From Candidatus Nitrosotenuis cloacae (lineage in GTDB: Archaea > Thermoproteota > Nitrososphaeria > Nitrososphaerales > Nitrosopumilaceae), in NCBI RefSeq assembly GCF_000955905.1, contig NZ_CP011097.1, forward strand, positions 507,957 to 571,956: DNA of 64,000 nucleotides, in the 5' to 3' direction. Within the stretch, counting starts at the first letter, position 1. Each line of letters starts with the position of its first letter. The notes below the pieces were generated by a model. That model was not told the DNA's origin and ran no database searches. It saw only the letters and a program-made list of their open reading frames with translations. The translations under genes were made by a program, and so were the position numbers. Positions 1 through 64,000 of this stretch are shown here, piece by piece.

Positions 1-360
1 ATTCACTATGACTAGCTTTTCCTTTCGCTCTGCTAGAAATATCTGGCCGTCAATTCCACTAAGGCCTACTGCATTGATTCCGTGCTTTTGGAGCATTTGC
101 ACAATTGCCTTGTTTATCTTACCTGACATTACCATGGTGAATATCTCTGCGGTTTCCTTGTCTGTGTATCGAGATTTTATTCCACTAGGAGATACTACGA
201 ATCTTGGCTCTTTTCCTAACAACTCGCAGGTCTTGGTGACTTCTTTTCCTCCACCATGCACTAAAATAACTCCTTCTTGGTCTGCGACTTTTTTAATATC
301 TGATATGGTGCTTGGATGAAGATTTTCTACGACGCTTCCGCCGATTTTAATTGTAATCAT
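1..360 (-). CDS. lysZ: LysW-aminoadipate/glutamate kinase, N-terminal part (cut by window edge)
   Basis: Reads without a stop from an ATG at 360 to the window edge, giving the first 120 residues. The start (ITIKIGGSVV) and the glycine loop ILVHGGGKEV are those of the acetylglutamate kinase family. In archaea with LysW this enzyme phosphorylates the side chain of the LysW-bound aminoadipate (lysine route) or glutamate (arginine route). It begins 4 bp after argC, so the two are almost certainly co-transcribed. The LysW-linked role is inferred from lysW and lysX nearby rather than from this fragment alone. Confidence 0.88.
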   Translation of the reverse strand, partial: MITIKIGGSVVENLHPSTISDIKKVADQEGVILVHGGGKEVTKTCELLGKEPRFVVSPSGIKSRYTDKETAEIFTMVMSGKINKAIVQMLQKHGINAVGLSGIDGQIFLAERKEKLVIVN

Positions 361-364
361 TTTT

Positions 365-1420
365 CTAAACTGGGGTTAGTGGCGAATATCTGAGGCCATC
401 CATTTCATCAAAGCCTGACATTACGTTCATGTTTTGAATGGCAGAGCCTGCTGCACCCTTCATCAAATTGTCTGATGCGGATAGTGCGACCAATCTATGA
501 TTGTCCTCATCAATGTCAAATCCAATATCACAGAAATTAGATCCTACTACGAACTTTGGATCTGGGAACTTGTAGAGTCCTTTCTTGTCGCGAATCAATC
601 TGATGAATCTTTCATCTTTGTACATTTCGCGATACATCTTCCATAGCTCAATCTCAGTCACTTCTCTGTTTAGGAACGTGTGGTTTGTGCACAAGATTCC
701 ACGGACAATATCTACTGCGTGTGGGCTCATTGATACCTTGATTGGTTTTCCCGCAATTTCTGATAGTTCTTGTTCAATCTCACCCGTGTGTCTGTGCTTT
801 GCTGGCTTGTATGGTCGAATTACACCTGAACGCATTGCATGATGTGTGCCTGCAACACTGCCTGCACCTGCACCAGATGAGCCGATTTTAGAGTCAACTA
901 CGATATGCTCTGTGTCGATAATGTTGTTTTTGATTAGTGGTGCTATAGCTAGTATTGATGTCACTGCCATGCATCCAGGACATGAAACAAGTTTAGCATC
1001 CCTGATTTTTTCTCTGTGCAACTCTGGCACACCAAAGACTGATTTTTCCAAATACTCTGGGTGTGGGTGCTCCCATCCATACCATTTTCCATATGCATCC
1101 TTGTTGTGCAATCTGTAATCTGCTGATAAATCGATAACCTTGAGGCCTCTGTCGTATAATGCCTTGACAATCTCTGTTGCGGTTCCGTGTGGAACTGCAG
1201 TAAATACCAGGTCACACTTGTCTGTCATTCTGTCATAGTCTAATTCCGAGAATGTCATCTCTGTGAATCCCTTTAGTGCCGGTTGGACTCGGTGCAAATA
1301 TTCCCCAACATACTGTCGTGATGTAACTTGGGTGATCTCTACTTTTGGATGTGTGACCAAAAGACGTAGCATTTCTCCTCCGACATAACCGGAAGCTCCG
1401 ACTACTCCTACTCGCAACAT
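365..1420 (-). CDS. argC: N-acetyl-gamma-glutamyl-phosphate / LysW-aminoadipate semialdehyde reductase
   Basis: NADP-dependent reductase (ArgC/LysY family) that reduces the acyl phosphate made by LysZ to a semialdehyde. The Rossmann motif VGVVGASGYVGGEMLRLL is at the N terminus and the catalytic cysteine lies in LVSCPGCMAV. The ATG at 1420 is chosen over a longer reading to 1486 because the Rossmann strand starts right after it and a TATA-like element lies about 26 bp upstream. Length, about 351 residues, is normal. With LysW present it probably serves both lysine and arginine synthesis. It is followed by lysZ after 4 bp. Confidence 0.93.
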   Translation of the reverse strand: MLRVGVVGASGYVGGEMLRLLVTHPKVEITQVTSRQYVGEYLHRVQPALKGFTEMTFSELDYDRMTDKCDLVFTAVPHGTATEIVKALYDRGLKVIDLSADYRLHNKDAYGKWYGWEHPHPEYLEKSVFGVPELHREKIRDAKLVSCPGCMAVTSILAIAPLIKNNIIDTEHIVVDSKIGSSGAGAGSVAGTHHAMRSGVIRPYKPAKHRHTGEIEQELSEIAGKPIKVSMSPHAVDIVRGILCTNHTFLNREVTEIELWKMYREMYKDERFIRLIRDKKGLYKFPDPKFVVGSNFCDIGFDIDEDNHRLVALSASDNLMKGAAGSAIQNMNVMSGFDEMDGLRYSPLTPV

Positions 1421-1439
1421 GTTCCTACACTGAATGCGG

Positions 1440-1451
1440 TATAATTTATTG
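1440..1451 (-). promoter_or_regulatory. TATA-box candidate for argC-lysZ
   Basis: On the minus strand an AATAAATTATA stretch is centred about 26 bp before the argC ATG at 1420. This spacing fits a leaderless archaeal transcript and supports the shorter argC start. Another A/T-rich element near 1469-1478 faces the opposite way, toward the small plus-strand gene. Confidence 0.5.
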
Positions 1452-1498
1452 TATTCTGATGTAGAAAAAAATTTATTCAATTTCATATAGCTCAGTTT

Positions 1499-1753
1499 TT
1501 GTTGGCAAAATCTGATCGCGATTTAGTAAAAAAACGAAAGGCCGACTATAATCGAAATAGATACAAAAAAGACCCGGCATTCAAGGAACGACTAAAAGAG
1601 TCATACAAAAAGTGGTATGCAAAAAACAAAAAATCTGTAGTTGAGCGAGTTTCTACAAATCATCAGAAAAATCACTCGGATTACTTACAATATCAAAAAG
1701 AACACTATCGATATCTCAAGTACAGAAGAAAGTATGCATCAAAGAGTGGCTAG
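1499..1753 (+). CDS. small basic protein, unknown function
   Basis: An 84-residue product starting with TTG (TTG at 1499, or at 1502). It is extremely rich in Lys, Arg and Tyr, has no hydrophobic segment and contains repeated KKxxYxxNR-type patches, so a nucleic-acid-binding or ribosome-associated role is possible but unproven. A TATA-like TTTATTC lies about 27 bp upstream. It is the only plus-strand gene in the lys/arg cluster, and its stop is 2 bp from the convergent lysX stop. I do not recognise a family. Confidence 0.55.
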   Translation: MLAKSDRDLVKKRKADYNRNRYKKDPAFKERLKESYKKWYAKNKKSVVERVSTNHQKNHSDYLQYQKEHYRYLKYRRKYASKSG

Positions 1754-1755
1754 AA

Positions 1756-2613
1756 TTATTTTCTGATTTGTGAGGCTGCGAATTTTACCATTTCCTGTGG
1801 GATGTTTTTCTTGGCAACTCGCGCCAATCCCTTGAACTCTACTGTGTTGTTTACCTCATGACAAACCAATCCGCGAGCTTTGTCTTCCATAAGATCAATT
1901 CCTAGAATTCCGCCGCCAACTGCATTTGATGCCTTGAGGCAAATGTCTTCCACTTCTGGTGTAATTTCACACAGTTCTGGGTCGCCACCTAATGCGATGT
2001 TTGTCTTGAAATCGCCTTGGGACTTGCGATACATTGCAGCAACTACCTGATCCCCTACTGTGATGGCTCGAATGTCGCGTGGCGGTCTGTCTATCATTTC
2101 TTGTAAATAGTAAATTCTATCATGTGAACCATCCTCGATATCACGCATCTCAATTATTGCTTCGGTAGTGTCTTTATCACGCAATGGCATTACGCCTCTG
2201 CCCCAGCTTCCAATTACTGGTTTTATTACAATTGGATAGCCCACCTTTTCGATTAGATTCATTGCCTCCTCTGATGAGAATGCAAAATACGTCTTGGGTG
2301 TTGGAACACCTGATTTTTTTAGTAAAAGTGATGTTACCAGCTTGTTTCCGCAATTGTCTGCTACTTTGTGTGAATTTATGACTGGAATGCCCAGAAATTC
2401 TAGGCACGATGTAAAGTGCAGCCCCCTAAAGTAACTGACACATCTTTCCAGGACCACATCTCCAAAGTCAACATCGGTTTTCTTGCTTTCGGTGCTTAGC
2501 TGAGTAATCTTTGCATCCAGCATTATTGTATCGAATCCGAGGCTGGCAGATGCGTCTTGCAGCATCTTTTCCTCCAGTCTTATTCTATCAAATACGATAC
2601 AGACTCTGGACAA
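1756..2613 (-). CDS. lysX: alpha-aminoadipate/glutamate--LysW ligase
   Basis: ATP-grasp ligase of 285 residues that joins the amino group of aminoadipate (or glutamate) to the C-terminal glutamate of LysW. ATP-grasp features visible are the nucleotide-binding segment VIKPVIGSWGRGVMPL and the metal-binding LVCHEVNNTVEFKG near the C terminus. It lies directly downstream of lysW with no gap, in the order argG-lysW-lysX. Thaumarchaeal genomes often carry two paralogues (LysX and ArgX). I cannot tell from sequence alone which substrate this one prefers. Confidence 0.93.
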   Translation of the reverse strand: MSRVCIVFDRIRLEEKMLQDASASLGFDTIMLDAKITQLSTESKKTDVDFGDVVLERCVSYFRGLHFTSCLEFLGIPVINSHKVADNCGNKLVTSLLLKKSGVPTPKTYFAFSSEEAMNLIEKVGYPIVIKPVIGSWGRGVMPLRDKDTTEAIIEMRDIEDGSHDRIYYLQEMIDRPPRDIRAITVGDQVVAAMYRKSQGDFKTNIALGGDPELCEITPEVEDICLKASNAVGGGILGIDLMEDKARGLVCHEVNNTVEFKGLARVAKKNIPQEMVKFAASQIRK

Positions 2614-2781
2614 CTATTCTCCCCAGTCTTCTCCAACACTTTCTGCTGGTTTTAGCTGAACGTTAGCGCCTTCTTTTTTTGCTATTTCAAAGTCTGCGCC
2701 ACATTCTGGGCAAGATACTATCTCGCCTACAGCTGCGTCCCCTGGGATATTGATTCCTGCGTCACATTCTAAACAATTCAT
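2614..2781 (-). CDS. lysW: amino-group carrier protein LysW
   Basis: A 55-residue acidic protein on which lysine and arginine precursors are carried. It has the two zinc-binding pairs of the family (NCLECDAG and CPECGADF) and ends in the diagnostic EDWGE, whose final Glu is the attachment point. The ATG at 2781 is preferred over an in-frame start at 2796, because the protein then starts MNCLECD as family members do and a GAGGTGA Shine-Dalgarno-like site precedes it. It sits between argG and lysX in one operon. Confidence 0.95.
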   Translation of the reverse strand: MNCLECDAGINIPGDAAVGEIVSCPECGADFEIAKKEGANVQLKPAESVGEDWGE

Positions 2782-2792
2782 TACGATCCTTC

Positions 2793-3980
2793 TCACCTCT
2801 TGTTTGATAATTTATTAGCTTCTGTTGTTTGCAGTCCCCACAGCTCAACAAAGCCGGTTGCCTTTCTTTGATCAAAGGCAGATCCCTTGCCGTAGGTTGC
2901 AATGTTATGACTATACAAAGAGTACTTGGATTTTCTTCCAACCACTCGGAAGCTTCCCTTGTATAGTTTTAGCTTGACTGTTCCAGTTACCACCTTTTGT
3001 GACTGGTCGATGAATTTGTCCAAATCTCGTTTTAGCGGGTCTTGCCACAATCCGGAATATGCAAGCCAGGTCCACTCTTGGTCTACCATACTCTTGAATT
3101 TGTTTTGGTGTTTTGTGTGCACCATTTTTTCTAAATCCGAATGAGCCTCAATTAGGCACAAGGCAGCTGGTGTTTCATATACTTCACGAGACTTGATACC
3201 TACGACTCGGTCTTCGATATGGTCTACTATTCCCACACCACACGAGCCTGCAACCCTATTACAATATTCTATTAGCTTGATTGGTGACATTCTCTTTTTG
3301 TCTACTGCAACTGGGATTCCCTGGTCAAATTCAATCTCTAGGTATCTTGCCTTGTCTGGGAGATTCTTTGTCTTGACCCAGATGAATGCGTCGTCTGGCG
3401 GTTCATTGTATGGGTCTTCCATGTCTCCGCCTTCGATTGCTCGTCCCCAAAGGTTTTGATCAATAGAGAATTTCTTTGATACCGAATCAATTGGAATGCC
3501 GTGCTTGTTTGCAAATTCCAGTTCTGTGGTTCTATCTAGATTTAGGTCACGAATTGGTGCAATTATTGGGAGATTAGACCCAGAACCAAACGTAACATCA
3601 AATCTTACTTGGTCGTTTCCTTTGCCCGTGCATCCATGTGCCAGTGCGTCGACTTTTTCTTTTTTGGCTACTTCTAGTACCTTCTGTGCAATTAGTGGTC
3701 GTGCAAGTGAGGTTGCTAGACAGTATTTTCTTTGGTATAATGCATTTGCTTTGATTGATGGATGAATGAAATCATCGACAAACTCTTTTTTTGCATCAAT
3801 ATTGTAATGTCGTAAAACGCCCAGGTTCTTTGCCTTGGCTGCAATTTTTTTCTGGTCACTACCCTCTCCTACATCTACTGTTACGGTAATGACATCCATT
3901 CTGTGCTTTTCTTGTAAATATTTGATAACAACAGAAGTGTCCAGTCCGCCGGAAAAAGCAAGCACTGCTTTTTGTTTCAT
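2793..3980 (-). CDS. argG: argininosuccinate synthase
   Basis: Joins citrulline and aspartate using ATP, the penultimate step of arginine synthesis. The N-terminal PP-loop AFSGGLDTSVV and the downstream segments VGEGSDQKK and HGCTGKGNDQVRFD are typical. At 395 residues it is of normal length. It is the first gene of the minus-strand run argG-lysW-lysX, so arginine assembly is physically joined to the LysW carrier system. A TATA-like AAAAGATAAAT lies about 30 bp upstream on the minus strand. Confidence 0.96.
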   Translation of the reverse strand: MKQKAVLAFSGGLDTSVVIKYLQEKHRMDVITVTVDVGEGSDQKKIAAKAKNLGVLRHYNIDAKKEFVDDFIHPSIKANALYQRKYCLATSLARPLIAQKVLEVAKKEKVDALAHGCTGKGNDQVRFDVTFGSGSNLPIIAPIRDLNLDRTTELEFANKHGIPIDSVSKKFSIDQNLWGRAIEGGDMEDPYNEPPDDAFIWVKTKNLPDKARYLEIEFDQGIPVAVDKKRMSPIKLIEYCNRVAGSCGVGIVDHIEDRVVGIKSREVYETPAALCLIEAHSDLEKMVHTKHQNKFKSMVDQEWTWLAYSGLWQDPLKRDLDKFIDQSQKVVTGTVKLKLYKGSFRVVGRKSKYSLYSHNIATYGKGSAFDQRKATGFVELWGLQTTEANKLSNKR

Positions 3981-4104
3981 TAGAGCTTTTTCGTGATATG
4001 ATTTGCATTTATCTTTTATGCTGATCTGGTTTTGAAATTTTCCGGATGAGAAAAATTTTCATTTTATGATTTTGGAAAAAATACTCGAGCCAAAAAATTA
4101 GCTA

Positions 4105-4116
4105 TAGCTGCAGCTA
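4105..4116. promoter_or_regulatory. 12-bp perfect palindrome, operator candidate
   Basis: TAGCTGCAGCTA is its own reverse complement. It lies inside a wider A/T-rich dyad beginning TTAGCTA and about 12 bp before the TATA-like element of the ABC importer operon. That position fits a dimeric regulator acting at the promoter. The regulator is unknown. Confidence 0.45.
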
Positions 4117-4127
4117 AAATCCGATCA

Positions 4128-4137
4128 CTATTTAACC
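4128..4137 (+). promoter_or_regulatory. TATA-box candidate of the ABC importer operon
   Basis: CTATTTAACC is centred about 26 bp before the ATG at 4159, which suits a leaderless transcript. The palindrome at 4105-4116 is immediately upstream. Confidence 0.5.
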
Positions 4138-4158
4138 AAAGTTTCATAACGCTGTTTT

Positions 4159-5172
4159 ATGAAAATTCTGCCTTTGGCTGGTGCAGCAGTTGCGGCAATA
4201 ATTGCAATTTCTGTTGTTTCTAGTATAGTTTCCTCTAATGATTCTGAGAAAAATCAGGTCAGGGTGGCATTTTTTGCAAATATCTCGCATGCCGTACCAA
4301 TAGTAGGAATAGAAAATGGTTATTTTGAGCAAAAACTAGGCGAGATGCAAATCAAGACCAAAATAGTCGACAGCGGGCCCGAGGCAGTAGAGGCGTTATT
4401 TGCAAATTCAGTTGACTTGGCGTATCTTGGACCTGCGCCGTTTGTGAATGGCTATGTCAAGTCTGGCGGCCAGGGAATAAAGATACTGACTGGGGCTGCC
4501 AATAATGGGGCAAGCTTTGTCATCCAAAAAGACTCGGGGATTCTGGCACCTTCTGATCTGGCAGGAAAAAAAATAGCAGCACCATTCATTGGAAACACAC
4601 AGGATGTTTCCTTACGTAACTATCTTGATGAGAATGGCCTCCAATCAGCTGAAAAAGGCGGCAATGTCGTAATATACAATATAGCAAATGCCGAAATCTA
4701 TACCATCTTTGCAAAAGGAGACATCGACGCTGCATGGGTTCCAGAACCGACTGCCACTATGCTAGTTGAGCAGCTGGGAGGAATAAGACTATTCCAAGAA
4801 GAAGATATTTGGCCGACAAAGAAATTTCCATCCGTTTTGCTTGTGGGGCGGGCTGATTACATTGAGAAACATCCTGATATAATAAAAAAATGGCTTGAAG
4901 CACACGACCAATCCATATCTTGGATAAATCAAAATCCAAACCAAACCGAATCAACATACATCAAATTTTACAAGGATCATACTGGCAAAGCCCTCAAAGA
5001 AAACATTGTTCACAATTCCTTTACCAAAATCATATACACATCAGAGATTGATTCTGATGCAATTCGCATATTTGCAGAGCGTGCTTATTCACTTGGATAT
5101 CTGGGACGCCATGGATACAATCTAGATGACATTTATGCAAAGACAATGGAGATCATACCATGGCAAAGCTAG
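4159..5172 (+). CDS. ABC transporter substrate-binding protein, nitrate/sulfonate/taurine (SsuA/NMT1) class
   Basis: A 337-residue extracytoplasmic binding protein. Residues 5-25 form an uncleaved-looking hydrophobic anchor with no lipobox cysteine. Two-lobed NMT1/SsuA-type features follow, including the ligand-loop DLAYLGPAPFVNGYV and DIDAAWVPEPTATML. Family members bind nitrate, sulfonates, taurine or thiamine precursors, and the ligand cannot be read from sequence. Its last 13 bp overlap the ATPase gene, and the permease follows, giving a complete importer. Confidence 0.88.
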   Translation: MKILPLAGAAVAAIIAISVVSSIVSSNDSEKNQVRVAFFANISHAVPIVGIENGYFEQKLGEMQIKTKIVDSGPEAVEALFANSVDLAYLGPAPFVNGYVKSGGQGIKILTGAANNGASFVIQKDSGILAPSDLAGKKIAAPFIGNTQDVSLRNYLDENGLQSAEKGGNVVIYNIANAEIYTIFAKGDIDAAWVPEPTATMLVEQLGGIRLFQEEDIWPTKKFPSVLLVGRADYIEKHPDIIKKWLEAHDQSISWINQNPNQTESTYIKFYKDHTGKALKENIVHNSFTKIIYTSEIDSDAIRIFAERAYSLGYLGRHGYNLDDIYAKTMEIIPWQS

Positions 5173-5930
5173 AGGCAAAAAATATTGTCAAGTATTTTGA
5201 GCATGACGGGCAGCCACTAAAGGCGCTTGGCGGAATCAACTTTACCGTAGAGGATGGCGACTTTGTGTGCTTGGTTGGACCATCCGGATGTGGCAAGTCT
5301 ACGTTTCTAAGAATTGCAGCTGGCCTGCAAAAGCCAGACGAGGGCCAAATCCTCCTTGATAATCGACCAATAACAAAGACCGGACCTGACAGAATAATGG
5401 TATTTCAGGAAGGTGCACTGTTCCCATGGCTAAAGGTGCGAGACAATGTTGAATTTGGATTAAAGATAGCTGGCATTCCAGAATCAGAGCGACACGAAAT
5501 CTCTGATAGATATCTGGACATGATGCAGCTCACAAAGTTTGCGAATTCGTATACGTACCAGCTCTCAACTGGGATGCGACAACGTGTTGCAATTGCCAGA
5601 GCACTAGTGATGGATCCTGAAATCTTACTGATGGATGAGCCATTTGCAGCACTTGATGCTCAGACTCGCGACTTGTTGCTAGTGGAAATGCAAATGATTT
5701 GGCAAAAGACAAAAAAGACCATCGTATTTGTGACACACAGCATTTCGGAATCTACTGTTCTGGGCAACAAGGTTGTAGTGTTTACACATCGTCCTTCTAC
5801 AATTAAGAAAATCATCCCAATAGATCACAAGAGGCCTCGACTTGTAGAAGATGAGGGATTGATTCCATACCAAAAAGAGATCTCTGCATTGCTAAGGCCT
5901 GAAGTAAAGGCAAAGGAGGACTCGTCTTGA
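5160..5930 (+). CDS. ABC transporter ATP-binding protein (SsuB/TauB class)
   Basis: Cytoplasmic ATPase of 256 residues that powers the importer. It shows Walker A GPSGCGKST, the Q-loop segment VFQEGALFPWLKV, the signature LSTGMRQRVAIARAL, Walker B ILLMDEPFAALD and the switch histidine in FVTHS. The signature carries Thr where LSGGQ has Gly, a tolerated variation in this subfamily. It overlaps the binding-protein gene by 13 bp and the permease gene by 4 bp, which suggests translational coupling. Confidence 0.95.
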   Translation: MAKLEAKNIVKYFEHDGQPLKALGGINFTVEDGDFVCLVGPSGCGKSTFLRIAAGLQKPDEGQILLDNRPITKTGPDRIMVFQEGALFPWLKVRDNVEFGLKIAGIPESERHEISDRYLDMMQLTKFANSYTYQLSTGMRQRVAIARALVMDPEILLMDEPFAALDAQTRDLLLVEMQMIWQKTKKTIVFVTHSISESTVLGNKVVVFTHRPSTIKKIIPIDHKRPRLVEDEGLIPYQKEISALLRPEVKAKEDSS

Positions 5931-6685
5931 AAATAAACTCACTTGCAAAAAAGATCATGTTCTATGTTGGTATTGTCTTGGTATGGCAGGCCTTTGATGC
6001 AGCAAATGTTTGGCCAGACAGCGTATTTCCATCACCATATGAGGTGGCAGAAGATCTTTGGTATGGTGCAGCAAATGGTACGTTGTGGATTGGAATAGGA
6101 ACCAGCCTTTGGAGATTGGTAGTGGGATTGTTGATTGCCATAGCCGGTGGCATGACACTTGGAATATTCATGGCGCGAGTCAAGACGGTAAATGAGACAA
6201 TTGGCTCTATTATTCTGGGATTGCAGTCGATTCCGTCTGTTGCTTGGGCACCACTTGCAATTGTGTGGTTTGGTCTGACTGATGCTGGAATTATTTTTGT
6301 CACAGTCGCTGGCGCACTATTTGCAGTTACCATCAATACGTATACTGGCGTGAAAAGCATCAATCCTGATTTCATCGCAGCCGCTCAGAATATGGGTGCA
6401 AAAGGCGAACAACTAATCACAAAGGTCTTGATTCCAGCTGCATTTCCATACTTGATAACTGGATTCAAGCAAGGTTGGGCGTTTGGCTGGCGTGGTGTGA
6501 TCGGCGCTGAGCTGTTGTTTTCTTTTTTGGGTCTTGGATTTTTGCTAAACGTTGGGCGTCAATTATCTGATGTCTCACAGGTGATTGCAATGATGTTGAT
6601 AATTATGATAATTGGAATTGTAATTGATGGATTGATCTTCAAGAAATTAGAAGACAAAGTCATGGCAAGATGGGGCTTGCGATGA
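5927..6685 (+). CDS. ABC transporter permease (SsuC/TauC class)
   Basis: Integral membrane protein of 252 residues with about six hydrophobic helices. The cytoplasmic coupling segment AAAQNMGAKGEQLITKVLIP matches the EAA loop of binding-protein-dependent permeases. The start overlaps the ATPase stop by 4 bp. The next gene, a pLGIC homologue, begins 19 bp after its stop, so it probably lies in the same transcript. Confidence 0.94.
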   Translation: MKINSLAKKIMFYVGIVLVWQAFDAANVWPDSVFPSPYEVAEDLWYGAANGTLWIGIGTSLWRLVVGLLIAIAGGMTLGIFMARVKTVNETIGSIILGLQSIPSVAWAPLAIVWFGLTDAGIIFVTVAGALFAVTINTYTGVKSINPDFIAAAQNMGAKGEQLITKVLIPAAFPYLITGFKQGWAFGWRGVIGAELLFSFLGLGFLLNVGRQLSDVSQVIAMMLIIMIIGIVIDGLIFKKLEDKVMARWGLR

Positions 6686-6704
6686 TCTTTATTTGTGAGT
6701 TATT

Positions 6705-7631
6705 ATGAATGCTCTAGTTTTTGCGCTGACATCTGTTTTTGTTCTAATCTTGATATCGAATACTGCATATGCTCAAACTAGTACGCCAATACAATATGAC
6801 GTGGACATAACACTGATTGACATTGGTGAAATCAATACCAAAGAGGGTTCATATGATTTGAAATTCTTACTGACATTGTCTTCTGATGATGTTGAGTTTA
6901 CAACAATGGAAAAGCTACCTGTAATTGATTTTGTAAACGGTGATCTTGATGAAGACATTGTGGTGGAATCCATAGAACCACACAGATATTCTTTTGAGGT
7001 TGATGGAAAATTCTTCAACGACATGTCTTTTCGCAACTATCCATTCTCACCAATTGATCTTTTGATCAAAATAGAGCCAGAATATCAGACAATTGATCAG
7101 GCAGAATTTACCTCTACACATTTGGATAAACTGTCCACAAAATATGGCGACCATATCCCTGGCTGGATTTTGATTGGAGTAAATGACTCTATAACGTCAG
7201 TCGTGGATGTAAATGGTAGAACTCACTCTCATTATGTTGCCGCCTTTCATTTAGAGAGGCCATTTCTATCTAATTTCTTTACAAAACTATTCCCGATATT
7301 TATTATGGTCTCAATTGTAATCTTTGCGTTCATACAAAATCCAAAACAGCATAAAATGGCTGAAATCGGAATCGGGATGTTTCTCTCACTAGTCTTTCTA
7401 CATGCTGCATTTCTGGGAGCAGACTTGCCACCACTTGACTATCTGACAATGCAGGACAAGATCCTAATTGTAAGCTATGTTACAATTCTATATGCATTAT
7501 CAGAAGAAATCATCCAGCAAAGATACAACAAGGAAAGCAATGCAGAGCGTGCACTAAAAATAAACCGAAAGATGCTAAAGTTTTTGCCAGTAATTATGAT
7601 AGTGTCTGCACTCGCACTCTTGTTCCTCTAG
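6705..7631 (+). CDS. pentameric ligand-gated ion channel (Cys-loop/GLIC-like) homologue 1
   Basis: A 308-residue protein with a signal peptide (residues 1-23), a beta-rich extracellular domain (about 25-190) and four membrane helices (M1 about 193-212, M2 220-238, M3 247-266, M4 290-307). Two pLGIC hallmarks are visible: SFRNYPFSPIDLLI near residue 108, the equivalent of the [D/F]xRxYPFDxQ segment at the Cys-loop position, and ADLPPLDYLTMQDK near 240, the M2-M3 linker motif. The disulfide cysteines of animal receptors are absent, as in other prokaryotic members. The gene follows the importer operon by 19 bp and ends sharing a CTAG with the next gene. Ligand and ion selectivity are unknown. 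Confidence 0.75.
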   Translation: MNALVFALTSVFVLILISNTAYAQTSTPIQYDVDITLIDIGEINTKEGSYDLKFLLTLSSDDVEFTTMEKLPVIDFVNGDLDEDIVVESIEPHRYSFEVDGKFFNDMSFRNYPFSPIDLLIKIEPEYQTIDQAEFTSTHLDKLSTKYGDHIPGWILIGVNDSITSVVDVNGRTHSHYVAAFHLERPFLSNFFTKLFPIFIMVSIVIFAFIQNPKQHKMAEIGIGMFLSLVFLHAAFLGADLPPLDYLTMQDKILIVSYVTILYALSEEIIQQRYNKESNAERALKINRKMLKFLPVIMIVSALALLFL

Positions 7632-10600
7632 TTACCCGTAGAGTTTGTTTGGGTAGGATTTGATTCTGTTTCTGGCTGAGTTTGCTCTTGAGGAACAGAT
7701 TCTATAGTGCTGTCTGGAATTGATTCTACTTGAGGTATATCAGTAGAATTTGATTGAATTGGGTCTGGAGCGGGCGTTTCTCTCGGTGTATCTAATACTG
7801 GTGCTTGTGTAGAGTTGGTGTTTTGTAATGTGGTTGACACATCATTGTTTTCACAGCCTTGTGTTGTAGCAGAGACGTCACTGCATACATCGTCGTGGAT
7901 TCCACCTTGTATGGTATCTTGACCTTCTCCACCCGTAATTACATCTTGACCACTGTTTCCAGAAATAGTATCATCTCCGTGACTGGCATCTATGGTGTCA
8001 TTTCCTGGACCACCAACTATTCTGTCATCTCCATGACCAGCGTCTACTACATCGTGGCCGTCTTGGCCGTAAATCCTGTCATCACCACTGTTACCCTGAA
8101 TGGTGTCATTTCCTGGACCACCAAAGACTCTATCATCGCCATCCCCACCAATAATGCAATCGTCTCCTCCATTTCCTTGGATGGTATCATGGCCACCATT
8201 GCCAAGTATGAGATCTGCCTGATCAGTACCGATCAGTGTATCGTTTCTGTCTGTTCCTTGTATAACTTTGGCAAAATAATCCTGCGTATGACCACAATAC
8301 AATTCTGATGTATTGTTGTTTTTTGCTGTGTCGACTAGGGGTTGTTTTACAGGTGATGGCGTATTTGTCAGGGTTGGCAATGTGACAGATTTCCCATCCA
8401 CATTTTCAATGGGGCAGCAACTCTCAATTGATCCATGATTGTTGTCTATTGTGCCGATATTGATTAGAGTGCCGTCATTTTTGATATCGCCGTTATTGTA
8501 AATTCCATTTGATACATGGTCTGTCTTTACACCAGAATTGTTGATTGTTCCAGAGTTTGTAATGCTTGCCATCCTACCAGCAGCGCCATTTTGTATTATT
8601 CCCGAATTTGTAATGATGTTGGTGTTTTGTAAAATGTTGTTATTGATAATAGAGCCCACATTTGTAATCGTACCGGAACTGGTAATCGTACCTGTGTTTT
8701 CAATTTGCCCTGATCTTTCTGTTATGGCATTTGTAATCACACCAGAACTATCTAGTGTACCGGAATTGGAAAACTCACCGGTATTTGTTATAGTACCAGA
8801 ATTAATCATTGCAGCAGAGTTTGTAAGTTTGCTACCATGGCCAGAATTGTTAATTGTCCCATAATTGGTTAGTGTTCCAGAATTACTCATTTTACCTAGT
8901 TGATTTGTAATCATGTCATAATTATTGAAAATATTGGTGTTTGTAAATTCCTGGCTATTGGTAATGGTTCCGTTATTTGCAAATACTCCATCATTTCTGA
9001 GAAATCTATAATTGGAGATTACTCCATCATTAATGATCATACCATGATCATTGTTTTGAATTGATGATTGGTCTCCAATTGTACCTGTGATTCCAACACG
9101 CATTATGCCAGAATTGATTATGGATGTTTTGTGATCAATTGTTCCTGAATTGTCAAGTGTGCCTGAAGTGTTGGCTATGCTACCCTCTATGGAGCCAGAG
9201 TTTTTGTTGTTTATAGTGCCGTCATTTTTGATATCGCCGTTGAGCAAGCCAGAGTTGTTTATGGTTCCGGAATTGTTATTGACAAAGTTGGTTCTACCAT
9301 ATTGAATAGTTCCTTGCCTGTTGTTGTTTATGATTCCAGAATTGGAAAATATTCCACGATCGTTGTTTAGTATGGTTCCTATGTCGTTTTGTATTACGCC
9401 TGATTCGGCATTTGAGAACGTTCCAAGATTGATTATTCCGGTATATCGTACACCGGAATTTTGAATTGTTATTGTTCCCGAATTGGTAAATGTTCCAGAG
9501 TTTGTAATACCTGCGCTATTTCCGTCAGGAATTAGAGCTATTATGGAGCCAGTATTTGTCATTATAGACTCGTTTGAAATATTGCTTGATGTGGTAATGG
9601 TGCCAGAGCTGCTGAATGTGCCCTGATTTCTGAATGAACCTTTTGTATTATTAACGGAGCCATTGCTTGTTATGGTTCCAGTATTTGTCAGACTATTCTG
9701 GTTTACAATAGCACCTGAGTTGATTATAAGATTTGAATTGGTAAATGATCTAGAGTTGAAATTAAGAGTACCTGCATTGTTGATTGTTCCAGAACTAGTA
9801 AATGTACCAATTACACTGATTGTACCGGAATCTACATTTGAAATCATGCCAGAGTTGTCTCCAGATCTGTTGTCTGTTACGGTAATTGTTCCTGCATTGT
9901 TGATTGTACCTTGATTAGTCGCAATGCCAACCATCACACCATTGTTTGCAATTGTGGCCTTGTTGACAAAACCACTACCGCCGTTTATTGTACCTGCATT
10001 GTTATTGGTAATGTTTGCAAAATTAGTCAAAGCAAATGCATTCATTGTTCCGAAATTTGTTATCTTGTTATAGTTGGACACTGTACCTTGGATGATATCC
10101 AACGTGCCGTAATTTTTGATGGTACCAGTTCCATCATTTTCAAATGTCCCCCCAATACCGAAACTTCCACGATTTTCAATGGTGCCGGAATTTGTCATGA
10201 TGCTTTTTTGTCCGCCATGTATTGTTCCAATATTTTTAATGTATCCTAGATTTGTCATGGTGCTATCGGCCACATCCATCTGTCCGGAATTGGTAATGTT
10301 GCCTTTGTTGTTGATCGTCATATCTTTACCAATGTCGAGTTGAGCCTTGTCGTTTATGATTAGCGTTCCAGAATTTTGTATGCCAAATCCCCTCATTGAT
10401 GATTTGACAGTTACAGTAATGCCAATAGGTATTGTGACATCTGCCTGATCAAGATGGTCTGTGCTTAAACCCCACGTAGCTGGATCATCAAAATAACCAG
10501 ATTTTACTGCAGTGTATGATGTGATGGCGTTAGCATCATGAATTGAAAACCCAACAAGAATTGTTGTTATAATAATTGAAAATAAAACCGCTCTACTCAA
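7628..10600 (-). CDS. giant secreted beta-helix protein with RTX-type calcium repeats
   Basis: About 990 residues from a TTG at 10600, chosen because it opens a clean signal peptide (MSRAVLFSIIITTILVGFSI, cut near DANA) and has a TATA-like TTTATTTC about 30 bp upstream. A longer reading to 10735 would run into the MFS gene. After a GYFDDPATWG opening come roughly 700 residues of short NSGTI/NNGTI-type repeats predicted to coil as a parallel beta-helix. About twelve nonapeptide repeats of GGxGxDxx type (for example GNDTIQGNSGDDRIYG) follow, which in RTX proteins bind calcium. The last 90 residues are Pro/Thr/Gln-rich. Probably a cell-surface or adhesion protein. Confidence 0.85.
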   Translation of the reverse strand: MSRAVLFSIIITTILVGFSIHDANAITSYTAVKSGYFDDPATWGLSTDHLDQADVTIPIGITVTVKSSMRGFGIQNSGTLIINDKAQLDIGKDMTINNKGNITNSGQMDVADSTMTNLGYIKNIGTIHGGQKSIMTNSGTIENRGSFGIGGTFENDGTGTIKNYGTLDIIQGTVSNYNKITNFGTMNAFALTNFANITNNNAGTINGGSGFVNKATIANNGVMVGIATNQGTINNAGTITVTDNRSGDNSGMISNVDSGTISVIGTFTSSGTINNAGTLNFNSRSFTNSNLIINSGAIVNQNSLTNTGTITSNGSVNNTKGSFRNQGTFSSSGTITTSSNISNESIMTNTGSIIALIPDGNSAGITNSGTFTNSGTITIQNSGVRYTGIINLGTFSNAESGVIQNDIGTILNNDRGIFSNSGIINNNRQGTIQYGRTNFVNNNSGTINNSGLLNGDIKNDGTINNKNSGSIEGSIANTSGTLDNSGTIDHKTSIINSGIMRVGITGTIGDQSSIQNNDHGMIINDGVISNYRFLRNDGVFANNGTITNSQEFTNTNIFNNYDMITNQLGKMSNSGTLTNYGTINNSGHGSKLTNSAAMINSGTITNTGEFSNSGTLDSSGVITNAITERSGQIENTGTITSSGTITNVGSIINNNILQNTNIITNSGIIQNGAAGRMASITNSGTINNSGVKTDHVSNGIYNNGDIKNDGTLINIGTIDNNHGSIESCCPIENVDGKSVTLPTLTNTPSPVKQPLVDTAKNNNTSELYCGHTQDYFAKVIQGTDRNDTLIGTDQADLILGNGGHDTIQGNGGDDCIIGGDGDDRVFGGPGNDTIQGNSGDDRIYGQDGHDVVDAGHGDDRIVGGPGNDTIDASHGDDTISGNSGQDVITGGEGQDTIQGGIHDDVCSDVSATTQGCENNDVSTTLQNTNSTQAPVLDTPRETPAPDPIQSNSTDIPQVESIPDSTIESVPQEQTQPETESNPTQTNSTGN

Positions 10601-10650
10601 TACGTACGTGTGATAATGATGTTGAAATAAACCTGATCTTGCTATGGTTA

Positions 10651-11745
10651 TTACTTTTTGATCTTTAATGAAACCAAAAATGCTACACTGCAAACCACAA
10701 CTGCAAAATACATCACCATTACATGCCCGTACCAAAATGCTATGCTACCAGCAACTACAGGACCTATCACATTTGCAATCGATATTGTGGAATTAAAAAC
10801 ACCAGTAGATGTTGACTTTGGATTATTTTCCATTAGGTGAATGCTTCCACCAATATACAAAAACGCCCAAGTGACACCAACTAGCGCCATACAGGGAATT
10901 GCCATCCACCAATCACTCATCACCGCCATTCCGGCAAACACCAAAACAGTTAACCCAATTCCGATTTTGAACTTGGTAATGTTGTGTGTGGTAATTTTAC
11001 CACCCATCAGATTCATCAGAACAAACGCAGAAGCCGTATTGGCAACATATACGATAGACACCTCATACAGCTTGGCGCCAAATGCCTGAGTCAGCACCAA
11101 AGGAAGTATAGTCCAAACAGACGTTGCGCCAATATGCCTAAGCAAGAGCGATAAAAACAAGTACTTGTTTTTTGCAATCACCTTTTTTGTAGTGCCTGAC
11201 TCTACCTCCTTTGCCATGGTGTAGTTTGGCATTCTTGCAGAAAACACAAGGCCTGCCAAAAACAAAGAGGCACTAATCAGAAATATCGTCTTTTCATTGT
11301 TTGCAACACCAGCTGCCACAATTCCTGCCAGCCATCCCAAAGCATGAAATGAAATCACAGATGCGACCTTGGATTTGTCCTTGCCTGATTCATACGTATA
11401 TGCGAGCATTGCAGGCACCATCATACCACTGGTAACCCCAGCACCCAGTCGAACCAAAAGCAGGTAAAACGAGTTATCCGCAATATAGTGCAGGCCAAAC
11501 ATTGCAGCGCATCCAATGAACCCAATTCGAATAAACGTCAGCCTGACTCCACGAGCATCCGAGATTCTGCCAAAGTACAGACCGGACAGAATCTGCGCCA
11601 AAAAGAACGATGCTATGGTTAGTCCGACTTCGAAAATATTGCTAGTCAGTGATTGCGCCAAAATTGGCATGAACACATATACGATTGAGACGCCTGCGTG
11701 CTGAAAGAATGTTGCACCTCTAAGTAAATTATTTAGTTGCTGCAT
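10651..11745 (-). CDS. MFS transporter
   Basis: A 364-residue membrane protein with about 11-12 hydrophobic helices. The segment GLYFGRISDARGVRLTFIRIG matches the conserved G-x-x-x-D-R/K loop between helices 2 and 3 of the major facilitator superfamily. The substrate cannot be inferred. A TATA-like AATTAAATTAAT lies about 30 bp before the ATG. It has its own promoter, and the beta-helix gene downstream begins 51 bp after its stop. Confidence 0.88.
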   Translation of the reverse strand: MQQLNNLLRGATFFQHAGVSIVYVFMPILAQSLTSNIFEVGLTIASFFLAQILSGLYFGRISDARGVRLTFIRIGFIGCAAMFGLHYIADNSFYLLLVRLGAGVTSGMMVPAMLAYTYESGKDKSKVASVISFHALGWLAGIVAAGVANNEKTIFLISASLFLAGLVFSARMPNYTMAKEVESGTTKKVIAKNKYLFLSLLLRHIGATSVWTILPLVLTQAFGAKLYEVSIVYVANTASAFVLMNLMGGKITTHNITKFKIGIGLTVLVFAGMAVMSDWWMAIPCMALVGVTWAFLYIGGSIHLMENNPKSTSTGVFNSTISIANVIGPVVAGSIAFWYGHVMVMYFAVVVCSVAFLVSLKIKK

Positions 11746-11798
11746 GAAGTGCTTTGATCCAAAATCTGATTAATTTAATTCAAGATGATGATTTTCTG

Positions 11799-12080
11799 TT
11801 AGTCTTTTCCAAATACTGATTTGTGGTCACAAACACGTAGCAAGTGAATGATATTTTCTTTATACTCTATTCTGTAGACTATTCTATCGTGTCTGTTCAG
11901 TTCATATGACCAAACTCGGAGATTTGACTTGTATTCTCCCAAATCTGCTGGATTTTCTGACTCTGAAAGAATTATGAGTGCTTTATCGACGATCTCTTGA
12001 CGAACTGATCCTAAATTCTTGTATTGTCTGTCAAATATTTTGGCTCTAAGAATTTGCCACACTTTTATGCAAGTCCTCAA
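11799..12080 (-). CDS. RelE/ParE-family toxin
   Basis: Up to 93 residues. It starts either at the TTG at 12080 or, perhaps more likely, the GTG at 12062. RelE-fold features are the core AKIFDRQYKNLG, the Arg-rich turn LRVWSYELNRHDRIVYRI and the C-terminal strand HLLRVCDHKSVFG. RelE/ParE toxins cut mRNA on the ribosome or poison gyrase, and which applies here is unknown. It overlaps the end of a 54-residue antitoxin candidate upstream, as is normal for these modules. Confidence 0.75.
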   Translation of the reverse strand: MRTCIKVWQILRAKIFDRQYKNLGSVRQEIVDKALIILSESENPADLGEYKSNLRVWSYELNRHDRIVYRIEYKENIIHLLRVCDHKSVFGKD

Positions 12081-12210
12081 TTGCCTCTTGAGCTGTTTTG
12101 AAGACTCGTCCGCGTTTTTCTTTTAGTGCTTTTTTAACATCACGTATCTCCTCGTCTGAAAGTGGAGGGGAGTGAATCTTTGCTTTGGACAATGGTCTTG
12201 TATGTGTCAT
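12046..12210 (-). CDS. antitoxin candidate of the RelE/ParE pair
   Basis: A 54-residue reading frame from an ATG at 12210 to a TAG at 12046, starting MTHTRPLSKAK and containing LSDEEIRDVKKALKEKRGR and KTAQEAIEDLHKS. It is charged and helical with a short N-terminal tail. It lies immediately upstream of, and overlaps, the toxin reading frame. Size, order and overlap are those of an antitoxin. The family is not recognised and the call rests mostly on context. Confidence 0.6.
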   Translation of the reverse strand: MTHTRPLSKAKIHSPPLSDEEIRDVKKALKEKRGRVFKTAQEAIEDLHKSVANS

Positions 12211-12276
12211 GTAATTAATTAACGATCTTCTTATTGCTAATAAAAAGAGGGGTAACTATATCATAACCGGATCAGA

Positions 12277-14769
12277 TTACAGCACAAAATACTCTGCTTG
12301 TGGATGATGCACAACTATTGCAGCAGTTGATTGCTCTGGTATGATCTGACCGGCTTCTGTTATCTCCATGCCTGATTTTGTAGGATCTATTAGCTTCCAG
12401 ACCTTGTGGTGCTCTGATACATCGGGACAGCTTGGATAGCCCCATGAATATCGAAGGCCGCGCTTGCCTACGTTCAATTCTTTTCTGATTCGCTCATTTA
12501 CCAATTCTGCCATTGCCTCTGCAGTCTCCACTGCTAAGCCGTGCAGATAATATGCATCAGTGTATCTGTCCTCTTTGTTCCACCTATCAATCACTTCCTG
12601 GACTCTATTTCCTACAGTCACTGATTGGAATGCAACAAGGTCGTTCTCACCAAAATAATCGCTCAGACACAAATGCTTGCTCTGCGACGATCGTGGAAAC
12701 TTGAACTCTATTTTCTCGCCATTTGGAGCATCAACTAGAAGATTATCTCCCTTTGGATTACAAACAAAGTAACCATACGCTGCACTTGGCTCAAAGAGTT
12801 TCTCTTCTAGTACTTTTCTCTTCCACTCTTCTAGTAGTTTTTCACCTTCAATATCCGAGGTCTCCATTCCACGTCCGCGCAGACCCCAAGACAGCACAAA
12901 GAGTGATTTTTTGGACAGATACTTCCAGACCTCTTGCAGATCAAAGTCTTTTGGTTCTAGTCTTATTGGTGTATTGAGGATTGGTGCCACTGGTGGCGTT
13001 ACCGGCTTGATATCAGAACGAGGAATCTCGCCCTGTGCTTTTTCGACTTTGGTCTCTTGCCAGTTTTGTATCTTTGAGTGCCATTCCTGGACAAACTTTG
13101 TTTTCTCTGATGATACCAGCTTGTCCATTGTCTTTAGTCCCTCAAACATTGTCTTGCAATAAAATACACCATACGGATAGATGCTGCCCTCTTTTGCTAT
13201 TCGATTGATGTAGTTTGAGTTGATTGCAGCACCACCACATAAAACCGGAATTTCCAGCTTGTTTTCACGCGCAAATTCCACAAAGTGTTGCATCTGCTTT
13301 GATGTTGATACCAAAAGTGCTGATAATCCAATTGCGTCTGGCTTTACTTCGTTTATTTTTTCTACAAACTTTTGCAGTGGGACCTGCTTGCCGAGATCAT
13401 ATACCGTATAGCCATTGTTCTCAAAGATGGTCTTGACCAGGTTTTTGCCAATGTCGTGTACATCTCCATATACTGTACCCAGGACAAGCTTACCCTTGCT
13501 GGTTCCCTCCTCCTTTAGGAGATATTTTTCCAGCTCCACAACCGATGCCTTCATGCATTCTGCAGATTTTAGTACAAATGGTAGAATCAATTCACCTGCA
13601 CCAAACTTGTCGCCAACCTCTTTCATTGCAGGCAACAAATCGTCATTTAGTGTGGCAATTGCTGCATCATGCGTGATTTCTTTTGGGGCATTGATGACCA
13701 ACCTGCCTTCTTTTTCCTGTGTAATGTTTTTCTGATTAATTTTTTCCGCAATGGCAGACACCACATCATTTTCAATTCCATCCTTTAGGCGGTTTATGAT
13801 TCTGAAATTGGCGCGCTTGCCTGCAGGCCAGCTTGGGTCGACTTCTACCTTTCTTGATGTAGTGAATTGCGTACCTGTTTTTTCAAAATGAGTGATTACC
13901 TCAGCTAGCGCATTTTGGTGAGTGTTGAATATGAGTGCCTCCACCAGCTTGCGCTCAACCTCATCAATTTCACCATATGGAATGATCTCCTTTGCATTTA
14001 CTATGGCAGAGTCAAGGCCTGCTTTTACTGCGTGATACAAAAACACGGAATTTAGTATCTTTCTTGCAGCCGGTGCCAACCCAAATGAAATGTTGCTCAG
14101 ACCCAAGACAGTAAATGCATTTGGGAATCTCTGTTTTACCATCTTGATTCCCTCTAGTGTGTTTTTGCCGGCATCCAAAAACTCGGCCTCGCCAGTTGCC
14201 AAAGTAAATGTCAAAACATCAAATACAAACTGTTCTTCCTTTAGGCCGTATTTTTTCCCAGTCTCGTATAATAGCTCAGCAGTCTCTACTTTTTCCTGCG
14301 GTGTCTTTGCCATGCCTTTTGGACCAATGCATAACGCAACTGCCGGAAGCCCGTACTTTGCCATTAGTGGCGCAAGCTTGTGAAATCGAGAGCCATCACC
14401 TTCTAGATTAATAGAATTGATCATAGGCCTGCCAGGGATTTGATGTATGGCAGTTTCAATCACTATGGGATCAGTAGAGTCAATCACTAGTGGCGCATCA
14501 ATCTCTAGTGATAATCGTTTTACTAGTTTTTTCATAAACTCCAATTCGTCTGATCTTTCAGTTGTGGCAACGCATACATCCAGACAATGCGCCCCATCCT
14601 CTACTTGGATTCGTGCAAGATCAATCAATCCATCAAAATCATCTGATAGCACCAGTTGCTTTGCCTTTTTAGAGCCCTGCGTGTTTAGGCGCTCGCCGAT
14701 GATTAGTGGTGCGGGCAACTGTCTTAGCTCCACTGCCTTTAGTGATGAGCTTACTCGTGCAATTTTCAA
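12277..14769 (-). CDS. metH: methionine synthase, cobalamin-dependent: pterin, B12 and activation domains
   Basis: An 830-residue product lacking the N-terminal homocysteine-binding domain of full MetH. Domains in order: pterin-binding TIM barrel (about 1-280, with INSINLEGDG), cobalamin cap and Rossmann domain (about 340-560, with the DVHDIGKN cobalt-ligand motif) and the AdoMet-dependent reactivation domain (about 610-830, with RYSWGYPSCPD). It starts at a TTG; no in-frame ATG lies nearby. The missing domain is encoded separately at 15563-16507, so MetH is split. It transfers the methyl group from a methyl-pterin to homocysteine; the archaeal pterin carrier could be a tetrahydromethanopterin. 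Confidence 0.93.
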   Translation of the reverse strand: MKIARVSSSLKAVELRQLPAPLIIGERLNTQGSKKAKQLVLSDDFDGLIDLARIQVEDGAHCLDVCVATTERSDELEFMKKLVKRLSLEIDAPLVIDSTDPIVIETAIHQIPGRPMINSINLEGDGSRFHKLAPLMAKYGLPAVALCIGPKGMAKTPQEKVETAELLYETGKKYGLKEEQFVFDVLTFTLATGEAEFLDAGKNTLEGIKMVKQRFPNAFTVLGLSNISFGLAPAARKILNSVFLYHAVKAGLDSAIVNAKEIIPYGEIDEVERKLVEALIFNTHQNALAEVITHFEKTGTQFTTSRKVEVDPSWPAGKRANFRIINRLKDGIENDVVSAIAEKINQKNITQEKEGRLVINAPKEITHDAAIATLNDDLLPAMKEVGDKFGAGELILPFVLKSAECMKASVVELEKYLLKEEGTSKGKLVLGTVYGDVHDIGKNLVKTIFENNGYTVYDLGKQVPLQKFVEKINEVKPDAIGLSALLVSTSKQMQHFVEFARENKLEIPVLCGGAAINSNYINRIAKEGSIYPYGVFYCKTMFEGLKTMDKLVSSEKTKFVQEWHSKIQNWQETKVEKAQGEIPRSDIKPVTPPVAPILNTPIRLEPKDFDLQEVWKYLSKKSLFVLSWGLRGRGMETSDIEGEKLLEEWKRKVLEEKLFEPSAAYGYFVCNPKGDNLLVDAPNGEKIEFKFPRSSQSKHLCLSDYFGENDLVAFQSVTVGNRVQEVIDRWNKEDRYTDAYYLHGLAVETAEAMAELVNERIRKELNVGKRGLRYSWGYPSCPDVSEHHKVWKLIDPTKSGMEITEAGQIIPEQSTAAIVVHHPQAEYFVL

Positions 14770-14977
14770 TTCTATCTCAAAGTCGTTGCATTTTGTAAAT
14801 ATATGACGGTTTTTCTATTATTGACCGTATAGTTAGGGTAATTCGTTTTGGAATATGCGGATCATACTGTATCATCCAGAATCATTCGTATTCTCCATAT
14901 TGGATTCATTTCACATTGATATGTGGTAAACAAGGCTTTTATCGTGGTGTGAGATTCGCACTTTTGGTACTACATTC

Positions 14978-15148
14978 ATGTCATCATCTGATACTCCCCG
15001 CAGAAGCGATGATGTTGTTACTGTTCTCTACAAGTTTGTAGGCCAAAAGGAGGACAAAATCCAATGCACCTATTTTCAGTACAAGAACCTAAAGGAATTA
15101 CCAGACATGGAATATTGTAAAATAATAAAAGAAAATGATCTAGAATAA
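14978..15148 (+). CDS. small acidic protein, unknown function
   Basis: A 56-residue frame from ATG 14978 to TAA 15146-15148, starting MSSSDTPRRSDD and ending KENDLE. The middle, VVTVLYKFVGQKEDKIQCTY, looks like two beta-strands. No family is recognised. It sits between the two metH genes and converges on the RHH-like gene with a 7-bp gap. A TGGTACTA motif ends 5 bp before its ATG. It is probably real, given its clean frame and placement. Confidence 0.45.
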   Translation: MSSSDTPRRSDDVVTVLYKFVGQKEDKIQCTYFQYKNLKELPDMEYCKIIKENDLE

Positions 15149-15155
15149 GAGAAAT

Positions 15156-15431
15156 TTATTCTGCCATCTTTTTGACAAAGTCAGAAATCAGATCCTCGCT
15201 AAATGTGATGGTTTTATCATCAACTAGTGTCTTGATCTTTTGCCAGTCTGCACGGCTCATCTTTTTTGTCTGCATCAGACCAGCTGATACCAGTATGTTT
15301 AGTACTACTGATAAGCTCCAAGTCTGATCAGTCTTCTCAATTAGCCGTGCTTGAATTCTGCGTACTTTTGTCTCAATTTCCTTTTCCAGTGTTATGCTTT
15401 TCTTGCTTTTTGGAACTGATTTTGTTGTCAT
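15156..15431 (-). CDS. small RHH-like DNA-binding protein
   Basis: A 91-residue basic protein. The stretch KSITLEKEIETKVRRIQARL followed by TWSLSVVLNILVSAGL resembles a ribbon-helix-helix fold (one strand, two helices). The protein encoded at 59280-59456 has the same layout (RITFTIDEDLDKKIRHLQ then WSYSSVLSVILEEGL), so the two are related. A TATA-like TTTTTATATC lies about 28 bp before the ATG, with two TGGTAC[T/C]A motifs further upstream. Lying between two met genes, it may regulate them, but that is inference. Confidence 0.6.
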   Translation of the reverse strand: MTTKSVPKSKKSITLEKEIETKVRRIQARLIEKTDQTWSLSVVLNILVSAGLMQTKKMSRADWQKIKTLVDDKTITFSEDLISDFVKKMAE

Positions 15432-15562
15432 TGTTGTGCCTCAGAGATCTTGATATAAAAATCCCCTCTGCCAAATATGGAAAAGTCAGGCATTACTCTA
15501 TTGTGATGGTACCACTGAACAACATCATGCTTTTATCAAATTAGTACCATTTTTGGAAATTT

Positions 15563-16507
15563 CTATTTTGTACTATCAATTACTTTGCGCAAGGCTGCAA
15601 TGTGTGACGGATTTGTACCGCAACATCCGCCGATAATTCTCACCTTTTTGTATTTTGAGATAAAATCATGTAATGCATCAGCCATTTTCTCTGGCGTCAT
15701 TTTGTAGACAGCTTGACCTCCCTCGTTTTCTGGCATGCCGGCATTTGGTACCACTAGTAGATTCAACTCGTTTTGCTCATCCAGCCAGCGAACACTAGAT
15801 GTCATCTCTATTGGACCAGTAGAGCAGTTCAGACCAAACACGTCGATTCCCATGTCGGATACCGTGGTGTATGCTGCTTGCACGTTTGTGCCAAGCAACA
15901 TCTTTCCGTACTGGTCTAGTGTTACGTTTGCAATTAGGGGAACTTTTTTTGTCTTTTTCATTGCTTCTTGAGCTCCTTCGATTGCAAGCTTTACCTCCAA
16001 AATATCTTGGCTTGTCTCTATTAGCAATGCATCAGAGCCGCCCAAAATCAAGCCCTCTGCTTGTAATTCGTATGCTTTTTTGATCTCATCCAGTGATATT
16101 TGCCCCAAGTCAGGATCATTTGAGCTTGGCAAAAATCCAGTAGGGCCCATGCTACCAATGACATAGCGCGGTTTATCGGAAAACTCTGATACCACATCGG
16201 ATGCAAGCTCGGCAATCTTTCTATTGATTTCAACTGTTTTATCGCCATATCCGTATTCGTCGAGTTTTAGCTTGTTGGAGCCAAACGAGTTTGTCTCGAT
16301 GCAGTCTGCACCTGCCTCCAAATAATTACGATGAATTTTTTTTATCCATTCGGGATGTGTCAGAATTAATCCGTCATTGAATCCGTCCTTGCCATCAGGA
16401 AAGTCTTCCGGTTTTGGATTAAATCGCTGGATCTCAGTTCCCATCGCACCATCAAATAGCAAAATTCTTTCTTGCATTGCATCCAAAAAATTCTTTTTTT
16501 GTGCCAT
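15563..16507 (-). CDS. homocysteine S-methyltransferase domain (MetH N-terminal domain as a separate gene)
   Basis: A 314-residue homocysteine-binding barrel. The opening LLFDGAMGTEIQRF and the zinc ligands (a Cys in FGLNCSTGP and the pair in RIIGGCCGTNPSHI) are those of the MetH/BHMT family. In most bacteria this domain is fused to the N terminus of MetH; here it is free and lies about 0.8 kb from the remaining MetH domains at 12277-14769. The two products presumably act together to make methionine. It starts 14 bp after the MTHFR-like gene and is probably co-transcribed with it. Confidence 0.92.
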   Translation of the reverse strand: MAQKKNFLDAMQERILLFDGAMGTEIQRFNPKPEDFPDGKDGFNDGLILTHPEWIKKIHRNYLEAGADCIETNSFGSNKLKLDEYGYGDKTVEINRKIAELASDVVSEFSDKPRYVIGSMGPTGFLPSSNDPDLGQISLDEIKKAYELQAEGLILGGSDALLIETSQDILEVKLAIEGAQEAMKKTKKVPLIANVTLDQYGKMLLGTNVQAAYTTVSDMGIDVFGLNCSTGPIEMTSSVRWLDEQNELNLLVVPNAGMPENEGGQAVYKMTPEKMADALHDFISKYKKVRIIGGCCGTNPSHIAALRKVIDSTK

Positions 16508-16521
16508 GGAGTGATTTGAGA

Positions 16522-17292
16522 TTATTTTCTTTTTATTCCTTTAATCTTGGATAGAACCTTTAGTGCCGATTTAAAGTCGTTAGGTGATGTTATCAGAATG
16601 TCACCTGCAGACTTGTGAATCTCTGTGATAAAGTCCTGTATCATATCCTCGTATTTTACAAAGTCAATTCCAACCATTTGGGCAGACTTGGCGTTGTTGT
16701 GCGATGGAATCATTACACACGGAATTATCTTGAATCCCTGCGGCTTTAGCTTATCCACTATGTGGTGAACCTGTTCCGGAGATTGAATGACATTAGTGAT
16801 GAATCCTTTGGGTTCGGATTCTATTTTTTTTTGAATTTGATCATAGTCGGGCTCTGCGGGCAACGACAAAAAAAAGTCCAGATTTTTATCAAATCCTAGT
16901 TCGGTGAAATGCTTTACCACGCCACTTGGAATCAATTTAGAGTCCTTTGGTCCCTTTGGCGGCTCGTCCCCCTTTAGTATCAGCAATCCGTCCAGTCCTA
17001 ATAAAATTGCGTCATAAACCGACTGGGTCAGAGCGGTAATGTTTCTGTCCCGAACACGCAGACTTGCAGTAATGTCCAACTTTAGTCCATCGTTTCGAAT
17101 TATGGCACCTGTGGTGATTGGTGAGATTCTTGGCACCCCTAATACAGAATCTGTCAAGTGAATGCCGCCGCAATATTTTGATGCCGATATGATTCTTTTT
17201 TCCACCTTGCCAAGCAGGCCCTTTACCTCCTTGTGGGATAATACTCCGTCTGAAATCACTCTGGGTGGATTTATCTCATATCTGATGGTCAT
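16522..17292 (-). CDS. methylenetetrahydrofolate reductase-like protein (MetF family)
   Basis: A 256-residue TIM-barrel protein. Segments YEINPPRV, GIHLTDS, LLILKGDEPP and the C-terminal VGIDFVKYEDM follow the MTHFR pattern. MTHFR makes methyl-pterin, the methyl donor for MetH, and its place directly upstream of the homocysteine methyltransferase gene fits that role. In archaea with tetrahydromethanopterin the substrate may not be folate. It is slightly shorter than bacterial MetF (about 290), so true reductase activity is probable but not certain. Confidence 0.8.
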   Translation of the reverse strand: MTIRYEINPPRVISDGVLSHKEVKGLLGKVEKRIISASKYCGGIHLTDSVLGVPRISPITTGAIIRNDGLKLDITASLRVRDRNITALTQSVYDAILLGLDGLLILKGDEPPKGPKDSKLIPSGVVKHFTELGFDKNLDFFLSLPAEPDYDQIQKKIESEPKGFITNVIQSPEQVHHIVDKLKPQGFKIIPCVMIPSHNNAKSAQMVGIDFVKYEDMIQDFITEIHKSAGDILITSPNDFKSALKVLSKIKGIKRK

Positions 17293-17368
17293 TTCTAAAT
17301 TCCCTACTCTTCTGGATTAATAACCTTTGAAGGAATAAATCATTAAGCTCGATTGCTTCTTTGCAAGT

Positions 17369-17926
17369 ATGAATTATGATATGATAAAAAAACTACTTAC
17401 CACAAACATAACTCCACACCTTGATGATCACACCACAAAACATGCTGCAGTCTTGATTATAATTTATGGCGACGAGCATAAAATAATCATGACACAAAAG
17501 CCACTAACAATGCAACAGCATGCAGGAGAGGTATCGTTTCCCGGCGGAAAAATAGCGCACGATGATGATGATTTACTAGATACCGCAATCCGGGAAACCC
17601 AGGAAGAAATCTCGTTAATAGTTCCGCGAAATAAAATAATCGGACAATTGCAAACCGTTCAAACAAGAAACTCTGGGTTTACCATAATTCCATTTGTTGC
17701 CATTTTAGATGATATTGATTCATTGCAGCCAAACTCAGAAGTCGATGAAATCTTGCACATTCCAATGTTCTCATTACTACAAACACTAGACATCGATGAT
17801 GATGTGGAGCATAGATCATTATTCGAAGCATACAAACTCACATACCGGGATAAACTGATTTGGGGTGCATCCGCTAGAATGCTAAAACAAATTGCAGATA
17901 TTTTCAAGCAACATGATTTGTTGTAA
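17369..17926 (+). CDS. NUDIX hydrolase, CoA pyrophosphatase-like
   Basis: A 185-residue hydrolase. The Nudix box runs from SFPGGKIA through LLDTAIRETQEEISL, with the essential REtqEE core. The element KPLTMQQHAGEVSFPGG resembles the LL..R....HxGEvaFPGG stretch of NudL-type CoA diphosphatases. It may cleave CoA derivatives or another dinucleotide. It is divergent from the MTHFR-like gene and stands apart from the ribosomal genes that follow. Confidence 0.87.
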   Translation: MNYDMIKKLLTTNITPHLDDHTTKHAAVLIIIYGDEHKIIMTQKPLTMQQHAGEVSFPGGKIAHDDDDLLDTAIRETQEEISLIVPRNKIIGQLQTVQTRNSGFTIIPFVAILDDIDSLQPNSEVDEILHIPMFSLLQTLDIDDDVEHRSLFEAYKLTYRDKLIWGASARMLKQIADIFKQHDLL

Positions 17927-17950
17927 AATCACTCACAAAACTCAGATTCA

Positions 17951-17958
17951 TTTAAAAA
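17951..17958 (+). promoter_or_regulatory. TATA-box candidate for eL39-eL31
   Basis: TTTAAAAA is centred about 28 bp before the ATG of the eL39 gene at 17982, suitable for a leaderless or very short-leader transcript covering both ribosomal genes. Confidence 0.5.
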
Positions 17959-17981
17959 GAGGGTAAAATGCCTCAATTTTT

Positions 17982-18140
17982 ATGGCGACAAGAAAACACT
18001 CTGGACGCAAGATAAGGCTGCTCAAAAAGATGAAGCAAAACTCTCCAGTACCAGCGTGGATTATTCTCAAGACCAAAAGACAGGTCCGCTCCAATCCAAA
18101 GCGAAGAGCTTGGAGACAAACTGACGTGGAGGTAGGATAA
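17982..18140 (+). CDS. rpl39e: large-subunit ribosomal protein eL39 (L39e)
   Basis: A 52-residue, very basic protein starting MATRKHSGRKIRLLKK and containing WIILKTKRQVRSNPKRRAWR, the conserved core of L39e, which lines the ribosome exit tunnel. Length is normal (about 50). Its stop is 2 bp before the start of the eL31 gene, and the GGAGGT within its last codons can act as the Shine-Dalgarno site for eL31. Confidence 0.95.
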   Translation: MATRKHSGRKIRLLKKMKQNSPVPAWIILKTKRQVRSNPKRRAWRQTDVEVG

Positions 18141-18142
18141 TC

Positions 18143-18613
18143 TTGTCCCAAGAAGCAGAGCGAGTTTATACCATTAATCTAGGCAAGGTTTGGCTTTCAC
18201 CAAACAACCAGCGAGCAAAGCGAGCAATCAACATGATCCGCGAGTTCACCGAACATCACATGAAGACAGGCCAAGTCAAGATCGACCAAGATCTTTCCAA
18301 GGCAGTCTGGAACCAAGGAATCCGTAGCCCACCAAGAAAGATCCGAGTAAAGATGGCAAAGACCGACGACGGTTATGTGATGGTCTCACCATATGAAGAG
18401 GAAAAGAAAGCAGAGGCCCCAAAACCAAAGAAGGAAGAAAAAGCAGATACCAAAGTAGAAAAAGTAGAGGCAAAGCCAGTGGTAAAGACAGAAGAAAAGA
18501 AACCAAAAGCAGAGAAAAAGGTAGAAGAGAAAAAACCAAAGAAGGAAAAAGTACCCTCAAAGAAATCCGTCAAAAAGGCAGCAAAGAAAGAAGCCAAAAA
18601 GAGTTCTAAATAA
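18143..18613 (+). CDS. rpl31e: large-subunit ribosomal protein eL31 with a long Lys/Glu-rich tail
   Basis: A 156-residue product from a TTG at 18143, preceded by GGAGGT. Residues 1-85 are the L31e fold (YTINLGKVWLSPNNQRAKRA, IRSPPRKIRVKMAK). The remaining 70 or so residues are an unstructured Lys/Glu/Pro/Ala-rich extension that ordinary L31e (about 85-95 residues) lacks. It forms an operon with eL39. The tail may contact rRNA or other factors; its role is not known. Confidence 0.94.
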   Translation: MSQEAERVYTINLGKVWLSPNNQRAKRAINMIREFTEHHMKTGQVKIDQDLSKAVWNQGIRSPPRKIRVKMAKTDDGYVMVSPYEEEKKAEAPKPKKEEKADTKVEKVEAKPVVKTEEKKPKAEKKVEEKKPKKEKVPSKKSVKKAAKKEAKKSSK

Positions 18614-18621
18614 TTATCAAA

Positions 18622-19686
18622 TCACTTTCTCAAAGAAATTATCTCATAAGGAATCTTTCTTAGCTCATCGCCTGTGTACTTTAGTGTTATGGAATATTTG
18701 CCGGGCGTCATGCTGTCTGGTATGATAAATGAATACGTGTACTTGCCTGTACTGCTCACCGCAACCTTGTATGATTTGGTATTGCCGTCTGGCTTGGTTA
18801 GTACCACATCTAGTCGCTGATCTTTTTTGTACATGTTTTTTGGTATAGCTCCAGAAATCTTTTCAATGATGGTCTTGCCTTTGAGCTGGATTGTTTTAGT
18901 TTCTGATTGCTGTGTGATGAGTTCTGATTTTTTCTGGTTTCCCCATCCACCGTTACCATAGATTTGGCGAATCTTGTCCAGGTCCACTGGCATTATCTCC
19001 AGTAACTCTGGGTCTATTGGAACATGCGTTGGACTGTTTATCACATCTAAAATTGGTACCATTATCGATGATGGATGGCCAGATCCAAAATGGTATAGCA
19101 CCTCGTCTGATACGTAATGACCAAGGCCCATAGAGTGGCCAAGTTCATGTCGCAGAATGGCCTCCATTGCAACAATTAGTTTTGGCGAGTCCTGCTGGCA
19201 TGAATACCAGTATGTTGCAACATCTGTTCTGGTCTCACAAATTCCGTATCCTTGATAGTAAATCTCGATATAGTTTTTGCCGTCCCTGAAATAATGTAAT
19301 CCCAAAATCTCTACATTGTTTTGGCCCTTTGGGGGACTCTTTAGAAACGATATTACCACATCGCACTTGGTATAGTCGTATTTTTCCTGCTGGTCTCTTG
19401 GGATGGTATAGTAATTTACGTCCCAGTTGGAATCGCGCTTGCCACTTGACTTTAGTGGACCAATCCACGCATCAAGGCTTGATTTGGTGCGCTTCATCAA
19501 AATTGGAATTAGACTTTCCGGTATGTTTGGATCTGCTGGAGGCTCTTTTGCGCAAAAGCTTGGCGTTCCAGAAAACTTGTTTGGCAGGGTATCATACTGG
19601 ATGTTATTCGTTTTTGCATATGATTGGTGAACCAAAACCGATGATAGCAAAATCACCGACAATGTGATACAGATCAGTTTCCTCAA
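18622..19686 (-). CDS. secreted metzincin-type zinc metalloprotease
   Basis: A 354-residue exported protein with a signal peptide (about 1-24, ending QSYA). The zinc motif RHELGHSMGLGH near residue 186 is a full HExxHxxGxxH, and a Met-turn-like SSIMVPIL follows. This is the matrixin/metzincin pattern. The C-terminal 90 or so residues look like a beta-sandwich domain (GKYTYSFIIPDSMTPGKYSI). It probably degrades external or surface proteins. It is monocistronic, converging on the eL31 gene with an 8-bp gap. Confidence 0.88.
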   Translation of the reverse strand: MRKLICITLSVILLSSVLVHQSYAKTNNIQYDTLPNKFSGTPSFCAKEPPADPNIPESLIPILMKRTKSSLDAWIGPLKSSGKRDSNWDVNYYTIPRDQQEKYDYTKCDVVISFLKSPPKGQNNVEILGLHYFRDGKNYIEIYYQGYGICETRTDVATYWYSCQQDSPKLIVAMEAILRHELGHSMGLGHYVSDEVLYHFGSGHPSSIMVPILDVINSPTHVPIDPELLEIMPVDLDKIRQIYGNGGWGNQKKSELITQQSETKTIQLKGKTIIEKISGAIPKNMYKKDQRLDVVLTKPDGNTKSYKVAVSSTGKYTYSFIIPDSMTPGKYSITLKYTGDELRKIPYEIISLRK

Positions 19687-19741
19687 TTATCACTGAACAA
19701 TTCGTCTTACATTAAAAAGTGAACTAATCTTTTCTTCTGGA

Positions 19742-20686
19742 TTATTCCAGTTGGTATAGTTCTATTCCGGTTTTGATGGATGATTCCGGCTCGTCCCAGT
19801 CTAATGTATTCTCTTGTGGAATCATGCCCAGTGGATCATAGGCATCAAACTTTAGTGTGCCCTCGACTGAGCTGACCATGACAACCTGGGATTTATCACC
19901 CTGTGTGGTTGCAAGTGATACGCCGGTGTTGTTTTCATTAAAGATTCCAGAAATGGTACTTGTTATGGCGTTTATTTTGCCAACTGAAACATTATCAGAG
20001 CCAAAAACATACAGCATTGTCTTTTTTATGGTGTTTGGCGGTGCATCCTCGTATAGCATCTTGATTGATTCTCGCAGTGATGTCTCAATGTCTTGCTCAT
20101 TTTTGCTTGTAGATAATACATTGAGATTATCAGAAATTGAAGATGCAGACAGTGAATTGACCACATACATTACTGCATGGTTTGTAATATCATAGCACTT
20201 GTTCATGGTAAGGTCTGGATTTGCCTCTAGCAATGCATCATTGTCCACCACTATGGTAGAGTCAGAGCTTGCGCGTAGTCTTTTGAGTGAGACGCCAGAC
20301 AAGAACAGTTTTTCTTTTTCAAATCTAAACGGCATTATTCCGAATGACAAGACTCGCTTTCTCTCCTCCTTTGCTGCCATTGCAACAAGTGGAGAAATTG
20401 CACATCCTGATTTGCCAGCCAAGTTGGCAAATATTATCACGGTGGAATAGTTGGCAATTTTATCGCGAATCCTGTCCATTGACTTTTGAGCCTGAGCCCT
20501 AATCAGGTAAGCAGATGGATTGACGTAGGATTCTGCATGAATCTTGATGTCATGATGAGAACTCAGGTCATTGCTGTCATGGCTGATTGCAATGCTGTCT
20601 GCTCCAATCAAGTCTGCAGCGTTTGCTGCCATCTTTGAGCCTGCGCCACCGATTCCGACCAAAAGGACGGGCTGTACAAAGTCCAT
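19742..20686 (-). CDS. FtsZ/tubulin-superfamily protein with degenerate GTP-binding signature
   Basis: About 314 residues from an ATG at 20686, which has a TATA-like TTTTTATTG about 27 bp upstream; a TTG at 20701 is the alternative. The N-terminal VLLVGIGGAGSKMA matches the first FtsZ loop, LSFGIMPFRFEKE matches the strand after the signature loop, and DALLEANPDLTMNKCYDITN matches the region around FtsZ helix H6. The tubulin signature GGGTG[T/S]G is replaced by NLAGKSGCA, so classic GTP binding is doubtful. It may be a cytoskeletal or regulatory relative rather than the division FtsZ. Confidence 0.72.
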   Translation of the reverse strand: MDFVQPVLLVGIGGAGSKMAANAADLIGADSIAISHDSNDLSSHHDIKIHAESYVNPSAYLIRAQAQKSMDRIRDKIANYSTVIIFANLAGKSGCAISPLVAMAAKEERKRVLSFGIMPFRFEKEKLFLSGVSLKRLRASSDSTIVVDNDALLEANPDLTMNKCYDITNHAVMYVVNSLSASSISDNLNVLSTSKNEQDIETSLRESIKMLYEDAPPNTIKKTMLYVFGSDNVSVGKINAITSTISGIFNENNTGVSLATTQGDKSQVVMVSSVEGTLKFDAYDPLGMIPQENTLDWDEPESSIKTGIELYQLE

Positions 20687-20756
20687 GCGGGACTCTCGCA
20701 AAATTCAATAAAAAACCTTCTTACTTAATTTTGATCCAAACTCCGATCTAAAAGAT

Positions 20757-22025
20757 TTAGCTAGCGATCAGACCGTACAGTCCGTGGTTTGTAGCCCTGG
20801 TTATCTTGACTTTGGCCTTATCACCGACTTGGACCATATCGTCCACAAAGACTGGCTTGTAGGCAAAGTTTCTGCCACGTACCATGTCGTCTGTCTGCTC
20901 ATCAAATAATACCTCGCCAGACCAGCCAACCCATTGCTGGTTGTTTTGCAGGGTGATCTGGTTTATGAGATTGAATAGTTCTTTGCTGCGGTCCTTGATT
21001 TTGGCAACATCTAACTGTACCATCTCGGCTGCTTTTGTTCCAGGCCTCTGACTATATCTGGACAGATTAACCACATCTGGTTTTGTGTCCTTGATTAGTT
21101 GTACTGTATCTGCAAAGTCCTGCTCTGTCTCGCCTGGGAATCCGACTATAATATCCGTGGATATGGTGAATCTGCCAAATCTGTCCTTGAATCTTTTCAC
21201 AACATCTCGGAATGTCTCTGCTGTATGGCCACGCTTCATCTCATGTAGGATGTCATTGCTGCCTGATTGTACTGGTACGTGCAAAAACTTGAAGACTTTA
21301 TCATTCTCAAATGATTCCACCAAGTCGTTTTTTATTTTTGGCATGTACATTGGGTTCATCATGCCGACTCTAATCATGAACTCTTTAGGAATCTCTGAAA
21401 CCTTGTTTACTAGTTCTGGTAAGGTAGTGCCAATGTCTAATCCATAGCATCCATTATCGGTTGATGTGAGCCATATTTCCTTGCACCCATCATTTACCTC
21501 GTGCTCCACCTGGCGCACAATGTCGCCCAGTCGATATGATTGCAGATCCCCTCGCGCAAGCTTTGTCTGGCAAAACGTACAATCACTCATGCAGCCAGAC
21601 GCAATCTCTACAATTCCTACTATGGGATTTAGTCGAACCTTTGGCAGGCCTGTCTTGGTGATATCTGAGTCTTCCAGTTCTATTTTTTTTCTACCAGATA
21701 ATGTGTGATCGATTATCTGCAGGGTCTTACCAATAGAGTTTGGACCCATCAGGCTTGCGTTTGGAGAAAATTTTTGAACGGATTTTGGCTCTGCCTTTGC
21801 TAAGCATCCAGCAACTACTAGTGGTTTGCTCTTTAGGCGTTTTATTCTGTTTACCATCTTGTTTGCGGTTGCGTCCTTGACAGAACAGGTAACTATCAAA
21901 TTCAGATCAGAGTCTTTGGAGCTGCTTGCCAAGGTGTGGCCACCATTTACGATTAATCCAGAAATCATTTCGGCGTCCGCAAAGCTTGCAGAGCAACCAT
22001 ATGACTCGACCCAGATTTTTGCCAT
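20757..22025 (-). CDS. tRNA threonylcarbamoyladenosine (t6A) methylthiotransferase, Cdkal1/MtaB type
   Basis: A 422-residue radical-SAM enzyme. The N-terminal methylthiotransferase domain begins WVESYGCSASFADAEM. The radical-SAM cluster cysteines are in ASGCMSDCTFCQTKLARG. A C-terminal TRAM domain follows (VLFDEQTDDMVRGRNFAYKP). It converts t6A37 to ms2t6A in tRNAs reading ANN codons, in the archaeal/eukaryal subfamily. It lies 1 bp downstream of the fumarase/aspartase gene and is probably co-transcribed, with no obvious functional link. Confidence 0.92.
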   Translation of the reverse strand: MAKIWVESYGCSASFADAEMISGLIVNGGHTLASSSKDSDLNLIVTCSVKDATANKMVNRIKRLKSKPLVVAGCLAKAEPKSVQKFSPNASLMGPNSIGKTLQIIDHTLSGRKKIELEDSDITKTGLPKVRLNPIVGIVEIASGCMSDCTFCQTKLARGDLQSYRLGDIVRQVEHEVNDGCKEIWLTSTDNGCYGLDIGTTLPELVNKVSEIPKEFMIRVGMMNPMYMPKIKNDLVESFENDKVFKFLHVPVQSGSNDILHEMKRGHTAETFRDVVKRFKDRFGRFTISTDIIVGFPGETEQDFADTVQLIKDTKPDVVNLSRYSQRPGTKAAEMVQLDVAKIKDRSKELFNLINQITLQNNQQWVGWSGEVLFDEQTDDMVRGRNFAYKPVFVDDMVQVGDKAKVKITRATNHGLYGLIAS

Positions 22026-22026
22026 A

Positions 22027-23388
22027 TTACTTGAATAGTGCGCTAATCTCTTTGTCTGATAATAATTTCTTTGATGTAACCAGCTCGCGAATTGTTTTGC
22101 CCGTCTTTAGTGATTCCTTGAACAGATCGGCTGACTTTTGATAGCCAATCTTTGGTGCAAGCAGCGTTACTATGACTGGGCTTTTTTCGATGTTTTGCTG
22201 TAGTCTCGCTTCATTTGCAGACAAGCCATCAATCAAATTCCTTGAGAAGATTGGCAAGAAATTTTTGAGCATGTCTGTGCTGTCTAGTACGGCCTTTAGC
22301 ATTCCAGGCAACATCACGTTTAGCTCAAACTGTCCCCCCTGTGCAGCATTTGCCACTGCAGTGTCGTTTCCTATTATTCCAAAGCAAACCATGTTGAGGC
22401 ATTCTGCTAATGATGGGTTTACTTTACCCGGCATGATGGACGAACCAGCATGCACTGCAGGAATTCCAATCTCGGAGAGTCCTGCAATTGGACCTGATGC
22501 CATTAGTCGAATATCGTTTGCAATTTTGTTTAGCTCCAGTGCGAGATTTCTGATTGCAGATGAAACATTAGCTACTGCAAACTTTGATTGCAGCGAATGT
22601 TGCATGTCTTGTTCTGGTCTTAGTTTTAGGCCTGAAATTCTGGCAAGCTCGGCAATTGCTATCTTTCTGAATCCCCTTGGAGTGTTTGCGCCATTGCCAA
22701 CTGCTGTGCCGCCCAGTCCTACTAGTTCCAGTTCCTTGATTGCTAGTGTGATGGAGTTTTTTGCTTTGGTAATTGATGTGGAATATGCCGCAAACTCGCT
22801 ACCGAGTGTTACCGGTAGGGCATCCATTAAATGAGTCCTGCCTATTTTTTTATAGCCAGAAAACTCTTTTGCCTTTTTGTTTAGCGACTTGATCAAAACA
22901 TCGATTGCTGGAATGGTTTCCTTGAGATTTAGCAAAATAGCAACATGCATTGCAGTAGGGAATGTGTCATTGCTGGACTGGGACATGTTCACATGATCAT
23001 TTGGATGTAGGAATTCATTTTGGCCTTTTTTCTTGCCCAGAATTTCTAGTGCAACATTACATATTACTTCATTAGAGTTCATATTGAATGCAGTTCCTGC
23101 ACCTGAATTGATCTCCTCTATAACAAACTGGTCCTGGAATTTGCCGGACAAAATCTTATCACACGCAGATATGATGGCGTTGCCGGATTTTTTATCTAAA
23201 ACCCCGCATTTTATGTTGGCAACCGCACAAGAGCGCTTGATCATAGTATAGGCTGAAATCAAATGTTGGTGTGATCTTTTACCCGTAACATGGTATTGTA
23301 TAATGGCACGGCCGGTAAATGCACCATAGTAAGCATCCTTTGGGATTTTTACCTCGCCCAAGGAATCTCTGTCAGTTCTGTACTCCAA
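22027..23388 (-). CDS. fumarase/aspartase-superfamily lyase
   Basis: A 453-residue class II fumarase-type lyase. The catalytic loop GSSIMPGKVNPSLAE and the region FNMNSNEVICN are clear. The opening IPKDAYYGAFTGRAI is closer to aspartate ammonia-lyase (AYYGVHTLRA) than to classical fumarase, but GSSxMPxKxNP is shared by both. It therefore makes either malate from fumarate (citric-acid or carbon-fixation cycle) or fumarate from aspartate. I cannot decide from sequence. Confidence 0.9.
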   Translation of the reverse strand: MEYRTDRDSLGEVKIPKDAYYGAFTGRAIIQYHVTGKRSHQHLISAYTMIKRSCAVANIKCGVLDKKSGNAIISACDKILSGKFQDQFVIEEINSGAGTAFNMNSNEVICNVALEILGKKKGQNEFLHPNDHVNMSQSSNDTFPTAMHVAILLNLKETIPAIDVLIKSLNKKAKEFSGYKKIGRTHLMDALPVTLGSEFAAYSTSITKAKNSITLAIKELELVGLGGTAVGNGANTPRGFRKIAIAELARISGLKLRPEQDMQHSLQSKFAVANVSSAIRNLALELNKIANDIRLMASGPIAGLSEIGIPAVHAGSSIMPGKVNPSLAECLNMVCFGIIGNDTAVANAAQGGQFELNVMLPGMLKAVLDSTDMLKNFLPIFSRNLIDGLSANEARLQQNIEKSPVIVTLLAPKIGYQKSADLFKESLKTGKTIRELVTSKKLLSDKEISALFK

Positions 23389-23470
23389 CTATACCCTCAC
23401 AATACAACTAAAATAAATTCCCAGCGAAAAAGACTTGTAAAAATTGCAAAGTCGAATGGAAATAAGGGGA

Positions 23471-23482
23471 ATTATTATATAG
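23471..23482 (+). promoter_or_regulatory. nirK TATA box
   Basis: ATTATTATATAG is centred about 28 bp before the ATG at 23505, preceded by a purine-rich AAGGGGAA that could be the BRE. This is a strong consensus match, in keeping with the high expression of this gene usual in ammonia-oxidising archaea. Confidence 0.6.
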
Positions 23483-23504
23483 GCTGGTAGAAGTCCCAAA
23501 CTCA

Positions 23505-24854
23505 ATGAATAAGCGTTACAGTATGCTATTTTCCGTTACAGCAGTAGCGGTCTTGGCAGCAACCTTATTCGGAAGCACATACACACAATCACAAATTGTC
23601 GGTTCTACACTGGCAGCTTCCTCAAACGATAGCATGACTCAAAAAATCCATGACATGGGTGGCTTGAAGCTTGTTATGCCACAGGCATTTGCCGCAGTTG
23701 ACTGCGACAACATCGAAGAGGGAAGAAATGTGGTTAGCTTTGATCTTTACGCAAGAAGCGCTGACCTCCCAATTCTGGGCGGAAAGACTTACCAAGCCAT
23801 GACTTTCAGTGGACAGGTCCCAGGACCAACACTTAGAGTCACACAAGGCGACGTCGTAATGATGACACTAACCATCCCAGAAGACGAACCAACTCCACAC
23901 GGAAACGACATGCATGCATCACAAATGCACTCTGGTCCATTTGGCAAAGTAATGCCAGGTGAATCAAGAACATACTGCTATGTTGCACAAGTGCCTGGTA
24001 CCTTCAAGTATCACTGCTCTGGTGTTGATATTGCAGCAATGGATCAACATGTATTGTCTGGCATGTACGGAATGACAATCGTCGATCCACTCAAAGGCTA
24101 CAAACCACTAGTTGTTGACTCAACAGCAGTTGTAGACGGCGAAGTTGTTAAAGACAGAAATACTTATTCCGCAGATGCACTTGAATTCCAACTCCAATAC
24201 GCTCAGTTATACCTGAACGATGAAGGTGGATATGATCAAGGAAAAATGTTCAAACACGAAACAACCTACACAGTTGTTAATGGTATGTCATTTGGTTACG
24301 TTCCAAACGCAAACCACAATAAGCTCATCAAGGGAGATGCAAACAAAAACATCTTCGTAGTCCAACCATGGAACTCTGATGATCTAAAACAATACCAATC
24401 ACAACTATTGTTCGTTGAAGCAGGCCAACACGTAAGAGTGTTCATTGAGAATCAAGCCAATGAACCAGTTTACTGGCATGTAGTGGGCGAAATCATTGAC
24501 CGTGTTACACAAGGCAATGTTGTGCATGCAAAGGGTACCGAAACTTGGATGATTGGTGGCTCACAAGGCGCAATCATGGATATCGTCTTTGACGAACCAG
24601 GAGTTTATGCCGCAGTGAATCACGATTATGCAGCAATCTTCACAGGTGCAGCAACAATCTTTGTAGCAGGCGATCCATTTGGTCTAAATGAACAATTGGG
24701 CACCAACGCACAATCATACTCTGAGCTCTTAGGCAACCCAAGCGATGCAGTTCCTCCAACCGGAAAGAACACAATTGAGCATCCAAAACTAAACTTGCAC
24801 GGATTGTACACAGATGAACGTGCTGACGAATTAAAGTCAGAATTAGGACTCTAA
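23505..24854 (+). CDS. nirK: copper nitrite reductase (multicopper oxidase), thaumarchaeal type
   Basis: A 449-residue exported cupredoxin enzyme that reduces nitrite to nitric oxide, an intermediate in archaeal ammonia oxidation. There is a signal peptide at about 1-38. The first cupredoxin domain carries type-2 copper histidines in THGND-like PHGNDMHASQMH and a type-1 site in YHCSGVDIAAMDQHVLSGM (Cys, His, Met). The second domain has further histidines in VYWHVVGE and AAVNHDYAAI. Codon use looks more C-rich at third positions than its neighbours, typical of a highly expressed gene. It is monocistronic, with a strong TATA box and a T-rich terminator. Confidence 0.92.
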   Translation: MNKRYSMLFSVTAVAVLAATLFGSTYTQSQIVGSTLAASSNDSMTQKIHDMGGLKLVMPQAFAAVDCDNIEEGRNVVSFDLYARSADLPILGGKTYQAMTFSGQVPGPTLRVTQGDVVMMTLTIPEDEPTPHGNDMHASQMHSGPFGKVMPGESRTYCYVAQVPGTFKYHCSGVDIAAMDQHVLSGMYGMTIVDPLKGYKPLVVDSTAVVDGEVVKDRNTYSADALEFQLQYAQLYLNDEGGYDQGKMFKHETTYTVVNGMSFGYVPNANHNKLIKGDANKNIFVVQPWNSDDLKQYQSQLLFVEAGQHVRVFIENQANEPVYWHVVGEIIDRVTQGNVVHAKGTETWMIGGSQGAIMDIVFDEPGVYAAVNHDYAAIFTGAATIFVAGDPFGLNEQLGTNAQSYSELLGNPSDAVPPTGKNTIEHPKLNLHGLYTDERADELKSELGL

Positions 24855-24860
24855 AACCCC

Positions 24861-24884
24861 TATTTTCTTATTTTTGTATTTTTG
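24861..24884 (+). terminator. T-rich terminator after nirK
   Basis: Three successive T runs (TATTTTC, ATTTTTG, ATTTTTG) begin about 7 bp after the nirK stop, without a strong hairpin. This is the usual form of archaeal intrinsic termination. Confidence 0.5.
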
Positions 24885-24897
24885 ACTTGAACAATAT

Positions 24898-24909
24898 TGT
24901 TATAATATA
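24898..24909 (+). promoter_or_regulatory. TATA-box candidate of pLGIC homologue 2
   Basis: TGTTATAATATA is centred about 24 bp before the ATG at 24927. It gives this gene its own leaderless promoter, separate from nirK. Confidence 0.5.
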
Positions 24910-24926
24910 ATTGCCCAAAACAAACC

Positions 24927-25889
24927 ATGATGCAGCGACATTTCTTGCTAATTCCTGCAATTATGATGGTCTTACTCGTTCCAAATTTTGCACAAGGCCA
25001 AGAAATCCCAGAGCAAATATCTACACCCGTAACGTATGATGTTGGAATACAGCTAGAAAACATTGGATTCATAGATAGGCAAGGGGGATCATATGAGCTG
25101 ATTTTTTGGGTAACTATATCATCTGATGAAATTGATTTTACAAAAAACCCTCCGCCACAAACATTTGATTTCACTAATGGACATGTAGAGGAGATAACTG
25201 GGATGCATACAGAGCAACACTTTCACAAATTCAAGGTAAGGGGCGTTTTCTACAATTCAATGGATTTTCGGGACTATCCATTTGAGAGCATTGATCTGGC
25301 AATCCATATGGAGCCATACTACCCAAACACCAGCGACAAGCTTGTATTTACTGTCAATCAAGAATACAGTGGAATAAGCAAGTCCGATACAACCAGCGTA
25401 CCGGGATGGTCAATAGGTGATCCAAGCTTTACTTCGAGCACCCAAAGTTATCCGTGGGGCGATTTTACTCACTTTGAAGCTCATTATCTAGTTGGTACAG
25501 CAGATCTTTTGGCCTTTATGAAAAAATTATTCCCAATCGGAGTGCTAATGGCATTTTCATTTGCATCATTTTTGCTCTCACCTAAAAGCCAGGGTGAACG
25601 ACTGGGGATGATCTCTGCTTCACTTTTGTCCGCCACCTTTTTCCATTCTGGATACCTCAATGCTGAGCTACCTCCAATAGGATATCTGACTTTGGCAGAC
25701 AAGATAATGATCACAGCTTATACTTTCTTTATCATATGTCTGACACCGATGGTGCTAACAAGATATTACACAGAGGTCAAAAAGCGAGAATTCACACTAG
25801 ATCAGCAAATGCGGCTGGACAAAAAAATAATTTTCATAGCGCCATTGACCTCGCTTGTCATATTCACTGTTGTTTACTTTACATTATAG
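24927..25889 (+). CDS. pentameric ligand-gated ion channel (Cys-loop/GLIC-like) homologue 2
   Basis: A 320-residue paralogue of the protein at 6705-7631. It has a signal peptide (about 1-24), a beta-rich domain (25-195), and four membrane helices (M1 about 197-216, M2 225-243, M3 252-272, M4 298-318). The hallmarks recur: DFRDYPFESIDLAIHMEP near residue 113 and AELPPIGYLTLADK near 246. M2 begins GERLGMISASLLSATFF, with a charged ring followed by small hydroxyl residues, as expected for a pore helix. No Cys-loop disulfide is present. It lies 72 bp after nirK with its own TATA box. Ligand and ion are unknown. Confidence 0.75.
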   Translation: MMQRHFLLIPAIMMVLLVPNFAQGQEIPEQISTPVTYDVGIQLENIGFIDRQGGSYELIFWVTISSDEIDFTKNPPPQTFDFTNGHVEEITGMHTEQHFHKFKVRGVFYNSMDFRDYPFESIDLAIHMEPYYPNTSDKLVFTVNQEYSGISKSDTTSVPGWSIGDPSFTSSTQSYPWGDFTHFEAHYLVGTADLLAFMKKLFPIGVLMAFSFASFLLSPKSQGERLGMISASLLSATFFHSGYLNAELPPIGYLTLADKIMITAYTFFIICLTPMVLTRYYTEVKKREFTLDQQMRLDKKIIFIAPLTSLVIFTVVYFTL

Positions 25890-25951
25890 TAGCAAGGATC
25901 ACCAAAGTTCAGATAATAGATTATATTTCGTGCATCTAGAGGCAACACTAC

Positions 25952-26884
25952 ATGAGTTTTAGCGATAAAGTTTTGATTTGTGATCAGGTTGATGCCGTAC
26001 TAAATGATATTCTCAAAAAAAATGGTCTTGCTGTAACATACGAACCGCAAATAACGCCAGAGGATCTGGCAAAAAAAATCGGTGACTATGAAATCATTGT
26101 GGTGAGAAGCAGAACCACGCTAACAAAAGATCTGGTGGAAAAGGCTACCAAATGCAAGATAATGGCACGAGTCGGAGTCGGACTAGACAATATCGACACA
26201 GATGCCGCCAAGGCAAAAAACATCCGAGTCATAAACGCAGTAGAAGGAGCAATGAATGCTGTAGCAGAACTAGTAATCGGTCTGATGCTTGCAATGGCAC
26301 GAGACATTCCTCGAGCAGACCGTGAGCTCCGAAATGACAAATGGATAAAAAAAGAACTCATGGGAACAGAGCTTGCAGGAAAATATCTTGGTATAGTTGG
26401 GCTTGGCAACATTGGAAAAAGACTGGCAAGACTGGCGCGAGCACTAAACATGAATATTATAGGATTTGATGTAGTACCAATTGATCCCGAATTTGCAAAA
26501 GATGTTGGGCTGATAAAGGCAGACTTGGATACCTTACTGCAAAGCGCAGACTATGTCTCACTGCACGTACCATTGCTGGATAGCACAAAAAATCTCATCA
26601 ATGCAAATAGACTCAGCACCATGAAAAAGACTGCAAGAATAATCAACACGTCCCGTGGTGGAACAGTAGATGAAAACGCTCTGTATGAGGCACTAAAGTC
26701 AGGCAATCTGGGCGGTGCAGCACTAGATGTGTTTGAAAAAGAGCCAGCAATTGGCAACAAGCTAGTCAGCCTGCCAAATTTCATTGCCACACCGCACATT
26801 GGTGCGCAGACAAAAGAAGCTCAGTCATTAGCTGCAAATGTTATAGCAGAAAAGATAATACAGATTTTACGTGGTGTGATTTAG
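25952..26884 (+). CDS. serA: D-3-phosphoglycerate dehydrogenase, short form
   Basis: A 310-residue D-2-hydroxyacid dehydrogenase, first step of serine synthesis. The NAD-binding motif is GIVGLGNIGKRLARLARAL; catalytic elements are the Arg in NTSRGGTVDENAL and the His in ATPHIGAQTKEA. It has no C-terminal ACT or ASB domain, so feedback control by serine through that domain is absent. A related 2-hydroxyacid substrate cannot be excluded. The next gene starts 2 bp after the stop, so the two are probably co-transcribed. Confidence 0.87.
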   Translation: MSFSDKVLICDQVDAVLNDILKKNGLAVTYEPQITPEDLAKKIGDYEIIVVRSRTTLTKDLVEKATKCKIMARVGVGLDNIDTDAAKAKNIRVINAVEGAMNAVAELVIGLMLAMARDIPRADRELRNDKWIKKELMGTELAGKYLGIVGLGNIGKRLARLARALNMNIIGFDVVPIDPEFAKDVGLIKADLDTLLQSADYVSLHVPLLDSTKNLINANRLSTMKKTARIINTSRGGTVDENALYEALKSGNLGGAALDVFEKEPAIGNKLVSLPNFIATPHIGAQTKEAQSLAANVIAEKIIQILRGVI

Positions 26885-26885
26885 A

Positions 26886-27740
26886 TTGAAACTGGGTCTT
26901 GCCTTCGCACTAGTAGCACTTGGGCTGATTTTGCCAAATGCATACGCTGCAAGCTCATCCCTTGAGGTAAACGGCGTCACACATGAGGTAACATACGAGG
27001 CAACTGGCCTGACAGTCGAAGGAATCGAAGCAGACACCAATACCGCAACGTTGTCTGTTTTGGTCACAACCACTGATGTTGAAGGAACTCTAGTGGTTGA
27101 TCTGAATCGAAGCTTTTTTGACTCTAAAACAGATGGTACCGACGATGACTTTTTGGTCCTAGCTGACACTGATGAAGCATTATTTGTTGATGACAAGACT
27201 GACACTACTAGAACTCTAACAATTACAGTTCCGTCTGGAACAAACTCTGTTGATATTATATCCCTTGGAACAACTAACTTTGGAGCAGGCGAGCCGGCAC
27301 CAGAGATACCAGTAGAGGAGCCAACCGAAGAACCAGAAGCTCCATCAGAGCCAGAAGCACCAGTTGAAGAACCAGAACCAACACAATGTGGACCAGGAAC
27401 AATTCTACAAGACGGACAGTGTGTATTGGAACAAGTAGAACCCGTAGCAGAAGAGCCACCACCAACACCAATCGAGGAGCCAACAGAAACACCGCAAGTC
27501 TCTCAATGTGGTCCTGGAACTATACTCAAAGACGGTGAATGTGTGCTGGACCAGACATGTGGACCAGGAACAATTCTACAAGATGGACAATGTGTGCTAG
27601 ATACTACCACCCAAGCACCAGCAGTATCAAAGAGCCAGGGAACTCAGCTTGCAATTGGTATAGTTGCAGCCTTTGTTGTCTCGTTCATTGTGATGATAGT
27701 CTTGTGGGCAATCGGCAAAGCTGGCAGAAGCAAGAACTAG
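26886..27740 (+). CDS. secreted, membrane-anchored protein with three CGPGT cysteine repeats
   Basis: A 284-residue protein from a TTG 2 bp after serA. It has a signal peptide (about 1-22, ending NAYA), a beta-rich domain to about 135, Pro/Glu-rich linkers, and three copies of CGPGTIL[Q/K]DG[Q/E]CVL, each with two cysteines 12 residues apart. One hydrophobic helix lies at about 255-277, before a basic tail. The repeats resemble tiny disulfide loops on stalks. The last codon shares a CTAG with the convergent neighbour. The function is unknown; probably a surface protein. Confidence 0.72.
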   Translation: MKLGLAFALVALGLILPNAYAASSSLEVNGVTHEVTYEATGLTVEGIEADTNTATLSVLVTTTDVEGTLVVDLNRSFFDSKTDGTDDDFLVLADTDEALFVDDKTDTTRTLTITVPSGTNSVDIISLGTTNFGAGEPAPEIPVEEPTEEPEAPSEPEAPVEEPEPTQCGPGTILQDGQCVLEQVEPVAEEPPPTPIEEPTETPQVSQCGPGTILKDGECVLDQTCGPGTILQDGQCVLDTTTQAPAVSKSQGTQLAIGIVAAFVVSFIVMIVLWAIGKAGRSKN

Positions 27741-28339
27741 AATATTATTTTCTGATTCACCAGATATTGTAGTCCTTTCACAAATTCGGAATCCGTAATT
27801 TTTTGCTCAGTCCACCATTTACCATTTGTCTTGTACCAGTAAGGGATCTCTATTTTCTCACCCAATTTGGAACCCTCAGGCAGCTTGATTGCGTTTTTTT
27901 CCACTAGGAACTTGAAAAACATGTGATCAGATACGGCACCGTCCAGCCACTGTGGCATTATGACATTGCTGCCAAATGGCATCACGATATTTCCTGCATC
28001 TACTAGCTGAAATGGCGCAGATGATTTTACCCCATCATATTCTACTTGGATTTGGTATTTTCCCTCGCGGAACAGTTCCACATTGAATGGAACTGGTGTG
28101 GTGATAGTGGTGTTTGCATTTTTTATTTGGACCGGGATTGCACTGCTTTTGATTCCCTCAGAATCTATAATGTGCATTATCGCATTGTTTCCACTTGTTT
28201 TGGATACTGAAATTGTCACAGATAGATAATCTCCATAATGATATGTTGCCTTGCTGGTCTGCACCAGTACGGTCTGCGCATCGGCCAATTGTACTCCAAG
28301 TGGTAGTATCAATAGTAAAACCAGAAAATACGCATTCAC
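27737..28339 (-). CDS. secreted protein with a C-terminal WW-x-ISDSEF-like module
   Basis: A 200-residue exported protein with a signal peptide (about 1-21, ending LADA) and a beta-sandwich-like region (KATYHYGDYLSVTISVS, FREGKYQIQVEYDG). The C-terminal 36 residues contain GKWWTEQKITDSEFVKGLQY. From general knowledge this short module (WWxxxxIxDxEFxxGxxYLI) recurs at the ends of many secreted thaumarchaeal proteins. It has no known activity. It has its own start and converges on the CGPGT protein through a shared CTAG. Confidence 0.7.
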   Translation of the reverse strand: MNAYFLVLLLILPLGVQLADAQTVLVQTSKATYHYGDYLSVTISVSKTSGNNAIMHIIDSEGIKSSAIPVQIKNANTTITTPVPFNVELFREGKYQIQVEYDGVKSSAPFQLVDAGNIVMPFGSNVIMPQWLDGAVSDHMFFKFLVEKNAIKLPEGSKLGEKIEIPYWYKTNGKWWTEQKITDSEFVKGLQYLVNQKIIF

Positions 28340-28373
28340 GTTATTTTGGCAGAATCAAAACTACACAAAAAGG

Positions 28374-29087
28374 TTACTGCTTTTTTGTCTTGACCAATTC
28401 CTCTAGTGATTGTACTGCGCCAAGGATCTTGGCCGCGTCATCACTGATTCCAAGCCTTGCAAGCTCAGCCCTTATCACCTCAATTGGGTCTGCCTGCTTT
28501 TCCTGCTTTTTCTTTGTCAGAATTTCGATTTCCTTTTTGACATCAGAGATTTGCGCATCTTTTTGCTCTAGGATCTGTTTTTCCCGTTCTAGCTGCATTT
28601 GGTGATATGCTATTTTTTCCAGTACTGATTCACGCTCTGATTGCAAGTGTAATAACAACGAATTGGTGTCATTTTCCGTTATCTTTTTGTAGTGTATTTT
28701 GTCTAGCTCCGTTCTTGGCTTTACCTGAAATGATTGTAATGATTCAAGTTCTTCTTTGAATCTCTGCTCATCCTGCTTTAGTTTCTCGATTTTTGTCTTT
28801 TTTGCGGCAAGGTGTGCATTTACGAACTTTAGGTATTGGTTTGTATTTGACATGTCATCCTTGAAGCGCTCAGACTTGTCCTGAACCGATTCCTCCTTTG
28901 TGAAAAAATTGCGCTCTTTTCCAAAGCTAATCTGTCGTGAGGTAACCTCCATGGCGTCAGCAATCTCCAGCTTGGGACCAGTCTCTGTGATGTGAGCCCA
29001 TTCGTCCTCTGCAGACGTGTTTTGATTATAGTGCTTTTTTAGATCCTCTTCGCTCTTTGTCAGGCGATTGATGTGCTTTTCTGGCAT
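28374..29087 (-). CDS. coiled-coil protein, unknown function
   Basis: A 237-residue soluble protein. Heptad-rich, highly charged helices cover about residues 80-205 (KKTKIEKLKQDEQRFKEELE and ILEQKDAQISDVKKEIEIL), consistent with a long coiled coil. The C terminus forms a small helical piece (VIRAELARLGISDDAAKIL). There is no signal peptide or membrane segment. No family is recognised. A structural or scaffold role is possible. Confidence 0.65.
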   Translation of the reverse strand: MPEKHINRLTKSEEDLKKHYNQNTSAEDEWAHITETGPKLEIADAMEVTSRQISFGKERNFFTKEESVQDKSERFKDDMSNTNQYLKFVNAHLAAKKTKIEKLKQDEQRFKEELESLQSFQVKPRTELDKIHYKKITENDTNSLLLHLQSERESVLEKIAYHQMQLEREKQILEQKDAQISDVKKEIEILTKKKQEKQADPIEVIRAELARLGISDDAAKILGAVQSLEELVKTKKQ

Positions 29088-29177
29088 GTAGTATGGTGGG
29101 AATGATACATTATGTTCTAGCAGTCGTTTGAAAAATACAAACTAATCTCAGATATGCTTATGATGGTATGTTGTAGT

Positions 29178-29234
29178 ATGATGATCGAACCCTTTGTGGT
29201 TCCTGCGGGTGAAAAAACCCTAGAAGAATTCTGA
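29178..29234 (+). ncRNA. possible C/D-box small RNA
   Basis: A box-C match ATGATGA (29178-29184) and a box-D match CTGA (29231-29234) are 57 bp end to end, the usual archaeal length. Internal D' and C' boxes are poor (CTGC and GTGAAAA) and no terminal stem is obvious, so this is weak. A 20-codon or shorter reading frame in the same place is not convincing either. Confidence 0.2.
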
Positions 29235-29301
29235 CACTCGCAGACATTTTGTGCTTGTTTTCCGACTTAGGCATATTAAGGGGGAAAAAATAGTTGCGTT
29301 A

Positions 29302-29754
29302 ATGCTTACACCACAAGACCAAACATGGCTAAAGCACTGGCAACAAAACTCACCAGAAATAAGAAAAACGGCAATAGAGTGGAGAAAACAGCCAGCCTTT
29401 AATCGAATTGACAAGCCTAGCCGAATCCAAAGAGCAAGACGACTTGGATACAAGGCAAAGCAGGGCATCGTAGTGATCAGAACCCGTGTTGGTACCGGTG
29501 GTATGAGACGACAAAGACCAGTTGCAGGCAGAAGACCAAAGCACCTTGGTGTAACTCGAATCAAGGCAGACGTTAACATGCAGCAGGTAGCAGAGAAAAG
29601 AACCCAGGAAAAATACAAGAATCTGAAATTGCTTGGCTCGTACTTTTTGTACAAGGATGGATTTCATTATTGGTTTGAAGTTATCTTGGCAGACAAGGCA
29701 CACCCAAGAATCTCAAAAGACAAAGAACTCCGCAAAAGAGTAATTCCTGCATAA
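29302..29754 (+). CDS. rpl15e: large-subunit ribosomal protein eL15 (L15e)
   Basis: A 150-residue basic protein from the ATG at 29302. The core ARRLGYKAKQGIVVIRTRVG, then GGMRRQRPV, KHLGVTRIKAD and YWFEVILADKAHP, is L15e. A TATA-like CATATTAAG lies about 30 bp upstream, arguing against an earlier in-frame start at 29251. It is a few residues shorter than many archaeal L15e proteins, with the C-terminal tail reduced. The next gene starts 1 bp after the stop. Confidence 0.93.
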   Translation: MLTPQDQTWLKHWQQNSPEIRKTAIEWRKQPAFNRIDKPSRIQRARRLGYKAKQGIVVIRTRVGTGGMRRQRPVAGRRPKHLGVTRIKADVNMQQVAEKRTQEKYKNLKLLGSYFLYKDGFHYWFEVILADKAHPRISKDKELRKRVIPA

Positions 29755-29755
29755 A

Positions 29756-30283
29756 TTGAAAGTTTTATTTGCATTTTTACTAGCTCTAATTGTTTTACCA
29801 ATATCTGCAGAACCACTATCAGACAGAACCGGACTCAAGACAAGCTTTTCAGTTCCAGTAGGTGGGGACACGTTTTTTGTTGAGACAACTGCAAACTTTG
29901 ATGTAAGAAATGTCTCGTTGGTTGATGATACGCTGATATTTGCAATCAATAGTAGCCTTGAGAAAAACATTGGTGAGATACAAATCCCAAATGGTCTGAC
30001 TCAGGGAGTAATGCGCTTTACACTGGATGGGGCAGAAATAACGCCAAAGGTGCTACAAAATGAGCGAATTGTCTTTGTCACTTTGGAATTTGAAGGAAAT
30101 GGAACTCATACTCTAGAGATGAGCAGTGACTTTGCTGCACCAAAAGAAACACCAATCATAGAAGAACAACCAATGAAAGAACCACAAAACAATGTTCTGA
30201 TAGTTCTGGCAGCCGTTGGAATTGTTGCGGCAGGTGCTGGTGCTACCACTATGGCAGTTTATCTGAAGCGAAAAAAGGCCTAG
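29756..30283 (+). CDS. secreted protein with one C-terminal membrane helix
   Basis: A 175-residue protein starting with TTG 1 bp after eL15. It has a signal peptide (about 1-18, ending ISA), a beta-rich domain to about 125, a short Pro/Glu-rich linker and a C-terminal helix (about 146-170) followed by KRKKA, so it is anchored with the domain outside. It has the same plan as the protein at 26886-27740 but without cysteine repeats. No family is recognised. The stop shares a CTAG with the thioredoxin-like gene. Confidence 0.7.
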   Translation: MKVLFAFLLALIVLPISAEPLSDRTGLKTSFSVPVGGDTFFVETTANFDVRNVSLVDDTLIFAINSSLEKNIGEIQIPNGLTQGVMRFTLDGAEITPKVLQNERIVFVTLEFEGNGTHTLEMSSDFAAPKETPIIEEQPMKEPQNNVLIVLAAVGIVAAGAGATTMAVYLKRKKA

Positions 30284-30942
30284 CCTTCATTTAGCAGATC
30301 TTCAATCATGCCTTCGATGTGGCCTGACTGGCCAAACGATACATCGCGCAAGATTCCCTTTCTATCTACTAGAATGGTTGATGGTGTGCCTCTAAGCTGA
30401 AACTTGTCAAATGTCTCTGCAGAATATGCCTTTGATAGCATGTATTGTTCCACTCTTGCAATGATTTGCTTTTTGTAGTCTTCTGGCTGTGAGTCAAAGT
30501 CTGGCAGCTGGCTTTTGATAAACTCCATTACTTTTCCCTGCGATGGCTTGCCTGCAGTTTTCTCCAAATTGTCCATTGCCAGTGGGAATGGAATTTTATA
30601 TGGAATTTTTCCGTCTGAGCTTTTACCATACATTGCAAGTGCCTTTTTTGTCTCACCGACTGTCTCGCCAGTCTTTGCCAATAATTCTAAATTCTCTACA
30701 GTGTTTTTATCAAAATCCTCAAATGCGGTTGCGATTCCCAAAACCCGCACGCCCTGATCCTTGTACTTGTTGTAGATGTTGATTGCCTCTGGAATTCCAT
30801 ACAAAAAGCATCCCGGACAATTAACCTGAAAGACCTCAACTAGTACGATGTGGTCTTTTTCCTGATCAAAGTTTGTGGGCATTCCCTGTACCCATTTTGA
30901 TGTTCCAAAGTTTGGCGCCTTTTGGCCTATCTGCACTGACAT
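30280..30942 (-). CDS. thioredoxin-fold protein (TlpA/AhpC-TSA family)
   Basis: A 220-residue cytoplasmic protein. The redox motif is VNCPGCFLYGIPEA (a CxxC at CPGC), and the conserved cis-Pro region lies in LRGTPSTILVDRKGILRDVSFG. An insert of about 80 residues between these carries helical segments. This fits a thiol-disulfide reductase or peroxiredoxin-like protein. No export signal is seen, so cytochrome maturation outside the cell is unlikely. It has its own promoter region of about 80 bp upstream. Confidence 0.84.
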   Translation of the reverse strand: MSVQIGQKAPNFGTSKWVQGMPTNFDQEKDHIVLVEVFQVNCPGCFLYGIPEAINIYNKYKDQGVRVLGIATAFEDFDKNTVENLELLAKTGETVGETKKALAMYGKSSDGKIPYKIPFPLAMDNLEKTAGKPSQGKVMEFIKSQLPDFDSQPEDYKKQIIARVEQYMLSKAYSAETFDKFQLRGTPSTILVDRKGILRDVSFGQSGHIEGMIEDLLNEG

Positions 30943-31022
30943 TATTTTGGAATATTTTTGATTTATTATAAAATGTAATGCTCCAATTAGGATAATATAA
31001 GACCAAAAAATCTGCAGATCAA

Positions 31023-31511
31023 ATGAGCATAGTTCCAGAAAAAAGACTTGCCCTTTTTGCAGAAATGGAGGACAGGTACGAAAAAAAGGATGTTGATTAT
31101 TTTGTCGGATTGTTAAACAACGAAGACTATGTCATTAGAACCAGAGCAACATGCATACTGGTTGACTTTGGCGGCGAGGACAAGATTCCATATATCGCAA
31201 AGGTCCTAAAACACGATGACAACGAGCTGGTCCGACACGAGGCAGCATTTTCATTGGGGCAAATGGGTTATAGAAGCTCAATTCCTCACCTGGAAGACGC
31301 CACTAGTAATGATCCTAGCATGTTTGTTAGACACGAGGCCGCAATTGCGTTAGGTGTTGTTGGCGCAAAAGAGGCAATCCCTACATTGACCAAAGCACTA
31401 GATGATCCAAGTGAGCCTGTAGTGGAATCTGCAATTGTGGCGCTATCGAATCTGCAGTTCATGGAAAAGCTATCAAAGAACGAAAAATTTGCTAAACTAA
31501 CTGGCGGCTAG
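31023..31511 (+). CDS. HEAT-repeat (PBS-lyase-type) protein
   Basis: A 162-residue helical repeat protein. At least three copies of the HEAT-like unit are visible, as VRHEAAFSLGQMG, VRHEAAIALGVVG and VVESAIVALSNL. Such repeats make protein-protein contacts, and members act in phycobilisome assembly, iron-sulfur enzyme repair or scaffolding. The specific role here is unknown. It converges on rad50, sharing a CTAG. Confidence 0.85.
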   Translation: MSIVPEKRLALFAEMEDRYEKKDVDYFVGLLNNEDYVIRTRATCILVDFGGEDKIPYIAKVLKHDDNELVRHEAAFSLGQMGYRSSIPHLEDATSNDPSMFVRHEAAIALGVVGAKEAIPTLTKALDDPSEPVVESAIVALSNLQFMEKLSKNEKFAKLTGG

Positions 31512-33595
31512 AGCAAGGCAACCTTGGTTCCGTCTTGGCTTGACTCAAACTGGTAGATTTTTTCAACCGACGAATCCTCAAATATTTCAGCATCATGCGT
31601 TATTATGATAAACTGTAGAGGGCCTGCATTTCCATTTGATATGTCAGATAATTGAGATAATACTCGCACCAAGGACTTTCTTCTCTCGCTGTCTAGGTGT
31701 GTAGTTGGCTCATCCAATATGACAAAATTGAGATTTGATGATCCAAGCAAATGTGTCATGCCTAAACGCAATGACAATGCAACACTAACTTGCTCGCCGC
31801 CAGATAGCGAGTCAATGTCAATTATGGTGTTCTTTGAATAACATGTAATGGAAATGTCGCGAGTCTTCTCAGCTAGTGTTATTCGATGAATCTTTGTGTT
31901 TAGCATTGCAAGGTAATCTGATGCTTTACCGGATATGGTGGATAGGGCCCACGACCTTAGGCTGGTCGCAACAGGACCGTCGCGATTGTAGATATTATCT
32001 TGAATTTCGTCCAGTTTTGTCAGATATTCCTTGACGTGGTTTAGCTCAACTAGAATGGTGTTTATTTTTTCAATTCTTTGAGAAGCCTGGGTAATTTTTT
32101 GCGTGATTGCACCATATTCTTGGTCTATTTTGCTTAGCTCATTTTTTGTTGTCTCTAGTTGTGATTTTGTTTTGAGAAACTCTGAGGGGACAAATCCGAC
32201 TATGTCTTTTTGGAGCGATTCTATTTTTTCGTATAATGTCTTTGCATGCGAGTCGATCTCTGATGCCTCGAGTAGTCCGCCAGACGTGGCTATTGTGAGG
32301 GGTATCTTTTGGATTTGTGCCTTTTGCGATGCTACTTCCGAAATTAGGGCACTGATCTGATCTTTGTTTTGTATGGAATGCGCATCAAGTGTTGCCTTGG
32401 CAGCAGTTGCCTTTTTGACCTGTTCTGATATTTCTGATTCAATCTTTGCTGTCTGCTGTCTTTTTTCTTCCAGGGACTTGATTTGTGATTTTAGATTTTC
32501 TTGCTCTAGTTTGAGGTGCTCTACTTGAAAGACTGGATTTAACTTGTCCACATGCGAGTCACAAACCGGACATTTACCATCTTGGAGCTGGAGTTTTTTT
32601 GCCATCTCTGCATGTTCGTTTAGAATTGCCTTTTTTGTCTCATGTTCAGTTATCTTTTTGCGAGTCCCTTCAATTTCGGTTTTTATTGTATGCATGGTGT
32701 ATTCTAGTTCGTCTTTTTTGTTTGCCATCTCAAAGCAGTCCTGACAATCACGTATTTTGCGCTCTTTTTCAGTTATGTTTTTCTGAATTGAAATGATTGC
32801 ATCTCTTACATATTTTGTAAATTCTGATTTGCGATCCTCTATTTGCTTTAGGATGGATTCCTTGGCGGAATCTGTATCTACTTGATGTTGTAGTGCTTCT
32901 ACCTCTTTTGCTTTGGTCTGTTTTTTGTTTTGTAATTCTGCCAGATGTGGTTCTGATTCTTTGATCTCTTGTCTTTTCTCTTGCATCTCTACTGTAAGAA
33001 GTGGAATATGGGTATCATCATATCCGAATTTTTTGTAAATTGTCTGTCTGAAATTTTTCTGGGCAACTTTGAGGTTCTCTGATGCCAAATCAAGCTTGTC
33101 GATTCCAATTATTGCGTTTAGTAGCTCTTTGAACTCCTTTGGCTTTGCCTTTATGATGGAATTAAGCTCGCCCTGCTGGACAATTGATGCTATCTTGAGT
33201 TTCTGAAAGTCAAGGCCAAGTGTTGTCTCTATTTCATGAGTGGTTGATTCCCCAAACTGTCTGCGCTCACCGGCGGCCTTTACTAGTTCTTGGTCTCCCT
33301 GAATCTCTACAAATTGGGCTGCAAGCGTGCCTTTTGCGTCTATTTTTCGGGTAACTTCGTATTTTCGGTTCCTGGCAGAGAATCTGACCTTGACGTATGC
33401 CTGACTTGTCCCACGCCGAATCAGGCTCTTGTTTGATTTTCTGGTGTGCTCCCCAAAAAGACCAAATGTTATTGCATCAATGATACTTGATTTTCCGGCC
33501 CCATTATGCCCAACAAAGACAGTGACACCGTCCTCAAAGTCCAGCTTTGTCTCAGAGTGGGAAATGAAATTACCAAGCTCAATTGAGGTGATCAT
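31508..33595 (-). CDS. rad50: DNA double-strand break repair ATPase Rad50
   Basis: A 695-residue SMC-like ATPase that tethers DNA ends with Mre11. It shows Walker A FVGHNGAGKSSIIDA, the zinc-hook CxxC in GKCPVCDSHVDKL near residue 343, the signature LSGGEQVSVALSLRL and Walker B FVILDEPTTHLD. The coiled-coil arms are short compared with usual archaeal Rad50 (about 850-1000). It is the last gene of herA-mre11-rad50, overlapping mre11 by 4 bp. Confidence 0.95.
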   Translation of the reverse strand: MITSIELGNFISHSETKLDFEDGVTVFVGHNGAGKSSIIDAITFGLFGEHTRKSNKSLIRRGTSQAYVKVRFSARNRKYEVTRKIDAKGTLAAQFVEIQGDQELVKAAGERRQFGESTTHEIETTLGLDFQKLKIASIVQQGELNSIIKAKPKEFKELLNAIIGIDKLDLASENLKVAQKNFRQTIYKKFGYDDTHIPLLTVEMQEKRQEIKESEPHLAELQNKKQTKAKEVEALQHQVDTDSAKESILKQIEDRKSEFTKYVRDAIISIQKNITEKERKIRDCQDCFEMANKKDELEYTMHTIKTEIEGTRKKITEHETKKAILNEHAEMAKKLQLQDGKCPVCDSHVDKLNPVFQVEHLKLEQENLKSQIKSLEEKRQQTAKIESEISEQVKKATAAKATLDAHSIQNKDQISALISEVASQKAQIQKIPLTIATSGGLLEASEIDSHAKTLYEKIESLQKDIVGFVPSEFLKTKSQLETTKNELSKIDQEYGAITQKITQASQRIEKINTILVELNHVKEYLTKLDEIQDNIYNRDGPVATSLRSWALSTISGKASDYLAMLNTKIHRITLAEKTRDISITCYSKNTIIDIDSLSGGEQVSVALSLRLGMTHLLGSSNLNFVILDEPTTHLDSERRKSLVRVLSQLSDISNGNAGPLQFIIITHDAEIFEDSSVEKIYQFESSQDGTKVALL

Positions 33596-34734
33596 TTCTT
33601 GCTCCTGAATCGCTCAAATTCTTCCAGTATTGCCTGCTCTGCCTCTTTGATCTTGTTTGTGGATAGTAATGGTAATAGTTCCTGGATTGCAAATGTCGCA
33701 TTTTCCTGTGTTCCCAAATAATTGATTGCCAGTCTGAATAATTCATCGTCAATACTTGATGGTCGCTCTAATAGAACAGAACCTCCTGAATCCTCTACCT
33801 GTGTTATCTTCCAGGTATAGTGTAGGGTGTGTGGAGCTAGTCGTGTAATTTGTGATTGAATGATATCTGAATCAATGTTGTTGCCATGAATTTTTATCTC
33901 AATGATTGGCTTTTTTGAATACCCTGTAATCTTTGCAATTGTTTTTGTAATGGATTCATTTAGGTTTTCAAACTCTACTCTGTCTGAGAGTTGTGGCCGT
34001 GTGTCTAGCTTTATCCAGCTTGGCCTTGCCTCTGATGTTGATATATCAACTTCGTAGAATCCTTTCTGCGTCTCCTTGATTCCTTCACTTGTTGTCATTT
34101 CTATGGATCCTGGATATGCGACTGGTCCGCCCAAATGAGAGAACTGTTTTAGGAATTTGTCGTGGAGATGGCCCATCGCATAATATGTAAAGTTCTTTGG
34201 CAGATCCGTTGATGATAATTCCCCTGCAAACTGGTTTATCTCAGAGATTCCCTGGTGCATTACCAGTATTTTGTGGCCTTGGTGGCTTGCAGCAATTTTA
34301 TCAATCTCCGAGAATTTATCATAAAACTTGGACATCTCGCCGCGCCTGATCTTATCAAACCCTGCAATCAGTACACCTTTGTGTATGATTGGTGTGCCTT
34401 GGCCAACATATTTTGAGAATCCTAGGTTGTGGTACACGTATGGAATTGGGGATGAGCGAATCCTGGATATGTCATGCTCGCCTAGAACAAAAAACGACTC
34501 GACGTTGTTTTGTTTTAGTCGTTTTAGTGCATTTGCCATCTGTAGGATGGCAGTGCCTGATGGGTTTGGGACATGAAAGATATCACCTGCAAAAATCACA
34601 AAATCAACATGGTCTTTGATGGATGTGTCAATGGACTCGTTGAACACCAAATACACATCGTCCTCTCGTTCTTGTAGGCCATACTGCGTTAGGCCCAAGT
34701 GAGTATCAGAGATGTGTGAGAAGATCATTTTCAA
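33592..34734 (-). CDS. mre11: DNA double-strand break repair nuclease Mre11
   Basis: A 380-residue metallophosphoesterase nuclease partnering Rad50. Phosphodiesterase motifs are DTHLG (I), GDIFH (II), the position-III motif as LGEHD instead of the usual GNHD, MHQG (IV) and GHLH (V). The Asn-to-Glu change in motif III affects a metal/phosphate-contacting position but is probably lineage-specific. The C-terminal third carries the Rad50-binding region. It overlaps both herA and rad50 by 4 bp, so the three are translationally coupled. Confidence 0.94.
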   Translation of the reverse strand: MKMIFSHISDTHLGLTQYGLQEREDDVYLVFNESIDTSIKDHVDFVIFAGDIFHVPNPSGTAILQMANALKRLKQNNVESFFVLGEHDISRIRSSPIPYVYHNLGFSKYVGQGTPIIHKGVLIAGFDKIRRGEMSKFYDKFSEIDKIAASHQGHKILVMHQGISEINQFAGELSSTDLPKNFTYYAMGHLHDKFLKQFSHLGGPVAYPGSIEMTTSEGIKETQKGFYEVDISTSEARPSWIKLDTRPQLSDRVEFENLNESITKTIAKITGYSKKPIIEIKIHGNNIDSDIIQSQITRLAPHTLHYTWKITQVEDSGGSVLLERPSSIDDELFRLAINYLGTQENATFAIQELLPLLSTNKIKEAEQAILEEFERFRSKK

Positions 34735-36254
34735 TCAAGTAATAGATCTTTTTGTATTAATCCTTGCGTGGACTCGGCAATTTTCTCAAACTTTTTTGTT
34801 CCGCGCCACTCTGACACTGCATTTTTGTCAGAGCCAATTGCCTTGTCTTTTACTTCCTCTATGTGCACTATTGCTGGCAGGTTCACCCACTGTCCGACAA
34901 ATACGGCATCGCCTACATTTAGCGATGTTAGCTGGTTTATCAAATCCCTGCTGATTGACTCTGCAGCGGATGCGATTTGATGCTGGTCGTCTTCCTGGAC
35001 TATTTTCATTACTGCCAGTGAGCCCATCTGGGATAATACATTTGGATCAATGTTTCTTGGTCGTTGTGACACTATACACAACCCTAGGCCGAACTTGCGT
35101 CCCTCACGGGCAATCTTGGCAGCCCAGTATTTTGTGTGGGTGTCCTCACCCTTTGGAATGAACACATGAGCTTCTTCAATTATTACAAATATTGGCGAGT
35201 CGAATCTGTATCTTTTTGCCGTTTTGCTCTTTGTGTTCTTTGCCATGAGAGCGGATTTTCTGTCGGTTAGCAATTCCTGGAAATAATATGCAAGGGCCAC
35301 ATTTGCCTGCTTTTCTGATAGCTCTGAAATGTTCAGCACATTTACCTTGCCTTCCTTGATTAGCCCTAGCGGGTCCATGATGTCTGGGTCCAAAACATCG
35401 GCAAATCTGTGCCTGGCATCGTCTATCTTATCCTGGACTCGGTCTGCTGAATGCCTATCATCCTTTCTTTCAGGATTTGCGCCAATCATTGCAACATTGT
35501 GGTCTAGCGCATCCCAAAAATTCTGGGCCTCTTTGACATCTGGGGTAAATGCCAATCTCAAAACCCTTTGCTGAATGTCTGCATTTTCTCTGATTTCTAA
35601 AACATCTGCTAGTGTGTTTGCATCTAATAGTCTTGGATTTATTTTTGCATCAATCACATTAATTCCAGGAATCCGAAGATCAGAGTAATCATTATGATAA
35701 TCAAATATTATTAGTGTCCCATCTAGTGTAGAGATTTGCTTTGCCAACAGTGACACGAGGTTGCTTTTTCCCATTCCAGTCATTGCAAGTATTCCCAAAT
35801 GCCGTGATACTATCTTGTTCAGATTCACCTTGGCCTCTATCTGTGAGTTTCTAAGCAGGCTGCCGATTTTCACCCATTCGTCTTTTTGTGGAGCAAAAAT
35901 GTTTCCTAGATCATCTCTTGTGGCACTCAGAATTGCAGTTCCTGGAATTGGTGGAATTGCGGGCAATACTACGATGCTTTTTTGCAGCTGCGCCAAATAT
36001 CCAAGTATGCCGACTTTGGCAGTAAAGCTTTTGTCGCGAGAGTTAATGTCTGCAATCTCTTTGCTTTCTATTGCCTCATCAAAATTATGAATATCAGTCA
36101 GTGCTGCGCTGGTAACAAATGATCTCTCTACTAATCCAAGCAGCTTACCATCCTGAGAATCAATCACGACATATTCTCCAACAGAGAGTGGCCGAGATGT
36201 TTGGGCAGTAACAGATGTTGGCTTGGACTCGCCAATCACAACACCAATCGTCAT
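34731..36254 (-). CDS. herA: HerA bipolar DNA translocase/helicase
   Basis: A 507-residue hexameric ATPase (HerA/FtsK superfamily) that with NurA resects DNA ends. The N-terminal beta-barrel domain (about 1-110) is followed by Walker A in AMTGMGKSNLVSLL and Walker B FVIIEEAHVFIP. The arginine-rich segment IAREGRKFGLGLCIVSQRPR is typical. The ATG at 36254 is preferred over a longer reading, because the family N terminus starts MTIGVVIGE and a TATA-like TTTTTTTATG lies about 30 bp upstream. It is first in the herA-mre11-rad50 operon. Confidence 0.94.
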   Translation of the reverse strand: MTIGVVIGESKPTSVTAQTSRPLSVGEYVVIDSQDGKLLGLVERSFVTSAALTDIHNFDEAIESKEIADINSRDKSFTAKVGILGYLAQLQKSIVVLPAIPPIPGTAILSATRDDLGNIFAPQKDEWVKIGSLLRNSQIEAKVNLNKIVSRHLGILAMTGMGKSNLVSLLAKQISTLDGTLIIFDYHNDYSDLRIPGINVIDAKINPRLLDANTLADVLEIRENADIQQRVLRLAFTPDVKEAQNFWDALDHNVAMIGANPERKDDRHSADRVQDKIDDARHRFADVLDPDIMDPLGLIKEGKVNVLNISELSEKQANVALAYYFQELLTDRKSALMAKNTKSKTAKRYRFDSPIFVIIEEAHVFIPKGEDTHTKYWAAKIAREGRKFGLGLCIVSQRPRNIDPNVLSQMGSLAVMKIVQEDDQHQIASAAESISRDLINQLTSLNVGDAVFVGQWVNLPAIVHIEEVKDKAIGSDKNAVSEWRGTKKFEKIAESTQGLIQKDLLLD

Positions 36255-36404
36255 GGTATGGGCCTCAGAGCAAAAAACTTCATAAAAAAACTTGTCAGGC
36301 CGTGATAAATAAATTCCAAGATTGACTCGGCATTGACCTGCGTTTGTATCTTTATGCAAAAATAAACCAGGCATGATATAATAATTACATGTTTTATGTG
36401 GTGT

Positions 36405-36423
36405 TTGTTCGAATTTCGAACAA
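36405..36423. promoter_or_regulatory. perfect 19-bp palindrome between herA and the divergent gene
   Basis: TTGTTCGAA and TTCGAACAA are exact reverse complements around a single central T. It lies about 150 bp before the herA start and about 75 bp before the divergent gene at 36497. It is flanked by A/T-rich TATAATAATTACA and TATAATTATTACA segments. It is a likely operator for a dimeric regulator acting on one or both directions. Confidence 0.55.
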
Positions 36424-36496
36424 CGATCATATAATTATTACAATTCTTTTGTGTTTGAATCGATAATCTTAAAAATATTGACTGTATATCATAGCA

Positions 36497-37291
36497 GTGC
36501 TACACTACCCAGACACCATAGTTGCAACAGCTGTCGAGGAAAAGGTAGCAAAAAAACTGCACAAGCACCTAAGTTCACTTGGCCTAGAGTGCAAGATGAT
36601 TCCAGATGGAACAATGGACTTTGAGTATGATTACCCACGATCATCGCTTGATGGTCCAAACCCTGGAGTCGCAAGCAGAGGAGTATTCAAGGTAGCCGAT
36701 GGTATTGACTACATTGATCTGCTCAAAAGAAAAACAGTATCAAAAAGTGAGTTTGCCCCCGGAGGATTCTATGGGATGGGAATCGCAGAAGGAACGATGT
36801 GGAAGCTGCGATACTTTTTATCATTTCCATCCGAGTATGAACTTGGCCCACTGAACTTTGGAACGCTTACAAAGATTCTCAAAGGAAGGCTCCACTCCAA
36901 AGTAGAAGATTTTATCTGGAGTGGATATGGCAAGCTCACAACCCTTCCTCCTGGAATGGTAGCCGACGACGTGATCGCAGCCCTGACTGCGGACAAAAAA
37001 TTGCGTGAATTATTGATGCACTCTTTACTAAAGGAACAAGTAATCACGATCTCTGTCTACAAGCCAAAGGCCAAAGTCGACTATGAGATATCCAGAATAG
37101 TCAAGGATGACTCGTACTGGTACAAGTACAAACCGAAAAAGGAATCACACGCAAAAATAGTCATAACATCAGAGTGGAAGACACAAAAGGATTTGTTTAT
37201 GGATCCGCAAACCCTTGAGGCCTACCAAAGAATTGGCCAGACCATCAAATCTACAGTAGAGAAGCTAAAGTATCATCTAGTAAAGAACTAG
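36497..37291 (+). CDS. conserved-looking soluble protein, unknown function
   Basis: A 264-residue cytoplasmic protein that I do not recognise. It starts MLHYPDTIVATAVEEKVAKK; the middle has SPGG-like EFAPGGFYGMGIAEGT and the C-terminal third is basic and helical (KYKPKKESHAKIVITSEWK). No signal peptide, membrane helix or known catalytic motif is seen. It is divergent from herA across the palindromic region, which suggests possible shared control with DNA repair. It converges on the ATP synthase subunit gene, sharing a CTAG. Confidence 0.65.
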   Translation: MLHYPDTIVATAVEEKVAKKLHKHLSSLGLECKMIPDGTMDFEYDYPRSSLDGPNPGVASRGVFKVADGIDYIDLLKRKTVSKSEFAPGGFYGMGIAEGTMWKLRYFLSFPSEYELGPLNFGTLTKILKGRLHSKVEDFIWSGYGKLTTLPPGMVADDVIAALTADKKLRELLMHSLLKEQVITISVYKPKAKVDYEISRIVKDDSYWYKYKPKKESHAKIVITSEWKTQKDLFMDPQTLEAYQRIGQTIKSTVEKLKYHLVKN

Positions 37292-38322
37292 TCTTTGATT
37301 ATGATTTTTGACATTACCGTATCGCTTGGAATCTTTTGCTCCACAGCATAGGTAATGGCAGATAGGTTTCGGACCTCAAAATCAAGCAGTCTGACTATGG
37401 CAACTATGGTGGAAAAGCCGAAAATACGCACGAATTGGGAGTTCATGGTGTTGTAGATCTTGCGCTCAAAGGAGCTCTCAAATTTTGATATTGCGCCGTT
37501 TTCGTCCTGTGGGACCATTCCCTTGTAATGTGTATTGAGTAGTTCGTTTAGTGCGCTTTTGAGTGAATCTGCTGAAATCATTTTTGTAAACATTTCTCTT
37601 GATTCACTTGATGCGTTTGATACTATGAGGTGTTGCAGCTGGTTCTCATCAAGATTCCAGAACTTGCCTCGCAAAATACTCATTATATTGTAATAGTCGA
37701 TTTCGATTCCGCAAACAGAATGTAAAGAAAAATCGCCAGAACTCTTCATTGCGCGGCCAAGGTTTTCATAAAAAAACTTGTCAAAATACATGTCCAAAAC
37801 TTGTATTTGTTTTCGCTCATTATACAAAGAATACATTTGCTCTATTTCCTCACCTATTCCTATTCCCTTTAGGACGCTTGCCGCCTCTTCAAAGTCTTTG
37901 GCAACAAGTGCCTTGAGCACAATGTCGCGCTCTTTGATCAATTCCTCTGGGTGCAAGCTAATCATTGACTCAATTTCGCTTTGTGGCCTGCCAAGAATTT
38001 TTCCCTTTAGTATGATCTTTAGATTTTTTAAAATAAATTTCAGATAATATGCAAACATGACATTAGACCCACCAGATGCCTGCATCATGGTGTGGTGCAA
38101 GTCTGCTTGTCTGTCTCGTAGTGCGATCTCTATTTTTTGAGTGGTGTATGGCTTTTGAATCTTTGAGATTGCGTCATTGTATGTGGTGTTTTTAATTCGA
38201 GTTACCAACTCGTCAAGATCTCGAGATTCTGATAATGTCTGGAGGTCTTTTTTTGTCATCAATTTGCCCTTGATGCTGTATGACTTTACTCCTGCAAAGA
38301 CCTGAAGCGATGGAGTTGCCAT
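37288..38322 (-). CDS. atpC: A/V-type ATP synthase subunit C (AC39 family)
   Basis: A 344-residue subunit linking the central stalk to the membrane rotor. Family features are the opening VKSYSIKGKLMTKKDLQ, YYLKFILKNLKIILKGK and YNIMSILRGKFW. Subunit C genes usually lie within the atp operon, but here it stands alone between unrelated genes. Other subunits are not in the window. It has its own upstream region of about 240 bp, shared divergently with the RAM-domain gene. Confidence 0.86.
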   Translation of the reverse strand: MATPSLQVFAGVKSYSIKGKLMTKKDLQTLSESRDLDELVTRIKNTTYNDAISKIQKPYTTQKIEIALRDRQADLHHTMMQASGGSNVMFAYYLKFILKNLKIILKGKILGRPQSEIESMISLHPEELIKERDIVLKALVAKDFEEAASVLKGIGIGEEIEQMYSLYNERKQIQVLDMYFDKFFYENLGRAMKSSGDFSLHSVCGIEIDYYNIMSILRGKFWNLDENQLQHLIVSNASSESREMFTKMISADSLKSALNELLNTHYKGMVPQDENGAISKFESSFERKIYNTMNSQFVRIFGFSTIVAIVRLLDFEVRNLSAITYAVEQKIPSDTVMSKIIIKD

Positions 38323-38563
38323 GCGAAAGGACCAATTTACACATTAATGTATTTTTATTAAAATGTAATAATTCTAATAAAAAATGTAAGAATTTGATCT
38401 AACATGTTGGAAATTACATAATTTTTGTTTGTTTATTACAAGTTTTAGTTTATGCGTAATTTGAGACACGATAAAAAATCTATAATTATCTTGGAACTCT
38501 TTTCATGACCAAAATCAAAAGTCTAGCAAATGCTTTTTGTCTAGTTTGACGTACTAGTATGGG

Positions 38564-39079
38564 TTGACAAAGGCATACGTTTTGGTTACATGCGATAGCG
38601 GCGCAGAAGACTATGTTGTGTCTTCTCTGAAATCAACTGACTCCGTGAGTCTTGCAACCGGCGTGTTTGGCACATATGATGTGCTAAGCAAGCTAGAGGC
38701 AAGATCAGAGGATGCCTTGCGCGATGTCGTAACAAAAAAGATCCGCAAAATTCCACACATCCGAGCAACCTACACCATAATTGCTGATGACAAAAACTCG
38801 TTCTCAAAGCAAATCAAGGGCAAAGATGTCTTGGATACATACATGTCGCAGGCATACATTTTGCTGGACTGTGAGCGGGGAAAAGAAACTGAAACCATGA
38901 ACAATCTCAAATCTATTGCAGAGATAATTGATGGTGATGTCCTATCCACGACACATCAGGTAATCTGTAATGTAGTGGCACCGTCATACAATGAAATCTC
39001 TGATGTAGTAACAAAAAAAATCCGCAAGCTTGGTGGAATAAAAGGCACGACCACACTAAATGTGATCAGCCACAAATAA
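38564..39079 (+). CDS. double RAM (Lrp/AsnC ligand-binding) domain protein without HTH
   Basis: A 171-residue protein from a TTG at 38564. Two copies of the Lrp/AsnC ligand-binding fold are joined: residues 1-80 (AYVLVTCDSGAEDYVVSSL, GVFGTYDVLSKLEA) and 90-171 (AYILLDCERGKETETMNNL, ISDVVTKKIRKLGGIKGT). Both halves contain a near-identical VVTKKIRK[I/L] segment. There is no DNA-binding domain, so it probably senses a small molecule, likely an amino acid, or partners other regulators. Its stop abuts the nurA stop with no gap. Confidence 0.82.
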   Translation: MTKAYVLVTCDSGAEDYVVSSLKSTDSVSLATGVFGTYDVLSKLEARSEDALRDVVTKKIRKIPHIRATYTIIADDKNSFSKQIKGKDVLDTYMSQAYILLDCERGKETETMNNLKSIAEIIDGDVLSTTHQVICNVVAPSYNEISDVVTKKIRKLGGIKGTTTLNVISHK

Positions 39080-39919
39080 TTATCCTAATACTTCGCGAGA
39101 GCCTATCTCATTCGATATTCCATAAAGGCTGACCAGCTTTGCCAAGTCTGCGCTGCTTATCTTGCAGTTGTTGTGCGCAAGCTTGAGTGCATACGGGTAT
39201 CCGCCGACACTTGACTTGTAGAGTTTGTCCAGAATTGACTTTACCTCATCTTCAGTGTGATTATCGCCAAATAGTTCTATTTTGATTAGTGGTGTCGAAT
39301 CAGATAGCCTAGCGTAAATTGAGGAGATTGCCTTGTCGCGACCAAACTCCCTGTCAACAAAAATCTTGCTAAATCCAGGAGTCTTGGTTGCATGATTATA
39401 ATAAAAAATGTCTCCTGCCAATGATCCCATCTCAGAGAACTGGACATTGGTGTTTGATGTCTTTGCGATAAATATGACATTGTTTTTCTTTGTCATTATT
39501 CTGACAATTGCAGGACTTAGGCCTGATTGGCGTGTCATGAACTGGGAATACAGTGAGCCATCCATCATCACAATGTCTGATACCTCGACTGCCTTTTTGC
39601 AAACATCCACTTCCATCTCGCTTGCAAGGCTGGAAATGTCAATGCCTACCCTGCCCAGTCCCTGCCTGTGCAGATCATCAATTATTGTGCCATCTGATTT
39701 TATTGCAACTGCGGTAACTACCCATAACTCCATTCCTTGGAATTTTGTGCTGTTAAAACTAGAATCTATTCCGGCAAGTACTGCATCCTGTTTTTTTGGT
39801 GTGTATTCTATCCAGTTTTGCCTTGCCTTTTCTACTATTTGCTCAAATTTTGGTCCCCTTAGGACAGATAGGATGTTTTCACGGTTCTTTATTGCATCCT
39901 TGTAAACCGTGTTAAGCAT
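39080..39919 (-). CDS. nurA: NurA 5'-3' nuclease
   Basis: A 279-residue nuclease that works with HerA in DNA-end resection. The first catalytic acid lies in AGIDSSFNSTKF, a second in VMMDGSLYSQF, and the C-terminal metal-site segment is TPLIKIELFG. In many archaea nurA lies in one operon with herA, mre11 and rad50. Here it is about 2.8 kb away on the same strand, separated by the subunit C and RAM genes. Confidence 0.88.
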   Translation of the reverse strand: MLNTVYKDAIKNRENILSVLRGPKFEQIVEKARQNWIEYTPKKQDAVLAGIDSSFNSTKFQGMELWVVTAVAIKSDGTIIDDLHRQGLGRVGIDISSLASEMEVDVCKKAVEVSDIVMMDGSLYSQFMTRQSGLSPAIVRIMTKKNNVIFIAKTSNTNVQFSEMGSLAGDIFYYNHATKTPGFSKIFVDREFGRDKAISSIYARLSDSTPLIKIELFGDNHTEDEVKSILDKLYKSSVGGYPYALKLAHNNCKISSADLAKLVSLYGISNEIGSREVLG

Positions 39920-39993
39920 AGGTTACCTTCAATTCAGAAAATAAAACCCTTGGGATGAACGAACCCTTAACACGCAACTAGCTGGAAGCTGAT

Positions 39994-40068
39994 TTACTTT
40001 TTGCGCTTTTTGCGAGCTGCCTTTTGATCTGCAAATCTTTGATGCTTGCCTGTTTTTCTTTTTACCAT
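39994..40068 (-). CDS. 24-residue basic microprotein candidate
   Basis: A clean frame from ATG 40068 to TAA 39994, product MVKRKTGKHQRFADQKAARK followed by KRKK. Half the residues are Lys or Arg. No signal or hydrophobic patch is seen. It could be a small ribosome- or nucleic-acid-binding protein. The case rests on composition and an isolated position in a short intergenic gap, so chance is not excluded. Confidence 0.4.
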   Translation of the reverse strand: MVKRKTGKHQRFADQKAARKKRKK

Positions 40069-40150
40069 GATTTGGCTTTGTATGATGCCTAGTTAATTCT
40101 TCCTAGTTTGATTTGTTTGGCAATATACCATTAATTCATTTACCAGTTGT

Positions 40151-40984
40151 ATGATCGGCTCTGTGTTGAAAAGAATAGGGCTTTTGGGATGCGGCGCCAT
40201 TGGCACGCAAATAGCACTGGCAATCAACTCAGGCCAAGTCCAAGCAGAACTTACACATGTCTATGACTATGATAAATCCAAGGCAGAATCACTGGTTGCA
40301 AGGCTGGACAAAAAACCCACTATAGTTGAGAACCCACATTTACTTTCCTCAAACAATGTGGATTTGGTAGTAGAGGCGGCATCTCAGGATGCTATCAAAA
40401 ACCACGCATTGAGCATCATACAAAACAGAAAGGATCTGATGATCATGAGTGTGGGTGCCTTGCTTGATGAGTCTGTGTTTGATATTTTGTTTGATGCATG
40501 CCATGAATTCAAAAAACGAATTTACCTGCCATCTGGCGCAATTGCAGGCCTTGATGCAATAAAGTCAGTAAAATCAGAACTAGAATCAGTCACATTGATT
40601 ACTACAAAAAACCCAAAGGCACTCGCCGGTGCAAAGTTCTTTGAGACAAAAAACATGGATGTCCATTCCATAAAAGAAAAAACCGTAATCTTTGAGGGTG
40701 CAGCAAAAGAAGCAGTTACACTGTTTCCTGCAAACATCAATGTTGCAGCCCTTTTGAGTCTGGCAGGCCTTGGCAGTGAGAAAACCCTGGTCAAAATAGT
40801 GGCAGACCCCAACACGAACAAGAACACGCACAAAATAGAGGCAAGCGGAATATTTGGCAAAATCTCAATTCAAGTGGAAAACGTACCGGACAATACCAAC
40901 CCCAAGACCAGCCGGCTTGCCATTTTGTCTGCAATAGAGTGCCTGCATACAATATGCTCAGATGATATCAAAATAGGTACGTAA
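40151..40984 (+). CDS. nadX: L-aspartate dehydrogenase
   Basis: A 277-residue NAD(P)-dependent enzyme that oxidises aspartate to iminoaspartate, the first step of NAD synthesis. The N-terminal Rossmann motif is IGLLGCGAIGTQIALAI; VDLVVEAASQDAIKNHA and LPSGAIAGLDAIKS are family segments. It replaces the usual aspartate oxidase NadB. The quinolinate synthase gene nadA follows about 95 bp downstream on the same strand and takes up the unstable product. A TATA-like CAATATACC lies about 25 bp before the ATG. Confidence 0.92.
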   Translation: MIGSVLKRIGLLGCGAIGTQIALAINSGQVQAELTHVYDYDKSKAESLVARLDKKPTIVENPHLLSSNNVDLVVEAASQDAIKNHALSIIQNRKDLMIMSVGALLDESVFDILFDACHEFKKRIYLPSGAIAGLDAIKSVKSELESVTLITTKNPKALAGAKFFETKNMDVHSIKEKTVIFEGAAKEAVTLFPANINVAALLSLAGLGSEKTLVKIVADPNTNKNTHKIEASGIFGKISIQVENVPDNTNPKTSRLAILSAIECLHTICSDDIKIGT

Positions 40985-41078
40985 TTCTGGCAAAACTTGC
41001 CGTAATTGGCGCCATATCTGTAAATTCACACTATTATCTCAGTCTTTAAATGAATACTAGGGTCATTGTCATGATCGG

Positions 41079-42014
41079 ATGCTACACGACAAAATCATGC
41101 AGCTAAAAAAAGAAAAGGACGCTGTCATTTTGGCCCATAATTATCAATTACCCGAAGTCCAAGATGTAGCGGACTATGTTGGCGATTCATTAGGATTATC
41201 AAGACAAGCTGCCAAAACACCACACAAGACGATTCTGTTCTGTGGGGTTCATTTCATGGCAGAGACTGCCGCAATTATTTGTCCTGACAAAAAGGTACTG
41301 ATTCCGGACTTGGCTGCTGGATGCTCACTGGCTGATTCCATAAACGTTGATCAGCTAAGGGACTGGAAGCAACAACACCCGGGGGCAATCACGGTAGGCT
41401 ATGTCAATACATCCGCAGAAGTCAAATCCGAGCTGGATTATTGCTGCACATCATCAAACGCAGTAAATGTGGTCAAGGCAATTCCTAAAGACAAGGACGT
41501 GTTGTTCTTACCAGACATGTTTTTGGGATCATATGTTGCAAAAATGACTGGAAGAAAAAACATGTACATTTGGGCAGGTGAGTGTCATGTCCATGCAGGT
41601 ATAAGATCAGAGGACATTCACAAGCTTTTGGACTCTAACCCTAATTCCGAATTATTGGTTCATCCAGAGTGTAGTTGCACATCACAAATAATGTATGATG
41701 TGGCAGTTGGCGACTACAAGAACCGCCAAGTCCAGATAATGTCTACAGAAGGAATGATGAACTATGCAAAACAATCAACAGGACAAAACTTTGTGGTTGC
41801 AACCGAAACCGGCATCCTGTACAGAATGCAGCAGCAAAATCCTGAGAAGAATTTCATTCCTGCATCACGTGGTGCTATATGTCAATACATGAAGATGATC
41901 ACTCTGGACAAGGTCTATTCTTCACTGATGGAGGAAAAATACGAAGTTCGCGTGCCAAAACAAACTGCAGACAAGGCAAGACTTGCAATAGATAGGATGC
42001 TTGCTATTAACTAA
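41079..42014 (+). CDS. nadA: quinolinate synthase
   Basis: A 311-residue 4Fe-4S enzyme that condenses iminoaspartate with dihydroxyacetone phosphate to quinolinate. Conserved motifs include ILAHNYQLPEVQDVADYVGD, the first cluster cysteine in AAGCSLADS, and the others in HPECSCTSQIM and RGAICQYMK. The length is the usual archaeal size. Together with nadX before it and nadC at 50647-51474 it completes the aspartate-to-nicotinate-mononucleotide route. Confidence 0.96.
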   Translation: MLHDKIMQLKKEKDAVILAHNYQLPEVQDVADYVGDSLGLSRQAAKTPHKTILFCGVHFMAETAAIICPDKKVLIPDLAAGCSLADSINVDQLRDWKQQHPGAITVGYVNTSAEVKSELDYCCTSSNAVNVVKAIPKDKDVLFLPDMFLGSYVAKMTGRKNMYIWAGECHVHAGIRSEDIHKLLDSNPNSELLVHPECSCTSQIMYDVAVGDYKNRQVQIMSTEGMMNYAKQSTGQNFVVATETGILYRMQQQNPEKNFIPASRGAICQYMKMITLDKVYSSLMEEKYEVRVPKQTADKARLAIDRMLAIN

Positions 42015-42378
42015 ATCTGAGTTTTACTAAACACGATTTTTATTGTTTGTCAAATGATATTCGTGAATTTTTGGGTGAACTTTGAACTAGATTACAGATT
42101 TTCCAGGCACCCACAAGATTTCATGACTAAACTGACCCACAGGTCTGAATGCTGTTGGTGGTTACTTGAAATCTAATGTCTAGATAGATTGCATCAAATC
42201 AATTATTGATTTTGAATGACTATAGAACTGTCCATACTATTGTCTCACGAGTTCGCCACTGAATTTTTTGTCTATGGTGATGGCAAATTTGAATTCCTTT
42301 GCAAATACCATTCTTAATCAGTCTAATTAACAATGAAGCAACTATGATTCTGATTTAGTCTAGATTTGGATAGTTATT
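42015..42378. other. intergenic stretch of about 360 bp with no clear gene
   Basis: No convincing reading frame, tRNA or other RNA is seen. The longest notable frame, 42054-42176 on the plus strand (40 codons), has no promoter and an odd composition. A/T content is high toward the right end. It may hold the promoter region of a nadA antisense transcript or simply be spacer. Confidence 0.3.
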
Positions 42379-42783
42379 CTATGCTGGGACACAGCTTGCT
42401 TGTGCATTCGGTGATGTCTGCAATGTTATGAACCCTGTTACCATTCCGGTTCGAGTTATTGTGATGTGGTTTCCGCCTTCTGCACCGACTCTAAATGTTT
42501 CTAACTGCCCCTCTTCAAGCCCAAAAAGTGACTGTGCTCCAGCATTGGATATGTCGACTTCAAGAAGTGATCCAGCTAACCCTCGTAAAGTACCGTCCAC
42601 AATAAAATCAGAATCCGAAGTGCATACCCAAGAATTAGTATTCCAAATAGGACCAACAGAAATTATCTGAAATGTATCTGTTTCTGGTGATTGGTGCATT
42701 GTGGCTGATATTGTGATTGCAACTAGTATTATTGCAACACCGATTCCAGTTACTATGACTGGTGAATTAGAATTCAACAACAC
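42379..42783 (-). CDS. small membrane-anchored extracellular protein
   Basis: A 134-residue protein. An N-terminal helix (about 9-28, VIVTGIGVAIILVAITISAT) anchors a beta-rich domain with two cysteines (WVCTSDSD and QASCVPA) that could form a disulfide. A pilin-like N terminus was considered, but no processing motif is clear. No family is recognised. It lies just before the collagen-like gene on the opposite strand, so the two may share regulation. Confidence 0.6.
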   Translation of the reverse strand: MLLNSNSPVIVTGIGVAIILVAITISATMHQSPETDTFQIISVGPIWNTNSWVCTSDSDFIVDGTLRGLAGSLLEVDISNAGAQSLFGLEEGQLETFRVGAEGGNHITITRTGMVTGFITLQTSPNAQASCVPA

Positions 42784-42930
42784 TGAGATTAGTTTGGTGA
42801 CTTAAAAGTCGTTGTAATTCTCGCTTATTGCAATCAAGATTATTGTAATGATCTTAGAACATATGAGTTCAGGCTACTATCGCCACATCTTAAAATCTGC
42901 TTAAATAAGAATTTCATAATTGAGGATCAC

Positions 42931-42944
42931 ACTTAATATCTATA
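42931..42944 (+). promoter_or_regulatory. TATA-box candidate of the collagen-like gene
   Basis: ACTTAATATCTATA is centred about 27 bp before the TTG at 42965. This supports the TTG as the start; the ATG at 42946 is in another frame and reads into a stop within 28 codons. Confidence 0.45.
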
Positions 42945-42964
42945 CATGAATCTGTTAATCTGGC

Positions 42965-45900
42965 TTGGCGGGGAAGATCTCTGTAGTTTTACTGAGTGTT
43001 ATCCTATTAACCTCAATTGTAAGTTCGTTTAATGTTTCTGCATTTGCAGATTCCGATGATGATCAACATGATGGAAAGCCACAAAAGAAAAACCGTGTTT
43101 GGACAGGTGACGGCCAGCCAAACACCAAGCTAGGAAAAGTTGGAGACCTCTATGTCGATAATGCAAGTCCAGATCTTACACTGTATGAAAAAAAATCCAA
43201 GACCTCTTGGGAAAATATAGGCACATTTCAAGGTCCTCAAGGTGAACAAGGTCTTCAAGGTTTAACAGGAGCTACAGGAGCTCAAGGTCCTCAAGGTGAA
43301 CAAGGTCTTCAAGGATTAACAGGAGCTACAGGAGCTCAAGGTCCTCAAGGTGAACAACGTCTTCAAGGTTTAACAGGAGCCACAGGAGCTCAAGGTCCTC
43401 AAGGTGAACAACGTCTTCAAGGTTTAACAGGAGCCACAGGAGCTCAAGGTCCTCAAGGTGAACAACGTCTTCAAGGTTTAACAGGAGCCACAGGAGCTCA
43501 AGGTCCTCAAGGTGAACAACGTCTTCAAGGTTTAACAGGAGCCACAGGAGCTCAAGGTCCTCAAGGTGAACAACGTCTTCAAGGTTTAACAGGAGCCACA
43601 GGAGCTCAAGGTCCTCAAGGTGAACAACGTCTTCAAGGTTTAACAGGAGCCACAGGAGCTCAAGGTCCTCAAGGTGAACAACGTCTTCAAGGTTTAACAG
43701 GAGCCACAGGAGCTCAAGGTCCTCAAGGTGAACAACGTCTTCAAGGTTTAACAGGAGCCACAGGAGCTCAAGGTCCTCAAGGTGAACAACGTCTTCAAGG
43801 TTTAACAGGAGCCACAGGAGCTCAAGGTCCTCAAGGTGAACAACGTCTTCAAGGTTTAACAGGAGCCACAGGAGCTCAAGGTCCTCAAGGTGAACAACGT
43901 CTTCAAGGTTTAACAGGAGCCACAGGAGCTCAAGGTCCTCAAGGTGAACAACGTCTTCAAGGTTTAACAGGAGCCACAGGAGCTCAAGGTCCTCAAGGTG
44001 AACAACGTCTTCAAGGTTTAACAGGAGCCACAGGAGCTCAAGGTCCTCAAGGTGAACAACGTCTTCAAGGTTTAACAGGAGCCACAGGAGCTCAAGGTCC
44101 TCAAGGTGAACAACGTCTTCAAGGTTTAACAGGAGCCACAGGAGCTCAAGGTCCTCAAGGTGAACAACGTCTTCAAGGTTTAACAGGAGCCACAGGAGCT
44201 CAAGGTCCTCAAGGTGAACAACGTCTTCAAGGTTTAACAGGAGCCACAGGAGCTCAAGGTCCTCAAGGTGAACAACGTCTTCAAGGTTTAACAGGAGCCA
44301 CAGGAGCTCAAGGTCCTCAAGGTGAACAACGTCTTCAAGGTTTAACAGGAGCCACAGGAGCTCAAGGTCCTCAAGGTGAACAACGTCTTCAAGGTTTAAC
44401 AGGAGCCACAGGAGCTCAAGGTCCTCAAGGTGAACAACGTCTTCAAGGTTTAACAGGAGCCACAGGAGCTCAAGGTCCTCAAGGTGAACAACGTCTTCAA
44501 GGTTTAACAGGAGCCACAGGAGCTCAAGGTCCTCAAGGTGAACAACGTCTTCAAGGTTTAACAGGAGCCACAGGAGCTCAAGGTCCTCAAGGTGAACAAC
44601 GTCTTCAAGGTTTAACAGGAGCCACAGGAGCTCAAGGTCCTCAAGGTGAACAACGTCTTCAAGGTTTAACAGGAGCCACAGGAGCTCAAGGTCCTCAAGG
44701 TGAACAACGTCTTCAAGGTTTAACAGGAGCCACAGGAGCTCAAGGTCCTCAAGGTGAACAACGTCTTCAAGGTTTAACAGGAGCCACAGGAGCTCAAGGT
44801 CCTCAAGGTGAACAACGTCTTCAAGGTTTAACAGGAGCCACAGGAGCTCAAGGTCCTCAAGGTGAACAACGTCTTCAAGGTTTAACAGGAGCCACAGGAG
44901 CTCAAGGTCCTCAAGGTGAACAACGTCTTCAAGGTTTAACAGGAGCCACAGGAGCTCAAGGTCCTCAAGGTGAACAACGTCTTCAAGGTTTAACAGGAGC
45001 CACAGGAGCTCAAGGTCCTCAAGGTGAACAACGTCTTCAAGGTTTAACAGGAGCCACAGGAGCTCAAGGTCCTCAAGGTGAACAACGTCTTCAAGGTTTA
45101 ACAGGAGCCACAGGAGCTCAAGGTCCTCAAGGTGAACAACGTCTTCAAGGTTTAACAGGAGCCACAGGAGCTCAAGGTCCTCAAGGTGAACAACGTCTTC
45201 AAGGTTTAACAGGAGCCACAGGAGCTCAAGGTCCACCAGGAAATGATGGAGCCACAGGAGCTACAGGAGCTCAAGGTCCACCAGGAAATGATGGAGCCAC
45301 AGGAGCTCAAGGTCCACCAGGAATACTTAACATCTACATTAATTCGGATTCTATAGAATATACTCGAGTTGCTGGAGTCCCTGTATCGTTGATTGTAGAT
45401 TGTAATGGTGAAGATATTGTGACTGGAGGCGGCTTTAACATTTCAGCAATATCTGGTTCAGGAGTTCCGTATCAAACTGTTCAAAACAACGGTCCTTCTG
45501 GTGATCAAAGTTGGAGAGTAGAACTTTCCGTAGGTCCTGATGAAGCTGCTAATCCAGATCCTGTAACTCTCATCGTCTATGCTATTTGTGCAGAAATCAG
45601 TTCTCCTCCACCATTACCAACTCTCTCAGTCTCTGATGTCTCCGTAACTGAGGGTAATTCTAGCATCACACCAGCTTCATTTACCGTTTCACTATCAAGC
45701 CCATCTGCATCGACTGTTACCGTAGATATTGCTACATCTGATGGAACTGCAACAACTGCAGACAATGATTATCTTGATGGCGGTATCTTTACGTTGACAT
45801 TCAATCCGGGCGAAACCACAAAATCATTCATTCCTCCTGTAAACGGTGACACCACTCCAGAACCAGACGAGACATTCAACGTCGTATTATCTAATCCATC

Positions 45901-47002
45901 AGGTGCTACCATCTTGGATGGCACTGGAGTTGCAACCATACTAAATGATGATATCTCCTTACCAATATCACTTGATCTTGCCGTGCTGACTCACGTCTCT
46001 AATCAAGTATCTGTTCTACTTGGTAATGGCGACGGAACATTTGGAACTGCGACACTCTTTGGAACCGGTGTTGATCCAAACGGTGTTGACTTTGGTGACT
46101 TTAACAGTGATGGAAAACAAGATCTAGCAACAGCTAATTTTGCATCTAATAATGTATCTATTCTGCTTGGTAATGGCGACGGAACATTTGGAACCGCAAC
46201 CAGCTTTGGTGCTGGTACTTCACTAGTTACGATTTCTGTAAACGACTTTAACAGTGATGGAAAACAAGACCTAGCAACAACAAGTTATGGTGGTGTTGGC
46301 TCGATATTTACTCTGCTTGGTAATGGCGACGGCACATTTACACCTGCAATCAGTTCAGGGGTACCTGCAAGTAGTGGATTATACGGTATGACCATAGGTG
46401 ACTTTGACGGTGATGGAAAGTTAGATTCTGCTGTGACTGGGCAAAATACAGATAACGTATCTATTCTGCTTGGTAATGGCGACGGCACATTTTCATCATT
46501 TAGTGCCCCAATCTTTGTAGGAGATAATCCAACTCATATTATATCAGATGACTTTGACGGTGACGGAAATCTAGATCTGGCAACATCTGTTCGTAATTCT
46601 AACTATCTTTCAGTTCTGCTTGGTAATGGTGACGGAACATTTGGATCCTCTACCAACTTTTCTGTAGGTACTTCGCCTAATGGAATTACATCAGATGACT
46701 TTGACGGTGACGGAAATCTAGATCTGGCAACATCAAATCTGGTTAGTAATAACGTATCTATTCTGCTTGGTAATGGCGACGGCACATTTTCTGGACTAGT
46801 CAATTATAGTGTAGGGTCATTACCAACAGGTGTTCAATCCGATGATGTAGATAATGATGGTGATATGGATGTTGTAACTGCAAATCACGGTTCTAACAAT
46901 ATCTCTGTGTTACTTAATGATGGAGCAGGAGGATTCACATCTATTACCTATGCTACAGGTGGTTCAAATCCTCTCTCTCTTGTAATAGGCAGCTTCAACT
47001 GA
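42965..47002 (+). CDS. secreted collagen-like protein with Calx-beta and FG-GAP/VCBS repeats
   Basis: A 1345-residue exported protein. A signal peptide covers about 1-28 (ending SAFA). A Gly-X-Y region starts near residue 85, with a 666-residue array at 90-755 made of 37 copies of an 18-residue unit, then [10 protein letters not shown]-type triplets to about 785. A Calx-beta domain (about 870-985, [19 protein letters not shown]) follows, then about seven FG-GAP/VCBS beta-propeller repeats ([23 protein letters not shown]) to the end. This is a stalk-plus-head surface protein, probably for adhesion. It starts at TTG. Confidence 0.9.
43232..45229 (+). repeat. tandem array of 37 identical-length 54-bp units
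   Basis: The unit encodes six triplets, GPQ GEQ x[11 protein letters not shown]. The first two copies have Gly in the third triplet (GGT), the next 35 have Arg (CGT) from one G-to-C change. The 35 Arg copies also share GCC in place of GCT. They look identical base for base: lines 540 bp apart repeat exactly. The array is a recent expansion by unequal crossing-over or slippage. Confidence 0.93.
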
Positions 47003-47236
47003 TCTGCATCAGAAAATCAACTTCAACTAGACACAATAACTCAGGTTCATACATTCTTCAGAATTCTAATATAACAAATCATCATACTCTTCGATATTAC
47101 AGAACTTTCAAAACTTTATCAACATCTTACATATGTCTTGAATATGATCGGATTTCGTATCTTTGATATCCTGATAAACTATTTTTCACAGAGAATTTCA
47201 AACTTCCAAATGATCTAATTGATCAGAGGGGAATAT
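47003..47236. other. intergenic region between two convergent surface-protein genes
   Basis: About 230 bp, A/T-rich, with no gene or strong hairpin seen. T-rich segments on both strands could end the transcripts of the collagen-like gene and the HExxH gene. Confidence 0.3.
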
Positions 47237-49765
47237 TTACCCGAGTATCTCAAAATGCATTATCTCGACAAACTGGTAAGACTTGGAATTGTTTGCCTTG
47301 TCTGATAAATTCATCTGAATTAGAGCCCACTTGCCGGGAGCAGACCCTTCAGGTAAAACCAAGTTAATGTCGTATCTAGCAAGCTCGGCTGGGTTTCCCT
47401 CAAAGAACAGGCTGTGGAAATTTTTGTGATAGTGGTAAAAGTTGTGCTGAACCCCCTGCGGATCACGCAAAATAAAGCTGACTTGGCCCAGGCCTGACTT
47501 GTTGTCTTTGGCATGATATGTGATATTGACATTTGTTTCTCCATTTGGAGCAGCTGGATTTGTCGGTGTAGCGGTAATTTTGATGTTTTGTGTGTCCAAA
47601 TACGGATAATCCACATCAGGGTTTGTTGTTCTCACAAAAACCGAGCCATCCTCTAAGAGATTTGTAAAGTTGATTGTGCTGTCGTTTCCAGCCCTATCAT
47701 TCATTAAAAGCTGCTTGATGTTATAGTAACCAGTTCTGTAAAATTCGGTTACCTTAAAGTTCACTACACATGTTGCAGTTTTGGCATCAAACTCACCATA
47801 TGCGCTAATGCTGTAGCTATTCAAGTCATCATGATCTATTGTTGCATAACATGTCTTGATGTCTGTTGGGTCCGACACGCGCCAGCTCGCACTCACCGTC
47901 TGGACAGGCCTTGATTGTATTATGTCACTATGTGCATTCAGATTAAGGGATCTTTTGACATATGTTGGTGGAGTGATGTCTTCGTTTGCATTGTTGACAA
48001 AAAACTTCCACCCAAAGTCATTTTGTCCCTTGAATCTCTGGTTTCCTGCCTGGTCGCTAATTATTATCTGATTTGTGTGCCAAGGCCCGCCTTTTGCATT
48101 ATGATTAATTGTCACCTCGCCTCGCAACACCAAGCCTATTTCACCACCTGTTGGCAACAGGGTGACGTCTTGGTATGTTCCCTGCTCGCTTGTCAGCCTG
48201 AAATATGCACTTTTTGCTCCCTCAAATTTGTCCTTACCGCTAAGCTCAATTTCGATTATTCCATGCTTGTCCTCGTTTTGTGCACCGTTTATGGAAATGT
48301 CTATACGAATAATTTTTCCCGGATAGATATAGTCGGGATACAAATTAAGCACATCAAACGTCAGGTCTTCGCGAATCGATGGAATGTAGATGTTTCCCTC
48401 CATGATCCTATCACGGATGAATTCGTATTTTTGGGCTGATTTTGATTTTAGCTTGTCTGGATTTATCACATAATGGGCAATGCTTTCCGCCATGTCTTCA
48501 TCCGGATTGTGTTGATGTGCATATGCATTTACAAACTCTGCAGTTTTTGTCGTGGCCCATCCGGAAGTTGTCTTTTTGTCTTGATACCATCCACCAAGCC
48601 CTGTCCAATCATCTTTTACATCGCTTGAAAAAAGTCGTTCCCACAGAAAATGAGATTTTTCATGAATTATCAACCTGTGTAAATGATCGCCTTCCACAAA
48701 TGCCGACTCCATGAACTCAATATATCCGGGGTTTGATGCCGGCCAGCTTACGGCTGGAGCATCAGGGTATAATGGATGTGTGGTTCCATCCGCCCGCCTT
48801 AGCAGGTAGTTTAATCCATCCACTGTGTGGAACCCCTTTGGCATTTCTTCAAACATGTTGATTATCTGAATCAGTTCGTGCGGATGGAATTGCTGAAAGT
48901 TTTTGCCAGTCTCTGATGTTGTCGTCTTTGTCACCTTGGCATAGTCTGGAATGCGAGTCGAAACCCCAAACCGCTCATTTAGGATTCTTTCTATTGAATC
49001 TAGATCATTTCCGCCATCAGTTACAAACCATATTGCTGCATGGTGAAGTTTCTGCGAAAAATATTTGCCCATCTTGTTCTCTACTAGAGCGATTCTTGGC
49101 TGTGCTGACTCAAATACATCAGATGAGATTTCAATTACATCATATGATTCATGATCTGTTATCTTGATGTCATTATTGATATGATCATCAGTTAGAATCC
49201 ATTTTGATGTGACTCCTTTTTGCTCTTGCATAACATCACGTGTTTTTTGTGGAATTGAATCCATTGTCTGAAGCAGTGCGTATGATTTCTCAAATGTCCA
49301 ATGTGCCTTTTCATTGCTTAGCAAAATCCCATATTTGTTTAGCAGTTTTTCTGATGCTGAATCATCAGGCATTTGAATATTGTTCTCAAGAAAAGTAACT
49401 GTCACTGGCTTGTTGATGTAAGAACTATACTCGGAACCTGCACTAGTGGAGTTTTGCTCCCAGTGATACACAAACGAGTTGTCACCAGGTATTATTCGCT
49501 GAATTTGAATCTTGTTCGTATCATCATTTTGGTTTGAGGGCATTCCAAATTCTGAAGATGTAAACTCTACAGCATTGACGGAATTGTCTATTTTACCATT
49601 ATCTAGCATGTCCTCCCTCGCAGTATCCTTACCGTACTTTGCTCTGTATTGCTCGAATTGCTCCAGTGGAGATGATTCACTTTTGGCATCTGCAAGCTTT
49701 GCAGATGATACAAAAACACTTGATATTACAAAAAAGACAAATACAAAAACCATCGTACATGACAT
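47237..49765 (-). CDS. large secreted zinc-metallopeptidase-like protein
   Basis: About 842 residues from an ATG at 49765, which opens a good signal peptide (MVFVFVFFVISSVFVSSA). A longer in-frame reading to 49858 lacks a signal at its N terminus. Around residue 365 the motif LIIHEKSHFLWE is a HExxH zinc site, and EDMAESIAHYV, about 75 residues on, may supply the third ligand. The C-terminal half has several beta-sandwich-like domains (YVKRSLNLNAHSD, KITATPTNPAAPNGETNV). No family is named with confidence. Probably a secreted surface protease. Confidence 0.72.
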   Translation of the reverse strand: MSCTMVFVFVFFVISSVFVSSAKLADAKSESSPLEQFEQYRAKYGKDTAREDMLDNGKIDNSVNAVEFTSSEFGMPSNQNDDTNKIQIQRIIPGDNSFVYHWEQNSTSAGSEYSSYINKPVTVTFLENNIQMPDDSASEKLLNKYGILLSNEKAHWTFEKSYALLQTMDSIPQKTRDVMQEQKGVTSKWILTDDHINNDIKITDHESYDVIEISSDVFESAQPRIALVENKMGKYFSQKLHHAAIWFVTDGGNDLDSIERILNERFGVSTRIPDYAKVTKTTTSETGKNFQQFHPHELIQIINMFEEMPKGFHTVDGLNYLLRRADGTTHPLYPDAPAVSWPASNPGYIEFMESAFVEGDHLHRLIIHEKSHFLWERLFSSDVKDDWTGLGGWYQDKKTTSGWATTKTAEFVNAYAHQHNPDEDMAESIAHYVINPDKLKSKSAQKYEFIRDRIMEGNIYIPSIREDLTFDVLNLYPDYIYPGKIIRIDISINGAQNEDKHGIIEIELSGKDKFEGAKSAYFRLTSEQGTYQDVTLLPTGGEIGLVLRGEVTINHNAKGGPWHTNQIIISDQAGNQRFKGQNDFGWKFFVNNANEDITPPTYVKRSLNLNAHSDIIQSRPVQTVSASWRVSDPTDIKTCYATIDHDDLNSYSISAYGEFDAKTATCVVNFKVTEFYRTGYYNIKQLLMNDRAGNDSTINFTNLLEDGSVFVRTTNPDVDYPYLDTQNIKITATPTNPAAPNGETNVNITYHAKDNKSGLGQVSFILRDPQGVQHNFYHYHKNFHSLFFEGNPAELARYDINLVLPEGSAPGKWALIQMNLSDKANNSKSYQFVEIMHFEILG

Positions 49766-50041
49766 GTTATTCTGATGCAATGTCCGAATGAGACAACCCA
49801 TACAAATTAGTATTTGAGAATTATGATATTTGTGTACTGCGATGGTTTTTTCCACCATTATTTGGCGTGATGAAAACCCACAAGGTCAGTCAATACTCAC
49901 TTTAAACTTCCAGGCTGATTTCCTGTATGGGATATGGATTTGCAGGCAATGGTAATCTATTCAATTCTGTGTAACCGGGGGTTGGGTTATGTGTAAAAAG
50001 TGCGAAACCGCAACATTTTGTTAATAAAGAAACTGTGTTGC

Positions 50042-50308
50042 TTAGTATTTGTCATAGACTTTATTTCTATGTCCAACTTCAACTATGAATATAGTTATTT
50101 TTTGCTCTTCCAAACTGATTATCATTCGGTAGGAGCCGACTCTGAGCTTTCTCAGATTGGAGCCTTGTAGTTTGTCTGTAAATGCAAACGGATTGTCAAT
50201 AATGCCTTCCAGTTTTGTGACTATTCTACGAGCAGCAGTCTTGTCTGATCTGAAAATCTTTTCTAGTTGTTTTTGGGCAGTTGGTGACCATACAATATTC
50301 CAAGACAT
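50042..50308 (-). CDS. relE: RelE-family mRNA interferase toxin
   Basis: An 88-residue RelE/ParE toxin. It starts MSWNIVWSPTAQKQLEKI, contains DKLQGSNLRKLRVGSYRMI and ends VEVGHRNKVYDKY. The Arg and Tyr/Lys positions of the RelE active surface are present. It likely cleaves mRNA on the ribosome under stress. The antitoxin gene is 8 bp upstream on the same strand. Confidence 0.9.
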   Translation of the reverse strand: MSWNIVWSPTAQKQLEKIFRSDKTAARRIVTKLEGIIDNPFAFTDKLQGSNLRKLRVGSYRMIISLEEQKITIFIVEVGHRNKVYDKY

Positions 50309-50316
50309 CTAAAGAA

Positions 50317-50550
50317 TCATTTCAGGCCCAGTCTTTTCTTTACTTCTTCATGTGATACAACTTTGCCAGCTTTGATTTCAGCTAGTGATTTTTCTATGTT
50401 CTTTATGGTGCGATTGCTTAGAATACCTTCGTCATCTTCCACTACATTTAGTAGTCGATTTACCACATCATCGTAAGATTCCTTTGGAAAAGATTTCATT
50501 TTTTCTAGGCGCGTCTTGGTTTTGTTATCTAATTGTATGCTAGTCACCAT
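50317..50550 (-). CDS. RelB/RHH-like antitoxin
   Basis: A 77-residue partner of the RelE toxin. The N-terminal strand SIQLDNKTKTRLEKMK followed by SYDDVVNRLLNVV is a ribbon-helix-helix DNA-binding pattern. The C-terminal SHEEVKKRLGLK is the usual toxin-wrapping helix. It is first in the two-gene operon, and the CTATAG pair at 50557-50572, immediately upstream, is a good candidate for self-repression. Confidence 0.82.
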   Translation of the reverse strand: MVTSIQLDNKTKTRLEKMKSFPKESYDDVVNRLLNVVEDDEGILSNRTIKNIEKSLAEIKAGKVVSHEEVKKRLGLK

Positions 50551-50556
50551 AGGTTG

Positions 50557-50572
50557 CTATAGATAACTATAG
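50557..50572. promoter_or_regulatory. toxin-antitoxin operator candidate
   Basis: Two CTATAG palindromes (50557-50562 and 50567-50572) are 10 bp apart centre to centre, one helical turn, and end just 7 bp before the antitoxin ATG. They overlap the likely TATA region. Paired half-sites of this spacing are typical for RHH antitoxin dimers. Confidence 0.5.
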
Positions 50573-50646
50573 AATTTAAGGTTGATCATGAGATTTTGAG
50601 GCTCAAAACCAAATGTGGACTGGGCAAAAAGTGCAAAAACACTACA

Positions 50647-51474
50647 TTATCTTCTTGGCACTTCAAGGCTAAAGTCTATTGCCTGAACAGAATTTGTAAT
50701 GCTTCCAACTGAGATCATATCCACGCCAGTCCTTGCATAGTCTTTGATGTTTTTTGCATTGATTCCACCAGATGCTTCAAGGCGAATGTTTTTTCTTAGG
50801 CCAATTTTTTGCAGGTCTGAAATTGTCTGCCTTATCATAATGGGCGAGAAATTATCCAACATCATGATTGGCACGCCAAGACTTGCAGCCAAAATCGCAT
50901 CCTCACGCGTATCGACTTCAACTTCAAATGTTTTGGCTCTTTTCTTTGCCTTTTTGATTAGTGAGATGATAGAGCCTTCGGATGCAATGTGATTATCCTT
51001 TATCATTATCATGTCTGATAGTGTGACTCGATGCTTCTTCCCACCACCAATCTCTATTGCCTCTTTGTCAAATAATCTCAAGCCAGGTGCCGTCTTTCGC
51101 GTGGAATAGAGTTCTGTATTTTTGCTGACACTTTTTATCTGTCTTACCAGCTCATTTGTTGCCGTGGCAATCCCGCTCATTCTTGATAATAGGTTTAGCG
51201 CGGTTCTCTCACAGCTAAGAACTGATTTTGCAGGACCCGTAATTCTGAGAAGCGTTTGATTTGCCTTTATTATATTGCCGTCTTTTTTTAGAATTTGCAC
51301 TGTACACCCTTTCATTGCAAATATCTCCTTGACATGTCTGGCTCCAGCAACAATTCCTAATTGCCTTGCAACTATTCTGGCATTGATTTTTTTTGTAGAA
51401 AGAAGTGAGCTGGTAATGTCGCCCTTGTTGATGTCTTCTGCCAAAAATCTGGCCAGCTCTCTTTTTGTATCCAA
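50647..51474 (-). CDS. nadC: nicotinate-nucleotide pyrophosphorylase (quinolinate phosphoribosyltransferase)
   Basis: A 275-residue enzyme that joins quinolinate to phosphoribosyl pyrophosphate, giving nicotinate mononucleotide. Motifs are DINKGDITSSLL at the N terminus, the Arg-rich STRKTAPGLRLFDK, KDNHI, and LEASGGINAKNIKDYA with the C-terminal ISVGSIT. Length is normal. It stands 8.6 kb from nadX-nadA but completes the pathway. A histidine kinase gene lies upstream. Confidence 0.95.
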   Translation of the reverse strand: MDTKRELARFLAEDINKGDITSSLLSTKKINARIVARQLGIVAGARHVKEIFAMKGCTVQILKKDGNIIKANQTLLRITGPAKSVLSCERTALNLLSRMSGIATATNELVRQIKSVSKNTELYSTRKTAPGLRLFDKEAIEIGGGKKHRVTLSDMIMIKDNHIASEGSIISLIKKAKKRAKTFEVEVDTREDAILAASLGVPIMMLDNFSPIMIRQTISDLQKIGLRKNIRLEASGGINAKNIKDYARTGVDMISVGSITNSVQAIDFSLEVPRR

Positions 51475-51511
51475 TTGTATTGTAAAATTTTGCGCCTAAA
51501 TAGAACCTTTT

Positions 51512-52522
51512 CTATGATGGCTTTATCTGGGTGAGATTGCCTGGCTTGGTTGCAATGCTGTCCCATTCTGATTTCTTTGGAATCGTTATGGTAAATGTAG
51601 CACCTTTGCCCACACTGCTTGATACGGATACTGTGCCACCGTGTTGCTCTATGATGTTTTTGCAGCTGGACAATCCAAGGCCTGTACCTACCTGCTTTGT
51701 GGTAAATAATGGCTCAAAGATCTTTTCATGTATCTCACTTGCAATGCCCACTCCAGTATCTGATACCTTGACTAGTACGTTGTTCTGGTCTTGCGGATCA
51801 TCAAAGATTCCAATACTTACGACTCCATTGTTTTCCAATGACTGAATTGCATTCATCAATAAATTGACAAAAACAATTTCTAGCTTTTCAGGATCACAAA
51901 AGATTATTCTGTCGTTTTGTGGCAGCTTGATTACAATGTTTTCCGGCCTGACAATTCGCTCCACCACATCCTGTAGTATGACACAAAGTGAATAGTCGCG
52001 CTTTTTGAGCGGTGACATTCTCACATAATCCATCACATCTTCCAACTGATGCGACATTCTGTACACTGCTCTGTCTAGTCTTGCCCATTGCTCACGAGTC
52101 TTGTCATCCAAATTTGTCTCCAATTTTATTTTGAGAATTTGTGATGTGCTCTGAATCACACTCAGTGGGTTTCTCAAATCATGCGCAATTCTTGCAGCCA
52201 GATTGCCTATTGTGGAGAGACGTTCTGTTTTTAGCATCTCTTGTGTTTTGCGCATCACTTCAACTTGGAGCTGGTCGCGCTGTATTGCGATTTCTTGCTG
52301 CGCCTCTTCTGTCTTTGATAAACTGTCTTGTAATTGATCACGCTGTTTTGCCAGCTCGTCTTGTGTTTCTTCCAATTCTGCCATGCTGTCTTGGAGCTTG
52401 GCATTTAGCTCATCGCCGCGCTCTTTTGACAATCTGAGCTCCTTTACTTTGTTTACTAGAATTTTTGTTAATTCCTCATTGGTGAACTCTTTCATGAAAA
52501 AGTAGGGACTATTGTCTGACAA
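51512..52522 (-). CDS. soluble sensor histidine kinase
   Basis: A 336-residue kinase with no membrane segment. Residues 20-105 form a coiled coil with repeated ETQDELAKQRDQLQDSL-like heptads. The HisKA domain has H-box RIAHDLRNPLSV. The ATPase domain shows the N-box FVNLLMNAIQSL, VSDTGVGIA and GTGLGLSSCKNI. No response-regulator gene is adjacent, so it is an orphan. With a cytoplasmic coiled coil as sensor it may respond to an internal signal or a partner receptor. Confidence 0.9.
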   Translation of the reverse strand: MSDNSPYFFMKEFTNEELTKILVNKVKELRLSKERGDELNAKLQDSMAELEETQDELAKQRDQLQDSLSKTEEAQQEIAIQRDQLQVEVMRKTQEMLKTERLSTIGNLAARIAHDLRNPLSVIQSTSQILKIKLETNLDDKTREQWARLDRAVYRMSHQLEDVMDYVRMSPLKKRDYSLCVILQDVVERIVRPENIVIKLPQNDRIIFCDPEKLEIVFVNLLMNAIQSLENNGVVSIGIFDDPQDQNNVLVKVSDTGVGIASEIHEKIFEPLFTTKQVGTGLGLSSCKNIIEQHGGTVSVSSSVGKGATFTITIPKKSEWDSIATKPGNLTQIKPS

Positions 52523-52605
52523 TGCTGATCTAGTTTCTTGTATTTTTCACTAAGAGATTATGTGTGTTTTATTCAAACAAAAAATATTTTCATATTTGCG
52601 CGTGC

Positions 52606-52794
52606 TTAGGCGACCTTTAGTGCGTATTTGCCCTTTTCTGTAATGCCAAGGGTCTTGGCAATGTGTGAGTTTTGAGGATCACCAATTAGAACCACGCCGG
52701 TCCAGTCTGGTGTTAAATCAGATGATTTGCAAACAGGACATACTTTTCCAACAAACACACATTTGCATTTTCTGCAAGCCATTTCTTTGACCAT
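52606..52794 (-). CDS. spt4: transcription elongation factor Spt4 (RpoE'')
   Basis: A 62-residue zinc protein. The two Cys pairs are ACRKCKCVF and CPVCKSSDL, followed by TPDWTGVVLIGDPQNS, as in archaeal Spt4. It binds Spt5 and helps RNA polymerase elongation. The gene follows the Rpo7 gene directly with no gap, the usual archaeal arrangement. Confidence 0.94.
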   Translation of the reverse strand: MVKEMACRKCKCVFVGKVCPVCKSSDLTPDWTGVVLIGDPQNSHIAKTLGITEKGKYALKVA

Positions 52795-53406
52795 TTATTT
52801 TTTCACTTCGACTGGTTTTTTTTCTTTTTTCTCGGCTTTGTCACCAGAATCGTCCTTGCCTGATTTTTTGATCTCTTCTGCAATCCATTCCTCTGCACCC
52901 AAGAATGGTTGTCTGCATGTGATGCCGATCTTGCCCATGGTTGCTGCTTTGCCTAGTGATACCGCAGTAATTCTTGAGCGAAGAGTAGAGCCGACCTTTA
53001 GTGTGCGGTTGCTTTGCTTTGCAATTATCATGCCGGACTTTACATCCGATTGTAGGTAATCATCCATTACTTGGGATAGGTGCAGTAATGCATCGGTTGG
53101 ACCTATTCTGACAAATGCGCCAAAGTCTGTAATGTCGACTATTTCACCCAAGACAATTTCTTGAAGTTTTGGAGTAAATGTCAGTGCCTCGAACTCGACT
53201 CGATGATATGTTCCACCATCACCTGCAATCATTTTTCCCATTTCGTCGACTTTGGCCTCTAAAATCATGATAATGTATCCCAGCTCGGCGTTGATCATGG
53301 ACTCGTATTTTTCCTTTAGTATGGCAACTGCTGCTTTTTTGAGCGAGGCGCCAAACATGCTTGGTGGAATCCTAACAACATCCTCTAGGGTAGATATAGA
53401 AAACAA
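52795..53406 (-). CDS. rpo7: RNA polymerase subunit Rpo7 (RpoE') with a charged C-terminal tail
   Basis: A 203-residue subunit from a TTG at 53406, which makes the protein begin MFSISTLEDVVRIPPSMFG, as in family members. A TATA-like CATAAATTC lies about 28 bp upstream. The N-terminal RNP-like domain is followed by an S1 domain (LGEIVDITDFGAFVRIGPTD). The last 25 residues or so are Lys/Glu-rich, unlike typical Rpo7 (about 185 residues). Rpo7 with Rpo4 forms the stalk of RNA polymerase. Confidence 0.93.
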   Translation of the reverse strand: MFSISTLEDVVRIPPSMFGASLKKAAVAILKEKYESMINAELGYIIMILEAKVDEMGKMIAGDGGTYHRVEFEALTFTPKLQEIVLGEIVDITDFGAFVRIGPTDALLHLSQVMDDYLQSDVKSGMIIAKQSNRTLKVGSTLRSRITAVSLGKAATMGKIGITCRQPFLGAEEWIAEEIKKSGKDDSGDKAEKKEKKPVEVKK

Positions 53407-53609
53407 CTGTGCGAAACTCCATGAGTTGAATTTATGAATCTTTGGGTAATTTTTCAATAATTTTTGTGAATCTTCGTATTGTATTGTTGATTATTGTGTG
53501 AATTTTGTATCGAGTGGTTTTTGATTTGGCAAAAAATTATTTCTGATTAGGAGTACCTAAGCTAAAATTATTTGCTCAAAGATTTCGCCGTTTTGAAAAT
53601 CGGCCTATC

Positions 53610-53617
53610 TTTAAATA
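53610..53617 (+). promoter_or_regulatory. TATA-box candidate of the Mrp-family gene
   Basis: TTTAAATA is centred about 27 bp before the ATG at 53640. This spacing supports the ATG rather than the TTG at 53634 as the start. Confidence 0.5.
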
Positions 53618-53639
53618 ATGTGAATCAAATTTTTTGTGC

Positions 53640-54719
53640 ATGGTTGGCGTAGACCAAGTATTATCAAAGCTTGCAACCGTAATTGATCCTGACCTAAAAA
53701 AAGACATTGTCTCAATGGGAATGATCAAGGACTTGGAGCTAAACGAGGGGAATCTCAAATTTACACTGGAATTAACCACACCAGCATGTCCATTCAATGA
53801 TGAAATAGAGCAAGATGTTCGACGTGCAATCGCAGAACTGGATGGCATAAAAAATTCGGACATCAAAGTAACTGCCAAGGTCATGGAGGGTCGTGCACTT
53901 GATGCAGACCAGGCAATGGCAACTGTCAAAAATATTATTGGCGTAGCTAGCGGTAAGGGTGGCGTTGGCAAATCCACAGTATCATTGAATCTGGCACTGG
54001 CACTTGCCGAGTCTGGCGCCAAAGTCGGATTGCTTGATGCAGACATTTACGGCCCAAGTATTCCTCTGATGCTTGGAATGCAAAAAGCATTCATGGAAGT
54101 GGATAACAACAAGCTACAGCCAGCAGAGCTAAACGGAATCAAGGTTGTATCATTTGGATTCTTTGCAGAGCAAGAGCACCAGGCTGCAATTTATCGAGGC
54201 CCAATTATTTCCGGCATACTAAAACAATTTCTAGTTGACACGAACTGGTCAGATCTTGACTATCTTATTGTGGACCTGCCACCTGGCACAGGTGACATAC
54301 CATTAACTTTGGCGCAAACAATTCCAATTACTGGAATATTGGTTGTCACAACTCCTCAAGACGTTGCATCAAATGTGGCATCAAAGGCAATTGGAATGTT
54401 TACCAAACTAAATGTTCCACTGATTGGCGTCATAGAAAACATGAGCTATTTCATTTGTCCAAAATGCAGCGACAAGCACTACATCTTTGGTGAAGGCGGT
54501 GCAAGACGAATCAGCGAAAAATTCAACATGCAATTTCTTGGCGAGATACCGCTCAACTCTGGTATCATGGAAGGCTCAGACAAGGGCAAGCCTGTAATCA
54601 TAACTAGCCCTGATTCACCCTCGGCCAATGCAATTCGCTCAGCTGCAAAAAATGTTGCAGCCCAATGTAGTATTTTGGCAGCCAAGCTAAAAGATGAAAT
54701 GCAAGGCGCAGCTGCATAA
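53640..54719 (+). CDS. Mrp/Nbp35-type iron-sulfur carrier ATPase
   Basis: About 359 residues. The N-terminal MIP18/DUF59 domain (to about 90, ELTTPACPFNDEIEQDV) is followed by a P-loop ATPase with deviant Walker A SGKGGVGKST, DADIYGPSIP and the cluster-binding CPKC (FICPKCSDKH). It delivers iron-sulfur clusters to target proteins. The ATG at 53640 is chosen using the TATA spacing. It is followed after 6 bp by the dephospho-CoA kinase gene. Confidence 0.93.
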   Translation: MVGVDQVLSKLATVIDPDLKKDIVSMGMIKDLELNEGNLKFTLELTTPACPFNDEIEQDVRRAIAELDGIKNSDIKVTAKVMEGRALDADQAMATVKNIIGVASGKGGVGKSTVSLNLALALAESGAKVGLLDADIYGPSIPLMLGMQKAFMEVDNNKLQPAELNGIKVVSFGFFAEQEHQAAIYRGPIISGILKQFLVDTNWSDLDYLIVDLPPGTGDIPLTLAQTIPITGILVVTTPQDVASNVASKAIGMFTKLNVPLIGVIENMSYFICPKCSDKHYIFGEGGARRISEKFNMQFLGEIPLNSGIMEGSDKGKPVIITSPDSPSANAIRSAAKNVAAQCSILAAKLKDEMQGAAA

Positions 54720-54725
54720 AGTATA

Positions 54726-55211
54726 TTGATTCTGCCAGAAGACTTACGAGATGAGCTCAAAGCTCCACTTGGCATCTTACTAAAAGAGACCTCAAAAGAA
54801 AACATCTCAAAGCATATCGCACCACATTCTTATCTCATAACTGTGGGCGATGCGACAACAGAAAAGATGCTGGGATTTGGACTTGTACCATCATTGCAAA
54901 TAGTTGATGGATATGAGAAAAGAGGAAAACGCATCCCACCATACAGCAGCGCCACCAAATTACACTGCGATAATCCAGCCGCCCAAATAACACCGCAAAG
55001 CATCACTACCATAAAGCAGGCATTCTCATCAAAACCACCAATCCAAATTCTAGTAAATGGCGAGGAGGACCTACTAGTAATTCCTGTCTGCATATATGCG
55101 CCAGAAAATGCGATAGTGCTGTATGGCCAGCCAAATGAGGGATTGGTAATAGTACCAGTTACACAAGAAATTAGAAATAAAACACAGAGTCTACTGGATC
55201 GTATGATCTAG
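54726..55211 (+). CDS. GTP-dependent dephospho-CoA kinase (DUF359 family)
   Basis: A 161-residue protein starting with TTG. YLITVGDATTEKMLGFGLVP followed by QIVDGYEKRG and the C-terminal VNGEEDLLVIPV match archaeal DUF359, the last step of CoA synthesis using GTP rather than ATP. It is 6 bp after the Mrp gene and probably co-transcribed with it. It is unrelated to bacterial CoaE. Confidence 0.88.
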   Translation: MILPEDLRDELKAPLGILLKETSKENISKHIAPHSYLITVGDATTEKMLGFGLVPSLQIVDGYEKRGKRIPPYSSATKLHCDNPAAQITPQSITTIKQAFSSKPPIQILVNGEEDLLVIPVCIYAPENAIVLYGQPNEGLVIVPVTQEIRNKTQSLLDRMI

Positions 55212-55311
55212 GGGTATGATGAGACGGTGGCTGTATGATACATGATTACACACTAAAAACTCTGACCCTTTAATCTCAAAGTATAGATTATTCCATTTCC
55301 GGAATGATATA

Positions 55312-55851
55312 ATGAGCAAGAACTTTTGGCATGACATCGAGACGGGCTCTGATATTCCCGAAATCATAAACGTAGTAGTAGAGATTCCAAAGGGCTCACA
55401 AAACAAGTACGAATATGACAAAAAGCACAACATGATAAAGCTGGACCGAGTGCTTTTCTCACCATTCCACTATCCTGGTGATTATGGAATAATCCCCCAA
55501 ACTCTCTCTGATGACGGGGATCCACTCGATGCGTTGGTCCTAGTGACAAATCCAACATTCCCTGGAATACTGATCGAGTGCAGGCCTATTGGCGTGCTTA
55601 GGCTCAAAGACCAGGGACAATCGGATGATAAGATAATCTGCGTATCAATAAACGATCCAAGGTATCTTAGCACAAAGGACGTCACAGACATTGAGGCACA
55701 CCACCTAAAGGAGATGGCTCATTTTTTCCAAGTGTACAAGGACTTGGAGGACAAAAAAGTCGAGGTCTTGGGATGGGATTCTGCAGAGACTGCCAAGACC
55801 ATCATAATTGATGCCGTAAAGAACTATAAAAAAATCCTAAGCAAGTATTGA
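55312..55851 (+). CDS. ppa: soluble inorganic pyrophosphatase, class I
   Basis: A 179-residue cytoplasmic enzyme that hydrolyses pyrophosphate. Active-site segments are KLDRVLFSPFHYPGDYGIIP, DDGDPLDALVL and CRPIGVLRLKDQG. Length is standard. It lies about 0.5 kb from the membrane pyrophosphatase gene, so both soluble and ion-pumping enzymes are encoded together. They presumably compete for the same substrate. Confidence 0.95.
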   Translation: MSKNFWHDIETGSDIPEIINVVVEIPKGSQNKYEYDKKHNMIKLDRVLFSPFHYPGDYGIIPQTLSDDGDPLDALVLVTNPTFPGILIECRPIGVLRLKDQGQSDDKIICVSINDPRYLSTKDVTDIEAHHLKEMAHFFQVYKDLEDKKVEVLGWDSAETAKTIIIDAVKNYKKILSKY

Positions 55852-55919
55852 TCTTTACACCATCTTTTGCACAAGAATTGACACTGCATTATTTAGAATA
55901 ACTCACAAACTTTTCCAAC

Positions 55920-56285
55920 ATGATCTTAGATGATGACCTGCGTCTTAGCATTCTGGAAAAGTCAGGCATTTTCTCAAATCGACTATCAATATCAGAACCA
56001 AAGGTACTGATGAGCTCAAAAGAGGTCCTAGAGATGCCAAAGGAAATAACCGTCGGACGCAGAACCACGGCCTACAAGTATTATGGAGTATCATACATGC
56101 AGCACAATCTGATCTTTATCAATGTCAAAAAAATCCCAGACGAAAAGGCACTGGATGATACCATAGCGCATGAGCTGGTACACCTGAGATTTCCATATCT
56201 TTCACATGGGCGAAGATTCAACAAACTGGTGCGCCAAGTCCTCAAGGGCAAAACATTTCCGCCATACCAAAAAAGAAAACGCTAG
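55920..56285 (+). CDS. SprT/WSS1-like zinc metalloprotease domain protein
   Basis: A 121-residue cytoplasmic protein. The motif IAHELVHLRFPYLSHGRRF is HExxH followed by a third His, typical of SprT/YgjP/DUF45 families. SprT relatives act on DNA-protein crosslinks. Here the protein is short and the substrate is unknown. It lies between the two pyrophosphatase genes. Confidence 0.8.
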   Translation: MILDDDLRLSILEKSGIFSNRLSISEPKVLMSSKEVLEMPKEITVGRRTTAYKYYGVSYMQHNLIFINVKKIPDEKALDDTIAHELVHLRFPYLSHGRRFNKLVRQVLKGKTFPPYQKRKR

Positions 56286-56299
56286 TTTTCCCTCAATGA

Positions 56300-56307
56300 T
56301 TTATATG
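56300..56307 (+). promoter_or_regulatory. TATA-box candidate of hppA
   Basis: TTTATATG is centred about 31 bp before the ATG at 56335, giving the membrane pyrophosphatase its own short-leader promoter. Confidence 0.45.
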
Positions 56308-56334
56308 CCGTATTTTTAGGCAGGCAGTTGTAAA

Positions 56335-58374
56335 ATGGAGCTGCAACTAGAACAACTTATTCCTATATTTGCATCCATTGCCTCTTTTGCAGTAGCTGCA
56401 GGATTTGCGGCCTGGGTAACAAAGCAAAAGCCAGGCACCAAAGAAATGACTGACATTTCTGATGCAGTCAAAGTCGGAGCAGCCGCGTTTCTAAGACGCG
56501 AAATGAAAATAATCGTTCCAATTGCAATCGGGCTTTCTATAGTGATTGGATACTTTATCGGATTCTCAAACGGCATTGCATTTGCCGTAGGCGCAGCACT
56601 TTCTGCGGTTGCAGGAATCATATCACTAAAAATCACAGTCAAGGCAGCGGTTAGGGCAGCAAATGCCACCGGCAGTGGTCTTGGCAAGACATTTGTGCTT
56701 GCCTTTAGGGGTGGCGCAACTGTGGGACTGGCAGTTCCAGCAATGGCACTTTTGGCATTGGCTATTCTATTCATGGCGTTCCCAGACCCAATCACAATTG
56801 CTGGTGTGGGAATTGGAGCAAGTCTTATTGCATTATTTATCAGAATTGGAGGCGGTATCTTTACCAAGGCAGCCGACATGGGTGCAGACCTGGTAGGAAA
56901 GGTAGAGGCAAACATACCTGAAGATGACCCAAGAAATCCTGCAACCATTGCAGATAATGTGGGTGATAATGTGGGCGATGCCGCAGGAATGGGCTCTGAT
57001 GTGTATGAATCATACATTGTTACTGTTCTAGCATCAATTCTGATTGGCGCATTAATTGGCATGCCAAAGATCATGACTTATCCAATTCTGATTGGAGCAT
57101 CAGGAATGATTGCATCAATCATCGGTGCAGCAACAATTGGCTCAAAGAACAACAAGGATGTCATGGGGCCGCTCAACAAATCCTTCTATATCTCGGCTGC
57201 AATCGCAATAGGACTAAACTTTGCATTCACTACGATGTTTTTAGGCCAAGACAAACTAGCCTATGCATTATTTGGATGCACAATTGTTGGCGTCATACTA
57301 GTGCCCGTCATTCAAAGAATTACCGATTATTACACAAATTACAAATTCAAACCAGTCCGTGATATTACCGATTCCGCAAAGTGGGGCTATGCATCATTGA
57401 CATTGATGGGAATCATCAAGGGAATGCAGTCTACTGGACCGTTCATGATTGCACTAGTTGTGGCAATTGTGGTCTCATTTGCAATTGGTGCATCTGCAGC
57501 ACCTGATCCATCACAAGCAATGTTGTATGGAATCTTTGGAACCTCACTTACGGCAATGGCAATGCTGAGCCTTGCAGGAATTGTTCTGTCCATTGATGCG
57601 TTTGGTCCAATTGCAGACAATGCTGGCGGAATAGTAGAGATGACTGGAATGGGTGAGGAAAACCGCAAGGTAACTGATCAAATCGATGCAGTAGGCAACA
57701 CCACCAAAGCAGTCACAAAGGGATTTGCAATTGCCAGTGCGGGACTTGCAGCCCTTGCAATGATCCAGGCATTCCAGTATGAGGCAGCTCATGTTTTTGA
57801 TAAAGTATTTGATTATGGTCTCTCAAATCCAGCAGTCGTAATCGGCTTGCTGGTAGGTGGACTGATTCCATTTATCATCACAGGACAACTAATTGGCGGC
57901 GTATCCCGTGCGGCATCAAAGATGGTAGATGAGGTCAGGCGCCAATTCAAAGCAGACCCAGAAATTCTAACCGGCAAGTCCAAGCCCGACTATGCAAAAT
58001 GCGTAGACATTGCAACCGTTGCCTCACTCCGTGAGCTATGGAAGTCAGCATCCATCGCAATTGCGGCACCAATCGTTCTTGGCATAATACTTGGCCCTCC
58101 TGCAGTCGCAGGGCTCTTGATGGGAGCAGTAGTGACTGGCATATTTTTGGCATATCACTTGGCAAACACAGGTGGCGCATGGGACAATGCCAAAAAACTT
58201 GTCGAGATGGAAGGCAGAAAGGGCAGCGAAGAGCACAAAGTTGCAGTGGTCGGAGATATCATTGGCGACCCATACAAAGATACTGCAGGACCTGCACTAA
58301 ACACAGTAATCAAATTGCTAAACACTGTGGCAATTGTGTTTGTTAGCGCCTTTGTGGCAATACTTGTTCTCTAG
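56335..58374 (+). CDS. hppA: membrane-bound pyrophosphatase, K+-independent proton-pumping type
   Basis: A 679-residue protein with about 16 hydrophobic helices that pumps H+ while cleaving pyrophosphate. The active-site motif DDPRNPATIADNVGDNVGD and the C-terminal GDIIGDPYKDTAGPALNT are clear. The K+-dependence site reads GNTTKAVTKG, with Lys458 and Thr461. In this family Lys plus Thr at these positions (Ala and Gly/Ala in the other class) mark K+-independent H+ pumps. The stop shares a CTAG with the HxlR gene. Confidence 0.96.
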   Translation: MELQLEQLIPIFASIASFAVAAGFAAWVTKQKPGTKEMTDISDAVKVGAAAFLRREMKIIVPIAIGLSIVIGYFIGFSNGIAFAVGAALSAVAGIISLKITVKAAVRAANATGSGLGKTFVLAFRGGATVGLAVPAMALLALAILFMAFPDPITIAGVGIGASLIALFIRIGGGIFTKAADMGADLVGKVEANIPEDDPRNPATIADNVGDNVGDAAGMGSDVYESYIVTVLASILIGALIGMPKIMTYPILIGASGMIASIIGAATIGSKNNKDVMGPLNKSFYISAAIAIGLNFAFTTMFLGQDKLAYALFGCTIVGVILVPVIQRITDYYTNYKFKPVRDITDSAKWGYASLTLMGIIKGMQSTGPFMIALVVAIVVSFAIGASAAPDPSQAMLYGIFGTSLTAMAMLSLAGIVLSIDAFGPIADNAGGIVEMTGMGEENRKVTDQIDAVGNTTKAVTKGFAIASAGLAALAMIQAFQYEAAHVFDKVFDYGLSNPAVVIGLLVGGLIPFIITGQLIGGVSRAASKMVDEVRRQFKADPEILTGKSKPDYAKCVDIATVASLRELWKSASIAIAAPIVLGIILGPPAVAGLLMGAVVTGIFLAYHLANTGGAWDNAKKLVEMEGRKGSEEHKVAVVGDIIGDPYKDTAGPALNTVIKLLNTVAIVFVSAFVAILVL

Positions 58375-58733
58375 GCCTTATTTCGCATAGCCCACTTTAC
58401 CAAAGCAGAGCTTGCAACTATCAACTCTGTTCCGCTCTTTGTGATGCTGTATTCTACTTTGTATGGCGGGACCTTGCCTTGTTTGGTTCGCTTGATTAGT
58501 CCTTGTTTTTGAAGCGATTTTAGAACCTCAGATAATGTTGATGGTGATATGCCTTTTAGCGACTCTTGAATCTGTCCGTATCTCATTTTTTTGTGGTTTC
58601 GTAATTCCCATAGAACCTGAAAGTTCCATTTTTTTGCGCAAAACCTGGAAATTCTGTTTAGAAATGGCCTAACATAATCGATATCTGTGATGTGATTCAC
58701 GATTATTCTGAACCATTCATCTACTTTAAACAA
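58371..58733 (-). CDS. HxlR-type winged-helix regulator
   Basis: A 120-residue DNA-binding protein. FCAKKWNFQVLWELRNHKKMR then LKGISPSTLSEVLKSLQKQGLIKR is the HxlR winged helix, including the recognition helix. The wing follows as PPYKVEYSITKSG. The regulated genes are unknown, though it converges on hppA. Confidence 0.85.
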   Translation of the reverse strand: MFKVDEWFRIIVNHITDIDYVRPFLNRISRFCAKKWNFQVLWELRNHKKMRYGQIQESLKGISPSTLSEVLKSLQKQGLIKRTKQGKVPPYKVEYSITKSGTELIVASSALVKWAMRNKA

Positions 58734-58799
58734 ACTGGTCTAATTCCAAAATTGGCAACAATAGTTAAAATAATTCTTATGATATGCAAGTAATTTTTT

Positions 58800-59108
58800 T
58801 TATCTTAGCAAATTCAAAAACTCGGCAATCTCTTTTTGTGTTGCCATTTCATCAAGCTCCACTATGAGATCATCAATAATCCTTTGATAATCATTTGGAT
58901 ATACTTCTTGAAGCACTGATTTGAGAAATTCCGGATGCTCATAGCAATCAAAAATCTTGCACTCGTAATCTCGCTCCAGTCTTGCAAGAACTTGGTGGTA
59001 TTGTGGACCGCCTTTTCTCATCAGTACTATCTCAATTGATAACACTAGTGCTGCTCTTGAATCGTTACTGCTCACAGATTGACTAGATTGGAGTTGTATT
59101 AGATTCAT
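58800..59108 (-). CDS. small soluble protein, unknown function
   Basis: A 102-residue helical protein containing LVLSIEIVLMRKGGPQYHQVL, CKIFDCYEHPEFLKSVL and a C-terminal EFLNLLR. The pattern of a Gly-rich turn between helices and DCxxHPE suggests a conserved domain found in other ammonia-oxidising archaea, but I cannot name it with confidence. No signal or membrane segment is seen. Confidence 0.6.
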   Translation of the reverse strand: MNLIQLQSSQSVSSNDSRAALVLSIEIVLMRKGGPQYHQVLARLERDYECKIFDCYEHPEFLKSVLQEVYPNDYQRIIDDLIVELDEMATQKEIAEFLNLLR

Positions 59109-59215
59109 TGTTTGTCTACTCTAAAAATTAGTGCTATTATGATATGATCCTCATACTAATTTGGAAGTTTTTTAGAATTATTCCCAAACAGATGTTTGAG
59201 TGTGAACTTCACATG

Positions 59216-59233
59216 ACTTCGATTTTGCGAAGT
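59216..59233. promoter_or_regulatory. 6-bp-stem inverted repeat before an RHH gene
   Basis: ACTTCG and CGAAGT are exact complements around ATTTTG. They lie about 50 bp before the start of the RHH gene at 59280 and could be an operator or RNA hairpin. Confidence 0.35.
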
Positions 59234-59279
59234 TGATATCTTAAATAACTTTTTTTCAAGGTAATATTGAGAACAGGTT

Positions 59280-59456
59280 TTGACAAAGAAAAGAATCACC
59301 TTTACAATAGATGAGGATCTGGACAAAAAAATTCGCCATTTACAAGTAGAACTAATATCAAAGACAAACCATGGCTGGAGTTATTCTTCAGTACTATCTG
59401 TGATCCTGGAAGAAGGTCTAAAGATCCTCTCGACTAAAAAACTGGTCAAAAAATAA
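59280..59456 (+). CDS. small ribbon-helix-helix protein
   Basis: A 58-residue frame from a TTG at 59280. KRITFTIDEDLDKKIRHLQ followed by WSYSSVLSVILEEGLKIL is the RHH pattern, and it is related to the protein at 15156-15431. A likely homodimeric DNA binder. It converges on the next gene with a 2-bp gap. No toxin partner is nearby, so it is more likely a regulator than an antitoxin. Confidence 0.65.
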   Translation: MTKKRITFTIDEDLDKKIRHLQVELISKTNHGWSYSSVLSVILEEGLKILSTKKLVKK

Positions 59457-59458
59457 AA

Positions 59459-59641
59459 CTAGTCCAAAATACGGGTCATATCCAACTCGTCAATTTGCGC
59501 CTCTATTGTCTTGTTTAGAGTGTTTTTGTGCTCATCGCAGAACCAAAAATAACCATCAATTGTCTCAAAACAGCCGCAAATCCACTGGGTTTTCTTGTCT
59601 CCCTCTACTGTGAGCTTGTGGTATTTTGGCTCTTTTGACAT
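59459..59641 (-). CDS. small cysteine-containing protein
   Basis: A 60-residue protein. The centre WICGCFETIDGYFWFCDEHK has three cysteines and a histidine that could bind a metal. No family is recognised. Its position between small regulators and clean frame suggest a real gene. Confidence 0.5.
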   Translation of the reverse strand: MSKEPKYHKLTVEGDKKTQWICGCFETIDGYFWFCDEHKNTLNKTIEAQIDELDMTRILD

Positions 59642-59696
59642 TATGTCTGATGTGGGACTTTGAAATTAAAAGGTAATTAAAAATTAAAAAAAGAGT

Positions 59697-59957
59697 TTAT
59701 GGACAGCCTTCCATCTTTTGGATGAAGAATCCATTACTCTTGATTGCATCTTCAACTGGCTTTGGAGCACCCTGTGAGTGGCAAAACTGACATTCTTCCG
59801 TAGTCACTTTTGCGTCTGCCTCACCGATGGTATTGAGCCATTGTTTTGCATATTCGATTGCCTTACCATGGTCTTTTTGTGATGTTATGACATCAAAGTG
59901 CATGGTGTGGCCATCTTTTGCTTCTACGTATGTATCGTAGACGTGTATTTCCATCAT
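59697..59957 (-). CDS. DUF2024-family protein
   Basis: An 86-residue protein. IHVYDTYVEAKDGHTMHFDV and KAIEYAKQWLNTIGEADAKVT match DUF2024. A CxxCH (CQFCHSQG) near residue 57 suggests metal or haem binding, although a cytoplasmic site for haem would be unusual. The function is unknown. It has its own short upstream region. Confidence 0.72.
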   Translation of the reverse strand: MMEIHVYDTYVEAKDGHTMHFDVITSQKDHGKAIEYAKQWLNTIGEADAKVTTEECQFCHSQGAPKPVEDAIKSNGFFIQKMEGCP

Positions 59958-60007
59958 AATTGGTTTATGAAAAAAGGGATATTTAATTCAAGGATGACAA
60001 AACCGTC

Positions 60008-60394
60008 ATGAAACATACCGTAATTGCAAAGATTCCAAACTCTGATAACATAACCTTGGAGCTTGATGATTCTCTTGCGCTAAAGACTGTTTCATCATTG
60101 CTAAAACATTTGCCTTTTGAGTTGGATGCTAATGTTTGGGGCAAGGAGATCTATACTAGTCATGCACCGTTTTCTGCACCACCAGAAAATTCGCAGGATG
60201 TGGTGGATTTGTTTGATGTTGCCTTTTGGCCGCCAGGAAAAGCAATCTGTCTTTTTTATGGCCCAACACCAATTGGCACAAATGGTGAGATCAAGCCATA
60301 TTCACCGGTAAATATGATTGGAAAGATAATCCTCCCAAATACCAAAATCCTCCCAAAGGCATCAGATCAAACCATATTATTCAGACTGTCTTGA
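60008..60394 (+). CDS. cyclophilin-like-fold protein
   Basis: A 128-residue protein. EIKPYSPVNMIGKII and PPGKAICLFYGPTPIG match the cyclophilin-like (DUF369-type) family, which has the fold but lacks evidence of prolyl isomerase activity. The C terminus overlaps the convergent JAMM gene by 14 bp. Confidence 0.7.
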   Translation: MKHTVIAKIPNSDNITLELDDSLALKTVSSLLKHLPFELDANVWGKEIYTSHAPFSAPPENSQDVVDLFDVAFWPPGKAICLFYGPTPIGTNGEIKPYSPVNMIGKIILPNTKILPKASDQTILFRLS

Positions 60395-60788
60395 TCATAA
60401 CCGGAATTATCTCAGATTCCAAGACAAACGCATTTAGCTGGTTTTCCTTGTTGGAAAAGATCAGCCATACTACTGGGTTTATTGTCATAAATTCTCTGTC
60501 CGTGCTTGATGGTGTTGCCTCGGAATGCGGATGTGAGTGAAAGATTCCAATTACATCGAGGCCCTTTTTTTCGGCTTGCTTGTATCCTGATAATAGTTCC
60601 TCATTTGATATGGTAAAGTTCACCGGCGAGTCTTCTGTGTTCCGTGTTAGAAATACTTCTTTTACTGTGGATGTTCCGGATTTTTCATGGCCAAACAACA
60701 ATGCGCACGACTCAGCAGGGGCCGTCTTTTTTGCATGTTCTAGTAGAATCTGTTTTTGGTCTTGGGTGAGTATTATGGTCTTTTGCAA
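60381..60788 (-). CDS. JAMM/MPN zinc isopeptidase-like protein
   Basis: A 135-residue protein with the full JAMM motif: a Glu in PAESCALLFG, then HSHPHSEATPSSTD. Members remove ubiquitin or small modifiers; archaeal ones can cleave SAMP-type conjugates or act in sulfur transfer. It starts 4 bp after the cupredoxin gene ends upstream and is probably co-transcribed with it. Confidence 0.88.
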   Translation of the reverse strand: MQKTIILTQDQKQILLEHAKKTAPAESCALLFGHEKSGTSTVKEVFLTRNTEDSPVNFTISNEELLSGYKQAEKKGLDVIGIFHSHPHSEATPSSTDREFMTINPVVWLIFSNKENQLNAFVLESEIIPVMIKTV

Positions 60789-60791
60789 ACT

Positions 60792-62351
60792 CTAGCCTAC
60801 GATGACTTTGCCTTTCATCCAAGGATGAACAATGCAAATGTAATCAAACTCGCCTGCCTCTGCAAACGTATGTGAGAATTCTCCACCTGCCATTACAATG
60901 CTAGAGTCAAATGTTCCTGCTGATTCTGTTGCAGTGTGTGCTGCCGAGTCGGCATTCTTCCATGTTATGGTTCCGCCAACTACTACATGTGCAGTGCTTG
61001 GAACAAAGCATTGGTCAGCACAATCTTGGTTTGATGCAGTACCTTCAGCCATTTCTACAATTGCCATCTCTGATGGGGCGGGCAAGTCTGTAGCAGGTGC
61101 AATCTCTTCCATTGGCGCTTCGGGTGCCTCTTCAGTCGGAGTTTCTTCAACTGGGACTTCGATTGGCGCCTCTTCTGCCGGTGTTTCTACGACTGGTGCC
61201 TCCTCGATTACCTCTTCTTGTGGTATGGAGTTGGGGTCTGTCGCAGTTGCACCCTCCGCCAGTCTTTGTGTGCTTGCATCTACTAGATCAAATGATCCTG
61301 TCATCCAAGGATGAACAATGCACATGTAGTCGTATTTGCCAAGCTCAAGATTTGCAGTGTCTAATCTGAATGTGTCACCTGCATTCAGAATGTCCGAGTC
61401 AAACACTCCAGCACTTGTTGCAGTGTGCATTGTGGAATCATTGTTTGTCCAAACTATGGCATCTCCTTTTACTACTTGAACTGTGTCTGGGTTATAGTCA
61501 GGGTTTCCCTGGGTTGCAGAGTCTTTAAGAATTGAAATCGCAATCTCTGATACTGCCGGTGCCTCTCTACCATAATCAAATGATGCCGTCATCCATGGGT
61601 GTACTATGCACATGTACTCGTATGTACCTGGCTGAAGCTTGGATGTGTCCAGCAAGTATTTTTCTCCGGCATTTATCAGACTTGAATCAAATGTATTACC
61701 TGCGTCTGCGGCGCTAGTTACTGTATGTGCCACATCATCATTGTTGACCCACTCTATGTTGTTGCCCGCAGGAACTTGGGCAACGTCTGGATCATAGTCT
61801 GGCGCGCCATTTACTGAAGAGCCTTTCAGTATGGATATTGCCGTGATTGGTGCGCTTGGCACAACTATCTTTTCTTCTTCCACTTCTGGCGCTGGAATTA
61901 AATACTGTGATGGTCCATATACTCCAAATCCGACATAGGCCGCAATTGCCGCACCTGTAGCAAATATGAAAATCATGCCGATTGGTTTTGCATAGTCAGG
62001 CATCTTCATGGATACGTATGCTAGAACTATTGCAGGTATTGCAACAATTAACATCACACCAGCAAATGTCGGAATGCTTGTAACCGAGTTAAACACTAGA
62101 GCAGAAACTGCAAATGATAGTACAATTCCTAAAATCACCAAAGTCGTTGCCTTGGATCTGTTGCTGGTTGAAACTCCGCCATCCAAGATTCCAGCTGCCA
62201 AAAATATCAAACCAATAAACATCGTAAGACCTGTCAGTGCATGCATTCCATCGATGAATGTGTGTGCAACTCCAGCATAAGAGATGGTAACTCCTGCAAC
62301 GCCAATAGCAGTAAGACCCATTCCTGGCATCATGAGGTCCCAATTACTCAT
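60792..62351 (-). CDS. membrane protein with three blue-copper (plastocyanin-like) domains
   Basis: A 519-residue protein. Five or so N-terminal membrane helices (to about 165) are followed by three cupredoxin domains, each with the copper site as H...C-x-x-x-H-P-W-M (HTVTS then CIVHPWM at about 245-260; HTATSAG then CIVHPWM at 330-350; HTATESA then CIVHPWM near the end). A Pro/Glu-rich linker joins domains two and three. It is an electron carrier on the cell surface, in an archaeon that relies on copper proteins. It lies divergent from ctaB. Confidence 0.9.
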   Translation of the reverse strand: MSNWDLMMPGMGLTAIGVAGVTISYAGVAHTFIDGMHALTGLTMFIGLIFLAAGILDGGVSTSNRSKATTLVILGIVLSFAVSALVFNSVTSIPTFAGVMLIVAIPAIVLAYVSMKMPDYAKPIGMIFIFATGAAIAAYVGFGVYGPSQYLIPAPEVEEEKIVVPSAPITAISILKGSSVNGAPDYDPDVAQVPAGNNIEWVNNDDVAHTVTSAADAGNTFDSSLINAGEKYLLDTSKLQPGTYEYMCIVHPWMTASFDYGREAPAVSEIAISILKDSATQGNPDYNPDTVQVVKGDAIVWTNNDSTMHTATSAGVFDSDILNAGDTFRLDTANLELGKYDYMCIVHPWMTGSFDLVDASTQRLAEGATATDPNSIPQEEVIEEAPVVETPAEEAPIEVPVEETPTEEAPEAPMEEIAPATDLPAPSEMAIVEMAEGTASNQDCADQCFVPSTAHVVVGGTITWKNADSAAHTATESAGTFDSSIVMAGGEFSHTFAEAGEFDYICIVHPWMKGKVIVG

Positions 62352-62437
62352 TTGAGCTTGATGCCTAAAGTGAGGTACTTATTCCTTTTGTAGTAGATCA
62401 AGTCGAAGAAATTAAATGCCTAACTGGGCGTTTTTGA

Positions 62438-63331
62438 GTGAGTTTGGCAGCAAAAGAACTACTCGAAGTCTCAAAACCAAGAATCGTCGTCTTGCTTGTA
62501 ATTACCGCAGTGACATCAATGTATGCTGCATCAAAGCTGGTCGGCCCTGAGCTCGATCCAATTGGATTGCTCCATATTATCATCGCCGGCGCTTTGGCAT
62601 CTGCAGGATCTAGCGCCCTGAACCATTACTATGATAGGGATATAGATCCGCTAATGAAGCGAACCAGCGCCAGGCCGATTCCGTCTGGCAAGATCAAGGC
62701 ATCATCTGTTTTGGTATATGGTCTTGCAGTAAGTATTGCATCCGTTGTCTATGCTTATTTTACACTAAACTGGGTTTCAACTTTTTTCATAGGACTTGGA
62801 ATATTTTTCTACGTGATTATCTATACGGTATGGCTAAAGCGAAAAAACTCGTCCAACATAGTGATTGGCGGCTTTGCAGGAAGCGCAGCATCAATGGCTG
62901 GTTGGACTGCAGCAACTGGATTTGTCTCACCTGCCGGAATTGACTTGCTTGGATTCTTGGTAGGGTTTTTGGTCTTTGTGTGGACTCCGTCGCACTTTTG
63001 GTGTCTTGCCATGAAAATACGCGACGACTATGCAGAGGCTCGAGTCCCAATGCTGCCCGTACTAATTGGAATGCAGAAAACATCAAAGTACATCTTGGTC
63101 AACACTGCAATCTTACTGCCATACTCTCTGATGCTCTATGCGTTTGGCTTGGGAATAGTGTACACAGCAATAGCTGCAGCAAGTGGAGGCCTGATGTTAG
63201 TGTACCACTATAAACTCACAAAAAACCCAACATCAGAATTTGCGTGGAAGGCATACAAGGTAACTGCCCCATACCTGACAATAATTTTTGTAGCCGTAGC
63301 ACTAGATGCTGCGTTTCCCTTTAGGTTCTAG
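62438..63331 (+). CDS. ctaB: haem O synthase (protohaem IX farnesyltransferase)
   Basis: A 297-residue UbiA-family prenyltransferase with about nine helices. The first Asp-rich motif is NHYYDRDIDPLMKRTSARP; the second region is MKIRDDYAEARVPMLPV. It adds a farnesyl group to haem b for haem-copper oxidases. It starts with GTG at 62438 or TTG at 62444; a TATA-like AATTAAATG is about 28 bp upstream. It is divergent from the cupredoxin gene and ends in a CTAG shared with the next gene. Confidence 0.94.
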   Translation: MSLAAKELLEVSKPRIVVLLVITAVTSMYAASKLVGPELDPIGLLHIIIAGALASAGSSALNHYYDRDIDPLMKRTSARPIPSGKIKASSVLVYGLAVSIASVVYAYFTLNWVSTFFIGLGIFFYVIIYTVWLKRKNSSNIVIGGFAGSAASMAGWTAATGFVSPAGIDLLGFLVGFLVFVWTPSHFWCLAMKIRDDYAEARVPMLPVLIGMQKTSKYILVNTAILLPYSLMLYAFGLGIVYTAIAAASGGLMLVYHYKLTKNPTSEFAWKAYKVTAPYLTIIFVAVALDAAFPFRF

Positions 63332-63630
63332 GAATCCTCAACGCCAGGAAACGAGGCCTCGTAGTCTTTTTCCATCATTTCCTTGTTTTGTTCCTCATAG
63401 TCATCCTCTTCCGCTTCTTGAATGGTGACTTCGACTCGTCGTGTGTCTTTTGTTAGCCACGACACCTTGATCAACCCCATTATTTCCAAATCCAGCAAAA
63501 TTTTGTTAAACTTGTCATCAGGTAGGGTGGTGCCAGATTTTGTCAGCGCTTTTATCAGGTCAGCATCTGTCAGCGAGGTTGCCGCCTTGATTTTCTCATA
63601 TACAATGTTTTTTATTGGAAAGTCTGCCAT
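63328..63630 (-). CDS. winged-helix-like protein with acidic tail
   Basis: A 100-residue protein. SLTDADLIKALTKSGTTLPDD and KFNKILLDLEIMGLIKVSWL form a winged-helix-like fold, followed by an acidic tail. It starts 4 bp after the Cdc48-like gene and is probably co-transcribed. No specific role is known. Confidence 0.65.
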   Translation of the reverse strand: MADFPIKNIVYEKIKAATSLTDADLIKALTKSGTTLPDDKFNKILLDLEIMGLIKVSWLTKDTRRVEVTIQEAEEDDYEEQNKEMMEKDYEASFPGVEDS

Positions 63631-63634
63631 GATT

Positions 63635-64000
63635 TTATCCGTAGAATGACCTGTCCATTGATTTTGGCACTACATTAGAAATAGTTTCCCTTATTGCCAT
63701 ATACCACTGGTCGACTTCCTTTGTGATTGATGGTCGTATCTTTTTGAGGGCTGCTGCAAAATCTATGCTGCTTACCTTGGCAGAATTGTTCTGCATCGCA
63801 TGAATTCCGGCTTCCCTGCACAATGCCGATAGGTCAGCACCGGTATAATTTTGGGTAGAAACAGAAATCTCCTCCAGATTTACACTATCTGCTAACGGCA
63901 TCTTTGATGTTAGAATTTTTATTATCTCGAGTCTGCCCTTTTCGTCTGGTTGCTGTACATACAATACCGGCTCTAGTCGTCCCGGTCTGAGAAGTGAGCT
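63635..64000 (-). CDS. Cdc48/VCP-type AAA ATPase, C-terminal end (cut by window edge)
   Basis: The last 121 residues of a AAA ATPase, open to the window edge. LLRPGRLEPVLYVQQPDEKGR is the conserved region after the arginine finger, and NYTGADLSALCREAGIHAM is the second helical subdomain. The ending is not the usual D2 tail with a hydrophobic motif, so it might be a related AAA protein rather than Cdc48 proper. Such ATPases unfold proteins for degradation. Confidence 0.85.
   Translation of the reverse strand, partial: SSLLRPGRLEPVLYVQQPDEKGRLEIIKILTSKMPLADSVNLEEISVSTQNYTGADLSALCREAGIHAMQNNSAKVSSIDFAAALKKIRPSITKEVDQWYMAIRETISNVVPKSMDRSFYG

Follow-up and report, generated by a model that had tools for sequence, protein, structure and literature searches.

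Ligand-to-pore coupling is the central question for the acetylcholine, GABA, glycine and serotonin receptors, and the pair formed by the pre-M1 arginine and the Pro-loop aspartate is a keystone of current coupling models. Table 1 of Jaiteh, Taly and Henin (2016), in the part of the paper available, gives the pre-M1 Arg at 94% with no alternative listed and the Pro-loop Asp at 93% (PMC4795631). Exchange of this Arg for Ala left ELIC without activation, the equivalent GLIC mutant was not expressed, and mutants of the partner Asp were non-activating (PMC4778918). For the muscle-type (Torpedo) nAChR, alpha Arg209 mutants were not expressed, whereas beta, gamma and delta tolerated neutralisation; loss of the arginine has strong effects on homomeric receptors (PMC10899235). 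A homomeric subunit without this arginine (R-less) might therefore fail to gate as a classical channel. The different tolerance of alpha and of beta, gamma and delta suggests that an R-less subunit may be read in two ways: it either accompanies other subunits in a heteromer or forms homomers with rewired coupling.

pLGICs have been described in archaea. The available text of Jaiteh et al. reports a supported Thaumarchaeota clade (ten sequences, six thaumarchaeal species) together with gene loss and sparse distribution, and states that no biological role of the superfamily is known in any unicellular organism (PMC4795631). An archaeal pLGIC of this kind is known biology, and the family is not new.

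Gene layout and membership in the superfamily

The window is the whole stretch of 64,000 nucleotides that was analysed. The gene under study has the following features.

24927..25889, + strand: pLGIC (Pro-loop receptor) gene, class II (pre-M1 Arg-less), 320 aa
24927..24998, + strand: putative signal peptide, residues 1-24, judged from the hydrophobic N-terminus ending ...FAQG/QE
24999..25499, + strand: extracellular ligand-binding-like beta-sandwich domain, predicted strands 35-191
25266..25286, + strand: Pro-loop F114-R-D-Y-P118-F-E120, with Glu in place of Asp and no Cys on either side
25497..25499, + strand: Thr191 at the pre-M1 arginine site (GLIC R192), Arg absent
25503..25577, + strand: M1 helix with the conserved kink proline P203, predicted helix 193-217
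25590..25655, + strand: M2 pore helix with G-2' E-1' R0', L9' and F13' F14', predicted helix 222-243
25668..25691, + strand: M2-M3 loop LPPIGYLT, residues 248-255, with the conserved P249; E247 immediately N-terminal
25692..25778, + strand: M3 helix, predicted helix 256-284
25797..25883, + strand: M4 helix, predicted helix 291-319

The N-terminus (MMQRHFLLIPAIMMVLLVPNFAQGQ) is signal-peptide-like. The second ATG, at 24930, is aligned with the start of an ortholog and may be the true start. The earlier note had described a complete channel plan with a signal-like N-terminus, a beta-rich domain and four helices. All these parts are present in the translation and in the predicted structure, but the word complete has to be qualified, as the pre-M1 Arg/Pro-loop Asp pair is absent. 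The motifs FRDYPF (114-119) and LPPIGYLT named in the earlier note are present, and the charged M2 entrance followed by Ser/Ala is the GER entrance seen here; FRDYPF does not precede the Cys-loop position, since FRDYPFE is the Pro-(Cys-)loop itself. P118 is preceded by Y117, and the beta9-core aromatic, the M1 proline and the M2-M3 proline are all present (W161, P203, P249). The Cys pair that flanks the Pro-loop in Cys-loop receptors of the metazoan type is missing, as expected for prokaryotic members; the sole Cys is C271 in M3, and the ECD is cysteine-free. The beta2-beta3 segment is short relative to GLIC in the alignment.

The resemblance to pLGICs greatly exceeds what chance would give. 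In a phmmer search of PDB chains, GLIC chimeras scored E=7e-8 and ELIC 2e-7, and the NCBIfam LIC model matched with E=1.1e-9, under the model's own curated cut-off. A profile of the 13-member class II clade reached E=6.5e-16 against GLIC and 8e-16 against sTeLIC. The Pfam transmembrane profile PF02932 gave E=0.94 (10.1 bits vs a gathering cut-off of 28.1), and the Pfam ligand-binding profile PF02931 had no match to the window pLGIC in a search that matched none of its controls either. The Pfam pLGIC models are too narrow for this protein. An AlphaFold (AF2) model built on two sequences only was of low confidence (mean pLDDT 53.6, pTM 0.44), and its predicted order is a beta-sandwich ECD followed by four TM helices. 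When this low-confidence model was compared with the PDB by Foldseek, the top matches listed were all pLGICs over the full length, with E about 1e-12 to DeCLIC, ELIC, GLIC and GlyR, a probability of 1.00 and TM about 0.4.

The earlier note had proposed the pLGIC identity, to be abandoned if the topology differed or no profile matched significantly. Neither occurred, with the quality of the model as a caveat. The predicted fold agrees with GLIC/ELIC-type pLGICs, and the profile comparison was divided: the NCBIfam and clade profiles matched and the Pfam profiles did not. At the Pro-loop the protein has Glu120, a residue listed at 3%; Asp there is a common, non-universal trait and is not decisive for membership. 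Its Thr191 replaces an Arg that is near-universal, not absolute. Judged from sequence and the predicted fold, the window protein is a genuine pLGIC, placed in the superfamily by its homology and its Pro-loop, and its clade is taken as a coupling variant.

A clade without the pre-M1 arginine

Our alignment covered 45 thaumarchaeal sequences, some of them fragments, together with GLIC and ELIC (letters identical to 2XQ3 and 2VL0). The pre-M1 Arg (GLIC R192, ELIC R199) is missing from the query and 12 others, and neither the MAFFT alignment nor an independent HMMER alignment has a gap from site 191 to the M1 proline. These 13 sequences, here class II, form one clade within one family, with bootstrap/SH-aLRT of 99/98, and of 99/95 in a 62-row tree. 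Arg was found at the site in 0/13 class II sequences vs 18/18 of class I, and every full-length sequence sampled outside this family retains it; class II has Thr, Ser, Asn, Met or Ile instead. Extra isolated losses in the 62-row tree belong to G106 and G418, fast-evolving relatives of the same family. A frame-broken copy without Arg from G423, also a fast-evolving relative in that family, was omitted from this tree.

Several other positions separate the two classes. The Pro-loop Asp is replaced by Glu, His or Asn across class II. Position 101 is Lys or Arg in all 13 class II sequences vs Glu in all 18 of class I, and position 59 is hydrophobic or Thr (13/13) vs Asp (18/18). The loop-B-like Asp151 and the loop-C-like His173 of class I are gone in nearly all class II proteins. 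When aligned to GLIC, positions 59, 101, 151 and 173 fall within or close to the classical ligand-site loops D, E, B and C, respectively, a tentative mapping at about 15% identity. The Asp-Glu-Asp-His set at these ligand-site positions is near-invariant in class I and suggests, from sequence, one common ligand or metal across families. M2 -1' is acidic in 12/13 class II vs 1/18 class I sequences, and residue 247 is acidic in most of class II vs 0/18. The 13'-14' pair is aromatic in class II, nearly always Phe-Phe, and class I has Ala at 13' in 17 of the 18. Within class II, M2 and the M2-M3 loop are strongly conserved.

No convincing substitute for the arginine at site 191 was found among the basic residues of class II. 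Lys101 was considered as a compensating base; the position is basic in all class II, but it aligns to loop E (GLIC L103), off the domain interface. Basic residues 115 and 199 were set aside as replacements, being found in class I as well.

The dN/dS of the G377 pair was 0.076/0.418, that of G377b-G014 0.17/1.40 and that of query-G013 0.207/1.807, the last with dS near saturation. The least-saturated pairs gave ratios of about 0.11-0.18, most pairs being saturated in YN00. As dN/dS is well below 1, the class II genes are maintained by purifying selection. A clade that lacks the Arg/Asp pair and is yet under selection is a natural test of coupling requirements.

The nirK-serA locus and the other archaeal copies

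The gene lies 72 bp downstream of nirK on the same strand, and the earlier note took this neighbourhood as a functional hint. Among the genomes compared, the adjacency is found in this one only. In 11 related genomes a lyase/fumarase-like gene is followed by nirK and then by serA, without an intervening pLGIC, and the conserved adjacency of a nirK-associated module is not seen. The segment concerned and its upstream block are as follows.

24884..25919, + strand: inserted segment of about 1.04 kb, missing from the nirK-serA spacer of relatives
24890..24928, + strand: upstream block of about 40 nt with the TATA-like TATAATATAA (24901-24910)

The pLGIC gene and the upstream region that belongs to it make up the whole insert. 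At the left edge, 55 nt are identical to G013 up to 24883 (the nirK of G013 is about 92% identical), and at the right edge the shared sequence restarts at 25920 (ATTATATTTCGT...), with 1036 bp here vs 8 bp in G013 (AGTAAATG). The T-rich tail of nirK (terminator region) is intact upstream of the insert, and the serA ATTATATTT region (promoter) is intact downstream. The upstream block has a counterpart 5' of the G016 ortholog, which occupies a different locus; the two align with a score of 40 vs a maximum of 25 in 1000 shuffles; the G013 ortholog has only a 9-nt piece of it in common. This block is likely the gene's own archaeal promoter, with a short leader or none.

The closest orthologs (G013 and G016, sister species) are located near EF-2, and the one in G013 has no obvious ATG start. 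Besides EF-2 at these two and one small ORF at both G377 copies, class II has no recurrent gene neighbours. Mobile-element, plasmid, phage or viral relatives of the window pLGIC were searched for and none was found. The most fitting view of the gene is that of a relocating single-gene unit, independent of its neighbours. Given the insertion, the promoter block brought with it and the orthologs near EF-2, the adjacency to nirK is no reliable clue to the ligand. The idea of a nirK-linked function was dropped and the neighbourhood regarded as a positional accident.

At least one pLGIC was found in 26/220 good-quality genomes of an even sample of the class, in 15/131 genomes of the family and in 32/316 genomes of the phylum sample. 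Scanning contigs with one protein or with alignment A1 gave no matches and was uninformative, since the separate genome search found many. The claim that such channels are rare in archaea is roughly right on the class and phylum counts, but thaumarchaeal pLGICs were already published (PMC4795631). The window's genome (G000) has three pLGIC genes, 24927-25889, 6705-7631 and G000:C1:260531-261418. The second lies in the window itself and, like the missing pre-M1 Arg, was absent from the earlier note.

6705..7631, + strand: second pLGIC gene, 308 aa, with the pre-M1 Arg; placed as the sister of class II by the extended tree

The second protein has YPFS in the Pro-loop, and the 0' Arg is missing from its M2. 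Its gene begins 20 nt downstream of three genes for an ABC importer of the SsuA/TauA type (binding protein, TIGR01728, 4e-54; ATPase; permease), and the four genes occupy one strand of the window at 4159-7631, an operon-like arrangement that joins a pLGIC to an importer of the sulfonate/nitrate family. Convergent to this pLGIC gene, at 7628-10735 on the minus strand, a long repeat-rich protein is encoded; the calcium-binding repeats close to its C-terminus are RTX-like (GGxGxD). In the third paralog (L002:1432-2328), M2 has Asp as residue 2' and Val as residue 0'. Its gene stands directly 3' of a repeat-protein ORF, the two together spanning L002 294-2328 (G000:C1 about 259400-261430); the repeats of this ORF look like Calx-beta repeats. 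The pLGIC gene of G146 (L074 7025-9408) is apparently split into an N-terminal half at 8689-9408 and a C-terminal half at 7025-7399, with a 421-aa ORF between them, as if an insertion element had interrupted the gene. Genome G231 (L069, L080, L081) has four pLGIC genes, two of them neighbours on contig C31.

Possible function and comparison with described channels

The pore entrance of the query, G-2' E-1' R0', is nAChR-like (GE[K/R]), and that of class I, A/P-R or Q-R, is near the anion-receptor motif A[R/K]. The ARIGLGAST stretch of class I presumably resembles the glycine-receptor M2. GE[K/R] goes with cation selectivity and A[R/K] with anion selectivity in metazoan receptors; outside the Cys-loop receptors, according to the available text of Jaiteh et al., the pore motif alone is no general predictor of selectivity in prokaryotes (PMC4795631). 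Because of this limit, we go no further than to infer that the class II pore is likely cation-selective.

On balance, we lean towards class II being a cation-selective homopentameric channel with rewired coupling, independent of nirK. The subunit would face the cell surface, with the N-terminus secreted outside, a beta-sandwich sensor and a four-helix pore domain, and the subunits would most likely join as a homopentamer. A small ligand or an ion condition outside the cell would open a cation-permeable pore. Class II would have given up the salt bridge between the Pro-loop Asp and the pre-M1 Arg that couples sensor to pore in nearly all pLGICs, and coupling would then have to use either the conserved contacts that remain (Pro118/Phe119, Pro249, Tyr253, Asp50 turn) or residues specific to the class. 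The gene is a single-gene unit inserted between nirK and serA, and its position gives no support to a tie with denitrification.

Class II proteins might also keep the fold and bind a ligand, and then signal or act as a buffer with no pore opening, as non-conducting or metabotropic-like sensors or as degenerate receptors. They have lost the arginine, without which ELIC and GLIC mutants are silent (PMC4778918), and the Pro-loop Asp (Glu, Asn or His instead), the polar set D59/E101/D151/H173 of class I is largely gone, and the bulky F13'F14' stands in the pore. We consider this rather unlikely, as the high conservation of M2 and the M2-M3 loop, the newly fixed acidic -1' ring and the mostly acidic residue 247 are simplest if ions pass; purifying selection and the lack of a cytoplasmic signalling domain in class II proteins speak against it as well. 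A sensor of nitrogen compounds or pH functionally tied to nirK seems highly improbable. GLIC is proton-gated and pH gating is conceivable, and the strand and the 72-bp distance would suit such a tie, but against it stand the pLGIC-free nirK-serA of 11 relatives, the terminator region kept between the genes, the promoter block brought along and the sister-species orthologs beside EF-2.

The R-less protein might instead serve as an accessory subunit of a heteropentamer with Arg-bearing paralogs, comparable to the non-alpha subunits of the nAChR; the Torpedo receptor tolerates neutralisation in beta, gamma and delta, not in alpha (PMC10899235). Both types do occur together in G000 (two Arg-bearing paralogs), in G013 (one) and in G016 (class II and class I in tandem), and heteromers are possible in these three. 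However, no Arg-bearing gene was detected in 8 of the 11 class II genomes, and among these the complete single-contig genomes G110 and G125 have one pLGIC each, of class II. An Arg-bearing partner is therefore not generally required, an obligate heteromer was rejected as a general rule, and we regard the accessory-subunit reading as quite improbable. The G016 tandem (L043, class II at 6785-7720 and class I at 7766-8707, one strand, tens of nt apart) offers a natural candidate case of a heteromeric pLGIC in a prokaryote, or else of paired cation-type and anion-type channels.

We put forward tentatively a wider proposal: a natural pLGIC clade may gate as homopentamers without the pre-M1 Arg bridge deemed essential in tested homomers, its coupling hub having been rewired as the pore changed from the anion type to the cation type, with ammonia-oxidizing archaea carrying both lineages in parallel. 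These archaea, to which the host probably belongs, judging by nirK and its family, have both anion-type and cation-type candidate channels.

The Thaumarchaeota clade of Jaiteh et al. shares with the window pLGIC the superfamily, the archaeal group and the Cys-less Pro-loop; unlike here, the available text of that paper does not single out an R-less subclade (PMC4795631). Class I thaumarchaeal pLGICs (for example G013 L045, G016 L043:7766-8707, G165, G169) have about 30-35% identity and the same architecture, but they carry the pre-M1 Arg, an Asp/Glu Pro-loop, an A/P-R or Q-R entrance and the conserved D59/E101/D151/H173. GLIC (Gloeobacter, proton-gated) is alike in topology, Pro-loop YPF, M1 Pro, M2-M3 Pro and single-domain architecture; it has D122, R192 and a longer beta2-beta3, where class II has Glu/Asn/His and Thr/Ser/Asn/Met/Ile at the two residues. 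DeCLIC, the best Foldseek neighbour among solved bacterial pLGICs, carries an extra N-terminal domain that the window protein is without, and sTeLIC is a close profile neighbour. ELIC (Erwinia/Dickeya), an amine-gated cation channel, likewise has an acidic -1' and Arg 0' at the pore entrance (SER vs GER in the window pLGIC), but it keeps D122 and R199, and the window pLGIC has neither.
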